From Nectonema munidae (lineage: Eukaryota; Nematomorpha; Nectonematoida; Nectonematidae): a stretch of DNA of 64,000 nucleotides. The DNA is taken from positions 62,001-126,000 of the forward strand of contig JAUIRK010000035.1 of assembly GCA_030549495.1 (NCBI GenBank). The letters run 5' to 3'. Below are positions 1 through 64,000 of the stretch, piece after piece. The number at the start of each line of letters is the position of its first letter. Positions within the stretch are counted from its first letter, which is position 1. The position numbers were made by a program, and so were the translations under genes. The notes under the pieces are model-generated. The model saw only the letters and a list, made by a program, of their open reading frames with translations, had not been told where the DNA came from and ran no database searches.

Positions 1-1480
1 ATATGGTTTCATAGAAACTGTGATTACTACTACGGGAAATATCCAATACCATTTTGCTTACACAAACAAACAAAATCAATGAAGGCAAGTAAGACGGAAA
101 AGCATCGCAATAAATGTTACCCAAAGAATAAGTCTTTGGAGAATTGGCTAAGAATGAACGAGGAATTTGAAAAGCAAATAATAACTCAACACGTTTATCA
201 AACTGAAAAATAACTTCCTATGATTTTGCATTTGATAGCCAAATTTAAAAAACCATTTATAGTATGTGAAAGTTTGATTATTCCAGCCGCAGAAATAATT
301 TTGAAACATATTTTCAATAAAAAAACATCTTGCATCAGATACCTTTATCTGTCACAACAGTTTCTAGAAGAATAGATGATATTGTACTTAATTTAGAACA
401 ACTATTATCAAGATTAGCTGCATCTCATTATTAATATACTTTGCAAAGTCTCTTGACATTGAGAAAAAACCGATTCTGTTAGTTTTTTTTGTTCGAAACG
501 TACTTGGAATTTGCTTGCCAGGATCTACTCTGTGCTTTATCTTTGCCGATTCATACCAGAGATTTTTTGATATATTTCAAGAATTTCACAAATTTATTCG
601 CTACAAAATAAATATATTAAATTGCGTAGGAGCACCAACTGAGTCAGAGCCATGACTGGCAAAAATATAGTCTTTATAACAGGTTGAAAGAAATTATCCC
701 AACTTGTGAGTCTACACATTGTATGCTTCGTAGAGAAGCTTTAGTTACCAAAGTGATGCCTGAAAATTTTTAACTAATTCTTGAGGAAATTGTCTCAGCT
801 CAACAGTCGAATTTTCAAAAATTTATGTGAAAATAACGATACTGATTTCAATTCACTTTTATACAGACTGATGTTAGATGGTTGAGAGTAGAAGTTTTTT
901 ACCCAAAAATGAAGTTAAAACTTTTTTAAGGATAAGTTTGATGATGAAAATTGGGTCTACAACAAAATTAGTGTCTTTAAAGAAAAACTGGATAAATGAA
1001 TTTCAAAAACAAAAGAAGGCTAATTTTATGTTTCAGACACTTCAAAAAAATATGGTTTTAATAATTGACAGAATCTTTCAGGTCTAAAGAAACAATTTCA
1101 AAATTACTTCCCTGATGCTTCTAATCCCAGAAGAGGAAACAAATGGATTAGAAATCCATTTATCAATAAAACAAATCGCAACCTACGGGCCTTCAAGAAA
1201 ACCAACTACATAAAATTTCTAATCATTGGAATATAAAAGCTATATTTCAAGAGGAAAAAAATTCAGTAAAATTCTAGACAAATGTAAAAACTTAATATTA
1301 AGTCGTCTCTTAAATTAATAAACTACTTTTATTTCCGACATCGTTTCTCCGTGAATCAGGATTTTCACATGTGTGCTTTAAAACAAAACAAAGGAGCAGG
1401 CTTGATATCACCAATTCTCTCAGAATATGTCTATCAAAACTTTTTCCTGATTTTGATAAAATAATTGAAGGAAACAACAA
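1..1480 (+). pseudogene. hAT transposase pseudogene (BED-finger, ZBED5/SCAND3-like lineage)
   Basis: The frame is open from base 1 and carries a BED-like zinc finger remnant (PFC...KHRNKCYP, about 49-120), then a stop near 211. Further blocks follow in several frames: LIAKFKKPFIVCE with an IPAAEI block (about 235-300), VSRRIDDI (about 360-380, frame broken), THCMLRREALVTKVMPENF (about 717-770), QTDVRWLR (about 865-890), and a C-terminal block with FPTSFLRESGF and KTKQRSRLDI (about 1335-1410). This order (BED finger, KP-F block, SRRI-D block, H-R-AL block, V-RWL block, C-terminal dimerisation block) is that of hAT transposases related to ZBED5. Many stops and frameshifts mean it is dead. The 5' end lies outside the window. 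No terminal repeats were identified. Confidence 0.75.
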
Positions 1481-1639
1481 CAAATATATAATTAGTATAT
1501 TTTAATATATTTTGATATTCATTTAAAAAAATAAACATGATTGTTCTACTTTTATATATTGTTTGATTTTCTTTAAATAAAATTTTTAGGACCTAAAGTT
1601 AATTTCAATAAAATTTTGACATCAGTTTGTTTTAATTTC

Positions 1640-2027
1640 AGGCTTCATACATTAAAAGTATTAAGCCTCGTTCATGTGGTAAAATTTAACTCTATAATGT
1701 CCTGACTTCTTCGGATCAGAAATTTTTATTGGACAACCAAAAAAAACTCCTCTAGAAGTTACTAGTTGCTCATCTATTGTTATTGGGTAGAGTCTTGAAA
1801 AATATAATAGAGGTGGTCATATAGCTTTCTAATCGAGCTTATTTTGTCCATAGTGTCTTTCTTTTTTTTGTCAAAATGCAAAAAAATATGAATGAGAGTA
1901 TATATCTCGCCAAAGCTTGCTCTCAAGAAGGGATTTCCCGAACTTGAAAACAACTCCGAAACATTTATTTTTTTATCTCTATTTTGTCCAATACTAATCA
2001 AGGCACCGAAGTAGGCCTAATCGTCTA
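1640..2027 (-). pseudogene. piggyBac transposase fragment
   Basis: Read on the minus strand, the piece from 2025 to 1780 encodes AYFGALISIGQNRDKKINV followed by a segment ending in a FLHFD-like block and KLYDHLYYIF. Just downstream, in a shifted frame, is IDEQLVTSRG, the first catalytic Asp region of piggyBac transposases (compare TIDEQLVKYRG in the full-length copy at 9.0-10.5 kb), then KKSGHYRVKFYHMNEA before a stop. Stops and a frameshift show it is a relic. The 5' part of the gene is missing. A hAT element (2061-2741) sits immediately upstream, and the DNA beyond that element (2750-2935) resembles the left end of the full-length piggyBac copy. Confidence 0.7.
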
Positions 2028-2060
2028 GGGTTAATCATTGTTATTATGGTACATTGAAAC

Positions 2061-2741
2061 TAGGGTGTCCACCCCGGGATTCCTCGTCCTCGAGTCCCCG
2101 GGGAATCGTGAAATTTCAAAATCCTTGTCCTCGAAAAAAATTTTTAAATTTCCTCGGGGAATTTTTGAAAAAAATTTTGTCGAATCCAACGACAAAAATA
2201 TCGAAGTAACGGAGAAGAAAGATGAAACATTAATCGTTAGCAATCAAAAAACAGAGAAGAAAAGCGTGAAGGAGGAATTGGACGAATTTCTGAAGATTAA
2301 TGAAAATGAAGAACGTGAAACTAAAAGCAAGATTTTAAGCATAGAGGAAATAATGAAAAAAACATTGGACCTTTATTTAGAAACAAATAGGAGGCCCGAA
2401 GTTTTAGAAACTTTATTCAAAAATTTAAAGAGCATAAAACCAACTTCTGTGGATGCCGAAAGAGTGTTTTCGTCAATGGATTATTTTTCTACAAAAATAA
2501 GAAACCAGTTGAATGATGAAATTTTGAACGCTCTAATTTTTCTTAGATATTTTTTTAAAACATAAATCTTTTATGCATTTAAATTTTTTTCAATAAAAAT
2601 CTTATATGAGACTTTTAAATTTTCTTTTCTGAACAGTTTTTACTGTAAAAAAATTGCTTTTTCTTCCCCGGGGAAATTTTCAAAAATTACGAGGTCCTAG
2701 TTCCCCGGGGAATGAAAAAAGACCTTAAAGTGGACACACTA
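2061..2741. mobile_element. Non-autonomous hAT element, 681 bp, with perfect 8-bp target duplication
   Basis: The left end starts TAGGGTGTCCAC and the right end, reverse-complemented, starts TAGTGTGTCCAC. The flanks are the identical octamer ATTGAAAC at 2053-2060 and 2742-2749, the 8-bp duplication expected of hAT insertions. Subterminal DNA carries repeated CCCCGGGGA-type palindromes on both sides (about 2095-2105, 2150-2160, 2666-2676, 2701-2712), which are likely transposase-binding motifs. The interior encodes only the C-terminal part of a transposase. Intact target duplications and clear ends suggest a fairly recent insertion into an older piggyBac remnant. Confidence 0.85.
2062..2565 (+). 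CDS. C-terminal hAT transposase remnant (open frame inside the 681-bp element)
   Basis: The frame is open from the left terminal repeat to a stop at 2563-2565. The formal ATG at 2038 lies outside the element, and the first internal Met codon is at 2353. The last 40 residues contain SVDAERVFSSMDYFSTKIRN and a closing LNALIFLRYFF block, the hallmark hAT C-terminal dimerisation region (S-ER-FS...R..L). The middle is a Glu/Lys-rich spacer. The catalytic core and BED finger are absent, so it cannot be an active transposase alone. The first part of the frame is translated terminal and subterminal repeat, so that stretch may not be real protein. AATAAA lies shortly after the stop (about 2592). Confidence 0.6.
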   Translation, partial: RVSTPGFLVLESPGNREISKSLSSKKIFKFPRGIFEKNFVESNDKNIEVTEKKDETLIVSNQKTEKKSVKEELDEFLKINENEERETKSKILSIEEIMKKTLDLYLETNRRPEVLETLFKNLKSIKPTSVDAERVFSSMDYFSTKIRNQLNDEILNALIFLRYFFKT

Positions 2742-2749
2742 ATTGAAAC

Positions 2750-2935
2750 GTAGTATTCATGATAGTGTAATTAACGTATTTTATAGATGGTGTTAAATTT
2801 TAAACATTTTTTTTTCTGAAAAATTTATTTCACAATGTATTTTTTCATTTTGATTTTCAAAGGTATTCATAGCTTTGGGATCTTAGTTTCACTAATTTAA
2901 AGTAAAACATGTCCCTAGTGCGTCAACGGTGTGGT
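2750..2935 (-). repeat. Probable left-end remnant of a piggyBac element
   Basis: Read on the minus strand, this stretch contains TTTAACACCATCTATAAAA and, further out, GACGCACTAGGGACATG. The complete piggyBac copy has TTTAACGCCATCTAAAA at about 8187-8204 and GGACGGAGTAGGGCTT at its tip (about 7999-8014). With the transposase fragment at 1640-2027, this suggests a second, older piggyBac element into which the 681-bp hAT inserted. The similarity is short and judged by eye. Confidence 0.4.
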
Positions 2936-3613
2936 AAAAAGCTTCGGTCAAGCGAGGGAACCAGCTTTCGGTGTAATTCACTCAAAATAATTCACCCTAA
3001 CATTTAGTTCTCAATATTTTTAAATAAACTTATTCATGCACTGTAAAGTTCAGGATAAATTTGATTTTGAAAATATTTTTGTAAAATAGCATGAAAGTAT
3101 CATACGTGCCTCCTCATAACCAGTAGACATATTTTTTCTATAGCTGGAAAGAAATTTCCGTCCTAATCGATGTAATTTGTCACATGAGAGCTTTGAACAA
3201 TTAATGTTTATACGTAATAAACAAAAAAAACAAGAAATCGAATATAACATTTGTTTTACACAAACAGCCTTTTGTGTTTAGAAGCTTGTAATAAATGTGA
3301 TGAATTCAAATATTTACTAATAAAAAGACTAATTATTTTGAATGAAATTTTTTTCAAATCAAAATTAAAATCATATTGTGAGAATTAGAATTTCAGAAAT
3401 AAAAAAATTAGAATCATTATTTAGAGTCGACCCTAACATTTTTACTTGGAGAACGTTAAGACACTCGAAGTATACGAAGCACTCAGCATGTAGCCTCTAC
3501 AGAACTCCAAACTGTGCCTGATATACATCATCAGAAAACAAAAGGATTTACTTTAGTGCTTGAATCAAGACTGGAGGAAGAAGTCGCCACAACATCGGTA
3601 GCTAACTCATCAT
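2936..3613. other. Intergenic AT-rich DNA, no feature seen
   Basis: No coding segment, RNA gene or repeat was recognised. The small open frame on the minus strand at 3050-3250 has no recognisable motif and looks like chance. Confidence 0.5.
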
Positions 3614-3779
3614 TAGGGCAGACAAAAATTGACCTAAAAACTTTTAAATATTGACTTTTTGAGAAGACTTTATAGTAAAAAAAAATTGACCTTTCTTTTA
3701 TAACTTTTTTGTCTAGTCTTCAAAGATATATATAGGTATAATAAAGTTTTTTTTTAATTATTCAGAACTATTATAATAA

Positions 3780-4560
3780 AACATGAAATAGTTAATAATG
3801 TTATGTGGAGAAAAATTTCTGTCTTTAGCCAGAAGCATGTCTACGGCACATGTTGTTGCTTGACAGTTCTGGAGCAGTAGGTAAGTACTGGGTGAAATGT
3901 TTTCATTTTTCATTTCCAAAACTTTTAAAAAGTCACTATTTTCAAGCCTTTTTTAAATAATTTTTGATTTTACACTCATCTTCATTAAAGTGAATGGAAT
4001 CAAAAATTTGCTTTGCATCCTTGATACTAAAAGACGAATATTCAATTTTTTGAATAATTTCTGCTAAATTGTAATAATTTTTATGAGTTGTTCTTAAAGT
4101 GACGAATTATTAACACTTTTTTTGGCATTTTGAACCAGGACACCATCTTTGCTTTTGAAAGAATTAACAATTCTTTTGACTTCTGGTAATTTATCAGAGT
4201 AATAGGAATCTGCTTCTAGCCAACTCGCCCATCTTGTTATGATTGGTGTTGGAGGGAAACCAATATCTCTAAAGGAGCCTTTCTATTTTATTTTTAATTG
4301 TTGCAAGTTTCATGTTACCAATGAGCTCATCTACTTATTTATAGAAAAATTTAACTTTCATTGCACAATTCTGTAAATGTGCGAAGCATGTTATATGAAA
4401 CAAATTAGAATGATATTTAGCAGCATTTTTTTAACGTTAAACTCCATTAAAACATGATCAACAACACAAACAATTCTTTTCGAGTCAACATTCTCTTCAA
4501 ATCGTATACACTTGACAAGCCATGTTTTTTCTGGGGAATAACATGATCACAAACATACAC
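3780..4560 (-). pseudogene. hAT transposase pseudogene (CGGBP1-related lineage)
   Basis: Reading the minus strand, the blocks are DSTLWFVYVCDHVIPQKKH, a short LIGNMKLATIKNKI segment, FPPTPIITRWASWLEADSYY, VQNAKKVLIIRHFKNNSQK and IKDAKQIFDSIHF. They appear in order but in different frames with many stops. The P-P-ITRW-SWL-A--YY block is characteristic of the hAT lineage related to the host protein CGGBP1. Its position inside a TAGGGCA-ended element with 8-bp duplications agrees. The N-terminal half is missing, and the gene is dead. Confidence 0.65.
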
Positions 4561-4959
4561 AAACCAAAGAGTGCTATCAGCGTTTTAAAAAATATTTTTT
4601 TTTTTTTTTAATTTATTTTCTAGAAATCTGCGGAAAGATCTGAAACACGATTTCTACTAGTGGAAATCGAGGGAATTGAGTATCCTAATTTTGAGAAAAA
4701 CATTGAAGAATGTAAAAGAAAAATTTAAAAGGTTATTTTTTTTAAAAAATCATTTAATAAAATTTGAAAAAATTTTTTTTTAGCTGGTTTTAATTATTTT
4801 TTAATTATACTTGCGCTATATGAACTTTGTAAACCAAGGTGGGGTTTTTTCTTTTTTTGGGTTTTTTAAAAAAAAAGGTTTTTTATTATTTTGAAATTCC
4901 CTTTTAAATTTTTAAAAAAAATTTTTTTTATTTTAAGAAATTGAGAGGTGGGGGTGGGT

Positions 4960-5095
4960 GTTGACGACTCTCCCCCTCTTTGTTGTTTTTTTTTTTCAAT
5001 TTTTGGGCGGGGGTGTATTATTTGATTATAATGGGGAGTATAATGATTATAATTGGAGTAAAAAAATATTTTTTAAAAAAAAAATAAAAAAATTT
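4960..5095. repeat. Low-complexity A/T- and G-rich transition
   Basis: Runs of A and T with interspersed G-rich words lead into the homopolymer block that follows. Nothing coding is visible. Confidence 0.5.
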
Positions 5096-5481
<386 letters not shown>

Positions 5482-6348
5482 TGAAGAACAATTACTAGTA
5501 ATGTGTCCTACTTTATTACACTTCAAACATTTGGGGCTCATGGAGTGGCAATGAGAAGAAGAATGACTCAATTTACCACAATTCTTACATATAAAAACTT
5601 TTCTAATATACATTTCAATTGGCAATGAATTATAGCCGCAAAAAATATCGGTACAGTTTGAAAGATAATTGGCTACGTCAGGAGTATTAGGCTCAATCAA
5701 AATACTTATTCTTTGTCTCAATTTTTTTGATGAGTGTAACGCCGCCTAAGGTTGTTACATAGTAGTTGCAAAAGTTAATAGAGTCGATAAGGTCTTTATT
5801 TTTAAAAAATTTTAGCACACACTTTATTAAGAATCTGGGTTTAAAAATTTTTTGTATCAACCAAAATTATTTTTCAAAATAGTGGTTGCTAGTGGCTTAT
5901 CTTTTTCATTTTCTAAATTTATATAAGCTTTGCCATTTTATTAATTTTTAGATTTGTAATTTGTTTTCATTGAAGTTTATAGTGCTAATAATGTCTTTTT
6001 TCATCTCTGAAATTTTAATCCTATCAGGTTTCACAATATTAGTTTTCACGATAACACATTTGTTAGGACTATAGAAGTCGTCAGTCAACTTAGAAGGAGC
6101 TTTTGCTGTCTCACCATAAGAAATCATGGACTTTTTTGATTTATCTAATTGTAATTCAGCGAATTTATCAATCAGTAAATCTTTGATATCAGAAAAAATA
6201 TTTTGACTAAAAGGGAGTTGGAAGAGTCTCCATTACAATTCGATAAATATTTCTCTTTAATTAACTTCAAATTATTTACTAGGTCACAATGAGAAGAGTG
6301 GAAATTCCTTTTAGTGGGCGTGCACTTCGATGAAGTTGACTCATCCAT
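5482..6348 (-). pseudogene. Non-LTR retrotransposon ORF1 (gag-like) with CCHC zinc knuckles, broken
   Basis: A minus-strand ATG at 6348 opens MDESTSSKCTPTKRNFHSSH. The frame then shifts twice through a Lys/Ile-rich middle (for example KSKKSMISYGETAKAPSKL). From about 5721 it reads to tandem CCHC knuckles, CKNCGKLSHSSSHC and CLKCNKVGHITSNC (C-x2-C-x4-H-x4-C), typical nucleic-acid binding motifs of LINE ORF1 and gag proteins. It ends abruptly where the homopolymer block begins, so ORF2 is not here. Frameshifts and a stop near 5985 indicate a dead copy. Confidence 0.7.
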
Positions 6349-6716
6349 TATTCATAGTAAAAATAAAAGATAAATTTACCAGTTAGAAAGGCATGCAAAG
6401 AGCCAAGTAAAAAAACAAAGGAAATATGAAAAAAATGAGGAAAAGAAAAAGGCTTATGATTTTAAGTAATCAGGAAGTCAAAAGCTGGAAGGAAAGGTGA
6501 CAACGACATTATAAAACTTGAAATAGTTTTGAATTTTGTTTTCATAAATATTGACTTTATGAAGTTTTTTTAAATAAATTTTAAAAAAAAATTGACTTTA
6601 TTGACCTAAAAAATTTTTTCAAAATTTAAATATATGAACAAACTTGCTAAATAAAAAGATTTGAAAATTTTAAAACATTTTTTTTTCAAATTGACTTTAT
6701 TTGCCCTAATCATCAT

Positions 6717-7440
6717 CTACATTCATTACTTTAACGAAGGAACCGACAAATGGAAATAAGATTTTTATTCATCAAATACACAAAAGAAAAAAATTTGCAA
6801 ATTGTTGACTATGTTGCAATAGTCGATGACATTTCTAATGACCCAACATGGTGGATTTATCGGTTTGACAAAGGGAAAATATTTTATTATGATTGGTTGG
6901 AAGTTTTGGCATAAATCCATGACACAATTGTATCTGTAATTGAAGCATTATGGTTTTGTGGGAATATTATATAGTATAGAAATAAAAGCATTATAAATAA
7001 CAATTATTTTATCACTAAATTTTTAAGAAAATGATAAGGAATAAATTGAGAGGGTCTTTATTGGTAATTGCGTAGTATATATTTATTATATTATATTTTA
7101 TAAAAAGAGGAAGCTCTTTCAAAAATATTTTATCGGAAGTAATTTGTACGTTCACTAGCTATAGAGGCATTAGACGCAATCTGTAATCTCCACATCCAAG
7201 TACAAATTCTACAAGGAATTAAAAGAACCAATTAAAATGTGTAATTCTAGAATTGCCTTTTACATTTAAATCCGTGCATGTCCAACTAAGCTTCAAAAGA
7301 CAAGGAATAGAAAGCGTACATTTTAAAAATTAAAAAAATATGTACGAGAGTAAGGATTACTAGGCTTTTTTAAGCATAGCAAAGCCAAAAACTGAGAACA
7401 TTGATCATGAAATAAAATGAAAATGGACAAAAGACAGATA
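6717..7440. other. Intergenic AT-rich DNA, no feature seen
   Basis: No coding segment or repeat could be supported in this stretch. Confidence 0.5.
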
Positions 7441-7559
7441 TACGCGTATATTTTCAAATCCTCTTAACATCCTCATCCGAGCATCGTTTAAGCTTGAACA
7501 AATTTTCCAGATTTTCGTCTTTTCTATATACCGCAGTTTTTTTCAGAATTTTTACTTTA

Positions 7560-7741
7560 TCGAAAATTTTAATAAGTAGATCTCTATGATAACACATATG
7601 CACTGACCTCTCTTTCAAATTTTATGAAATATAAAAGTTGCGTTTGCTTAGAATAGTGAATATGAGAATTCGCATCAGCATCCGCTAAAAAATTCATTTT
7701 CACATTCGCTTCGGCTAATTTCACATCCGATACATCTCTAC
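7560..7741. repeat. hAT element tip, related to the element at 56316-57181
   Basis: The segment ends CCGATACATCTCTA at 7728-7741, identical to the right terminal repeat of the hAT element at 56.3-57.2 kb (ending at 57181). Inside are several GCGGATG/GCGAATG-like words, like the subterminal repeats of that element. The other end was not found. The minus-strand open frame 7584-7811 crossing it is translated repeat. Confidence 0.5.
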
Positions 7742-8319
7742 ATAAGAGCAAAGAATATGCGCTTTTCAAGCAATCAATTTTTGGGGAATAGGATAGTTCT
7801 TCATTTCTCATATAATAATCATTGTCATATCTTTCGATTTTTAAATTAAGAAAGCAAGTATTTTATTTTAAGACTAACATTTTCATTCATCGAGTTTAAT
7901 ATCATTTCTATTTACCTTAGATTTTAATATCTATAAGTTTCATATCAGTATTTAAGGCACAGTAAATTTTGAATCCAAAAAAAGCATTAACCTTAGAAGG
8001 ACGGAGTAGGGCTTTTTTTGGCTAGTAAATATTTAAAATCTCTTTTTCTGATAGAAAAATATAGCTAGTCGATATGCTAACTTGGTGGTATTTTATTTTT
8101 TTTAATGGGTTTTAAGGATAAAAAGAAATATAAAATTTTCACCACATGAAAAAATATTTATAGTAATTTATACGAAATTTAAATTTAACGCCATCTAAAA
8201 TTAATATGTTTTTATGAAAAACTTAAGTTGTAACCTTAAACAAGTTATAAAAATATAAATTTGAAGTGGATTTCAAATTTAGAATTTTTTCTAAGGATTA
8301 TTTTTGAAACACATGACGT

Positions 8320-8580
8320 TCGAAAATTTTATATTGTTCAATATTCAAAACTTTGTTTTCATAAATTTGTTTTCCATAGTGCAAAATATTATATATAAAA
8401 AATTAAAAAGAAAAACTATAATATTTTTTTTATTTACAAAGAAAAAAACAAACAAACGTATGATTATGTAGTTTTGTGAAAAAATTATATTGATCACTAT
8501 TCAAAACTTTGCTTTTATAAATTTATTTTTCTACAGTGCAAAATATTTTATAAAAAGTAAAAAAGATAAAAAAAATTAGA
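8320..8580. repeat. Direct duplication in the 5' flank of the piggyBac transposase gene
   Basis: The stretch at about 8325-8410 (ATTGTTCAATATTCAAAACT, then TTGTTTTCATAAATTTGTTT and a GTGCAAAATATT word) recurs at about 8488-8572 with scattered substitutions. The offset is roughly 160 bp, inside the element and upstream of the start codon. Confidence 0.6.
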
Positions 8581-9024
8581 TAAGCTTTTTAGATCGATTT
8601 GTTGAACAGCGCATGGTTGCGTACTTGAATAAAAAAATGAAGAGAATGGACTCTTTATTGAATTTGTGTCGTGGTATTATCTGGGTAATAAAAGACACAT
8701 CATACAACGCAGAAATAAATCAAAATATGAATTCAAACACAAAGAACTCTTACTTGATATTGATTTTTTATCAAGAATACGCATGCGGCTAGAGTGAACT
8801 CAATTGTTCCATTGACTACACGATCCATATATAATTGTCTACGCATTTGTTATCTTTTTTCTCACCACATTTGGTAAATAATTCCTTGGCATGAATGAAT
8901 AGTGAAGAAATCGCGTATAGATTACACAAAACTCTCTCTTGCTTTATTTGTGTATGTGTAATAATTCTTCCATTTCTTGACAAGCTTCATTTGGATTTCC
9001 TAAGTTACTTCGCAAAATTTTATT

Positions 9025-10501
9025 ATGAGCTTCTCAAGTTTTTATACAAGTAGTGATGAAGGAGAAACCTCTGGTTCTGACGTTTTTTCAAATAGTGAAT
9101 ATGAAATTCAAAATTCAGTTGATAGCGAAGGGCAAACAGATTCAAGCGATGAAGAAACAGCTCTTTGCGAAGATGTGTCCCTTGTAGCACCAGATGGAAC
9201 CCAATTTTTTTGGGAACCGAGAGAGATTTGTGGAAGAAGATCATCAACTAATATCATCTCAAGTAGACCAGGTCCAAAAGATACGGCAAAAAATTTGAAA
9301 GATCCTTTGAAAATTTTTAATCTTTTTTTCACTGAATCTCTTTTGAACCATATTTTTGTCTGCACAAAAGAAAGAATGAAAGAAAACTACAAGTAATTTT
9401 CTATTAGAAAACATTATTTAGTTAAATGTTTTTTTTTGTAGAAGTCCTAATTGTTTGTTGGAGAACTTCAAAAGTTTATATGAAAGGTTTTCAATGGAAC
9501 ATTTGCTAGCATACTTAGCCTGTATTCTTTACATTGGGCAGTCTAAAGATAAGCAGCTTGATGTCAAACATCTTTTTTCTGAAAAGTATGGAACCCCTTT
9601 TTTAAAAGCTGCAATCAGTAGAGACGTATTCATTCTTACCTTTATAAGATTTGATTCAAGAACTACAAGAAATAGTTCAGATAAATTAGCTCAGATAAGA
9701 TACTTACAAAATTTTTTCCTCGAAAACTTTCATAAATATTGGTCACCATCTAATTGCGTTACAATTGACGAGCAGCTCGTCAAGTATAGAGGCAGGTCAC
9801 CTATAAAAGTATACGACCCATCCAAGCCAGGTCGATATGGTATGAAAATTTATCACTGTGTAGACTCGTCCAGTTTTTTTGTTTTTTGTAGCGAAATTTA
9901 TGAAAGTGGTTTAGTGGACAGGGATCATTTTAAACCCAATAATATAGTAAAAAGATTGGTAAATATTTCTTGCTTACCGACCGGTATTGGTATTTATGCA
10001 GATAGGTTTTTTATGTCCCAGGATTTGTGTAATTGGGCCAAAAATCAAAACTATACAATCTGTGGTACGGTAAGAAGTAATAGAAGGTTCATGCCGCATG
10101 TAGTCCGTCCAGCGCATTTAAAAGGTCTGGGTTTGAATGATTGTGAGAGCAGATTTTTGTATTCAGAAACCTCTTCGTTAACAGTTTATATACCGGAAAA
10201 ACATTCTAAAAAAAACTTCAAACCAGTCTATGTGTTATCTAGTCAACATCTATCACAAATAGATACTTTTGGGCCCAGAAAAAAGCCTCAAACTATTCTA
10301 GATAATAGGTTTAAATCTGGAGTGGATGTTTTTAACAGAATGGCAAGAAATTACAGCTGTTATAAGTCTTCTAGACGTTGGCCAGTTGCAATTTTTACAA
10401 ATTTTCTTGATATTGCAGTTAATAATAGCTGGGTAATTATGGGAGCTAATGATTCAGATGCAAACCGTCAGTTTCAAGAGGAGGAAGAAAATGCTTTATA
10501 A
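9025..10501 (+). CDS. piggyBac transposase, two exons (9025-9392 and 9442-10501)
   Basis: This is a DNA-cutting transposase that moves TTAA-flanked elements. Exon 1 gives 122 residues with an acidic Ser/Glu/Asp-rich N terminus, usual for piggyBac. The 49-bp intron 9393-9441 has GTAATT at its 5' end and a T-rich TTTTTTTTGTAG acceptor, and splicing restores one frame of 475 residues. The three catalytic aspartates are visible: D232 in TIDEQLV, D310 in YADRFF and D418 in SGVDVF. The 78-residue spacing between the first two equals that of the classical enzyme. SSRRWPVAIFTNFLDIAVNN is the conserved block after the third Asp. The frame stops at 10499-10501, before the expected Cys-rich C-terminal domain, which lies downstream in another frame. 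The core looks functional; the whole protein probably does not. Confidence 0.85.
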
Positions 10502-10504
10502 AAC

Positions 10505-10764
10505 ACCTTTCTCTACTTTTAGCTGAAAAATGCATGTTGATTAGAAGTCAAAGTTCATTTACTCGCTTATCTACCAGAAACTTATTATCTTTTTACGGGT
10601 TTTTTGATGTTGACGAGAACCCAACTACATCAGTTCAACGAGGATATTGCTCCTTTATTGATTGTAAGCCAAGAAAAAGGGGAACACGAAAATGCAGTGT
10701 ATGTGGAAAATTCATTTGTAAAAGCCATACTTTATTTATGTGTAAAAAGTGCAGAAACACATAA
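10505..10764 (+). pseudogene. Cys-rich C-terminal domain of the piggyBac transposase, out of frame
   Basis: In the frame that includes the ATG at 10534, the sequence reads HLSLLLAEKCMLIRSQSSF, then a spacer, and ends RKCSVCGKFICKSH...CKKC before the stop at 10762-10764. This Cys/His-rich zinc-binding tail is the DNA-recognition domain that closes piggyBac transposases, and the leucine-rich lead-in is what normally joins it to the core. A single-base length change near 10495-10503 would explain the break, either a true deletion or a sequencing error. An alternative, a short intron here, is less likely because no good donor is visible. Confidence 0.65.
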
Positions 10765-10827
10765 TAATTGTAAATATTTACGAATTTTTTATTATAATAC
10801 TTGTGTGTTGTATTTTTATAATAGTTG

Positions 10828-10833
10828 AATAAA
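10828..10833 (+). terminator. Polyadenylation signal of the piggyBac transposase
   Basis: AATAAA lies 64 bases after the stop of the C-terminal domain, followed by a T-rich stretch. Position and sequence suit the 3' end of the transposase mRNA. Confidence 0.5.
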
Positions 10834-11263
10834 TGTTAGTTCATTTTTTTATATATTTGAAAAAAACTAAATATTAATCTATGATTAATATGCCTTTTTT
10901 GCATATGAAGTAGCGTTTGTTGAAATAATTTAACAATTTAAATTTTTTTCTTAGATATGTATATCTAATAAGTGTAAACGTTATGGAAGTTCGAATGCAA
11001 TTTTTATTTTTATTATAGATGACGTTAACTAAAACAAACTCTTTTTTTTATTATAGATGGCGTTAATTCTAAAATAAGTTTTTTGATTTTTTTCGTATAA
11101 AAAACATGGAAACATATCAAACTGAACAAAAACATTCTTAAAAGGACTTTGATATGCTAAGGCTTTATTAAAAAAAAGAAATATATTTTTTTTTAAATTG
11201 GAGTAAAACTCCCATTAACCGTCCTTAGTGTTGCTCTAAAAAGTTCCGTCCTGATAAGGTTAA

Positions 11264-11923
11264 ATGAGATATTTGAGCCTTTTCTAAAAAGTAAATGTAT
11301 CTTTTATTCCAAGTGATATGCTTGGTTTAAAGTTGGCGTTCACCGAACAAAAAAACAATGCATGACATTTTATCAACAAGAAGTTTTAAAAATTTATAAT
11401 TAGCGAAGACAATTAAATAAAGAAATTAATCACGATTCTGGAATCCCACCAAATCAATTTATTTACTTAAAAAAGATGTAATGAACAGTAATTAAATACT
11501 ACCAATTCTTGGATGCACTACCTACAAATAAAAAATGTAATTAAAAAAGTATAATTAATTTATTAAGAAAAAAAATAGAATAAATCAGTGTTAAAATTTA
11601 AAATATTAACAAAAAATCGATTATTATTATTATAATTATGTATAAAAAATAAATAAATGATGAAGATGGCAGTTAGTAATGAGAGTAAGTGCGTTACCTG
11701 AGTATCTTTTTAAAAGGAAGGCTCACGACTAGAAGGTAAAAAATGCAAGAAACGTTCTTTAAAAACGATGAGTATAAAATATATTAAAATTTAAAAATGG
11801 AAAGTATATTATGTGCACGCAAAATTAAAATGAAATACTAGAATAAAAATATTGAATCATAAGGAAAAAAAGAAAAAATTGCATTTCAAGCAAAAATAAG
11901 AGATGAGTGTAAAAAGAAGAATA
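11264..11923. other. Probable 3' untranslated and flanking region of the RASGEF1-like gene
   Basis: AT-rich DNA between the piggyBac element and the stop codon of the minus-strand RasGEF gene. No coding segment is seen. On the minus strand an AATAAA occurs at about 11559-11564, a possible polyadenylation signal about 360 bases after the stop. Confidence 0.35.
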
Positions 11924-13100
11924 TTATGACGAAGTGATTTTCATATTTTGAAATAATTCTAATTCCTCATCTTGAAAACTCTTTTTTGATTTAACCTTTT
12001 TGAAATGATCCTTCTCATATGAATTTTGGGGAGAAAAGATTTCGTAAGAGGCCAAGGAGAGTGCAAACGAAGAAAACTTTGGCAGGCACAACAAGTGATT
12101 GATGACTCTATCGTCTCTGTGCTGCCAGGTCAAGTCTGAGGAGAGCGAGCTGTACCGTTTGAAAGCAAAAATGGCTTGCGATAGACAATCTAGGAGAAAG
12201 AAGTTGACCATGACTGTCTTGTGCGTCGCGTCGCCTTCATCCTCGATGAGTGGACGAGGAGAGGAGTATTGGATGCGCTGCGATATGTTGTATATGTCTT
12301 TTAGAAGAAGCGAAAAAACGGGAATCACTATTTTGCATTGCGGCTGACAACAGTTTTGAGAGCGGGCAATAGCAGCGTCTAACACAGATCTATAATTGCT
12401 ATAGTTTTTGGTGGGAGACATCTGCAGAAGTAGCGCTTTGAATTGGGTCTGGTCGATCTTTGACCATGCTTTTATCAAGCGACTCACTTCATGCGCTCCA
12501 AGGCCGTTGAGAACGGCGAGCAAGGAGTTGAAGTTGGCCATGGTGAATAACTTCTTGGCCGCTTCAATCCAAAAGTCAATGGCTTTCTGTTGATCCTTGA
12601 CTTTGTTGAAGGAGCAGATGTGGGAGGAAACAACGCCGACCAGATGGTTGAACCAGTCGATGTAGAAGTGCACGTTTTGACACTTGGCGAGGTCGCCGAC
12701 GTGATCACTCGCCCCGTTGTTGTAAGAGGAAGTGGCCAGCAGGTACTCAACGTACTCTTCATACTCGATGTATGTGAGTAGTTCGATTTCGATGAAGCAC
12801 AGCTGGTAGCTGAGGCAGGTGGGCGAGGCTGGAAGGTCCTTGAAGGCGCTGTGGTTGCAGTTGCTGCTGCTCCCGTGAGGCAGAGTGATGATTTGCGAGT
12901 TTCGCGCTGACATCAGCTTCAGCATGCGCTCTTCGTGCGCTTCCATGCGTTGCAAGCGCTGGATGATGTTTTGTAGGAGATCGGTGATCGACTTTCGAAA
13001 GTTTTGAGCGTCAACGCAAATGCACTTCTGTGTCACTTCCTTTAAATGCTTCATCATATTCTCATTTTGAAAGTCGGAGGGAAAATTACTACTCCAATAC
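11924..13100 (-). CDS. RASGEF1-like: RASGEF1-like Ras guanine nucleotide exchange factor, last exon (end of RasGEF_N, CDC25/RasGEF domain)
   Basis: This exon encodes the catalytic half of a Ras-family exchange factor, which loads GTP onto a small GTPase at the membrane. It opens after the acceptor CTTTTAG (minus strand) with YWSSNFPSDF, the end of the RasGEF_N module. The CDC25 domain runs from LSYQLCFIEIELL to about LLCLPKFSSF. Its core is WFNHLVGVVSSHI, then LFTMANFNSLLAVLNGL, HEVSRLIKAWSKI, NYSNYRSVL and IVIPVFSLLLKDIY. The last stretch and the closing LASYEIFSPQNSYEKDH block are typical of the RASGEF1 family, and total length (478 residues visible) fits it. The exon adds 391 residues after a split Arg codon and ends at TAA (11924-11926). 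It is more GC-rich than its surroundings, as expected for a host exon. Confidence 0.85.
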
Positions 13101-13631
13101 CTAAAAGTAAACATATTAAATAGCGACAGCGTTCCTTTTTAACGCTAGTATCTTTTGAAATGAAAAGCAAATTTCACTGAATTGTGTAAAATTAATTAAT
13201 AATTTTTTTTCGAGAGTCGTATTTTTCTAGTGAAACAAAATAATACAAAAACCTTTAAATTATTGAGACAGAAACTCTATTTGTTGTGTTATCTTTATGA
13301 TTGTTTAAAATTCTGTGAAAACGAAAAGACATTTGAAATGTCAAGTTGGGTTGCTCATGAATGCTTTTATCTAAATTTTTGTTGAATCCGGCCCTATCAT
13401 CGAATGTTTAAAAATGCAAAAATTTTCAAAAAAAACACAATAGAAAATACGCTCTGAGTTCACTCTTTGTTCTTGTTTTCATTGGTGAGCAAAAGAGAAA
13501 AAAGCCAGTGATTAGAAAGATTAATTTCTAGATTATTTTGTTTTATGTGTGCTACGTTAAAAATAAGTTCTCTAAAGTTACACAGAGGCTCGCTCGCTTA
13601 ATAAAAGTGATAAAAGAGAAAATGAATTTAC

Positions 13632-13723
13632 CTAATAAGTTCTATCGCATTGTGGGCAGAGGTTTTCAGCTTTGGCTTGAGATGAGTGTTTGACAAAAGA
13701 GCATTCTGTTCTGCCATTATCGC
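13632..13723 (-). CDS. RASGEF1-like: RASGEF1-like gene, middle exon (RasGEF_N)
   Basis: A 92-nt exon on the minus strand flanked by a TTTAG acceptor and a GTAAAT donor. It reads AIMAEQNALLSNTHLKPKLK then TSAHNAIELI plus two bases, which join the first base of the next exon (13100) to give Arg and the continuous motif AIELIRYWSSNFPSDF. That motif matches the end of a RasGEF_N domain. The exon starts in phase 0, matching the phase-0 end of the exon at 25889-26056. The internal ATG could be mistaken for a start, but the acceptor in front of it and the upstream exon argue against that. The intron to the last exon is 531 bp. Confidence 0.75.
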
Positions 13724-13963
13724 CTAAATGATTCAAAGGAAAACGGTATTCAGAGACAATTCTTCCCCTTTTTATAAGATACGAATTAGCCCATACCAAA
13801 AACTTTGAATATGGTTAGAAAATACTAAATACTTTTTATAAATAGGCGTGATAAAGTTGAAACGACAATATTTGTAAGATAAATTTAAAAAAAACTTCGA
13901 AAAAATCTTAATTTTACAATTTTTTTAAAAAATATTGCACACCAATGTGAAACATTGAGTTAT
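13724..13963. other. RASGEF1-like intron, start of the roughly 12.2-kb intron
   Basis: Intronic DNA next to the middle exon; nothing else is recognised. Confidence 0.5.
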
Positions 13964-13965
13964 TA

Positions 13966-14573
13966 CAGTAAAATCCTGGTATATCGAATTTGCCATGACT
14001 GCAAAAATTGTCCGATATAAAAATTATTACAATTAAATTAATTTGATGAATTTTTTAAAGATCAGTCGAATAGAACATAATCTTAAAAAAATAATTAAAA
14101 TTTAGGAATAAGAAAATTAGAAAAATGATAATATTTAAGGAATATTAGGAATTCTTGAAAAATTTTATGTTCGAGTTTGTTAGTACAAATAAATATAAAA
14201 AAAATAAAACATTGAGAAAAAATCGTTTTATTATTCCTTGATGGTTAGAAAATTTAGTAAAAAATAAAACAAATTATAAAAAAAATTTAATAAAAAACAA
14301 TAAAAACAAAAAAACAGATGAGTTAGAAAAGTTATTTTTTATTGAAAATATTTTTAATAATTTGAATTATATTTTTCAGAATTGTGATCCAATATATACG
14401 AATAATTTTCTTTTGATTTTTTTGCTGTTAGGATCAGAAAAATTATCCGATATATTTAATACCGGATCTATTATATGGGATTTTTTAATAGGAAAAATCT
14501 ATGAAATAATTGGGACAAAAGTATTTGCCTGATATATTCGATTATCTGAGTCTGTTATATCCGAGTTTTACTG
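13966..14573. mobile_element. MITE of pogo/Tc1-mariner type, 608 bp, TA duplication
   Basis: The left end CAGTAAAATCCTGGTATATC and the reverse complement of the right end, CAGTAAAACTCGGATATAAC, form imperfect terminal inverted repeats. The dinucleotide TA flanks both sides (13964-13965 and 14574-14575). CAGTNAAAC-type tips with TA duplication are typical of pogo/Tigger elements. The interior is non-coding. ATCCGATATAT-like words recur inside near both ends. Confidence 0.7.
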
Positions 14574-14949
14574 TATTTAGAAAAAAAGACTGAAAAAGTT
14601 TAGTCAACTATTATTAAATACACTTTTGAAAAAATAGTTTCGGATAAATTTAGTTTTTGAATGCTATTGTTTTTCGCTTAGATAAAAAAGTTATAGACAA
14701 TAATTTGAAAACGATGTAAGAAAGACACTAAACTAATAGAAACGAATAAAAGATTTTAATAAACTAACTTGAAGAAAATATATCAAACATTTTGCTTGCG
14801 ACATCTTTCAATGACTATCTAAAATCGACATTCACAAAGGACCTTGAAATATGGTACATGTTATCACACCTCTAACATTAGTTATAGATTGAAGACGAAC
14901 TAGTGAGTCAGTAATTCATAACTGACGTTTCTTAAGGGAATTTTATATA

Positions 14950-15100
14950 ATTTGAAGTTGGAGATTTATAATATTTGAAACAGAAAAGTAGTTGATGTTG
15001 CATAAATATAAATTTTTAAAGTCGCATAAATAGGGGCAGTAGAAGTCGAAAAATTATAAATAAGTGGATTCGGAGTCGCAAAATATTTACAACCCTGATC
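14950..15100. repeat. Degenerate hAT tip repeat with GGAGTCG-type words
   Basis: The segment has GTTGCATAAAT near its left side, repeated AAGTCG and GGAGTCG words, and ends with ACAACCCTGAT. It resembles the repeat families at 17.5, 21.0, 23.3 and 25.5 kb, whose tips are AGGGTTGC-like. No target duplication was established. Confidence 0.4.
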
Positions 15101-15838
15101 GGACGTAATAGATTTAGTGTTGTAAATTAAATTTTAGTAGATATATGTGGAAGTGGTGACCTCACATTTAATTTCATTCATATCACAGCGAAGATTAAAA
15201 TTCGGAAGATGCAGACATGGAAGGGAGGGAGGGTGATAAATGTGAAAATACAATTTAAGGAAATCTCGCGCCCAGCCCCTCCAAATAATAATTTCAACAA
15301 TCTGCTGCACAGTGTTCTAGGATTGAAAAGATAGAACAAAAATGCCTACATCCAATAATATAATTGGTCAAAATGATTTGATAGACGACATGTTTGACTT
15401 GCTTATCTCACGGGGTACATGGGAGTTTTAGTAAAAAGTAAAGAAGTATAGATTAAAATCATGTTGCATACATACGAGTTAAATGCAATAATAGCTACTT
15501 AAAACGCAATGCTCATGAAAAATTCATTGCAAGTTTTTCTATAATGAAGAATGCATCCATCTGCAAAACGTGAAGCGATTAAGAATGTGAAAATGAGAAC
15601 TTTTATTAAGACAATTATCGATTTTGAAGAAAAAACTTCTTTTTCTAATAAATCTATGATTACATAATAGATGAGAATATTGTCGTATATTTCTTTACGA
15701 ATATTAGGGTTATGAATTTATTAAAACTAAAAACATCCAAAAAAGTTCCCCCAAGAATGAATATAAAACTTCAAAATTTACATTTCTCTCGTAATCAAAA
15801 AAAATGAAACTAAAAAATATTTATTCTAAAGCAAAATT
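15101..15838. other. Intronic DNA without recognised features
   Basis: AT-rich intronic sequence of the RASGEF1-like gene. No element or coding segment could be supported. Confidence 0.4.
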
Positions 15839-15841
15839 ATC

Positions 15842-17313
15842 ATTGACCAAATTTATTTTTGGCAACAAACTTTAAATTTAAATATTTATCTTCTTTGCAA
15901 CTTCTTTGCAAATAATGCAAAACTTTTACTGCTCTTTCAGCAATAATGTTTGTTCGTGGTATATCAATGTAGGACTCATCTTTTACCGAATGCCTTTTCA
16001 AGCACTTTTCAGCAGAAAAACACTTTGTTTTTTGAACACAACTGACAAGTTTTTCATAGTTTCCAGGATTGTATTTTTGGTCCGAAACCATATTTCTTGC
16101 CAATCAATGCAATAAAATAAGCAGGGATTTCTAATGCATTTAGGCAAAAGAAAATAAGCTATGAGAACAAAAATTGCTTTGGACTTCCATCGAGCATTCT
16201 GAATTGACGGTAAAGACTTCCACTCTATTTTGGGAAGTTTTCCACTTTTTTGAAAAATCTAAATCAAAGAGGAACCTGAAATTATCACAAATTCTTCAAA
16301 TAATTATAATTATTTTTTATTTCTCCTATAAGTTCATAATTTAAATAAGGACTCTTAGTTTCTTTGTTGATGTAAAAGTCCAAAACATGTCTAAGTACTC
16401 TATCTAAAATATGACGCTGACATCCGATGAATTGGGCTTTAACAAGATTCATTTTGAGCATTTCTTCTTGCAATCTAGGGACATCTCCTCTCCAACGACC
16501 AGTATTTCCGGCTGCAGTATCACATATTATCATCTTAATTGAAGACCAAGCATTGTTTTCATCAATCATTTTTTGATTCCTTTATATATGCTTTCAGCAG
16601 AGCCATCTTGACTTTTAAAAACTCCCAAATTCATTTTAAAGTGGGGATTCTGTAAACACACCATCTGATACTCTTCTCCATGTTTTAAGTTTTCCTTATC
16701 GTTGTATATTCTTTTACCATCGAAATGCAAACAAAAGTTCTTTCTCTTTGCAATAATTCTTTTACTTTTAGAATTTGTTGTTGTCCAAATTTGATCATTC
16801 TTTAAATATTCCAGATTGAGTAGGGGTCAGTAAATCTAATGCTTCTTGCAAAAGACTCATGCAAAGTTTAGAAGCTTTTCTAGTTGAAACAGATAAATCT
16901 GTAACCAGTTTAACTGATTGGGCAGTAGAGTTATTCATTTTTCTTTTTTTTTAAATGATTAAAAACTCTTCCTCATTTATATCTGAGTCAGTTGTTGACT
17001 GATCTGAGCTTTCATATTTTGTTAAAATTAACGTTTGATCGTTTGTATAACGTTGTCTTTTAGAAGGATGGATTGAAAGAAGAGGTGCAAGTTTCTTGGT
17101 TACATAGCCAATTTTTCCTCCGGGCTTTATTTGTTTTTGATAAAATAATTTATCTCCCATGCACAACCATAGTCCTTCTTTTTTTGTGATATCAAAAAGA
17201 GTGCTCTGCTGATTTTGAAATTCTTTCTTTGAATAACGAATATAGATACTAAAAAAGGAGTATAACATAAATTCATTGTCGATTAATTGAAGAAAATAAC
17301 TTTTTATTTTCAA
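15842..17313 (-). pseudogene. Unclassified transposase-like pseudogene (DTxxxNTG / HILDRVLRH family)
   Basis: On the minus strand, from 17313, blocks appear in order: PGGKIGYVTKKLAPLLSIHP, KLVTDLSVSTRKASKLC, IICDTAAGNTGRWRGD, FIGCQRHILDRVLRHVLDFY, then IEWKSLPSIQNARWKSKAIF, LIAYFLLPKCIRN, WQEIWFRTK and finally IDIPRTNIIAERAVKVLHYL. Frame changes and stops separate them. The block order (D-T-NTG, QHHILD-like, ARWNS-like, ISG/W-EIWF) recurs in anonymous multi-copy animal proteins that behave like transposon products, and the first Asp block looks like an RNase-H-like catalytic Asp; I cannot name the superfamily. Related copies are at 28.0 kb and 32-33 kb. It lies inside the RASGEF1-like intron. 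Confidence 0.6.
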
Positions 17314-17499
17314 TTTTTAAGCACATTTCTAAACAGAAAACACTAGTGAATTAATGAGTAAAGAAAATGATCACAAATTTTTTATACCAGTATTGCAAAT
17401 GTGTTTATTTTTTATTTTAGAAGTAAGATATACTACGAACATTAGTATTAAAAATGATGCAGCATTTGAGTTGGAAGTTATTGAGTTGGAAGTTTATTG

Positions 17500-17630
17500 G
17501 TCCAACCAAGCAGAACTGGGTGCTTTCTGAACCAAAAGCTTAACGAAAAAGTATTTGAAGTCGGAGCCATATTTTTGTAAGTAACTTAGATTCAGAGTCG
17601 GATATTTTCTCTCCGCAACCCAAGTAAATA
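17500..17630. repeat. hAT-tip repeat fragment with AGTCGGA words
   Basis: TTGAAGTCGGAGCC and CAGAGTCGGATATT occur within 90 bases, closing with CCGCAACCC. The composition matches the AGGGTTGC...GAGTCGGAG repeat family seen elsewhere in this intron. Confidence 0.4.
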
Positions 17631-17639
17631 GCAGGATGC

Positions 17640-20320
17640 TTCAATAATCAAATTGAAAGTAATTTTGTAGGACATGGCATTGTTTTACATGCAATGTATC
17701 TGATGTTTCAGCTTAGAGTCTTCATTTCAACTTACTATAACTAAAAGAAAATATCACACTTGGTCTTTTGAAGAAATATCACTCTTTGTTTGCCAAAAAC
17801 TCCACTGCAAAAAGGATGAGAAACAACAAAAATGAGGAAAAACAATAGATGTACTAATATAGTAGTGGTTTCCAAACTAATATTTCTATTTCTCCCCTGA
17901 GAAGATTCGATCCTTTTTAATCCCCCATTTCGCTTCCAAATAACTTCAAAAAATTTAATATGATATAATTATGAATGAAATAAATTCAAAAATTCAGGGT
18001 AAAATATTTTGAAATTTCTAAAATTTTGAATAATAAAAAACTTTTGAATAAGATGCCAATTACTTTTAGATCATTTTTCAAAATTTCCCATACGCTTTTG
18101 AGAATATTGAGGAATCATAATTTCGTACTACTTATACAAAATCTTTAAAAAAAAATGCATGCAAAATGCATTCAAGATGTCAGGTAAGGCTTAACGCAGA
18201 CAAAGACATTAAATGTTTTGAAATATAACAAAAAAATAATTGATATTTTTTGTTCATTATATTTTTTGAATTTGACATTAAAAGTATTAAATTTTTATTA
18301 TTTTTTGTACTAATACTAGTACAGTAACGTTGCAATAGTTTGGAGAAAGTAAAATTTTATTATATTTTGTTGAACAAAAGCTTTTTATTCCTCGCCATTA
18401 TAAAAAAGAAAGGTTTTTATGATATATTGCAAAAAACATAAGTGGCAAGAAAAAGATTAAAGACACAGAGCATCAAAAAGGCATGAGTATAGGAGGAATA
18501 AGCGGTGGCGTATTATCAAAACCATCAGCCATTTAAACAGAAGTTTTCATTTTTACTTTACTATTCCACATTTCTATTCTTCAATGAAAATGATGAACTC
18601 GACGCGATCATCCTTTAAATATAATTATGGATGATTAGTGCTGTCATTATAATTGTGCTAATTGCGTCATTTTTATGAATGCAGATCCTTCACTGCGTAT
18701 AAGTGGTGGTTAAATGAATCACTGAATAGACAGACAGACACGCTTGAGAAATGAATTCAAGAAAAAAGAGGTGTGCCGAAGAAACGAGAACGAGACATAA
18801 ATAGAGGTAATTGAAACAGACGTAGTAACAGCTCTAAAACAAGAGAGAATAGGAAAAATAGAATATCATTTTGGAAACCAGGCATGTTCCCATTTCCTTT
18901 AGTATTATATTGGTTTAAAAAGAATGGAATTTTTTAATAATTTAAATAATTAAATAATTAATTAAATAATAAATTTTTTAGACAATTATAAGAACTATTA
19001 TTTTACACTTTTTTTTTAAAAATTAATTTAAAAAAAATCCAAAAATAAAGTTTATAAAAAAATTATTTAAAAAAAAAAATAATTGTTTTTTAATTTTCAT
19101 TTAGTTAGTTTATATGTGGGTTATTTAAATTTTTCCATAATTTACTTATATATAATTAGTTAGTTAGATTTAAGATAGTCGGTAGATAGATATTAGATGA
19201 GGAGTAGTTAGTAAAATAAATTTTGTCATTACACATGGCTCTTACGAAAATTCGATGACCTGGAAAATGTTCTTTTTTACAATATTTAACTGGACAAATG
19301 TCGTATATTCTCAAATTTAAAAGAGTAAACTGAGATTGTCTGAAGTAAGAAAATGTATATAGTGATTAATCTCACGACTATTAGCACACAACACAATGGC
19401 TATAGACATAAAACTCATCCATACGTTTGATGAAAAGTGAATGAAGATCTCACTAATATTTAGATTTTAGAAGTCACGTAAATTATAAGATAATGTAATG
19501 AAAATACTTCAAATATTTTCTTTACTTCAGAGAATTTCCTAGAACCGAATAAAACCATGTAGGATTTCATATATCAGAACATTCTAGATCTAGGTGATCA
19601 TCTCAAATACAATAATGATTAGTTAGATGATTGTAGATTTTATTGGAATATGACCAGATAGTGAGTTAGTTGGTCGGACAATCGGATACGGGCTAATTTC
19701 GAAAGATTGATCCGGATATCGAGTGAGTCATTAATAAGAACTAACAAAATATTTAACTGGGGCAAATCTTTTTATGTGATTTTTTAAAAATTGCTGTTGC
19801 AAGAAAAAATTTTCAGAGCAGTTTCAACATACATTTCATGTAAACATTTAATAATCATGTTTACGTTTTTTATATAAACAAGATAAAATGACGCTGTTCC
19901 AGTAGAAAAGGGGCAAAAGTAAGATCAGAGAAAATATCAAGATTTTCATAAAGTATTAGGTAAGCACTTTACCATATACCTATTGAAGTTTGAAGCATAA
20001 ATTACACTGTGTAGCACAAATATAATATTTATTACCGTTTGTCAATAGTTTATATGTTTATTTTACAGTGCTAAAAAACAAAAATCACATTTATTTCTGC
20101 ATACCATTTGTAGTTAAGAAGCTCTAAAAATTTTAAACCAGCTTTGCTTCAACTCCTGTGTTGGGAGACACACGAATATCATCATGAGACAAATTTTTAT
20201 ATTCCTTTGGAAAAGTCTATTTCTAAGATTTTTCAGTTAGGCCAGTAAAGGAAAGATGAGAATGCCATTTTTTTTTTCCTGAACTCACTACTCAATACAA
20301 TGATGAGAAATGCGCTCCTT
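17640..20320. other. Intronic AT-rich DNA, mostly unremarkable
   Basis: No coding exon is visible. A hAT-like tip TAGTGGTTTCCAAACT lies at about 17864-17879 without an identifiable partner. 18920-19090 is low-complexity A/T, and 19120-19220 has TTAGTTAG-type simple sequence. Confidence 0.4.
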
Positions 20321-20870
20321 GAATTATAGTGGCAGGGAAGGACGCATTAAGAAAAGAGGAAATGAGAGAATCGTGTTTAAACGTACCCCCGTTAGATGCT
20401 GCCAATGACTACATATTCTCAGTAAAGCGCTCGGGCGTAGAAATGAGGAAAGGCAGAAAAGAAGCACGCTCTTCGTGGATACACACACCACAATCAAGAA
20501 GCAATTATGAAAAGCGGGTCGTCGGAGTGAGGACAGCGAGCACAATAGTTGTCCTCTCTACACACTCCATTTTTATTACAAATCATTATCTTGTATTACC
20601 ACATAGAACAAGAAGACTGTGTAAACATTGCAGAATGCGTGCAAGAGATGTTGGTCACTTACCAGAAGAAAATGAATACCTTTCTTACAAGTACTCAGAG
20701 AGGCATTCAAGAAGTAGAAAAGCAAACATACAAATCATCAGTCAAAGGAAAAAGTACCGTGGGCTCTTTTCAACGAAAAACTGTACATTTGCAGAGTCTG
20801 AGTTAAATATAAGAAGAGAGACTTTCATACTGGATTCGAAAGCAAACCCTTGCTCTATCTAAGGGAGGCA
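20321..20870. other. GC-richer unique intronic segment; open frame judged non-coding
   Basis: Base composition is clearly less AT-rich than the surroundings. An open frame of 177 codons exists on the plus strand (20329-20862), but its product is rich in Arg/Ser/Lys, has no recognisable motif and has overlapping frames on both strands. It might be a regulatory segment of the RASGEF1-like intron or part of an unrecognised transcript. Nothing in the sequence decides this. Confidence 0.3.
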
Positions 20871-21004
20871 ACTAGACCAGAGTTTCCTTACATGATCAAA
20901 ATGTAACACAAAAATTTTGGGTTCGCAATAGAAAAATTATACTTTGTAGTGATAAAATGGAGATTTTATGTGTCTTATTTGTCTGAATCAACGAAATAGT
21001 AAAG

Positions 21005-21215
21005 CCAGAGTAGTAACAAAGGTTGCGGCGCTGGAGTTGAATTTTTCAAAAATGTAAAAAATGAGTTTTTGCAAGCATATGGAGTGGCTCTTCTTTAGTC
21101 GAAGCGCGAAGTAGTCTTTGAATATTTTAAACTGTTTAGTATTTCGAGTCGAAGTCTAATTTTTGCAACTACTTGCAGCCAGAGTGTGACATTTTCTCTT
21201 CGACTCAGCAATCTT
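21005..21215. repeat. Interspersed repeat, copy A (GCAAGCATRTGG family)
   Basis: Contains GCAAGCATATGGAGTGG, then CTTCTTTAGTCGAAGC and a GAATATTTTAAACTGTTTAG word. The same series in inverse orientation occurs at 23255-23465, and parts recur at 24975-25010 and 25590-25650. GGTTGCGGCG near the start and CAGCAATCTTGAC near the end may be decayed tips. Confidence 0.5.
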
Positions 21216-21786
21216 GACAGTAACTAATATTGAAAATTGACAAAAAAGGACAACTTTTTTCATTCTAAGATGTTATTATGAACCATAAAAAAACTTTTCC
21301 AAAAATGAGCAAGTAATATAATTTGGAAATAACTGGCCTAGACAACCCTACTCACGCCCCAAAAATTTAGTAGCTATGAAAAAAGACCATCTACAAAAAC
21401 AAATAAAGAAATGATCCAAAATTAATAAAATCAAAAAATGTTATTTGTGCCTTAAATTACATAATGGCTATGATTAAAGTTAGATGTAATCGTAATATTA
21501 TACCATCTTTCTAAGGATTCTAGGTAAATTGCTCGAAATTAATTGCTCAAAAATAATTTCTCGAACTATCAATTGCTCGAAAGGCAGATTACTGGAAGTA
21601 ATATCAAAACTCGAAGCACCGCGTAAACACGTATCATTAGACGTGTCTTACAGTATTCCCTTAATACTCATCACTCGATTGTCTAATGTTGGTATTGAAT
21701 ACCTACAATACTACTGAATATTTTCCTGTTTTTTTCCCTATATTTGTTTTCTATTTCAGTAATTTTGGAGATCTCGAACCCTAGTG

Positions 21787-22690
21787 ATGGACATAACTTT
21801 TGTTGAGAGCGAAAAAGGAAAGAAGTTGTGTTTGGATGGATATCTATATATAGTGAACAATAAGATTTACTGGAAATGTGAAATGTGCAAAAAAAGTAAA
21901 GGCTCAGCACGTGTCAATGTCAATGATAGTATCCAGAAAAGAAGCGAGAATCACAACCATAAAAGAGGGGCGTGAGTAAGGTTGGTTAGATACTCGGTTT
22001 CGATAACTCAAAGTCTTGGGTTCGATCCTGCATCAAGCCTACTTTCCTTATAGTTCGATAAAAGCGGCGCAATTGTGCCTTCTCGATGAAAACACCCCAC
22101 GGTACCTTTACCTATAAAAGAAATGCCACTAAAATTGATGCCACTAAAGCCATGGAGAAAGTGAAAGAGTATGCAATAAATAGTAAAGATACACCACCAC
22201 ATCATAATGTATCATGTGCTTCACTGGAAGTAAGTGCTGTTGCAGTGATGAAGCTCCCCTCAGTATCAAATATGAAAAGAACCATAATACGCGCAAGGGA
22301 AAATACTGGACCTGCTTTGCCTAATAGCAACCTCGATCTTAACATCCCAGAAGAGTTTACCAAAAGCATCAAAGGAGATTTATTCCTTATTTATGACTCT
22401 GGTCCGACAAATGATCGTATTTTAATTTTTGCAACCGAAAGCAATCTCGATATATTAGCACGTTATAAGCAATGGTAAGCTGGTGGAACTTTTAAAACTG
22501 TACCTTTGATTTTTGGTTAACTCCATATAATACATGACTTGAAGTCAGGTAATATAATACCTCTCGTATGTGAACTGTTACCTAACAAAAATGAAGAAAT
22601 ATATAAGAGATTCTTGAAGGAGAAAAAATCCCTATATTCCAACCAATGACAATAATGATGGATTTTGAACTTGCCATGGTATCTTATAGT
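21787..22690 (+). pseudogene. MULE transposase with FLYWCH zinc finger, interrupted by a SINE
   Basis: From 21787 the frame reads FVESEKGKKLCLDGYLY, then KIYWKCEMCKKS and, at the end, NHNHK, the pattern of a FLYWCH finger (F...G...Y...W.C...C....H.H). A SINE cuts in at 21967. After it, the same protein resumes as ATKIDATKAMEKVKEY, LPSVSNMKRTIIRAREN, a LIYDSG block and ILIFATESNLDILARYKQW. After a stop come AGGTFKTVPLIFG and LKSGNIIPLVCELLPNKNEE with a frameshift, then MMDFELA. These blocks are the N-terminal and first catalytic parts of FLYWCH MULE transposases. The catalytic C-terminal half is missing. Confidence 0.75.
21967..22113 (+). mobile_element. tRNA-like SINE, copy 1, with 8-bp target duplication
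   Basis: A 147-bp unit starting GGGGCGTGAG with an A-box-like GGTTGGTTAGATAC, a B box GGTTCGATCC at 22019-22028, and a 3' end GGTACCTTTACCT. It is flanked by ATAAAAGA at 21959-21966 and 22114-22121. The 3' tail is built of ACCTTT units instead of poly-A. Copy 2 is at 30899-31046 and copy 3 at 42985-43100. Confidence 0.75.
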
Positions 22691-23254
22691 AAATATTAGA
22701 AAGAATGTAGTTATATTTTTTTTCGAGCAATCTGCCTTTCGAGTAATTTGATAGTTGGAGAAATTATTTTTCGAGCAATTTACTGTCGAGCTTTGCCGGT
22801 ACCCTTTCTAAGAGACATTCAAATAAGCTGTTTTTTAATTTAAAATATAGATTTTGGAATGTTTGCAGGCATAAAGTAATTTTCCTTCTAAAACATTAAA
22901 AGAAGAGGATAAAGTGTACTAAAAGGATCGATATTTTTATTATTCTCAATATTACAAAAGACGTCAACTAAAAAAATAGGATATTTATTGGTCATTTTTA
23001 AGACGCCATGGAAATTAAATATAAGAGGATATAGAAAATAAAAAAGAAGAAGGAGAGTTAGCTCGCATTAACTACGCCATCATTGGTCCGAACTTCAAAC
23101 ACCACATTTTTTCTAATTAACTCTCAAAATCAATGAGAAATGTATAAATTATTTCTCATATCTTGAAATATATATTTTATTATATCAATGTGTCATTTCT
23201 ATTGTACTAAATTTAATAGTTTGTTAAAATAAATTTGAGTTTCAAAAAAACACG

Positions 23255-23465
23255 GCCCAGTTCAGAATACTTGAATACTTTAAAATATTCGAAGCCAACT
23301 CTTACATCCAGCTTCCACTAAAGAAGGACCACTACCCCACATGCTTGCAAAAATAAAACAAGTTTTTTTAATTTTCTAAAACAGTTTAAAAATTAAAATT
23401 TTTACTTAAAATATATTCGATTCAAAAATTTTATTAGACCGACTCTGACTTAGCAACCCTAATTT
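23255..23465. repeat. Interspersed repeat, copy B (inverse orientation, AGGGTTGC tip)
   Basis: On the minus strand it starts TTAGGGTTGCTAAGTCAGAG and contains GCAAGCATGTGGGGTAGTGG, CTTCTTTAGTGGAAGC and a GAATATTTTAAAGTATTC word, colinear with copy A at 21005-21215. AGGGTTGC plus GAGTCGG tips suggest a non-autonomous hAT family. Confidence 0.5.
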
Positions 23466-23966
23466 TTAAATTTCAACTTGCTAGGCGTGGATTTAAAACA
23501 AAATTTTTCTTCCTCAATCATATCCAGTGCTCCCTGGTTTGACCGCCACCTTTTGTACCGTCAACAAATGGCGTTTAAAATTATTTCTCGGTTGTTCGTT
23601 TGATCAAATATACGTGGTGGATTTTTGCGGGTTGGCTGAAATTAGTTTATAGCTGCTGCTGCGAAAGTGTAACAAAATCCTACATTTTTCCCTAAGAGTA
23701 CTTACTTTTATGGAAATACTTTCTCAGTTTAAAAACAAAGCTTTGTTTTGAACTGATAGATTATACTCATATAGAGATAGTATAATGTAGTGGCTAACAA
23801 CAACAACAACATCAAATATACATTTTCAAATATCAAAACAAAATTTTCGCTAAAAATCAGAAAAAATTAAATATTTTTATTACTTTGAAAATAGTTCACA
23901 CATCAATCAAATTTTGAATTTTTTAGGTTAAGATATATCTCATTGACTCATTTGATTGGATATTAA

Positions 23967-24086
23967 CCCGTTAACGACCAAACATCTATTAATTTTCTAA
24001 TGTAAAGCAGAAGATTTGTATTAAAGAGCATTGATAAACGCAGACGATTTTATTTTTGTAAAGTCGACTCTCTGGCCGTTAACGGG
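23967..24086. mobile_element. 120-bp MITE with TTAA duplication
   Basis: TTAA at 23963-23966 and 24087-24090 flank a 120-bp segment. Its ends, CCCGTTAACGACCA and CCCGTTAACGGCCA (reverse complement of the right end), are inverted repeats with one mismatch. TTAA target use and CCC tips suggest mobilisation by a piggyBac-type transposase. Confidence 0.8.
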
Positions 24087-24577
24087 TTAAAGCGACAAAT
24101 GATAGGAAAAACTTATCTACCTTTCAAGACAGGTACTAATTCAGGTCTAATTTGTACCTTTTATTTTCACTTTTAGTTTCTTTTAGAGATGGCTGCACGA
24201 ATTTAATAATTTCTTAACCACAGCACACGCTGTTGCTACTCAAATCAGAATTTATAGATCCTGCCTAAGTTAGAGGTTTAAATTTGAGAAAAATCTTTGG
24301 TTTTTCTGGAAATATATGATATATTAATAACTATAATAAAATAGGTACTATCAATAAATTCATACTTTTAAAATGCACATAAGAACTCATATTATACCAA
24401 AGAGAACGTGCTCTGTGCTTATACCGGCATAAAACGGGTATTAAGGAGGTTTATACAGATCGGTGGTTGTGCGCGTTACTGTCCATGATCCTCACGGCCC
24501 ACTCCCAAGTTCAGTGTTGAGCATGACATAGTGCGCTTATTTTTTTAAAGGATGTGGTTCTGCGGGATTAATAAAAC

Positions 24578-24931
24578 ATGAACAGGAATATTGAAACTAT
24601 TTTAAACAATTTTTTTGACTTCAAATCAAATAAAATTATTATTTTAATTAGTGAAAGTATGTTCATTCATTTGAAAAGTATCTATTTTTATTCTCATGGC
24701 TGTTCTATACATGCAAACTACAAAAGAATTTCATTCGAAGAAGAAAAAATTGTAACGAGATTGGAGATTTTAGATCTTGCTGAAGGAAAAGAAGCTAGAA
24801 AATCTTATAGTTCAATGATGAATCTGGCAGTGCATTTGCCCCGCTTTGTTTCTGAAGATCAATTAGATACTTTGAACCAGGATTGCAGAGTCAGAGATTT
24901 TACAGGGATAGGAGTCTGCGTTTTAATCTAA
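24578..24931 (+). pseudogene. Small open frame with a possible hAT-like C-terminal fragment
   Basis: A 117-codon open frame. The second half reads TRLEILDLAEGKEARKSYSS, MMNLAVHLPRFVSEDQLDTL then NQDC, similar in feel to the PRFV..DQ...L..EW block upstream of the C-terminal ER-FS motif in some hAT transposases. The last residues translate a GAGTCAGAGATTTTACAGGG repeat shared with 25455-25490. The first half is unrecognised. It may be a fragment of the autonomous partner of the GCAAGCATRTGG repeats. Weak assignment. Confidence 0.3.
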
Positions 24932-24959
24932 TAAAATTTTGCATTTTTTAAGTATTTTA

Positions 24960-25660
24960 AATGATTAAAAATCGCAAGCATGTGGATTGTGGAGTATCCC
25001 TTCTTATCAAAACGAGGGGTAAGAGTTAGAGTACATTCTTAAAAAAATTAGAGGGGACGTACCTTATTTTTTTATAATTTTAAAAATTATTATAAAGGAA
25101 TTTTTGTCGAATGAACACACCACCATTATTATCCGACATTACACTAGCTCCCAATCCCATCATAACTGCAGGGCTTTTATCTAGTCGAATTACCTTGTTT
25201 GTAGTTGTGAGTACACGACTACTTTCTAACTAGAAAACGCTCTAGAGCGAAAACAAACTCATAATACACATCTATTAGGATTGAGTTCATTCCCGATTCT
25301 TCAATTTCGAATCTAATCACGTGAATAACGAGTGAAGACAAATAATTTGAAGATTTATAGCTTTTCACAAACGCATCATGCATGAAAGTAGCTTGTTAAA
25401 TTCATGCCTTTTACAACAGTTCGATGAATTAAAAGTTTCATTATACCAGCAGGAGTCGCAGTCAGAGTCGGAGAATTTAAAGGGATAGGAGTTGGAGCCT
25501 GTGTCCAATAAAATTAAGAAATAATTTTTTAAGTATTTTAAATATTAAGAAATAAATAGTTTAATTTTATTAAGAATATTGGGTGACCATTCTTTAGTCG
25601 AAGTCGAAAGCGAAGATACCTTAGTTAGAAAGAACAAGTAAGGTTGTTAAATGTGTTTTT
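24960..25660. repeat. Interspersed repeat fragments, copies C and D
   Basis: ATCGCAAGCATGTGGATTGTGG at about 24972-24993 and a block at 25445-25650 with CAGTCAGAGTCGGAGAA, GACCATTCTTTAGTCGAAGT and AAGGTTGTTAAATG match parts of copies A and B. The two pieces are separated by about 400 bp of unrecognised DNA, and the boundaries are uncertain. Confidence 0.4.
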
Positions 25661-25888
25661 AAATAGCAAATTAATATTTCTTCTAGAAAATATTGAGAAA
25701 AAGCTTAGGATAAATGATTTTTCCATTTCAAATTTATTATAATTTAGATTACTTTGTTTATTGAGGCGAAAAATAGTAATTTCATTAAACCTTCATTTGG
25801 AAGTGGCTTTCAAATGAAAACATCTCATTTTAAAATTTTAATAAACTATTTTGTTTCAATAAATAGTTAAATAAAAATGTGAACATAC

Positions 25889-26056
25889 CTTGCAAACAGA
25901 GGAGAATAATTGCGTAGGAGATATAAAAAGTCTCGAACAAAGGATGAAAGTTGAGGAGAATTTTTTGTCGGCAGAATAAGAAGATGTAGGAATAAATTTA
26001 CGAATAAGGAATTGAAGGGAAGTAGTATGTGATGTAGGGTCCTTGCCATGGTAATT
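25889..26056 (-). CDS. RASGEF1-like: RASGEF1-like gene, upstream visible exon (start of RasGEF_N domain)
   Basis: A 168-nt phase-0 exon on the minus strand between a T-rich TTTTTTTAG acceptor and a GTATGT donor. In the frame fixed by the downstream exons it encodes 56 residues, including SLQFLIRKFIPTSSYSADKK and FSSTFILCSRLFISPTQLFS. This is the opening helix pair of a RasGEF_N domain (S-L--LI----PT---Y-D--F--TF-L--R-F--P--L), and it joins AIMAEQNALL of the next exon without gap or stop. The longest ATG frame through this region is a different frame and is not coding. The start codon must lie further upstream (coordinates above 26056) and was not found. Confidence 0.75.
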
Positions 26057-26105
26057 CTAAAAAAACATTGAGAGAAAATATATGCTAAAAAGAAATACAA
26101 TAAGA

Positions 26106-26523
26106 CACTGGCGGATTTAAAGGGGCGGAACTGGCGTGCGTCTCGATTAAAATTGCACTGCCAATTGCTTGAAAATTTTTCTTGATCTAATTCTTTTCGT
26201 AGAACTCAAATATTATGATGCTTTCTGCAACTCATTTTTTAGATTCAATCTTTCCCTAATGTGAGAAGCCCTAAAAAGTTTTTTATGTTTGGATCGTAGT
26301 TAAGTGTGACACTAATTAATTTTATATTGTGCAATTTTTTTTTGTAAATTTATTATTTAAACACATCAAGTTTTACCACATCAATTCACTTCGCAGTTCA
26401 ATGAATGAGGATCGTTTTAATGATCTCATTCTTCTTGTTTTAAAAATTTTGATAAAGCTTAAATTTGAGTTCTAGTTTAGTAAAATCCGCCCCCGAATGC
26501 CAATTTCTAGATCCGCCCCTGTA
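26106..26523. mobile_element. MITE with GGCGGAT ends
   Basis: The left side CACTGGCGGATTTAAAGGGG and the reverse complement of the right side, CAGGGGCGGATCTAG, are imperfect inverted repeats. A second GGGGCGG word is repeated inside each end. TAAGACA occurs at the left edge and just outside the right edge (26522-26528), suggesting a 7-8 bp duplication and hAT affinity. The interior is non-coding. Confidence 0.55.
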
Positions 26524-26529
26524 AGACAT

Positions 26530-27590
26530 GATATGTATATTAAGAAATCAGATCTAAAACATGGCTATAATGTTGTATACAAAGAAAAATAAAAATACTC
26601 TACATAAAAAATATTTGAAATATTACGTTAATTGTATTAATATTATTAATTTTCACTTAAATATCCACAATTGTAAGAACTAAATTTGTAAATATGAATG
26701 ATATGAAAACTTGACTTGAAATTTCTGGATATTTTATATTTGAATGATGCTAAATTATTTGATTAGTTATTGTTTTTTTAGTGAAATTAAGTATACTTGA
26801 TACTAACAAACAATCAAATTAATAAAATTTAAAATACAATTACCTATATATAAAAAAAAAACGGAATAGTAAATTTTGTGTAATATAAGAAATAGAATAA
26901 AAACTTAACTTATTAATAGAAAAATTGCCAAAATTTTCAAAATCATTTTAAAAGTAAATTTAAATATTTTAGCTACTGAAATTTGATATCTTCACAAAAA
27001 ATTTTTTATAGGTTAACTTTAGTTTGCTTAATATTGCAAAGAATATATTTTAATTATAAACGATGTATTGCCTAAAATTTAAACATGTTCAGAATTATTT
27101 ATCAAAATTATTTAATTCCAAAATTTTAGAAAAAAATTTATTATCACAGGGCAAATTCATGTATTATTTTCTGAAATAATATATATTCATGAAAATTATT
27201 TTCAAAAATATTAGTAATGACTAAAAAATATTCAAAAAAAGATTGTGGATAATAAAAGGATAGATGGGAGCGGCTGTAAAATAATTTTAAATACATTTAA
27301 TCTTTTTAAGCTAATAACTATAAAAACTAGATAACAAAACTAATTTATTGTAAACATAAAAATCAACTAAGTCTGTAAAAATTACTTGAAAATATCTATT
27401 ATCCATAATTCATCATATGAAAATTTATAAATGAGAACAAAACAAAAAAAACTAGGGTAAAAAAAGAAACAAAAAACTTAAAAAAAATTTAATCATGAAA
27501 TAAGTATTTGTTAATAATTAAAAAACTTCTTCAATTCGTTGTAATGAAATATTTTTCTCATATTAATTAATATATCATATAATGGAGGGG
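26530..27590. other. Very AT-rich DNA, no feature seen
   Basis: Low-complexity A/T sequence. No coding segment or element end was recognised. Confidence 0.5.
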
Positions 27591-27639
27591 TTAATTCTTG
27601 GGAATCAGAGCCCGCGCTAATCAAAAGCAGGTGTTGGGG

Positions 27640-27990
27640 GCGTAAAGTGCCCCCCCCCCCCCTATTTTTCTCAGATATTAGTAAGTTTTTATAAATATTT
27701 TTAATGTTATATATATATTTCAACAATGCTGAATTCAGTGGTGATGTCCATTTTTTTTTATCAAAATCAATCAAACCTATCAAAAATTGATTTATATTTG
27801 ACAGATCATCTCAAAAAGGAACTTTTTATACTTATATAAAGTTTTTTACAGATGTATACCCATTTTCAAATACGCTGAATTCAGTGGTGATATTAATTTT
27901 TATGAAAATCAATCAAACCTGTCAAAAAATTGATCTAAATGTGACAGCTCATTTCAAAAAGGAAGTTTTTATTTCTTTTACGACATTTTA
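27640..27990. repeat. Truncated copy of the satellite-bearing TTAA element (left end plus two satellite units)
   Basis: GTGTTGGGGGCGTAAAGTGC at about 27632-27651 and the following C run match the left end of the element at 34074. Two consecutive satellite-1 units then begin CTGAATTCAGTGGTGAT at about 27728 and 27871. The outermost CCCTATTA tip is missing and the array ends at about 27990. Confidence 0.7.
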
Positions 27991-27999
27991 ACGAGGTTT

Positions 28000-28133
28000 T
28001 ACCGTCAATTCAGAATGCTCGATGGAAGTCCAAAGCAATTTTTGTTCTCATAGCTTATTTTCTTTTGCCTAAATGCATTAGAAATCTCTGCTTATTTTAT
28101 TGCATTGATTGGCAAGAAATATGGTTTCGGACC
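28000..28133 (+). pseudogene. Fragment of the unclassified transposase family (copy of the 16.2-kb sequence)
   Basis: The plus strand reads LPSIQNARWKSKAIFVLIAY, then FLLPKCIRN and WQEIWFRTK. At nucleotide level it is nearly identical to the minus strand of about 16078-16215, so the two share a recent common source. It stops abruptly at the junction with a LINE fragment. Confidence 0.7.
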
Positions 28134-28650
28134 AAAACTGAATCAACCAAAAACATCGAATCATCTGCAACATACCTCAATAAAACTATTACATCTTGCA
28201 TCCAAGCATCTACCCCAAACAATCAACAATTCAAAAAGCAAAACACCTACTTTTGGAATTCTCAACTTATATCCCTCAAAAAAGAACTTTGAGCCTCACT
28301 AAAACGATTAAGAAAATCATATACCCCTTCCTCTATCCAATTTTACTTCACCCTCAAACTTAAATACAAAAGCGCTATCACACAAGCTAAGAAACAATCT
28401 TGGATCAAGTTATGCAACCAAACCCCCTTAAATCCATGGCATCTAATAAACAAACTCAAAAACAATAAATCTCAAAATCCTCTACCAGAGCACCTTCTTC
28501 CAAACTCTAACACCACCACACACATCAATCCCCCTTTCTTAAACTCCCTTTTCCCTTCTTATACACGAGATTCAGATAATATCTTCAACATAATGATTAG
28601 GAAAACAGTTCATCATCATCTTACACATAACACTTACACAAAAGATATAT
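28134..28650 (+). pseudogene. Non-LTR retrotransposon ORF2 fragment (linker between endonuclease and reverse transcriptase)
   Basis: The frame continues open across the junction and reads FWNSQLISLKKEL, a TGA stop, then ASLKRLRKSYTPSSIQFYFT, LKYKSAITQAKKQSWIKLCN and PWHLINKLKNN. This is the W-N-EL..LRK...R.L..........Y...I..AK..SW..... segment found between the endonuclease and reverse transcriptase of several LINE clades. Codon use is C-rich compared with the surroundings, consistent with a different origin. No reverse transcriptase catalytic motif is present. Confidence 0.65.
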
Positions 28651-28659
28651 AGACGACAT

Positions 28660-30125
28660 AAGAGGTACGAGTTTTTATGTAGTGAACATAACTAAGTGAA
28701 TTTTTTTCTTCTAGTTTTAAAATAGCTTTAGGAAGCTTTAGTTAATCGGGGGTTGATAGTCTATGTTTTTTTCAAAAAAAAAATTATTTTTAAAAGCACT
28801 TAACATTTTAACTTTTCATAAGTTTTTATTAATTTCATGATACCACGTTGCAATTTATTAAAGAGAAATAATCGTTCTATTTCGTTAATGTAAGAATGAT
28901 TATTAATTATTATTCATAGCAAGGTCTCTATGGTATATAAATTATAATTTGTTGATTGTGCGTTCACTGATCATTTCTCAATTTTGTTATTGATTTATGC
29001 GTGACACTATATAGCGTGTCTTACTGATTATATTACATCCATAATACATATTTATGCAAAAAAAATAATATATAGGCATAACTTCTATTTTAGTTCTATA
29101 GCGTCACTCACACCTCTAGTAAGCATTTTTCGTTGAGTACTATTTATTAACAGTATTTAGAGACTAACTTTAAGTTAATTCGAAAGATGTTTTGCATTTC
29201 TTAATCGTTTTTAGCATGAAATATACCAAATTAAACTTATTTTATGGGGTTTAAAATTATACAAGTCAAACATGAAAAATTTATAGTATAAAATAAAAAA
29301 TTTCTATTTATTAAATTGTTTTAACAAAACATGTTCTATGTCGTAAAATCTTTTAACTGTTGAACTAAGGGGAGGCAAAATTGAAAAATGATATTGTAAA
29401 ACATTTTTGATTAAATATACTATTGTGTTTTAAGGAATTGAAAGTGCCTAATAAGTTTTAATTAAATAACAATTATGTCTTTTTACGAATTGAAATTGCC
29501 AAAGGGAGAAACAGTGATAGTAAACAATTAAAGACTTTGAGATTATACAATTTTCCCTTAAAGTTTTAAAAAAATTACTTTAGAAAAATCACTCTTAAAA
29601 TAAAATGCTTATAAGGTAAATACTCAGAAATCTGTTTTTTTTTATTTATCATAACCTCTCTGTAGACAAAAAATCGTATTAAAAATTTGGAATGAAATAT
29701 AAATAAAAAAACTATATTGAATTTATCAATATTGTATTTTTTGTGGTTATTTTCTCTCATATACTTTAATATAACTAAAAAATTACTATTTAAAATAAAA
29801 GGATAGTTTTTATTTTAACGGTTAGTGGTGGTGAATATATTCTTTAAAAAAGATAACAATCTTAATATTTTATTAGAATAATTTGGCATTTATTATTTTT
29901 ATACTACTCATCTGTCATCTCTGCCCGCCTTCTCTTCACTCATCGTATCCTAAAGGTTGTTAGCAACATAGATGAATGAACGTTCTTTCTTGCTAAGTTA
30001 AAGATTTTTAAAACACGCTAAATGTTGATGCGTGTTTACCATTGGTTATATTACTGATGTATGATCGATGCATGATTAAATCTTTGCGCGTGGATTGTTG
30101 GCATTCAAGGTGTAATTGGTGCATT
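28660..30125. other. Intergenic DNA, no feature seen
   Basis: AT-rich sequence with no supported gene or element. The minus-strand frame 29575-29760 has no recognisable content. Confidence 0.5.
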
Positions 30126-30134
30126 GCTAAAATC

Positions 30135-30775
30135 ACTTCATGATGGAAAAGATTACAGCTTGCATTCATCTACCTTTTTGCCAAGTTGTTATTATCGGGT
30201 ATGGCATACAATGATTCAAGGGTTAAAATAAGCTATTTCCCTCAAATTAAGTAGAAACATGGCGTGTGATACGTCAAAATGTTGCAAATTTTATACTGAA
30301 TTTAAATATGCAACTAATTTTAGATACATATATTCATTAAAAAAGTTAGTTACTCTATACTAAATTCAACATCGATTATTGATTTTAAACTTTTGTTTTC
30401 AAAAAGATAAAAATCAAGGGACTACTTTTTCTTTGTTGTTATATTACTTTTAATTAATCAATGCGCTAATGATATTCTATTTATAATTGAGACTTCAATA
30501 AAACCACTCAATATGAAAAAGATTATAACTTGCTTTTATCCTACTTTTTTACTGATTATTATTATTGTTGTGTAAAAGATACAACGATGTTAAAATCAAC
30601 CTTCATGTTAAGTCGAATCATGGCGTGTAACCCATCAAAATATTGGCAGTTTTATACTCAATTTGAAATCTATTTTTTATTATTAAAATATTATGTAGTG
30701 CAGGTTCTTACTTTTATTCTAATTTCAATATTGATTATTGATTTAAAATTTCTTTTAACTATCCTGTGAAACTTT
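30135..30775. repeat. Old tandem duplication, two units offset by 370 bp
   Basis: The unit around 30142-30410 (GGAAAAGATTACAGCTTGC; CATGGCGTGTGATACGTCAA; CGATTATTGATTTTAAACTT) is repeated at 30512-30770 (GAAAAAGATTATAACTTGC; CATGGCGTGTAACCCATCAA; TGATTATTGATTTAAAATTT) in the same order. Function is unknown. The frame at 30530-30769 is translated repeat. Confidence 0.6.
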
Positions 30776-30898
30776 ATGTTAATTCAATAGTTAAAAAAAG
30801 TTTCCCTATACTTTAAGTTAGCAAAAAGATTATTTAAAAAATATTAAAATATTTTTACGTTGTAAGAGTGGGTTTATATATTCTTTTATATAAAAAAT

Positions 30899-31046
30899 GG
30901 GCGTGAGTAGTATTGGTTAGATGCTGGATTCGATAACTCAAGGTCTTGGGTTCGATTCCGCATCAAGCCTGCTTTCCTCATAGTTCGATACAAGCGGCGC
31001 AATTGTGCCTTCTCGATGAAAACACCCCGGGGTACCTTTACCTTTA
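30899..31046 (+). mobile_element. tRNA-like SINE, copy 2
   Basis: Starts GGGCGTGAGTAGTATTGG, carries a perfect B box GGTTCGATTCC at 30949-30959, and ends with GGTACCTTTACCTTTA. It matches copy 1 (21967-22113) over its full length with few differences. No clear target duplication. The downstream half beyond the tRNA-like part (GTTCGATACAAGCGGCGCAA) is shared by all copies and is not tRNA-like. Confidence 0.75.
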
Positions 31047-31049
31047 ACA

Positions 31050-31950
31050 TTTTAGTAAATTTATTAATTTTTTTTTCATTCCTGATTGATAAATTTCTTA
31101 TTTTGAATTGTGATAAATTCACAGTTTTTACTCATTTTATTGTTCTAATTTCACTTATGCTATAATTGATATAAAAATACATTTTTTTTCAAAAAATAAT
31201 ATATTGTAGCTATTTATAAAATGATTTTAAATGTTGCTTTATCAATTAATCAACTTTTTAACTGTTTCCTAATAAATTTTGCATAACATTCCAGTTATGA
31301 TAGCAATCCTATGTAAATCACGATAGAGGATTTGCATACCATCATATCAAGATAAGGGAAGCGTTTTTTACTTGCCCCTCATTATTTCAATAAGATACTC
31401 TATGATAAATTTAAATCAACAAATTGCAAACTATAGTAAGTATTTATATATAAATAGAAGTGTCTCTGAACACACACATACATATCTCTTTATTGCTTTT
31501 TGTTCAACAAAAATTAATGACAGCATTTACAAAATTTGAGCTAATTTCTTTGTTGAGTTTTAAAAAAACAGAAGTTTTAATATCTTCCAAATCCTCAAAA
31601 GGTTGGACAAAGGAGATCTATGGGTATGTAATTTTTAATCAATTGTAAATCAAATCAATCGATTTAAGTTAGTCTTATAATTTTTGGCGTATCAAAAAAC
31701 AAACTTGTGCAGTAGGTATATGAAAGTTTTTTTATTTTTCTTTATAGCCCGTGGAGTTTTTATGCTCAAGTTAGAATAATATATAAAATTTTCTATTTAA
31801 CTTTAAAAAATTTCCACCTTGGACCGACAAACTCTTTTTCAAGTTTAAAAAATTCAATTTTATTTGATAAAACACCATGAATATATTAATATTATGAGTT
31901 TGTTAAAAGAAATTTAAAATGAACAAATCTTGCATCATTTTAATTGCACG
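31050..31950. other. Intergenic DNA, no feature seen
   Basis: AT-rich, with no coding or repeat feature that can be supported. Confidence 0.5.
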
Positions 31951-31959
31951 CTCGCCACA

Positions 31960-33130
31960 AATATTCGAATTGGTATAGGTGAAAGCTCTGTGCACCAGAA
32001 TTTACTCAATACATTCAAAGTTTTGGATGCTCTTTACAAGTTTCTGATAGATTATCAAAATCAGTAGGATTGAAATACTGAGCAGATAACAGATGTCAGC
32101 CCATGAACCACTTATGAAATCACATGCTGTTTCAGATATTTGTCGAAACTCTGGTAGCAAAATAAAAGCAATAAAGTATAAATTAATTAAATTTCAAAAT
32201 TGAAAAACAACTCGAATGTATAGGAAATTTTTTTTTATAATTTTTTCAATTTTGAAATTTAATTATCCTGATAAAACCAAGTTCAATTTTCAAAGTATAA
32301 ATTGCCATTGAGTTCCATCTTGCATTAATTAAAGCAGGAAGTGTTGGGAAATTCACTTTTGGAAAGCTTCCTGAACTTTTGAAAGATTATTGTAGCATGA
32401 TATTAAGTGATAAAAAAAGCCATGTCATCTCGCCACCGATCTTGTTTTTCATTCTTCATTGCTTTTCTGTATTTTTAAAAGAAGTCTTGAATTGCTCATA
32501 TTCTTCTGTTATAGTTAAAATAAATGAGTAACTAAAATTTGGAGAACTTGTTGATCCACCAAAATGATCATTTATAACATATTTCAGTAATGTATCAAAA
32601 ATATGACGTTGACGTCCAACAAATACAGGTATTTTTCTCCAATATCTTCAAAGTGTTTCTGCAACCTTGTCACTGCACTAAGACATCTTCCAGTATTTGA
32701 TGCAGTTTTGTCTGATAGAATCATTTTTATTTACGGCCAGAGTTCATATTCATCAAGCACAGTTTTTATTCGATTAAATATTCTCACCTTTTGGGTTGAC
32801 CAAACAAATATTGTCAACCTTTTGATTTCTATAACAGCAAGTCTCACCTCACTATTTTCATTTTTTAAAACGACTACTTGATACTCTTTCTTGTGTATAG
32901 CCTTTCCATAAGTGTAAGACCAATTTTTGCATTTTAAATTTTCTTTGAAGTTATTTTTCACCTTTTCTCCTTCTTTATCACAGCTTTATATACATCGCTT
33001 TGTGTTGGAGTAGGTACAGAAATCCCGCTTTCCGATAGTTTCACAAACCTTGTGAGCTTTTCTTGTACTTAATTTTGCTGCTGTCACTAAACGTACTGCA
33101 GAATGTTTTTTAGAGGTTCAAGGTTCCCTA
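31960..33130 (-). pseudogene. Unclassified transposase-like pseudogene, second long copy (DTxxxNTG family)
   Basis: The minus strand carries, in order, AVRLVTAAKLSTRKAHKVCE (about 33095-33036), an IHKKEYQVVVLKNENSEVRL segment (about 32900), ILSDKTASNTGRC (about 32730-32690), VGRQRHIFDTLLKYVINDHF (about 32620-32560), LPALINARWNSMAIYTLK (about 32360-32310) and WRACN-like residues near 31960. Most adjacent blocks are in different frames. Block order equals that of the copy at 15842-17313, but the sequences differ enough to be separate family members. It keeps part of the middle region that the other copy has lost. Confidence 0.6.
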
Positions 33131-33785
33131 AAATCTTCACTACTATTAGACTCTTCTTCACTTCTGTGAGAATCTTCTGTTTCCTAAATCTCATCACTAC
33201 TGATATTTTCAAAAGTCATTTGTGACTGCTGCTTTCATTGTAAGTAATTTCAGTTTTCATGGATGAATTCCTTGTGTATCTTCTTTTGTGCGACTACCTT
33301 ACCTTTTGTTGAAATCTGTAGGTCACAAAAATCCGTCTTCTCGGCACAACCATTCTTCTTTCTCATCTGTTATATTAAACATCTTAGTAAAATCATAGGT
33401 CTTCGATTATGTTTTTCAAACTTTTTTTTATCACATTTTCAACTGTTGATTTGTCTTTTTGAATTGGTAAGTTTAGTTTTCTCCATAAGAGTTTTACTTC
33501 GCCCGCTATATTTACTAATCTTTCTTTTTGCTTTTTACAAAACAAGTTAAGGTTTTATATCTTTCTAAGATATGTTGTTCCATTGGAATTTTTGCATTTG
33601 ATCAAGACTGTCAATATAATGTCTTTTCTTGACGTTTTGCATTTTTGAAGCTGCAGCATGTTTGATGACCAAATTTTCATGTTACTTTCTGAAGAAGATG
33701 CGTTTTTTTACATTGCAACTTTCTAGTTTAATTCACAAAATTACATATTTTATTTAGTAAAATTTTCTGAAAGAGAAAAAAATAA
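33131..33785. other. Probable upstream part of the same decayed element, not resolved
   Basis: Ser/Glu-rich minus-strand coding-like residues continue upstream of the pseudogene (around 33130-33200), but no further family motif can be placed. No terminal repeat was found. Confidence 0.25.
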
Positions 33786-33789
33786 AAAT

Positions 33790-34069
33790 AACATTACGAT
33801 ATTCAGGATTGTACTTGAAAATGGGTTTACATGTGTAAAAAACCTTTTATAAGTATTTAAATAAAATTTTAATTTTGACATGGTATGTCATATTCAAATC
33901 ATTTTTGACAAGTCGGATTCATTTTGATAAAAAATAAACATCACCACTAAATTCAGCAAACTTAATTATAAAAAAATCTTTAAAATCTGAGGAAAACAAG
34001 GGGTGGAAAAAAAGCTCCGCGATCTTCAAAGTCACTTGAGCGGACAAATTTTGCCCACTACTAATAGGG
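33790..34069 (-). mobile_element. TTAA-element end, inverted neighbour of the 34074-38350 element
   Basis: Read on the minus strand from 34069 it begins CCCTATTAGTAGTGGGCAAA and continues into one diverged satellite-1 unit (CTGAATTTAGTGGTGATGTT at about 33958). The other end was not found, so the element is incomplete or strongly diverged. It shares the central TTAA (34070-34073) with the next element. Confidence 0.55.
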
Positions 34070-34110
34070 TTAACCCTATTAGTGTTGGGCAAAATTTGTC
34101 CGCTCAAGTG
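34033..34110. repeat. Near-perfect palindrome, 37-bp arms around TTAA
   Basis: Arms 34033-34069 and 34074-34110 are inverse complements with two mismatches, centred on TTAA (34070-34073). Each arm starts, next to TTAA, with CCCTATTAGT. This is what two TTAA-type element ends sharing one target site in head-to-head orientation would look like. Confidence 0.85.
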
Positions 34111-34139
34111 CTGGGGGGGGGCGTAAAGTGCCCCCCCCT

Positions 34140-35670
34140 ATTTTTCTCAGATATTAATAAGTTTTTATAAATATTTTTAATGTTACATATATATTTCAAC
34201 TATGCTGAATTCAGTGGTGATGTCCATTTTTTTTATCAAAATCAATCAAACCTGTCAAAAAATTAATTTATATTTGACAGCTCATCTCAAAAAAGAACTT
34301 TTTATTTAAATAATTATATAAAGTTTTTTACACATGTATACCCCTTTTCAAATATGCTGAATTCAGTGGTGATATTCATTTTTTATGAAAATCAATCAAA
34401 CCTGTCAAAAAATTGATCTAAATGTGACAGCTCATTTCAAAAAGGAACTTTTTATCTAAATAATTATATAAAGTTTTTTACACATGTATACCCATTTTCA
34501 AATATGCTGAATTCAGTGATATTATTCATTTTTTTATAAAAATCAATCAAACCTGTCAAAAAATTGATCTAAATGTGACAGCTCATCTCAAAGAGGAACT
34601 TTTTATCGAAATAAGTATATAAAGTTTTTTACACATATATACCCATTTTCAAATATACTGAATTCAGTGGTGATATTTATTTTTTATGAAAATCAATCAA
34701 ACCTGTCTAAAAATTGATCTAAATGTGACAGCTCATCTCAAAAAGAAACTTTTAATCTAAATAATTATATAAAGTTTTTTACACATTTATACCCATTTTC
34801 AAATATGCTGAATTCAGTGGTGATATTCATTTTTATGAAAATCAATCAAACTGTCAAAAAATTGATCTAAATGTGACAGCTCATCTCAAAAAGAAGCTTT
34901 TAATCTAAATAATTATATATGTTTTTTACACATACATTTTCAAGCATGCTGAATTCAGTGGTGATATTCATTTTTTTTTTATAAAAATCATTCAAACCTG
35001 TCAAAAAAGTGATTTACATATGACAGCTCATCTCAAAAAAGAAACCTTTTATCTAAGTAATAATATAAAAATTGATCTAAATGTGACAGCTCATCTCAAA
35101 AAGAAGCTCTTAATCTAAATAATTATATAATGTTTTTTACGCATCCATTTTCAAGCATGCTAAATTCAGTATTCAAAACTGTTAAAAAAGTGATTTACAT
35201 ATGACAGCTCATCTCAAAAAAGAAACTTTTTATCTAAGTAATAATATAAAGTTTTTACACATATATACCCATTTTTAAGCATGCGTAATTCAGTGGTGAT
35301 ATTTATTTTTTTATGAAAATCAATCAAAACTCAAAAAATTGATTTATTCCAAAAAGAAAGGATCAGTCACGGTTTTTTGAATTAGAGAATTACGTTTAAT
35401 AGAAAGTATAGGGAGATGATGAAGTTTACCGTGTATGGTATTTTACACACATATACCCATTTTCAAGTAGGCTGTGTTTACTGGTTATATTCCTTTTTTT
35501 TTATTATAAAAAATTAGTCAAACTTGACAAAATAATTTAAATATGACAGCCCATGTCAAAATTAAAATTTTTCTTCTTATAAAAAGTTTTTATACATTTT
35601 AAGTATGTAGAATTTAATGGTGATGTCATTTTTTATGAAATCAATAAAACCTGTCAAAAAATCGATAATT
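34140..35670. repeat. Satellite 1: about ten units of roughly 150 bp
   Basis: Units are marked by CTGAATTCAGTGGTGAT followed by ATCAATCAAACCTGTCAAAA, GTGACAGCTCATCTCAAAAA and CACATGTATACCCATTTTCA. Unit starts are at 34205, 34357, 34507, 34658, 34808 and 34949 (spacing 141-152 bp), then more diverged or partial units near 35159, 35283, 35470 and 35608. Divergence rises toward the right edge. Confidence 0.85.
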
Positions 35671-35674
35671 CACT

Positions 35675-36699
35675 CAAAATATTTCATTTTACAGTAACAT
35701 ATGTAACTCGATAGGACCTCCATCTTTTTGGCTACAAATTCGTTATCCACTTGTAGTCTCTACGTCATATTATAATTTACAGTATATAATTTTGTTATTC
35801 ATTCCATGATGATCCTTTCTTGGTAGCTCTTTTTTCATTAGAAATTTATATTCTTCAAAGTGTGTTCGAAAATTTTTTTATAATCATAAAATTACTTTTT
35901 TCCTCTCTCAAAGCATTCTCATTAAAGAATCTTCTTGATGATCTTAGATTTTTTTATCAGTATCGTGTATTTTATTATCAGGCCTGAATATTTGTCAACC
36001 AATCTCATTTCAAAGGTTTTTTCTGATGAATCATTAGTGATGTTCATTGTTCAATTAAAAAAAGTTGTCCACGTTCTTCATCTAAAAAATTATTTCTTTC
36101 ACGCAAAAGGAAAAAGATGGACAAATTCAATTTAAATTAAAAATATCTTGATAGTGATTAATTCTCACATATTGGCATCTGTGCCATTTTTGATAAATCT
36201 GACCTATTCTAAATTTTCAGATTTCCTACACATCTTAGCTAAATTTTAATTGTAATCCTATATGATAAGCTATAGATTTAAATATTTTTCATATGTAAAA
36301 TAGGAACTTCTTTTACAAATGAAAAAATCTTTTTGGAGCATCTATTATATAATTAAACCACTTCCTAGTTCATTAGAACATGGTAGATGTTCCATTTAGT
36401 CAAGATACATATTTTTTTTAATTATTTGTTTTGATCACATGTTCTCTTTTCAATTAGTTTTCAACTTCGTTCCTTCTCTCATACAAATTTTCAAAAGATT
36501 TTATAATACGTTTTGTTACTCAAGATGATTGTAGAAAGTATTATAAGCCAAAATACACAAAAAAAAAGTATATTTTCACTATATATATAATATGCAGCCA
36601 TTTTTTGAAATTTTTTACAGAACTGATTTTCAGGCATACATTACTAATTAAATTGCCACTTCGAGATATTTTTTAACCGTATTATCCAAAATCCAGTAC
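35675..36699. other. Non-satellite spacer inside the 4.28-kb element
   Basis: AT-rich DNA between the two arrays with no coding frame longer than about 66 codons and no recognised motif. Confidence 0.4.
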
Positions 36700-37960
36700 A
36701 GAAATAAAATAAACATAGTCGATTTGGTATAAAACAGATATTTTATTTTTTTGAAAAAATTTTTTAAGACAGTATCTAGAAGTAAATCGCAAATCTGATT
36801 GAAGCTTTCAGATATTTTAAAACCATAAATGCCAAAACTGAGTCCAAAAATGAAACCAGCATCTTCTATTTGGCATAAACAGATATTTTATTTAAATTTC
36901 AAAAATATTTCTGTAGACATTAGACGTAAATCGAAGATTTGATTGATACTTTCAGACATTTAAGACCTCTAAATGCAAAAAATAATTTCAGAAATAAAAA
37001 TTATCATGGTCGAATTGGTATAAAAACATATATTTCATGTAAAATTAGAGAGAATATTTTGGGATATAGTTTTACGACATAAAGCGCAAATTTGATTGAC
37101 ACTAGCAGTAAAACCTCTAAATGCGAAAACTGTGTTCAGAAATGAAATCACCATGATCTATTTGCTATAAAAACATATATTTCATGTAAAATTTGAATCA
37201 ATATTTTTGAAAACAAATTTTAGAACTAAACGCAAATTTGATTGATACTTATAGGTATTTTCAAATTCAAACTGCAAAAATTGAGTTCATAAATGAAACT
37301 AGCATGGTTGATTTGGTATAAAAATATATATTTAATTGTAAAATTTGAATGAATGTTTTTGGAGAGAATTTTTAGAAGTAAACCGCAAATTTTTTTCACA
37401 TTCTAAATGTAAAAAATGAGTTCAGAAATGAAAACAGCATGCTTGATTTGGTATAAAAACATTTATTTCATGTAAAATTGAGAGAATATTTTTGGAGATA
37501 GCTTTTAGAAGTAAACCGCAAATTTGATTGACATTGACAAATATTTTAAAACCTCTAAATGTGAAAAATGAGTTTAGAAATGATAACATCATGGTTGATT
37601 TGGTATAAAAACATATATTTCATTGTAAAATTTGAATGAATGTATTTGGAGACAATTTTTAGAAGTAAACCGCAAATTTAATTAACACTTATAGGTATTT
37701 TCACATCCTAAACGTAAAAAATGAGTCCAGAAATGAAACCAGCATGGCTGATTTAGTATAACAGATATATTTCATTGTAAAATTTGAATGAATGTTTTTG
37801 GATATAATTTTTAGAAGTAAACCGCAAATTTGTTTAACACTTATAGGTATTTTCAAATCCTAAATGTAAAAACTGAGTCCTGAAATGAAACCAGCATGAC
37901 CGATTTAGTATAAAAACATATATTTTATGTAAAATTTGAAGGTATATTTTATTAGATAGA
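36700..37960. repeat. Satellite 2: nine units of roughly 150 bp
   Basis: Units are marked by GATTTGGTATAAAAACATAT, then TTAGAAGTAAACCGCAAATT, GATTGACACT and GAGTCCAGAAATGAAACCAG. Markers lie near 36721, 36866, 37012, 37156, 37310, 37445, 37596, 37750 and 37902. The unit length is similar to satellite 1 but the sequence is unrelated. Confidence 0.85.
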
Positions 37961-38354
37961 TTTTTAATCAATCAAAATTTTGATTGACATTTTCTAAAAA
38001 GTAGCCATGATTATTGAAAAAATTAAATATATAAAGTGTTATGCGTTCCAAACTGTATATAATTATAAATTTTCAGGGTATTATATAATATAGATCCTAA
38101 GTTATAAGGTTAAGTACAGATAATGTCAAAATTTTGCTGAAAAATTTTAATTTTTGATTTTGATTGACAGTTTTGGACATGCAAGGGTCATTCAACTACC
38201 ATCAAAATGGTTTCAAAAGATGCAGTTAGCGATTTTAGGAAAAGTCACAAAATTTGAAGGGATATTATTCAGCCAATTTTCTACAATTAATTTTTTAGCG
38301 AAGGGGGGGGGGGGGGGTTTTACGCCCCCCCCCCCCCAGCACTAATAGGGCTAA

Positions 38355-38910
38355 GGGCTTTTCCTAAAGGAAAGAAAGTTTTGGATGAATAAAATTTAAA
38401 GTAAATTGTTCAAAATTTATTTTTCATAATCGATAAAACTTTAGTTTTTAAATACAAATAATTTAAAGAAACATGGTATAATAAATAAATAAAATTTGAG
38501 ATATAAAATAGTGATGATGGTAAAATATAACAAAAGAACGATTTTATCAGGATATTTTTTATTAGTATTATAATTATTATTATGCCTTGATGATACGAGA
38601 GGATGCAAAATACTTGTGCTAGGTATCATGGATAGAAAAGGTGAATATCACATTTGAAAGCTTCTTGGATTGAACTTTTCTTGGATGTAAAGGAAGTCTG
38701 AAGGATTAACATCACTCCTATCTTCAGTCATGAGGTAGATGGCTGGATTTTGAAGATTTGTGTTTCAGAAAGTGCGGCATCGCAAGTACCGAAGCGGCTC
38801 TACCACATCTCCTCATTCTGTCTGTTGTGTACGACGGATGCAACATAATTCAACTCAACTCTGGATGAATGTACAAGGTAGAAGTTAAGACAATCGCATT
38901 AAGTATAGCA
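38355..38910. other. Likely 3' untranslated region and flank of the BMP-like gene
   Basis: Lies directly downstream of the minus-strand stop codon. No coding content. A minus-strand AATAAA occurs at about 38430-38435. Confidence 0.35.
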
Positions 38911-39758
38911 TTATCTACATCCACAGGCATCTACAACCATGTCCTCAAAAGTTCTCATTCTCGACACCTCGGTGTCCATGTAGAGGAGAACGATGGGGCT
39001 GAGAGAAGTGGCGACGCAGCACGCAGAAGGCACAAAGTGCGGATACATAGAGTGCATTACGGTCTGTAGGATGGAGTGGTTCGTGCTGTTGTCGTTCAGG
39101 GTATACGGAAATTGGCAGGGGCCGGAGCAGTAGTTGGCGTAGTAGCCCGGGGGAGCTATGATCCAATCATAAGAAAGATCTGCAAAGCGAATATACAGAT
39201 CCTTCTTTTGACAATGGATCCCCCTTCGCCGGCTGCGCTTAAGAGACTTGCGATTTCTTCGAATGCGTTGCGAGATTGGGATTTTGGAATAGGATGCATC
39301 TCTGCTATACACCATGACATTCGGCTGAAAATTCATCCATTCCTCTTCAGGAGATAGAGAGCGCTTCATTCTTGCGTGATTTTTATCATGACATGCGGCA
39401 TTTTGAGACTTCACTTTAATGAATAAACCTTTGTTATGCAAGTTTTTATTATCACTCCACTTTTGGAAAATTTTAGCAATGTTGAATGATAGCCATTTCG
39501 ATTCTTTGAGTGATACTGTAAGCTGATCAAGTTTTGTTAGATTATCACTTTGAAACTTTTCAAGAGAGGAATGAGGATAAGGTTCGTAGATTTCAACGAT
39601 ATGATTCGCTGTTCTGCACTCATGAGAAGTAAATTCATTGGTTAAGAAAATTCTAAGCTCTGCAGCTACCAAAATTTCTTCTGGAGATTTATGTGAGGAG
39701 TTGACTATAAAATGAAAGAACGTTTCATTTTGCAAAGGCACGTGTTTGACTTTTACTC
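38911..39758 (-). CDS. BMP-family TGF-beta ligand, exon 2 (prodomain end and mature ligand)
   Basis: This encodes residues 162-443 of a secreted signalling ligand that would dimerise and bind type I/II Ser/Thr-kinase receptors. After the minus-strand acceptor ATTTAG the prodomain continues (FFHFIVNSS, AAELRIFL, IVEIYEP, WLSFNIAKIFQKWS, KGLFIKV), a BMP2/4/Dpp-like order. Basic convertase sites follow: RMKR at 291-294, RIRR at 326-329 and KRSRRR at 335-340. The mature domain has all seven knot cysteines (344, 372, 376, 408, 409, 440, 442), with DWIIAPPGYYANYCSGPC, NSTNHSILQT (an N-glycosylation site), SACCVA and the terminal DACGCR. The usual first Trp before DWI is Tyr. BMP2/4/Dpp is the nearest look, but paralogy is not settled. 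Confidence 0.9.
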
Positions 39759-40192
39759 CTAAATTAATGGATTACATTTTAAAAACAATGATTTACACAT
39801 GAGTAGAATCAAATGGTTGTAGTCAAAAAGGCATGCCCATGACGAACCATTTAAGTCATAGAGTTGCCATTAACTATTAAAGCAATATATTTTGGGCATT
39901 AATAAAACAAAATTACATTCGATCATCTTAAATTTTTTTAGATGAAGATCGGTATTTTAGCATCTTGAAATTAATTCTAGAAAAATAAGGATGCTTAAAA
40001 AGAAAGAGTTGTTAAAATGTATGGACTCATAATTTTTAGTATTTGCTGTAAATTAACTTTTTCTGTAATATCCACGCCAATTCAAAACGTCTACTCACTA
40101 ACACAAGATTAAATCAAAGTCAAAATCAAAAAATTAATGAAATGAGGAGTAGCAAATTTGACCAGATGAATAAGTAGAAGGAAATGACTTAC
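39759..40192 (-). other. Intron of the BMP-like gene
   Basis: 434 bp, GTAAGT donor and a T-rich ATTTAG acceptor, phase 1. AT-rich, no repeat recognised. Confidence 0.8.
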
Positions 40193-40676
40193 GATTGATT
40201 GGTATGTTGGTGACGACATTCGCTGAAAGGTGAACATTTTTTAAGTGATCAGCTACTGGAATGGATAGAATATCTTGATTAATGTCAACTTCGTTCCTTT
40301 CATAAGCTGATTCTTCCTCACTTTCTGCTTCTTCCTCATCGACAATCAGTTCTTCTTTCAACTTGATGAATTTCTTGATCTCTGCGTGCTTTGCCATAAA
40401 CAAACTTTTCATGAAAGTAGACACGAATGCGTTATTTTTCCGTAGTTTCGTGGAATGCTGAGATTGTTGTTGTGTGGGTGCGAGTTTGAAACGCTTTTCA
40501 AACGCTTCCTTCAGCATTTGCTTGAGAGGAGAGTGAAGATCAGGGTCTTCTTTACTCACTAAATCTTCCCTTTTCATGAATGAGGATTCTTCAATGATCG
40601 CAATCGATTTTAGTAGAAGAAATGATGTAGTGATGACGATAACAAGAATAATATCGAAGCAACTACATATTTTCAT
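40193..40676 (-). CDS. BMP-family TGF-beta ligand, exon 1 (signal peptide and prodomain start)
   Basis: The minus-strand ATG at 40676 starts MKICSCFDIILVIVITTSFL, a classic signal peptide. The prodomain follows with a Gln-rich patch (TQQQSQHS), a KHAEIKKFIKLKEELI segment and an acidic DEEEAESEEES tract. The exon ends in phase 1 at a strong GTAAGT donor (40192-40187). Joined to exon 2 across the 434-bp intron it gives one 443-residue frame. A TTTAG acceptor-like site lies 5 bases before the ATG, so a non-coding 5' exon may exist upstream. Alternatively TATATA at 40717-40722 on the minus strand could be a promoter element. The ORF past the donor (to 40134) is intron read-through. Confidence 0.85.
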
Positions 40677-40689
40677 TTTTCCTAAATGT

Positions 40690-42980
40690 AAGTAATAACA
40701 AAGGTCAACTATTCCGTATATATGTGGCAGTAAAACTGTGAAGCAAGCGTTTTCATGAAGTCACTAAAGCATTCAGGGAATTTATTTAAATCACCGTCAC
40801 ACTTAATTAAATTCACCAAAATCACTAGAGATTTCATGAAATAACTAGTCGCTTTTTATGTAATTACATGCAATTTAGGAAATACACAGGAATATTAGTT
40901 CAAAGGTTAAGAACATCTATTAAATGGTGAACTGCCACAATTGCCTTGGCAGTTGACAGCGAACTGACAATGTTCAATGAGTGTAATTTTTTTTATTTTT
41001 GAAACAATTTAAACAAATTTCGTTGCGATAAAATTAAATTAAAATTTTTTATATCGCTCCATCCTTTATAATCACGATTGTACATAAATTAATTATAATC
41101 AAAAAAGCTTCTAATTAAGAAGATATTATTTCGCCACGCCCATGACTAAGAGAAAAGAATTTTTGACATAAACACTTGCTACTATTGGTATAAGACAAAA
41201 CACTTCTCAATTTGGTTTAATAAAAATAACTTACAATGAGTTAAATACCGACAGATAGATTCGTTTTATGATGATTATGCGTCCACAAGATTATAAATAA
41301 TTCAATTTATTCACACTTCATATAAAAATGCGTCTTAAAACACATTTGGAATCTACGTTGCTTTTAAAAGTATAATCACATTTTACAAATACTAGCTAAA
41401 TTATTTACAAATTTTATATTTATATATATATATACAAATTGAAACTTATAGAACAAAATAAAATTAAAACTATAAATGTAAAATAAAGGTTAGAGGAAAA
41501 TTAGATGATTTTCCAAAAGGTCGCTGATACCGTTTTTAATGGAATAATAATCGAATACAGGAATAAAACGATATAAAACCATAACTACTTATTATTTTAC
41601 TCTTTCTTAGTTGACATAAAAGGAATGGAATTATCTTACTAGGAACAATTAATTCCAAAATCCCTGTAAGAACTAAGAAGAGTTAGTTAAGATTTGCAAT
41701 GTCAAAAACTAGTAGATCTTACGTACAAAACATGTGAAGACAGTAAAACAGTTTCTCTTTTTCTTGTAAAACGCTTTCACGCGAACACAATTTAGAAAAG
41801 AAAAGGCCGAAACGAGAGGGAATAAAATGCAGGTCATGCCACTTTAGGAAGTGCGCATATCCCAATTTCGTATGCAAAATGTGGATACTCAATTAGTCTA
41901 GTTCAGGGTTTTCAAACTTTTTTTAGAATCGAGACCCTTTTGGGTTCCGAAATATTTTGGAGAAGTCTACATTTTGATACTTTTATATGGTCGAAATGAA
42001 ATCTATTTCATTTTTCATATTGTTTAGGAGTTTAATCTTCTATTGGCCAGGGAGCAATAAGAGTGTAGCCCCAACGATAAACTTTTAATATCATATCATA
42101 TAACAATCTACATTAATTGACAAAAATTTTTTAGAAGCTAGTTACCAACTTTGAGAATATGTTTTCAAGCATTTTATACTCTGAACTTTTAAAGGAATCC
42201 CAATCACTCTTTTGCGAAACCCTGTTTGGGTGTCTAGTCTAGTGTATTGGTAGGGTGACTCCAAGAAAACTCTCAGATAAGAAATACTTGGTTTGAGGAA
42301 AATAGAGAAGTCTATTTTGGAATTAATGAGACCAAAAAAGGACACAATGGTGTATTTTGGAAGAGTATATTTTATTTAAAAAAAAAGAGTGAAGGGTAGC
42401 TAGATACATCCTATTCAGAAATAAAGGAATAAATCATAACACAAGAAATTTGCAACAAACCTGGGCACTTTTTTACTAAAAAACGGGTTAGATGTTGAAT
42501 AGATACAAAACATGTAACTAACAAAATCTAATGAGAATAAGTCTCGTATATTTATTATGATGATTTCGAAGAAATTTAGTGGAATGTTCCTGTCTTTTAT
42601 TTATTATATATAAGAAAATAATAAAATAAGTATTTGTTTTACTATTACATAAAATTGGAAAATTTTGTCATTTTATTAAAAAGGCAAAGCTAGTATTCAA
42701 TAGGCGAAAAGAAGAAAGTGTATATTTAATAAAATCTACAAAAAGAATCAAAGTGATAAATAATTAGAACTTGATAATCAGTTTAAAGGCTATATGTCTC
42801 TCATGAAGGAGGCTACATCAATCACTTTTTAAGACAAAAGCATAAGATTCCATTTTTCCTGCTTAGAAGTAAAGCAGGCCGTAAACGATATAAAGTAAAT
42901 ACCTATCTATATATTAGTGAGTATTATAAATAGGTTAAAACAAAATTTTATATATCGCAAACACAAATAGAACTGTATAT
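40690..42980. other. Upstream DNA of the BMP-like gene, no gene seen
   Basis: Mostly AT-rich, with a short TA microsatellite at about 41419-41433. CAGGGTTTTCAAACTTTTT at about 41911-41930 resembles a hAT tip, but no partner was found. No coding exon could be supported. Confidence 0.4.
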
Positions 42981-42984
42981 ATTA

Positions 42985-43100
42985 TGGCGACAAAGTCTTG
43001 GGCTCGATCCAGCTTCAAGCCTTCTTTGCTCATAGTTCTACACAAAAAGTGCAATTGTGCCTTGTTGATTAAAACAATCCATTGCACATTTATCATTTAT
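42985..43100 (+). mobile_element. tRNA-like SINE, copy 3, diverged and 5'-truncated
   Basis: CAAAGTCTTGGGCTCGATCC (B box at 43000-43010) followed by CATCAAGCC-like, CTCATAGTTC and CAATTGTGCC words in the order of copies 1 and 2. The A-box end and the ACCTTT tail are decayed. A tail-like GGTACCTTTACCTTTACC also stands alone at 44828-44845. Confidence 0.6.
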
Positions 43101-43236
43101 TCTAAGTTTCTCTTTTTTCACTTTAAATTTGTCTTTTTTACGCTAAATCTAAAGTAAAAAAAGATAGCTTACAGAGAGAAAGGATGAATTTAAAATAAAT
43201 ATGCTAAATATTCTGAGTTTATCAATTTTAGATCAA

Positions 43237-43360
43237 CTCTTTCAGTTATTGTTTTTCCAAAATTAATTGCCTGCTTTTCTTTTTCAATTAATTTTGATAT
43301 AACTTAAATCAGACTATTTTCATTTTGTTTGTCACTGCTGACTTAATTTTTCTGAAGGGT
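43237..43360. mobile_element. Degenerate TTAA MITE, relative of 48212-48334
   Basis: Colinear with the 48.2-kb element along its length (CTCTTTCAGTTATTG, CTGCTTTTCTTTTTCAA, GTTTGTCACTGCTGAC) and ending CTGAAGGGT before TTAA at 43361-43364. The left TTAA is mutated. Confidence 0.6.
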
Positions 43361-43379
43361 TTAAGCCACTTTATTCTGC

Positions 43380-46300
43380 TTAGGTCCCCGAACGTGCATT
43401 TAAACCATCTGATACCAGTAAAAGACGCCATTAAGTAATTTGGTATGAAAGTACTTCAAAATCCTCTTCGCAATTTAAAGATGACGCTAGGATCAAATGT
43501 GTTAAATGCGAATCATGCAGCAAATTTCAAAGATAAATGGAGTGTAAACAGTTTCAAAGTACTTTTTGAAGATGAATTCAAGAGCACAAATGATAGAGTT
43601 GTGAGGCATTTTGTGAGGCAAAAAGGGCATTTTGACTGTGAAACTTCCACAGATACAAAAAGGATTTGAGATAGGTGTGTAAAGGCTGTGGTAAAGACGA
43701 TTCATGTTTCGTTGAATTCAGTTGAGTGACGCAAATGCTACTAGACTCAAGTGCGACCACTTTCTGAGCCGAGCAGTGCAGAAGAATAGAAGGGAATAAT
43801 GAGTGAAGTCAATCATGATAAGTGTCTTGGGGAGAGTTAGAAGTGAAGTGGCGAAGCCAAACAATTTAAGCTGTTAAACGTTTACGCGCCGCTCTTCAGC
43901 GAAAACAAAGGCGCACGTCATTATCATGAGCTTAGTGCTGTGAATCTCCCACGCTTATACCATAACGATCATAGCACCCCAGCAACAACCCTCTCCTTTT
44001 AACACGAGAAACTGCAAGCAATACAAAAGCATCTTCTAAAATTGAGATATATGAAGTAATAGCCAATAATAATGATAATCATAATAACCGAACCTCATTA
44101 TATCGAGTGATGATTAATCGAATTAGATGAAATCAATGCATTAGAAATTATATTACAGTAAAACCCATATTTGTGAACATCATAGATTTTTGAAGTGCCC
44201 AATAGCGCAACCAAATGGGGTGTTTTGCAAATCTCGGGCGCTCTGTGAAAATTTATGAATAACTAGTACTTTAAATTTTTTGGATAACTTATAATGATTC
44301 TCAAACTTTGCCACAGTAAGAGCGTAACAAATATTTAAGATCTTGGAGGGCACAAAATATCCAATTTTTTTTGAATATAAGTACCCCTAAAAAACTTACA
44401 GATGCATACAAAGGCACGTACGCACATATAGACAAACCAAAGGCATACTACGCACATATCCTCATAGATATGAAACAATAAATACAATACAGAAATTGGA
44501 AACTATCTAAATAAACTTGGCTTTGTATTTCTTTAATCAAATTGCTCTGTGTAATTTGATGAAGGTGTTCTTAAACATCCTTCAAGATTTGAATTTATAA
44601 TGGCCGATCTTAGTCTGGATTTAATCATTTTGAAATGGGAAAACGATTCACAAAGGTGTCTAGAAGCAGAGTATGATTTGAATCTATAGGAAAGAGACTT
44701 CAGATTGGGATATTTATACTTATTTAACATCATTCAAAAATCATGCTGGATATTATATCCCTTCAATTAAATATTACTATACGGATTACTATATATTACT
44801 ATGAGGATAATTAAATATTATATATACGGTACCTTTACCTTTACCTTATTATTTTGTTAATTTATTATTTCTTCAATAATTTCAAAGTACTAATACCTTA
44901 AACAAAAATAGATGCATCATAGTCTAAAGATTTAAAGGGACTCATAGCCTGGAAAAGTTTGGGAGCAAATTATTCTACATAAGCAGTCATTCACATTACT
45001 TCTCCATATATATTATTATTCAGAAAAAATAATATCAAGAAATGTGAGGTAAACAAGTCTCCGTTCATTCACATAAGCATATTACGATTAATCCTGCACA
45101 TAGTATTCCGATAAGTCATTTTATACAATACACATGACGAGAAAATGAAGTACAAGTGTTACAGGCACAGGAATACGATTTAATAAAATTAAGAAAAATC
45201 TCTTGAAGAAAACAAATTATTATTATTAATGATAATATACATATCCAATAGAAAGTAGAAATAAATGTAAACATACCAAGTGAATGTATAATGAAAGTAT
45301 CCAATACTCGTACTTCAACCCATGTACAAATCATTTTTGAGGTAATAATAACTACGCATGGATGCTTCTATTAAGGCGAGACATTTATTAAGGCCAACTC
45401 GGTCCAGACGGTGATCTTGATATTGTACTCCCAATGTGCATTTATAATGAGAGGTAATTCTTTTTATTTTATTTTCATTCAAACGACCTTATTCTTTATT
45501 AAATGTAATATCGAGAGGAGGGGGCGTTGAAATGCTATAAGATAAGGGTAAAATGATTTTTTTATTATGTTTGCATTAGAGACCTGCGTGGGGAGGGGGG
45601 CACTCGAGCTGTTTTGTGGGACTAGTGCATAAATTGCCGGTGCTGGGCATTTGTTTAAAACTTACTACGGGGGCGGGCGAATGTGGTTTCAATATTAGTA
45701 CTGAGGGTTAACTTGTAAAATTGCGGTTGTTTGTGAATTAAGTCTTAAAAAATAGCATAATTGATAAGATATTCATTCACAGCCGATATCTGATTGTATG
45801 GAGTGTAAGATGTGTAAAGTAGTACATCACATCACATACGTCATCAAATCTCCCCATTTGTTTCTTTAGATAAAGTCCATTTTTTATTACATATACAAAA
45901 TACGTCACACCACTGAAGGACTTTTCCTACACTTTGGGTTAAGTTGGGTGGCTGATTGTTTAAATTTGAAATTGCGGGTCGAGTGCGTGTTTAAAATTTT
46001 AAGTGTGGGGCGGAGCGGAAGGGGTGTGGGCAAATTTTTACAACCAGCGCAGGGCTCTAGTATGCATATAGTTAAGACTAGAAGGAACAGCTGCGTCATT
46101 AAGAATTTTTCATTGATCTTTTTAACTGTTTTTCAGAGCTGTAATATTTTAAAGAACACTTACTATTTATCATTTCATTTATTTTATATATTTTCCATCT
46201 TATTTAGAAAATGTTATATCATTTTTTTTTCAAATCTTCAAAGTTATTGCTTTTTAAAGCTTTTCCTTTGCATCTTATATATAAATTAAATATAAATTAA

Positions 46301-48205
46301 ATAATTACAATATGTGTGCAAGTTTATTTTTTAAAACTTTTTCTCAATTTTATTTATAATTTCAACAAAAATTGACTTTTTTCACGTTATTTCAATAATA
46401 TGTATAAAACAATTTTTCATTCTGCATCAAATAACGGTTTTGGGCGTATTATCACAAAAAATTTTTGCGATCATTCTAGTGTTAAAACAATATTGAATTT
46501 TTTTTTGAAAAAAAAAAACAATAAATTATGTTAATAAAACTTGAAAAGATGAGAAGTAGTTATTTGAAAATAGATGTCAATCTACACAGGGTAAATTTTT
46601 TTCAAGATTACGAAATAAGGAGTGAGCTAAAATTCATTTTATTAAACAATAAAGAACCATAGTGTCAACGAATGACCATTTAACTTTTACTAAAAATATT
46701 TTGAACATGAGTTTGAGAGTGTTATTTCCAGGAATAGTAATCCAAATAGACTTTGAAATTAAATTTTTTTGAACTATTTAAAATAATTACGTGTTATAAC
46801 ATGTAGAAAACGATACATGCATTTGTTTGATGAGGAAAGAAGGTTGGAAATGTTGACTTGGAAAGGGAGCGATCGCCTGAGCTAACATGGCTAGTTTTAC
46901 AATATTGCATGAATGAACTAAGCAAACGATGAGGATATTTGAGCACTTTTGATATGGCTTTAATTGATCCATTCAGTATTTTGTAGTGACAATAAAAAAT
47001 GATTGCATAAAGTGAAAGCGAGAAGAAAATATACCAAGCTAAGGAATCGTTTTTCTTTCTTTTGTGAATGATGATGCGAGGAGAAAATGTTTTAAAGAAT
47101 TCAAGTCAGAAAGTAATAAAAGTTATCTTGAAGACAGATCGTAGAAAGTCAATAAATTTTTATTATCTGCATATACTGCGATTTGAGCACTTGCAAGCCC
47201 ATTAAATCATTTTAATGATCATGATTATTATATATCATAATCAGAGCAACGCTATGCAAAATCTTTATTAAAAATGGCTACTTCGTATCTCAAGAAAATT
47301 GGCATATTACATGGAGAGGATTGAAACATCAATTTGATCAATAAGGATCAAACACTGAGGGCGAATTAATTATTAATATTAGTTTCACATTTTCAAAAAT
47401 TTTTAGTTAAAAAATTATGCTAAATTTATCCAAAAAACAAAAACAAAATTTGAGTATAAAAAATCACTATAAATTATCCAAAATTTTTATCCAAAAGTGT
47501 GGGCCCAAATATTCAATTTGGATAGGGAGACAGAAGTTATGCTAACGATGGTGGAGGGCACTCAACCCAACCTCTTGAATACTTCACTGGGCATAAACCA
47601 GCTACCTTTTTGCCTTGCTGTATTCGCATTTATAATCAATGAATCTTAAATATAAGAAACTAGGTGTAGTAATGTAGTACACGAATTTATCTTTTGCAAT
47701 TTTACACCTTAACGTTCATCTTGTTTATAATTACCCACGTGTGAAATACCTAAGGATAATTGAAGCTCTTTATAGAGTTTCTCTAAACCCCTTGAAAACC
47801 AATGGATACCTGTCAACTCTCCCAACAATATCATGAGACTCCCAGTTTTGGTTGGTTTCTACCGATATACGGTTTTTCAGTTATCTCCCGGTTTTTAAAA
47901 AGTTTATAAGTTACATTGTTAATTTTATATTTAACAAAATGTTTTTATAAGAGAATTTTGTAGGTTAATTCAGTTCTCGTCTCGGGCAAAATCTCCGTTT
48001 TTCAACAAAAAATCAAGAATCTCCAGGATTCTATAATTTAATGTTGACAGATATTCCAATGGGACAATGGTGTCCGAAGAAATGAAATTCGTGTGCTAAA
48101 TATATAAAATTCCTATGAAAAAAAGCAATTATTAGTTTTAGAAAATTCTGGTCCTATGCCTCAAAATAATCTTTGATTTATTTTTCTAAAAGAGTTTTTT
48201 ATATA
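43380..48205. other. Long non-coding stretch with minor repeat traces
   Basis: No exon could be supported. 43440-43990 is less AT-rich and unique. TACAGTAAAACCCATATTTG at 44154-44173 is a pogo-like tip without a partner. 45520-46060 has G-rich runs (GGGGAGGGGGG, GGGGGCGGGCG) suggesting an old, unplaced element. 47811-48052 has ACCTGTCAACT near one side and the inverse GTTGACAGAT near the other, a possible MITE. Small open frames here lack recognisable content. Confidence 0.4.
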
Positions 48206-48211
48206 TCTTAA

Positions 48212-48334
48212 CCCTTTCAGGCATTGGTTTTCGGAAATTAATCGTTCGCTTTTCTTTTTTAAATGAACTTGCATATAACTAAAAGCATGATTTTTATTTC
48301 GTTCGTCACTGATGACCCATTGTGCCTGGAACAG
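48212..48334. mobile_element. 123-bp MITE with TTAA duplication
   Basis: TTAA at 48208-48211 and 48335-48338. Ends CCCTTTCAGGCATTGG and, reverse-complemented, CTGTTCCAGGCACAATGG are imperfect inverted repeats. The 43237-43360 copy shares the interior, which shows that this is a dispersed family. Confidence 0.75.
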
Positions 48335-48339
48335 TTAAA

Positions 48340-50420
48340 ACAGACACGTTTTATTTAATGAGATATTAAAAGGGTATAAAAGACGAAGAAAACTACATGG
48401 GCTCACTATTTGAAAGAAAGAACATAAGTTTGGAAAAAAAAATTCTAAAAAATTTTTTTTTGGATAAATAGATACGTAAAAACCCACACTTAAATCACAT
48501 AATGATAATTTTTTTGAACTACACTCCCTATTTATTAAAACTAAGCAGATTTATGAGCAACTGAAAAGCATCTCCTAACATTTGGAAACACATGCTAAGA
48601 TCATTTATTGAGAATCTATACCTTAATTCAAAATAGATAACACTTAAAATCTCTAATAAATTGTTGAGATACATAAAATAAGCTGATTATTTTGATGTAA
48701 AACAAATTTACCTTGATGAAATCAATAGCATGCATAGGTAATGTTTAGTTATAGGCAAAATGCATTTTTCGAATGAAATAGGCTCAATTTAGGAATTTTA
48801 TTAACAAACCCTCTCTATTCTTCAAGAAATAAAATTTTCAGCTTCTTATAAAGAAAGGTGACATTTTTAAAACTTTATGGTTCCTTCAATCAATTTTTTT
48901 TTGAATTTATTACGTTAGTTTTATGTAAAAGATCTAGAAACTTTAGTAATATATATCAACGAAATAAACTACGTTGAAATATGTAAAGTTTGATTGACAT
49001 CACAACAATAAATCATTTCTTGAAAAATTTTGTTTGACAGAACCGTAAAGTAAAACATTACAAAAATTTTTTTTAAGCCTATCGATAATTGAATTGGCAC
49101 ATTTAATTATTCAAGTAATTAATTAAAAAATAAAGGAAGCACAAATTACTTTACAATAGTACACAAGGAGAACGCCATTAACGTGTTAAAAATCTCTGGA
49201 GTGATGAATAAACGACGAAGGAGGTGGAGTACGAGGAGCACACGAAGTGAGGAAAACTGGAGTCAAGGAAAAACTGCGAAAAAGGTGGGAACAAGAAACG
49301 AAGCTACAATTTTTGGTGCCGTTCACAAAAACGAGATGCAGAAGAGGTGTTTTCGAAAGGTATTGGCGTAGGAGGAAAAGTGTGTTTTCTGATCAACTAC
49401 CATTTTCATTCTATGTCAATATCAATAGTATCATCAACACAGAAGCACTACTACAAGAGCAGAGAGAGATAGGATAATGGCTGGATGTGGTGAGGGAAGG
49501 ATAAATGACGTTGTGATAAGAGGCATTAGTTAATTGCGGTGGCAATTGCCGATACTTGAGAAGACAGCGATAGATTTAATGATTAACATCAGATGGAGAA
49601 CGTAAGTGATATACAGCAAACAACACTCACTACCAAGACATCATAATACGTCTTACTATGCACCACTACACACACACACACGCACATAATAAAAGGTTAA
49701 GAATATCTCTACCAAGACATGTTGAGACATTCGGGCACCAGGTGGTGGTTTTAATAAGCATACACACACGCGCGCGCACACACACACTTACGAAAATTCA
49801 ACTTTCTCTGCTAAGAGAACTGTGTTTGCAAAGAGATAAAGGGAAAATGGATCCTTTTGCTTGTAGCTGAAGTAAGTAAGTATAACGCTGTGATGATTAT
49901 ATTCCTCCAGTATAAACTCGCGTCACACACATCATCCATCTCTATCCATCAAGTCGTGTGAAAGGCGGAAAAGCAATGAGCTAAAAATACTCTCTAAAAT
50001 GCGCGCACTCAATCGATAATTGTTTTTGTTCTATCCTTCTCTTCCTCCTTTCATCATCCTCCTTCCTTTCGCATCGATATCCAGTCTCTTTCAGCCATTT
50101 TTATTCAGAGCGTCGTCGTCGTCGTTGTCGTCACTATCATCATCTCATCAAAGTGAACATTTTCGCTTTTGACTAAAAAATATTATTTTTACATTTAATT
50201 TTTTAAAAATAAAAAAGCTTAATCTTACGATAGAATTTTTGCGTTTTACTGATTAGAGCTAACAAAATTATGAAAAATATTCAATAAAAAGTTATTTTTG
50301 ACTTTGCCGTTTTTCAGTATTGAATCCCTTTCACGCCAAATGGAAACTTTTAGTGGAAAGGGCGTGCTTGGTCAAAACAGCCGAAAATTTTTTTTTCTAA
50401 ATAAATGGTAATATTTTTCT
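48340..50420. other. Non-coding DNA with microsatellites and a GC-richer unique part
   Basis: No gene is supported. 49183-50160 is less AT-rich. It has CA-type microsatellites at about 49670-49686 and 49761-49789 (including a CG core) and a GTC/CGT run at about 50110-50133. Overlapping open frames at 49183-49870 have Arg/Lys-rich products without motifs. The pre-insertion sequence of the MITE at 50429 forms a hairpin: GGTCAAAACAGCCGAAA at about 50372 and its inverse at about 50955-50975. Confidence 0.35.
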
Positions 50421-50428
50421 AAGAAAGT

Positions 50429-50948
50429 GGATCATATGAAGAATAACCACCCCAAGACAATATTTTAGTAGCAAGTGAAGAACAACCACCCCGCATGACC
50501 CTTTCCAAGAACCACCACCACAAATAGTTTTCTAATAATATTGTACAGAATATAACACTGAAGCAAAATTAAAAAAATTTATTTAGTAAAAACTAAAATA
50601 TTAAAATTTACATTTACTTTTATACAGGAAATTGTTGAGATATGTGCCCACATAAACTATAAAAAGCAATATTGGAAAATCTTTCTCGCCACAAAAATTA
50701 TTGAAGGTAAGACTAGAAAATTTATTTTACATCCGTTCATTTTTTTTATATTTCTTTTCAGGAAATCAGTATCAGTGTAATCCGATTAAAAACACTTTGT
50801 TTAGTATACGCTCGAATTTAATTATACAATAAACATTTCAAAGTTTAAATAAATATAAAACTCAACTGAAGAATAGCCACCCTAAAAATTTCTTTTCTGA
50901 AGAATAGCCACCCCAGAATTGTTGGGGTGGTTATTCTTCATATGATCC
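50429..50948. mobile_element. 520-bp hAT-type MITE with perfect 8-bp target duplication
   Basis: The ends GGATCATATGAAGAATAACC are exact inverted repeats, continuing through ACCCC. AAGAAAGT flanks both sides (50421-50428 and 50949-50956). GAAGAATAGCCACCCC words recur as inner repeats on both sides (for example about 50455-50520 and 50868-50915). The interior has no coding frame. Exact ends and duplication suggest recent movement. Confidence 0.85.
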
Positions 50949-50956
50949 AAGAAAGT

Positions 50957-51560
50957 CTTTCGGCCGTTTGACCAGAACCGAATGCGAGAGGGGGACATTG
51001 AAAAAATTGATAGTTTATTTGTACTCAGACACGATATTTCGTCCATAAATACAAAACTTAAAATTTTCAATGTTTTGTAAATTATTTTGGCTCATGACTG
51101 AATCTTATTTTTGTTGTCGACCAAATCTCACTTTGTGCGCGAAATCTCGTGTGTTGGAAGACAACTCAAAATTTAATATTTTCAAAATTTTATGTTTAGT
51201 AAATTGATATCTATAATAAATTCTTTTGACCCTTGACAAAAGCTTATTTTCATTTTCGACGAAATCAGAAAAGAAGTTTTTCACCGTACTGCGACCTTTA
51301 CCTTGGCCAATTTAATTTTAGGTTCTTATAATTTTGAAATATAAACATCTAATAAAGTGAAATTGAATTTTTTTTAATAAAAAATTTATTTTATAAAAAA
51401 ACAAAAAATTTTTTTTTTATCAATAAAAAATGAATCTATAAAAAATACTTTCATAAATTTAAATTAAAAAAATGTATAGATATTTTTAATTTTTTTCTTT
51501 AAAAATTGAATTTAGATATTTTTTTAATTATTATTCTGTTAGTTATTAATTAGATAGTGT
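50957..51560. other. AT-rich DNA, no feature seen
   Basis: Apart from the hairpin arm at about 50955-50975, nothing was recognised. Confidence 0.4.
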
Positions 51561-51915
51561 AGCATATGAAAAACATCATCCCTTATTAGCTAGGGGTGGT
51601 TGTTCTTAATTAGAGCGTGGCAGGTTTTCAAAAATGCTTTTTTAAGTTTGTTATCATATAAATGTCAGCATTTCACTGTATGAATAATTGCGTGTATCTA
51701 TTGTGATATTTTTTACGTTTTTTGTTTAATAAAATTTTACAATAAACAAATAAATGGCTGCGTAAAAATATTTTTTATATTTTAACTTTAATACACAATA
51801 AACTCAAAGGGGATGTTCTTCAGGAGAATTTATCAGCGGTGGATGTTCTTAAGTAGATGAATTAGAAGTAGAGCTTCTCCAGTTGTTACCATTTGCGTCG
51901 AAGTTCTTCATATGC
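51561..51915. mobile_element. MITE related to the 50.4-kb element
   Basis: The left end AGCATATGAAAAACATC and the reverse complement of the right end, AGCATATGAAGAACTTC, are inverted repeats. Inside are GGGGTGGTTGTTCTTAA and GGTGGATGTTCTTAA words reminiscent of the GAAGAATAACCACCCC repeats of the 50429-50948 element. No target duplication was established. Confidence 0.5.
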
Positions 51916-51919
51916 TCTT

Positions 51920-52700
51920 TTTAAAATGGCCGTTAAAGGGGGTATATTTTCACTTCGTTCAGAGTTAGATTATGTATTATGGAATTTTTGTATTTTATAA
52001 AGATGATTAACTTTTTTAAATCTATTTTTATATTTCTTTTTTGGACGATATGCTAGAAATTGTTGCGCCTTGTAAATTGAGAGGTTGTAAAACTCTTAAT
52101 GCAAAAAAGAGAGTAAAATATACCTATCTAATAAAACTGATAGAATTTTGCTTTCACAACTTTACGAATAAAGTTGAAACCAAAATAGATGCTAAATTTA
52201 ATCAATTTTTAAAGCCAAAATACAAAAAAAATAGTTATGAACATGTATCTAAAAATGTGTTTATTGATAATACTAAAGCTCTTTTTCTAAAATCAGTGGT
52301 TCAGTCTTGACTGTTTTCTGAAGAGTCCATGAAGGTTTCGTTGACAAACCAAAAAACTTAAAATTTTAAATATTAATTCGGCACCACTTTAAATACATTT
52401 TTACTTTCAATTAAATTTGTTGATATATATTCCATAAAGAAATCTAAATAAAAAAAACTTAATATATTTTTTTAAGTCTTATTTTTTCATGTTCCACAAA
52501 TCGAAATTTGGCGTTCAAAGGCAAAATTTTTGAAATATTTTAGTCTAAATTTCATACAAAATTTAAAATAAAAATTAGAATGAAAAGGTTGCTTGCATCT
52601 TTCATGTAGACGCTTTTCGCATTTCGTGTCTTCTTTTTTTAGAATTTTTCTGACGAAAAACGCATCTGCTTTGTTTGGTTGCGCTTGTTAAGTAAAGACC
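51920..52700. other. AT-rich DNA with one small unassigned open frame
   Basis: An 89-codon plus-strand frame (52041-52310) is Lys-rich with no recognisable family; its coding status is open. Nothing else is seen. Confidence 0.3.
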
Positions 52701-52710
52701 GCTCGTTTTT

Positions 52711-52918
52711 CTGAAAGGAAAAAATAATGAGACCAGGACGACGCTCTACCTCGCGGCCTCTTTATTGATATAACAACAAAAACTGGGCGGCGTGGGGCGA
52801 GAAAAATAGATGCCAGAAACACTGTAGCAGAGCCTTTTATAGTGTTTGTGTTGTCGCTGGTGTCTGGATAGTGTCAGCGCGGTTAAGTGAAGTGTGAATA
52901 CCTGTTTCTATGACGACA
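52711..52918 (-). repeat. Possible solo LTR or isolated promoter-like block
   Basis: This block is distinctly GC-richer than its surroundings. On the minus strand it begins TGTCGTCATAG, has a TATAAAAG box (plus 52834-52841), an AATAAAG signal about 70 bases later (plus 52760-52766), a GC-rich stretch, and ends TTTTCCTTTCA. TATA box, polyadenylation signal and TG...CA edges in this order are what an LTR has. No direct flanking duplication and no second copy were seen, so this is tentative. Confidence 0.3.
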
Positions 52919-53370
52919 GAAACGAAGAGATTGAATTGCAGTTTGGCTTTTCTTTTCGCAGAAATCATGTTTGAAGTTTTTTTACCGCTATGTCCACCAT
53001 GATATGGAAGCATGGACTCGTCAATTGATAAAAATTTTGGAAAAACACCAACTGATTTTGTTTTTTATTCATATGATGATATAAAGATCTAAATTTTGCG
53101 TATTTGTCTTTAGCATTCAAGTTCATATTATTTGAAATATGTGGAAATCTTTTCAACTCTCTATATCTCAGTCTACTCGTTGAATTATAAACAGTATCAC
53201 ATCGAATATCCATCAAGTTGACTAATATAAATCTTCATTTGTCAAGGAAAAATAACTGCTAAAGATAATAACGTCAACAAAATAATAATTTTCGTTATAT
53301 TTCCGTGTATCGATGCGCATTGTCAAATGAACTATTTGTTGAACATATTCTTCAGTAAATTTTTTTTTTA

Positions 53371-55441
53371 AATCTCAAACCTGTATTAATTAAACAACCA
53401 TTCAAGGTAAGACCTAATTTTGGTTGCATTAGACAGGTGGTCGTTAAAAAAAGGGTGAAAATATTTCAAAATATTGACTTCAATAAATTGTAAACCAAAA
53501 TGTCGTAGAAGATTGAATCACAATTATAAAAGTTAAAATTAATTCATTTAAACTTTAAAATAATCAGTTATCCTTTTTTGGTGTAAGGATTTTGCTGACA
53601 TTTTGTCAAGCTCAAAACTTGTTTTCACAATGTATTCCAGAGCTTTTCCTAAGCCATGATGAAGAGCAAACTTTTTAGTTTATCGGCAATTTTTATTGCT
53701 TCTTATGTGTCACTTTCTTCTGTTTCTTCATCACTTTCCAAAGAACTCTCTTCTTTTTCTCTTTCGATCTCTTTCAATGCTTTTTTTGCAAGTCAAACAC
53801 GCTATTCTTAACATCGCATGTCTGCATGTCTTTATCAATATTGGCAACAGCTTCATACTCAGACTCGAAAACATCTCTACTTAAATTTTTCTCTGTAGTA
53901 GGTATTTCTTCTTCAATCTCAGGATTCCACACAGAAATGTTTTCTTAGCGAAATCCGGCCTTTATGAAACATTTCTTGATTGTGATTTCTTCAACTTCTT
54001 CCCATGCTGCACTACACCATAAAATTACATCCAATATTTGTGTTGATTTTAAGGGTTGACTTGCATTAATACATCTTGATTCATCTCTGTCCATTTGTCT
54101 GACTATATGGAAAAGCTATAGAAAAATTAGCGATTGTTCAGTAGATTAAAAAATTTAAAAAACATTTACTTGTTGTTTTCTAAACTTTAACTTCATTGAT
54201 TCAATTATCCTTTGAATTTTTACGTTACTGAGCTTAAGATTGGGATGACAAGGAAAATTTCATTTTCCTATAAAAATCAAAAATCTCACCAGTCATCCAA
54301 GCTTTTCTATTAAACTAGTACTCTACTGGAAAAGAGCTCAACTTCACTTTTGAAAAGCATCTTGGAGACTTTGATTTTGCAATCACTAAAGGTTTTATTT
54401 TTTCTCCAGTTATAATGGCACAAAGTGCTATTGTTATTTTTTCCTTTGATCGTTTTCCACCTGGACATTCTTCACATAAAAACTATCAAAAATTATACAA
54501 ATTCAACAATTCGAAACTTTTTTTACCTTTCAAAAGAAAAGTTTTTTTTGTTGTGTCTTTGAAAAAAAGCCCAGTTTCGTCTAAATTAAAAATGTCTTCA
54601 CAAATTTTTCAAGATTCAATTTCCATTCTTCAACGGTTGATTGGCAAATATCTGCTCTTTCGCCTGTCATGTTACCAAAAACTATGTTGTTTCTACGAAT
54701 AAAGCTCTCCAGCCAACCATTCGAAGCTTTAAAATTCGATTTTCCAAGTTCTTTCTTCATTACCTTTGAGATAGTCTTTTCTTTTTAAAACTGTTGACAC
54801 ACAAGATTTAGAATAATCTTCTAACAACACTTGTGCTTTCCTGTGATTTGAGTTTTACCTACACCCATGTCAGCAGCTAATTTATAAACTGCTCAGTCAC
54901 TATCAAGAAGTTTAACGTACTTTTGTTGAAGAGTAAGTGATGTTCTTTTTTTCGACATATTACCTACTATGTTAACATGTTCTAACAAAATTATATTGAA
55001 ATTTGTAACCAATATACTTACGTGAAAAACAACAAGAACAAAAGATATGAAAAATGGCTGATAATGAGAAATCAACACGGGAAAACTTGTTGCTTTTATT
55101 CATCATAAGGCTGATTTCATCCATGTCATATTGATTGTGTTCAAAGTATTGCTGTATGACATATGATGTGTCACAAAAGAAATTCAGTTTTACTAGTCTT
55201 ACTGTGCAACAATTGCACTATTTTTTTCAAGTGTGTTTAAAATGAAACTGTCTGCAAAATAGTCGTTTAATACAGGTTTTTTTAAATAAATTTTGGTGCA
55301 AAACATGGTCGAAGTTCACGTTAGACAGTGTGTCGATAAATACAGGATGAAAACAGTTCAATTTTCGTCGGGAGGAAAAAACTATGATCGCTATGGACAT
55401 TGGGTCGCTTAATACAAGTGGTCGCTAAGCAGGTTTGATTG
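53371..55441. mobile_element. pogo/Tigger-type element, about 2.07 kb
   Basis: The right end, reverse-complemented, begins AATCAAACCTGCTTAGCGACC and has repeated GCGACC/GTATTAAGCGACC words. The left end has ATCTCAAACCTGTATTAATT followed by similar, decayed words. Both tips share TCAAACCTG, typical of Tigger-like elements, next to TA on the right and probably on the left. The interior is a transposase pseudogene on the minus strand. Confidence 0.65.
53547..54958 (-). pseudogene. pogo/Tigger transposase pseudogene (CENP-B-type N terminus)
   Basis: The minus-strand ATG at 54958 gives MSKKRTSLTLQQKYVKLLDS, the first helix of a CENP-B/pogo helix-turn-helix, then a stop and a shifted ADMGVGKTQI. 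Further blocks are KASNGWLESFIRRNNIVFGN (CENP-B DNA-binding repeat), DETGLFFKDTTKKT (first catalytic Asp region), a KPLVIAKSKSPRCF-like block, and a C-terminal acidic part ending SLHQKRITDYFKV just before a stop at about 53549. Many frameshifts, and a missing middle with no clear second and third catalytic acids, show it is dead. Confidence 0.7.
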
Positions 55442-55449
55442 TAGTTGTA

Positions 55450-56300
55450 AGAAAATTAAGTCTGAATGGGCATTCAATAATATAGAAGTTTCAACATGAG
55501 CAAATTTTTTTTTAAAAGTTTCATTACTTTCCCATCTCAAACAAATTTATGTGAAAAGTTCTGATTCAAATAAATTGTCATTTACTTCTTCATCGGTTAT
55601 ATACCATCTTTGGAAGGCAACAAAGAGATAGATGTATCATTCTTGCTTTCAATAGCAAAATTCAACGCATCTTTTAGAAAAATGAAATGTTTTTTGCGCG
55701 ATTTGAACAAAAAACTGAAGTAATTACTAAATATTAAAAATAAATGCTAAACCCAAAGACAAAAAATGAAGAGAGATACAAAAATTCAAAGCAGAATGAA
55801 TAATAAGGGAAAGCAATTCAAAGTACGAATGAATAAGGAGAAATAAAATAATCCAAAACATATATGTTAAAAACCATAAGTATTCTTGTAAAAAGGAATG
55901 CATCTTTGTAAAAAATGTCAAAGCATAAATAAAATTGAATTAAGAACAAAAATAATTTCATATATATTGTGGTTGAAACGCAAAAAAATATAAAAATATA
56001 TCGCAATTAAATCATATTAAATCGATTGAAATATGAAAATTTGCTGGAGAAGATAGGTCCATTAGACGCTAAATGAAAATGCATTTTTCGTCATTACAAA
56101 ACTCATGACTTCGTCGTGGCTTCAAAGACCGGTTCTTTATTCCCCCGAAAACTTTAAAATGATACAATGATTTATTATACTCGTGAAGTACTTTAACAAT
56201 GATTTGTTTTACTCGCATTGTCAGCTGTAATGACATTTTGCTCAAGTTTTACTGATCCCAATTTTTCCCATTCCAGTTGAAGAGCGAAAATCGACATTCA
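55450..56300. other. AT-rich DNA, no firm feature
   Basis: On the minus strand around 55690-55610 a KDALNFAIESKNDT-like string vaguely resembles the C-terminal part of pogo transposases, but this is too weak to call. Nothing else is seen. Confidence 0.3.
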
Positions 56301-56315
56301 TGGCGATATCTCAAG

Positions 56316-57181
56316 TAAAGATGTATCGGATATGATTTTTTTACATCCGCGGATGCGGAAACGGATATTAGATTTGACATCCTAGCGGATGTGGATAATT
56401 TTCAAAAAATTATATGTTTTATATTTTACACTATCTTACTATTTTAATCCCCTTTTTACATTTTTTACTGTTTTTTAATCCACCAATGTGAAAAAACCGA
56501 AATCAGAATAATTAGAAAAATTTTATTTAAAATAATCATAATTAATTACCGGTACATTTTTTTAAGAAATAACAGTTTTTCTACTTTTCCCCCTATTAAT
56601 CTCTTTCTTTTGGATGTATAAATATTTTCGCGCTGCTAAAGAGCTGCTCGCTTTGAACATTGCTAGGAGGACAGGTAAGACATGCAATTTTTGATAAAAA
56701 TGGAAATTCTTCTTTTTTAGTTTTCCACCAATCTAAGCTTTGAGTAGCTGTGCCATTAATTTTTTTTTCTTTTTGATACTTCGTTATTTCTTCATATCTT
56801 CGTTTTCTTTCTCGTTTTCTTCTTCACTACTAGAGTTTAGAATAGAGTTCATAGCTTCATTCAAAGAGGTATAAACTTCATTAGCACTTTTCTTAATTTT
56901 TTGCAGCTTTTTACTTCTATGCTACTATTATTATCAATCTTATCCTCATCATATAAATTCAAAAGGAAAGTTTTTATTTTATTTGTTGTTTCAAAATTGG
57001 TGAAAAATTTACTTTTGAATCTCCGATCCAAAAAAGTAGCTCTAATGTAAAAATTAGAGAAGTAGCTATAATGTAAAGATTTTAAATGACTGAAACGGAT
57101 GCGGATGTTAAGATGAAAAAATCCGCCGATGTGGATGTAAAGCGGATGTAAAATTTTTTCGAATGATCCGATACATCTCTA
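56316..57181. mobile_element. 866-bp hAT element with perfect 8-bp target duplication
   Basis: The left end TAAAGATGTATCGGAT and the reverse complement of the right end, TAGAGATGTATCGGAT, differ at one base. ATCTCAAG flanks both sides (56308-56315 and 57182-57189). GCGGATG-type words are repeated inside both ends (about 56345-56395 and 57098-57150). The interior keeps a C-terminal transposase remnant on the minus strand. A tip of the same family ends at 7741. Confidence 0.85.
56560..56960 (-). pseudogene. hAT transposase C-terminal remnant
   Basis: On the minus strand, a Glu/Lys-rich stretch leads into GTATQSLDWWKTKKEEFPFL, then SKIACLTCPPSNVQSEQLFS and SAKIFI. This is the DW-----FP-L---A---L--P-S---E--FS dimerisation block of hAT transposases. 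The usual Arg-x-x-Leu closing motif is frameshifted (about 56600). The catalytic core is absent. Confidence 0.7.
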
Positions 57182-57189
57182 ATCTCAAG

Positions 57190-60100
57190 TTTCGTGCCTG
57201 TGTATATTTTACTTTTGATACTTTTTCTTATTTTACATAAGTTCTTTGCCGATTTAAATAAATTTTTATGAATTAAATTGAAAAAAACTTTGGTATTGAA
57301 AAATAGTTACTTATTAGTACATTTTCAAAAAAGAATTAATCAACCAAAATTTATGCTTGTTGCTAATCTTCTAATTTTATATGCAGATTTTTCAGCTTTT
57401 AACAAATCGGGTATAACGAATTTCTTATAAAGCGAACATATTCTATCCGTTCCTTTAAAACTTTATGAAATTTCTTAAAACTCCAGTTATTATAAAATTT
57501 TATTTTAACCGAGTAAATATTTTTAAAAAAAAATTAAATAAATTTTGACAAAAGGACAAAAATTTTTCCGTCATTGTAGTTTCCACTTCTAAGACAACTG
57601 CTCTTCAACTAATCATGATAATGGAGATTGTTGAAAGACGCAAAAAGTATATATAACATTTTTATTATTATTTCTTTTCTTTCTTAAGAAAAGAATTTTA
57701 TAGTTAAGGCTTCAAGATTGTTTTTTCGAGGAGACATTTTTTTCTATTCAAGAATGAAGAAAGAAATAAAAATAAATAGAAAAATGTAGCGAGGTTATTG
57801 AAAATCTTTTGAGGTAAAAAGGAAGCCATAAAATTTGGTATTAAGTAAACAGCATGCTCATGCTATTTATTAGCTCATGTAGTTCTTGAAACACGCAACA
57901 CTCACTCTCTTGTGTAGAGATTTTTAATTTAATGGAAACAAATGACTCGCTCGTGCTGAAAATTTCATTTTCCTGTCATGATGCTTTATCAATTATTATC
58001 AAATAAACTTTGTATGAAAGCTCATAAAATGATTCAAAACAATTATAATCAGAAAGGCGAACAAGTTTATTCCACTATAGTGAATACAGTATCCCCTAAT
58101 CTCATTTCTAGAGGGCTAACAATTAATTAAATTAAGTCTTTTCGCCCTTCAATAACTTGAGCTTGGTATACGGAGTTTTAGTTCTTAATTGTTTCACTGA
58201 CCAACCATTTCGCCATCATAGTAATTCCGGCTTTCATGTCATTTTAGCAATTATTTTTTGTAACTTTTTATAAGAAATAAATACAAAGAAGAAAAATATG
58301 GACAGTAGATTGATTTAAAAAATTCACTCCGCCCCTCGTCAAAAACTTCAAAATTGTGTGACCTTGATATGATAGAGATCTCTTTAACTTCCTTCACTCC
58401 CCTGTTAAAAGGGATGAGACTATGATCGCTTCTTGAGCGAGTCTTTTTTCAATCTGATCTTATTTCTGAAGTTGACTAAATGTGGGTTTGGATCAGTTTG
58501 TAGAAAAATAGGATTTGACCAAATTTAACCGTTTTTGATCGAATTTCAAAGCGTTTGAGTAAATATTTTCCAATTTGACATACATTTTTTTATCTCATTA
58601 TAAATAAGACTCAGAGTTCTTTACTTTACCTCTAATTTTGTCTGTATAAACTATTCAGAAAACTTACCAACATAATTTATTCAAAATACTATCATTGAAA
58701 AATGATTTACATGCTATTAATTTCAACTTTTCAAATAATTAAAAAAAATTTTAAAGTATGTTTATCCTTTTAACGTTTTTCCAATTGGAAATGTATCTTT
58801 TGAAAATTATAAACATAAAATCATATAGATAAATCTGAAAGATATTATACAGAGGATAATGATGATAACCTCACCTTAAACAATTATAAATTTTCCATCT
58901 TTATTTATAGCTATTGTGTTCTTCAATATTCTATAAACATGGTTTAGAATTGGGGTTAGTGATATAAAAATATATTATTATTCAATATTATAAATTAGTG
59001 ATAGCATCAAGGAGTTTTTTGTTTTCTTAATTTTTTTTTTAGTTTTTTTAAGTACTTAATTTAGTTCTTGTTTTCGAAAGGTTTTGTTTCAGATGTTTCC
59101 ACCAGGAATCAAATTGTGGTAGTTGTTTCTATGGTTAGTTTCATTTTTATCTAAATTTTATTTGAGTATACTTTTCCTTAAAATTTTTTACTATGAGACA
59201 AAATGGCGTTTTTTAATCAGTTATAGTTAATTATAAATGAAAAATAGAGTTATTAAGCTGTCAAGGTTTATTTTTTATTTCAACCTTTCAAAAACCATGA
59301 AATAAAAATTATTTCTCAAATTTTATTATTCTATTTTACTCATTTGTTCACTTAGTTCGAAAAACATATCTTATTAATTTAGTTTCTTCAGCTAAAATTT
59401 TTGAGTTAGAAATTGGTGCCCATTTGTTATCAATTTGTAACTGAAGAACCATAAATTTTATTTTTAATAAAGACAGTGTCACATATTCTTCAAAATGTTA
59501 CATTCACATGCTTTATAATATTTTATGACATGAATCTCAAAAGGTATGATAAGAAAAAAAACTTTATTCCCAGTCATGTAAAGTACATTATTTCTGATCA
59601 AATAGAAATGACCATTATTGATCTAATTTTTACACATGTTGGAATATGGTTGCTTTGTGAAAATGGCATAGATTAGACTAAAAGTAGTTAAACACAATTA
59701 ATACATCACATCTGTTCAAATCCTTTGTTATTTAATCAACCCCTTTAAATTTGGTAATATTCGCTCTAATTTGGTTAAATCCCGATTTTAATGCACCCTT
59801 TAGTGTCTTCCATTCAGACGGTTATGACGATATCATATCTGAACATTTAGATTTAGGGTGTTAAAAATATATTCACAATGAAATTGAGCATTATGAAAGC
59901 CAATTTGATGACAGGCGAAATTTGGAAAAAAAGAACTGTGCCAAAAAGGCAGCCCATCCATCAACTAGGAATCAAAAATAGTCCGTCATGTGCACTAATA
60001 TATTGATGAGAGAGCATTTTTGTATATAAAATCTTTGACAAAAGCTCTTTTCAATTTTATTACTTTATTTTAAATTTATAAAAAAATATTTCTTAATCTT

Positions 60101-62440
60101 CACATTCTACTGGTACAACAAAGCAATCTCAAGAAAAAGTTATACTAAGAGTATTTTTTTATCTATTTCTATGATTCTAAAAAATCTAAGCTAATGAACA
60201 TTGGTAAATCTGGTAAGCCGAAAGTAAATTAAATGTGATATGCTACATGGTTTTTTATTATGAATGGAAAAGTAAAGCTTGTATATGACTACTGAAAAAA
60301 ATGCAAAATAAATGAATCTTCTAAACTAAGAATCAGAATAAACAAATTCTTCTTTTTCTGAATAGTGCATATTTCCATCCCCATTTAAAAAAGGAAGATT
60401 ACTTTTCTATCACCAAAATTTTCATATGTAAAAACATTTTCCCATTAACCTCTTTTTTGATGGGGAATATAAATGAACTCTACTTCAAAATTAATTAAAG
60501 TTTGCGATATTGATTATTTTTTAAATAAAATCTTTACAAAAAATAAAATCTTTATATTATAAAATTAAAGTAAACATTCTAATCACTAATTACTGTATTA
60601 TTTTGTTTCAGATTACTAGGGGTTCGTGTAGTTGGATTGTTCATAATCTTACCTCCAATGTTTTATCTTTCAAAAAATCGTCAATTCGTCGTCTTTTGAA
60701 TATTCCTTTGGGAAATAAAGTACACACAGATGAAAAGCAGTTCCTTTTAACCCACTCTGACAAGGATTTTTAACAAGGCCAATCTTAGTTTGAAAGGGAG
60801 GTAGTTAATTTACTTCTTGGTCTACTAAAAGGTTTTCTTTAAATTCTATTTTGCTTTTGACTTTCAACTTTTTTATTTATAATGTTCAGGTACAACTCTG
60901 CTGTCTCAATCTCCAAGAAAGCATTAATATTTGGTAAATTAAATTGCATTCTAGAATGTCCCAATGATTAGAACAGTTACTAATACTGCAACTAATACAT
61001 ATTACATAGATACAGTTACTAATACTGTATATTAGCATCCAAAACTAAAATTGAACATTCTGAACTTCCATAGGACGTAGACATTCTATTTAATGTAAAT
61101 TTTATTGATTTTTTTATTTTTTTTAGATTAATTTTTTTGATTTTTTTAAAAACTATATTTACATTAATTTTAATTAAAAACTCATCTATTTTGTTCAATT
61201 ATAAAAAAAATAACAACCTTCAACAAATAGTCTTATAATTTAATACAAAAATAAGTGAAAACTGATACATAATTTCTACAACCAATCTGTAAAAATCTTT
61301 ACAATGTTTCATTTTATTTCAAATGCTTATATAAATTATTTGCAACTAAATAATGATGTTGAAAAATGTACTTTTTTTCATTTTTGAAGCACTATTTTGC
61401 ATACCCATTACAAATTCAATTATTTTGAAATTACTAAAATATTTTGCTTATACATTTCATTAAAAACAATCGCCATATTAACATATATCCATTTTGATTG
61501 CACTGAGATCAAATAGTCTTGCTAAGTGGTCACCAATCTACGTCCCATGGGCAGGATAGTTTATCCCTCGCATAAGGTAAATTTTGATTTATGTAAATAG
61601 TTCTTACAAGGTAAGTATTTTGAAATGTATTGTCTTCATTTCCACTTTTTATGTATACTCCGCATAGCAAATTTGTCAGATCCATGGGCAAAACTTGGAA
61701 ATAACTTCATTCAACGAATTATTTTATGGTAAACCAACGAAGATGTCAAAAATTTTAAATAAAAATACAGTGTACCCAGCAAACAAGTGCTATAAAATAG
61801 CAAAATGTATCATACGTTCAATGTCAAATACAAGAATACTCTATTAAATTTATTTGTTGTTCTTTCTCAATCTTAAATTTTTAGATTTATATCTTTTGTC
61901 CGCTTAGATTTGTATCCTTTGCTAAAACTCTTATATTAAATGAACGTCAGAATTAACACCACAAATAAAATCAAGGAGTTGTGAGGTACTCGAGAAATCA
62001 GTTGTTTCATTCAGTACGAAAGAAAAAGAAAGTAATGTTTTAATTTTTGTATTTTCTCTAGGAAGTTTTGTCAGATTTTTTCAGTTAATACTGATTTTCA
62101 GATGATGGAAAAGTTAGCTTCAGGCTGTATCATGAATTTTGTGTGCTGAAAACAGTGGTTTCTGCTGTAAACTTCATTAGAAGACACGCACTAAATCATT
62201 TTCAGTTTCAAACTTTTCTTGAAGATGCGGAATGAGAATTTTTAGACTTGCCTATTTACACAGCCGTAAGATGGCTCAGTTGTGATAACGTTTTAAGAAT
62301 TTTGTTCTATAATTACACTGAACAAAAAAATAATTGCTTCCTCGATCAAACTAGCTAAAACTTGTTTGAAATGTATTTTTAAGTTAAAACTTATTAAACT
62401 TTTGAGTTGATTAGCTCTAGTTTAAAAAATACATGATGAT
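57190..62440. other. Long AT-rich stretch without supported genes
   Basis: No exon, RNA gene or complete element was recognised in about 5.2 kb. GGGTATAACGAATTTC near 57409 resembles pogo-type tips. Open frames here, for example 59476-59676, are short and have no motif. Confidence 0.4.
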
Positions 62441-62566
62441 TACTAAATCGGTATATATATATATAACATATAATATATCTCCTCCGTCTTTGATCATTAA
62501 TCATGTCATTAAGCAGTGTAAAATCAGTTTTTATATTTTCATTATATTTTATTTTATTCTATTTCA

Positions 62567-64000
62567 GTGCTAATATAATTTAATGGCGCGTTCTTGTTTA
62601 AATAAAGCAGATAATTTTTGCTATATTTGCGGTGAAGTCACTTTTGAATCTCAAAAAAGATCGATCACTAAAAACGTTAAAAAAGCATATTTTTTGTACT
62701 TTGGTTGTCAGATTGGCGATCAAGATAAAAGTTGGGCTCCACACATTTGTTGTAACACCTGTGCTACAAATTTAAGACAGTGGTTAAATAAAAAAAGAAA
62801 AAAAATGCCCTTTGCTGTACCTATGATATGGAGAGTGCAAAAAAATCATGTTGATGATTGTTATTTTTGTTTAATTCCGCCTATAAAAAATGGAATTTCG
62901 AAAAAAAAGAAAAAAACAATCATGTATCCAAATTTACAATCTGCCATCAGACCTGTTAAACATAGTGAATGTTTACCAATTCCTCTTGCTCCTGATCAAG
63001 TTGATTTAGATTCTAGTAACAATGAGTTACTTAGCGATAAAGAAGATTTATATCCATCTTTTTCAGAAAAAAACTTCAAAACACCTCAACTGTTAACACA
63101 GTCAAGATTAAACAATTTAGTAAGAGATCTTCAACTTACTAAAACCAAGGCTGACATTTTGGGCTCTAGATTACAAGAGTGGTGTTTATTGCAACCAGAT
63201 GTAAAAGTTTCTGTATTCAGAAATCGCCACAAAATTTATGAAAAATATTTTGTACAAAAAGATTCTTTTATCTTCTGTAATGATATTTGTGGCTTGATGC
63301 AAGAAATGAAGATCAATTACATCTCATCGGAATGGAGGTTGTTCATTGACTCTTCTAAAACAAGTCTAAAAGGTGTATTGCTAAAAAATGGTAATAACAT
63401 AAAATCAATTCCAATTGCATACTCACAACAAATGAAAGAGACATATGAAAATATCAAAAACCTGCTTCTTAATGTTAAATACGCTATCCACAACTGGGAA
63501 ATATGTGCAGATTTAAAAGTTGTAGCACTGGTAATGGGCTTGCAGAGCGGGTATACAAAGTATTGTTGTTTTTTATGTGAATGGAATAGTCGAGCTAGAA
63601 ATTTACACTATTCAGAAAAAGAGTGGCCTTCAAGAAATATGACACCTGGTGAGAAAAATGTGTTACGTCCAAATTTAGTGTGTAAAGAAAAGATAATTTT
63701 ACCCCCGTTACACATTAAACTTGGAATAATGAAGAATTTTGTAAAAGCAATGAATACAGAAGGTTTCGGGTTTCAATATTTAAAGCAAAAATTCAAATCT
63801 TTAAGCGAGGCAAAAATTAAAGAAGGTGTCTTTGTTGGCCCACAAATTCGCAAACTTTTTAAAGACAATTTCTTTCCATCAGTGCTTTCAAATGCCGAGA
63901 GAAAAGTGTGGGAAGCATTTAAGATGGTTTGTGCAGGTTTTTTAGGCAGAAAGAAAGCAGAAAATTATCCCGAGTTGATCGTAACTTTATTGACGGCGAT
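62567..64000 (+). CDS. Uncharacterised conserved protein, probably transposon-derived, 3' truncated by the window edge
   Basis: The ATG at 62583 opens 472 codons without a stop to the window end. A TCTATTTCAG acceptor-like site just before the start (ending about 62571) suggests a 5' non-coding exon. The N terminus carries paired metal-binding motifs: CYICGEV at 13-19, HICCNTC and DCYFC. Later blocks are WRLFIDSSKTSLKGVLLKNG, YTKYCCFLCEWNSR, LPPLHIKLGIMKNFVKAMN and KEGVFVGPQIRKLF. I know this block set from anonymous, often multi-copy proteins of arthropods and cnidarians; no biochemical function is known to me. It lacks stops or frameshifts, unlike the other transposon genes here, so it is young or under selection. 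It is distinct from the DTxxxNTG family. Confidence 0.7.

Follow-up and report, generated by a model that had tools for sequence, protein, structure and literature searches.

How do satellite families become dispersed in a genome? The question is raised by a 4.28-kb element at positions 34074-38350 of a stretch of contig JAUIRK010000035.1 (the whole analyzed stretch, 64,000 nucleotides long, is termed the window). In this element two arrays of tandem repeats lie between short inverted tips. One may ask whether the arrays only happen to be located there, or whether the element carries and spreads them, and if so, by what kind of transposition. The analysis described below indicates that the window copy is one member of an abundant non-coding family, and that this family is very probably a non-autonomous cut-and-paste DNA transposon with piggyBac-type ends, in which two preformed arrays travel as cargo and the transposase would be supplied in trans.

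Structure of the Element and its Surroundings

Reading of the sequence places the left target site, TTAA, at 34070..34073. It is followed on the plus strand by the 5′ tip CCCTATTAGTG (34074..34084), which was traced by motif search in the window and the genome, and the same tip, found by motif search on the minus strand at 38340..38350, closes the element next to the right flank CTAA (38351..38354), one change from TTAA. When one mismatch is allowed, three tip matches are present in the window, and as many occurred in 1 of 100 shuffles. The ends are not mirror images: the 5′ end has 26 extra bp, and it contains a direct repeat (34081..34110, plus strand) in which AGTG stands at 34081 and again at 34107 with 26-bp spacing, while AGTG is single at the 3′ end. 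Inboard of the repeat lies the 5′ GC palindrome, composed of a G run, CGTAAAGTG and a C run (34113..34138), that folds as a hairpin; the 3′ GC palindrome is located immediately inboard of its tip (38303..38337), and an idealized 3′ end also folds as a hairpin.

Repeat analysis assigns the interior, on the plus strand, to a satellite 1 (sat1) array of ~150-bp units at approximately 34194..35596, in which seven units have matches that cover 85% or more of a unit, besides further partial or diverged ones, and to a satellite 2 (sat2) array, also of ~150-bp units, eight of them matched, at approximately 36767..37925. Between the arrays there is a middle non-repetitive region without coding capacity (35597..36766, plus strand; open reading frame list and copy alignment), and copy alignment defines a 3′ region behind sat2 (37944..38302, plus strand). 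Much of this was described in an earlier note on the same DNA: the inverted tips, the G run, GCGTAAA and C run near both ends and the TTAA/CTAA flanks were all found as it had claimed, and its statement that coding capacity is lacking agrees with the absence of any open reading frame of at least 110 aa inside 34074-38350. The unit length of about 150 bp that it gave for both arrays also holds, since the majority-rule unit is 150 bp in each, but the arrays together take ~2.56 of 4.28 kb, i.e., about 60% of the element and not the two thirds it had proposed.

Across the left TTAA, head to head with the element, begins a second relative that is more diverged; its 5′ end (33812..34069, minus strand) has a tip with one mismatch at 34059-34069 and carries one sat1-like unit at ~33812-33963. 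The two ends meet across this one common TTAA and form a 39-nt inverted repeat (34033-34071/34072-34110); the second end was absent from the earlier note. A broken hAT-type transposase, identified by open reading frame and similarity and regarded as a passenger, adjoins this relative (31915..33713, minus strand). Repeat and similarity searches revealed another relative, reduced at its end, at 27634..27963 (plus strand), where a GC palindrome and two sat1 units are followed by a hAT fragment. It corresponds to the truncated relative proposed earlier at ~27.64-27.96 kb, in which the palindrome and two sat1 units are indeed found and the tip is not recognizable. The window also contains another piggyBac element (7991-11259; PF13843, E 2e-41), with TTAA on both sides and the tips CCTTAGAAGGACGGA and CCTTATCAGGACGGA, and this element is of a different family from the satellite carrier. 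For a RasGEF-like open reading frame, no match was obtained at E ≤ 0.001.

Distribution of the Family in the Genome

Genome-wide, TTAA joined to the tip was found at 2,585 sites with up to one mismatch, vs. 17 for the reversed control, and a search with 35 bp of the 5′ end, tolerating three mismatches at most, gave 917 matches vs. 0 in the control. Among 30 loci fetched by similarity, each with 1.5 kb beyond the match, at least 12 copies of 3.2-4.6 kb (window copy included) are complete, i.e., have both tips, and more may be complete. It had been proposed that genomic copies should end at the tips, share both arrays and differ in unit number, and this is the case in all 12, in which sat1, middle region and sat2 also follow each other in the same order and orientation. 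Within these copies the middle stretch 35672-36713 is 90-97% identical between the window copy and the other 11 (with only 846 aligned columns in L062), and the stretch 37944-38273 is 96-97.5% identical in nine of the 11, with 91 and 85% in the remaining two. TTAA is present on both sides of nine of the 12 copies, and the rest have one altered flank (TTAA/CTAA, TTAC/TTAA, and GTCA/TTAA).

Because similarity guided the choice of the complete copies, a fairer sample is that of the first 30 exact TTAA+tip sites listed. Sat1 or sat2 units lie inboard, within 1.5 kb, at 27 of these sites, four of which (L034, L035, L037, L038) are non-independent because their flanks are common and they belong to one repeated segment of C9; the three sites without clear satellite units showed none (L017), a weak partial match (L022) or the 3′ region only (L029). 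Some copies that lack the middle region or one array retain tips and TTAA. The same applies to two short copies chosen for exact tips, L074 (1.4 kb, six sat1 units) and L075 (0.7 kb, ~1.5 sat1 units), from which sat2 is absent, so persistence of the ends does not seem to require either array; the array losses in these two copies may have taken place after insertion.

Target Site, Ends and Superfamily

At 37 of 42 distinct exact tips that were not chosen for TTAA, an exact TTAA is present, as the earlier note would have it for the flanks of genomic copies. The movement itself was approached with one copy, L048, whose flanks, joined with one TTAA, match uninterrupted sites at 94% (C632), 93% (C194), and 96% (C694; positions 12-276). 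At eleven further loci a match of 70-73% also spans the junction and extends along the entire joined flanks, and L048's own locus matches them in two halves; inspected by eye, the joined sequence reads as reverse-transcriptase coding sequence with no interruption at the junction. The empty sites are therefore paralogous sites of a repeat, and they were found in the same genome for this one copy, where the earlier note had suggested a search in other individuals. Since such uninterrupted sites match the joined flanks, the L048 copy, as judged from these alignments, is inserted at TTAA.

The common form of the 5′ end contains two repeats of AGTGCTGGG at a spacing of 26 bp, the second of which is continuous with the GC palindrome; in the window copy AGTGTTGGG takes the place of the first. 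At the 3′ end AGTGCTGGG is present once and adjoins the palindrome. The GC palindromes are similar at both ends, with an additional 26 bp between palindrome and tip on the 5′ side; their loops and run lengths vary between ends and between copies, and their sequence differs from that of piggyBac. The G and C runs range from none to 19 and are uncorrelated in length (r 0.20, n 34; r 0.07, n 25), thus the hairpin as such may not be selected. A related family, termed B (L001, L002, L006, L025, L032), has the same 11-bp tip and TTAA with different inboard sequence. Its layout is the same, namely AGTG(A/G)CGG, about 25 bp, AGTGACGG, and then a G run in L006, L025, and L032, and it has fewer satellite-like units in the stretches read.

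According to the excerpts of the literature at hand, the hallmark of the piggyBac superfamily is a CC[C/T]T tip next to TTAA with short inverted repeats (PMC2872659), piggyBac itself has identical 19-bp palindromes at asymmetric distance from its tips (PMC11707139), and asymmetric internal repeats or palindromes in piggyBac are also described in PMC2874221. The tip of the satellite carrier is CCCT; the TTAA target duplication is seen both at the tips counted above and in the empty paralogous sites of one copy; and the inverted repeats, for which 12-19 bp is the piggyBac range, are 11 bp and exact in the window copy and extend to 16 bp (CCCTATTAGTGCTGGG) in several copies, among them L041 and L048.

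TTAA alone does not separate superfamilies, because Kolobok elements use this target too (PMC9587614, in the part available), and the tandem-repeat-bearing TTAA element Xmix is assigned to Kolobok in the consulted portion of PMC6004289. The element could therefore be a non-autonomous member of Kolobok or of an undescribed TTAA family and be moved by a non-piggyBac transposase. This explanation, which is strengthened by the result that no partner transposase with the tips was found in the six flanks read, survives best among the alternatives and is nevertheless unlikely. Kolobok termini are given as 5′-RR in the same excerpt of PMC9587614, and a 5′-RR ... YY-3′ arrangement is not found here, where the termini read 5′-CC ... 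GG-3′ and begin 5′-CCC; the asymmetrically placed palindromes match those reported for piggyBac in the cited part of PMC11707139, and PF13843 transposases are plentiful in the genome. The combination of CCCT, TTAA and asymmetric palindromes, without the Kolobok 5′-RR, places the element as piggyBac-type by its ends, and it is from end structure only that we infer the superfamily. With the name so qualified, the earlier interpretation as a TTAA-targeting, non-autonomous element that spreads arrays is retained.

The PF13843 (DDE_Tnp_1_7) profile gave 117 matches in the best 116 of 6,798 candidates, many of them without stops. In the six downstream flanks read, of 116 scored candidates, the tip CCCTATTAGTG was not found: three flanks (C82, C673, C587) have plausible ends that begin with CCC next to TTAA and are not CCCTATTAGTG, and the other three (C621, C472, C638) showed no clear end by the search pattern used. 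For ten PF13843 places compared with the tips listed on the same contigs, the nearest distance was 14 kb. Tip-to-tip intervals of 0.7, 1.4, and 2.3 kb were also considered as autonomous copies and rejected, as they are deletion derivatives with no transposase match (best E 1.2). In the proposed mechanism, a transposase of the piggyBac family, provided in trans, would bind the tips and the GC palindromes, excise the element and insert it at TTAA.

Origin and Spread of the Arrays

The best match is located in another copy for 67 of 72 sat1 units and 81 of 85 sat2 units, and the mean best unit identity is 97% across copies vs. 91% (sat1) and 87% (sat2) within a copy, in a comparison that has no shuffled control and in which "across" offers more units to choose from. 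When units were clustered with author-chosen thresholds, the order of sat1 types in many copies was A, a variable run of E, and then F-I-J or G (with departures in L039, L041, L044, L048, L049, and L055), and that of sat2 was roughly A-B-C-D-E-F-G-H, with letters missing or repeated and with L041 and L062 departing most. Units that are closer to those of other copies than to their own neighbors make it probable that the arrays took shape in a master and that transposition then distributed them, and the unit types and order common to copies support this reading. The simplest account is probably that the arrays predate dispersal and vary later by gain and loss of units. The two arrays of ~150-bp units would have arisen in a master lineage and would have been copied to new sites along with the element; unit numbers would then have shifted inside the arrays, mostly among inner sat1 and outer sat2 units, and the units at the opposite array edge would stay recognizable in most copies.

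Are the two satellites themselves related? The earlier note had called them unrelated, which holds in direct orientation, where the mean local score of sampled units is 38.4 vs. 39.3 shuffled. In inverted orientation there is a weak likeness: circular alignment of sat1 with reverse-complement sat2 scores 37 vs. a shuffle mean of 24.6, a value reached by 117 of 2000 shuffles, or by 190 of 2000 if either orientation counts; the sat1 profile on reversed sat2 gives a best E of 0.043; and the sampled-unit mean is 57.6 vs. 40.1 (sd 2.5) shuffled, with a control in which related units count as independent. Inverted kinship was not supported by family B, for which 52, 86, and 98 of 300 shuffles reached the scores of the three cross-comparisons. 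If sat1 and sat2 were inverted relatives, their equal unit length would be explained. Inspection by eye shows in sat1 the palindrome CTGAATTCAG and an inverted repeat, CTGTCA...TGACAG.

A less passive role of the arrays may also be imagined: the nucleosome-like unit of 150 bp and the fixed order would have been reached by convergence of two independent arrays, because repeated subterminal units, such as those of sat1 with its palindrome and inverted repeat, aid or regulate transposase binding or the chromatin of the element. This is improbable, slightly more so than a Kolobok-like origin of the ends; if true, the element would be an engine that selects, builds and seeds arrays, and thus a separate origin route for satellites.

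It is less probable still that the satellites are ordinary free arrays that lie between TTAA tips by chance or were repeatedly captured by them, i.e., that they occur mainly as free arrays, the outcome that would have spoken against the earlier note. Arrays longer than that of the window copy do exist: on C351, a stretch of 3,575 bases that begins near the tip and stops at 74500, still within the array, has 2,973 bases covered by sat1 matches. In a sat1 dimer search (39 scored candidates, the best of 769), of the 12 arrays listed up to contig C268, nine are accompanied by an exact 5′ end or by a match that starts at the first base of the element (C4, C77, C114, C121, C134, C213, C216, C226, C238), and the other three (C58, C91, C189) are without an exact tip among the matches listed, in which mismatched tips are not included. 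The 5′ edges of six arrays were read, and in this small sample no free sat1 array was found. Four of them start at a tip (C351, C538, C318, and C121, the last through the genome-wide 5′-end match 57804-57838); in the other two, C555 and C711, the ~270-330 bases read before the first unit contain no tip, but their 3′ edges run into inner units or the middle region of the element, as those of 5′-truncated elements would. Unit types common to copies by position, together with the identical order and orientation in every complete copy, also argue against free arrays and for transposition of preformed ones.

The searches with Pfam and NCBIfam gave no convincing match for the broken transposase at 31.9-33.7 kb. 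Elements of the hAT superfamily make an 8-bp target duplication, and the target here is the 4-bp TTAA. That this neighboring hAT-type transposase is the autonomous partner is hardly credible and was dropped in favor of a nested passenger, since, although coding remnants directly adjoin two relatives in the window, two better-kept hAT copies have different ends (TAGGGGTATG and TAGGTATATG) with 8-bp duplications (ATGTATAC, CCAGACAT), one better-kept copy sits inside a sat1 array, and the predicted fold of the hAT relative P0030 (pLDDT 83) is closest to the hAT transposase Hermes.

Relation to Known Systems and Concluding Remarks

Tandem repeats that ride on TTAA elements are in print for Xenopus, where they are termed Xmix/Xstir (T2-MITE; PMC6004289, reviewed in PMC12628747), and, as far as the consulted parts describe them, they resemble the satellite carrier in the TTAA target, the non-autonomous nature and an amplified internal segment that spreads with the element. 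The Xmix family differs, in the same excerpts, by AGGRR termini and its assignment to Kolobok; here the tips are CCCT, the arrays are two and different, and the GC palindromes are asymmetric. In the available part of PMC2872659, the piggyBac superfamily and its MITEs, such as coral CMITEs, share TTAA duplication, a CC[C/T]T tip and short inverted repeats with the carrier, but in CMITEs, which are ~100 bp long, it is whole elements that can form arrays, whereas here the arrays are carried inside an element of 3-5 kb. Further examples of non-autonomous elements that contain, or have given rise to, satellite-like arrays are Tetris, DINE/Helentron with its central repeats, and miDNA4 (PMC9659126, PMC12628747, in part), which by these descriptions are other element types. 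A piggyBac-type TTAA element that bears two different satellites in constant order and is as abundant as this one (917 close 5′ ends) was not found in the open-access literature among the matches listed (titles and abstract openings). In the light of the partly consulted Xenopus reports (PMC6004289, PMC12628747), the "undescribed element type" of the earlier note is too strong: the precedent of Xmix/Xstir makes this a carrier of a known kind, of which the variant is new.

The window copy exemplifies, clearly and with unusual richness, a known route by which satellites are scattered. The results suggest that two satellites can travel together between piggyBac-type ends. With many tip-bounded copies in which unit types can be identified, the birth of arrays, their spread by transposition and the later change of unit number become separable in one genome.

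Other transposons and features of the window

A complete-looking piggyBac element is present at 7991-11259, flanked on either side by TTAA and bounded by the tips CCTTAGAAGGACGGA / CCTTATCAGGACGGA, with a transposase matching PF13843 (DDE_Tnp_1_7, the piggyBac-type transposase family; E 2e-41 in the window). It contains two open stretches, 9004-9396 and 9422-10501, separated by a gap that by eye looks like a GT...AG intron. Several piggyBac families of the source genome have, also by eye, short palindromes between transposase stop and presumed tip (loci L086, L087, L088 and L090, downstream of PF13843 copies).

The window also holds, at 15855-17244 (minus strand), a second broken copy of the hAT-like transposase family seen at 31915..33713 (minus strand). 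The hAT-like family of P0030, a relative of the broken transposase at 31915..33713, has 88 matches in the genome among the 74 of 1,667 candidates that were scored. Open frames occur in several of them, and none of the eight relatives scanned reached a Pfam cut-off. At 5113-5466, beside a CCHC-finger ORF, a 239-base A tract gives way to G/A-rich tracts. A coding ORF lies 0.56 kb from the main satellite-carrying element (38911-39771, minus strand); from its sequence we take it to be TGF-beta/BMP-like, which points to an animal genome.

Possible duplication and nested transposons in the genome

On contig C9 (906-26504), sites at which TTAA is joined to the 11-bp terminal sequence of the main element family recur at a 12.08-kb spacing and share an identical 20-base flank, which together suggest a tandem segmental duplication, or an assembly duplication, with copies of the main element. 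The sat1 array at L069/L070 (contig C392, 42201-45050) is interrupted by a hAT element with the 8-bp duplication ATGTATAC; this hAT inside a sat1 array is a case of nested transposons.
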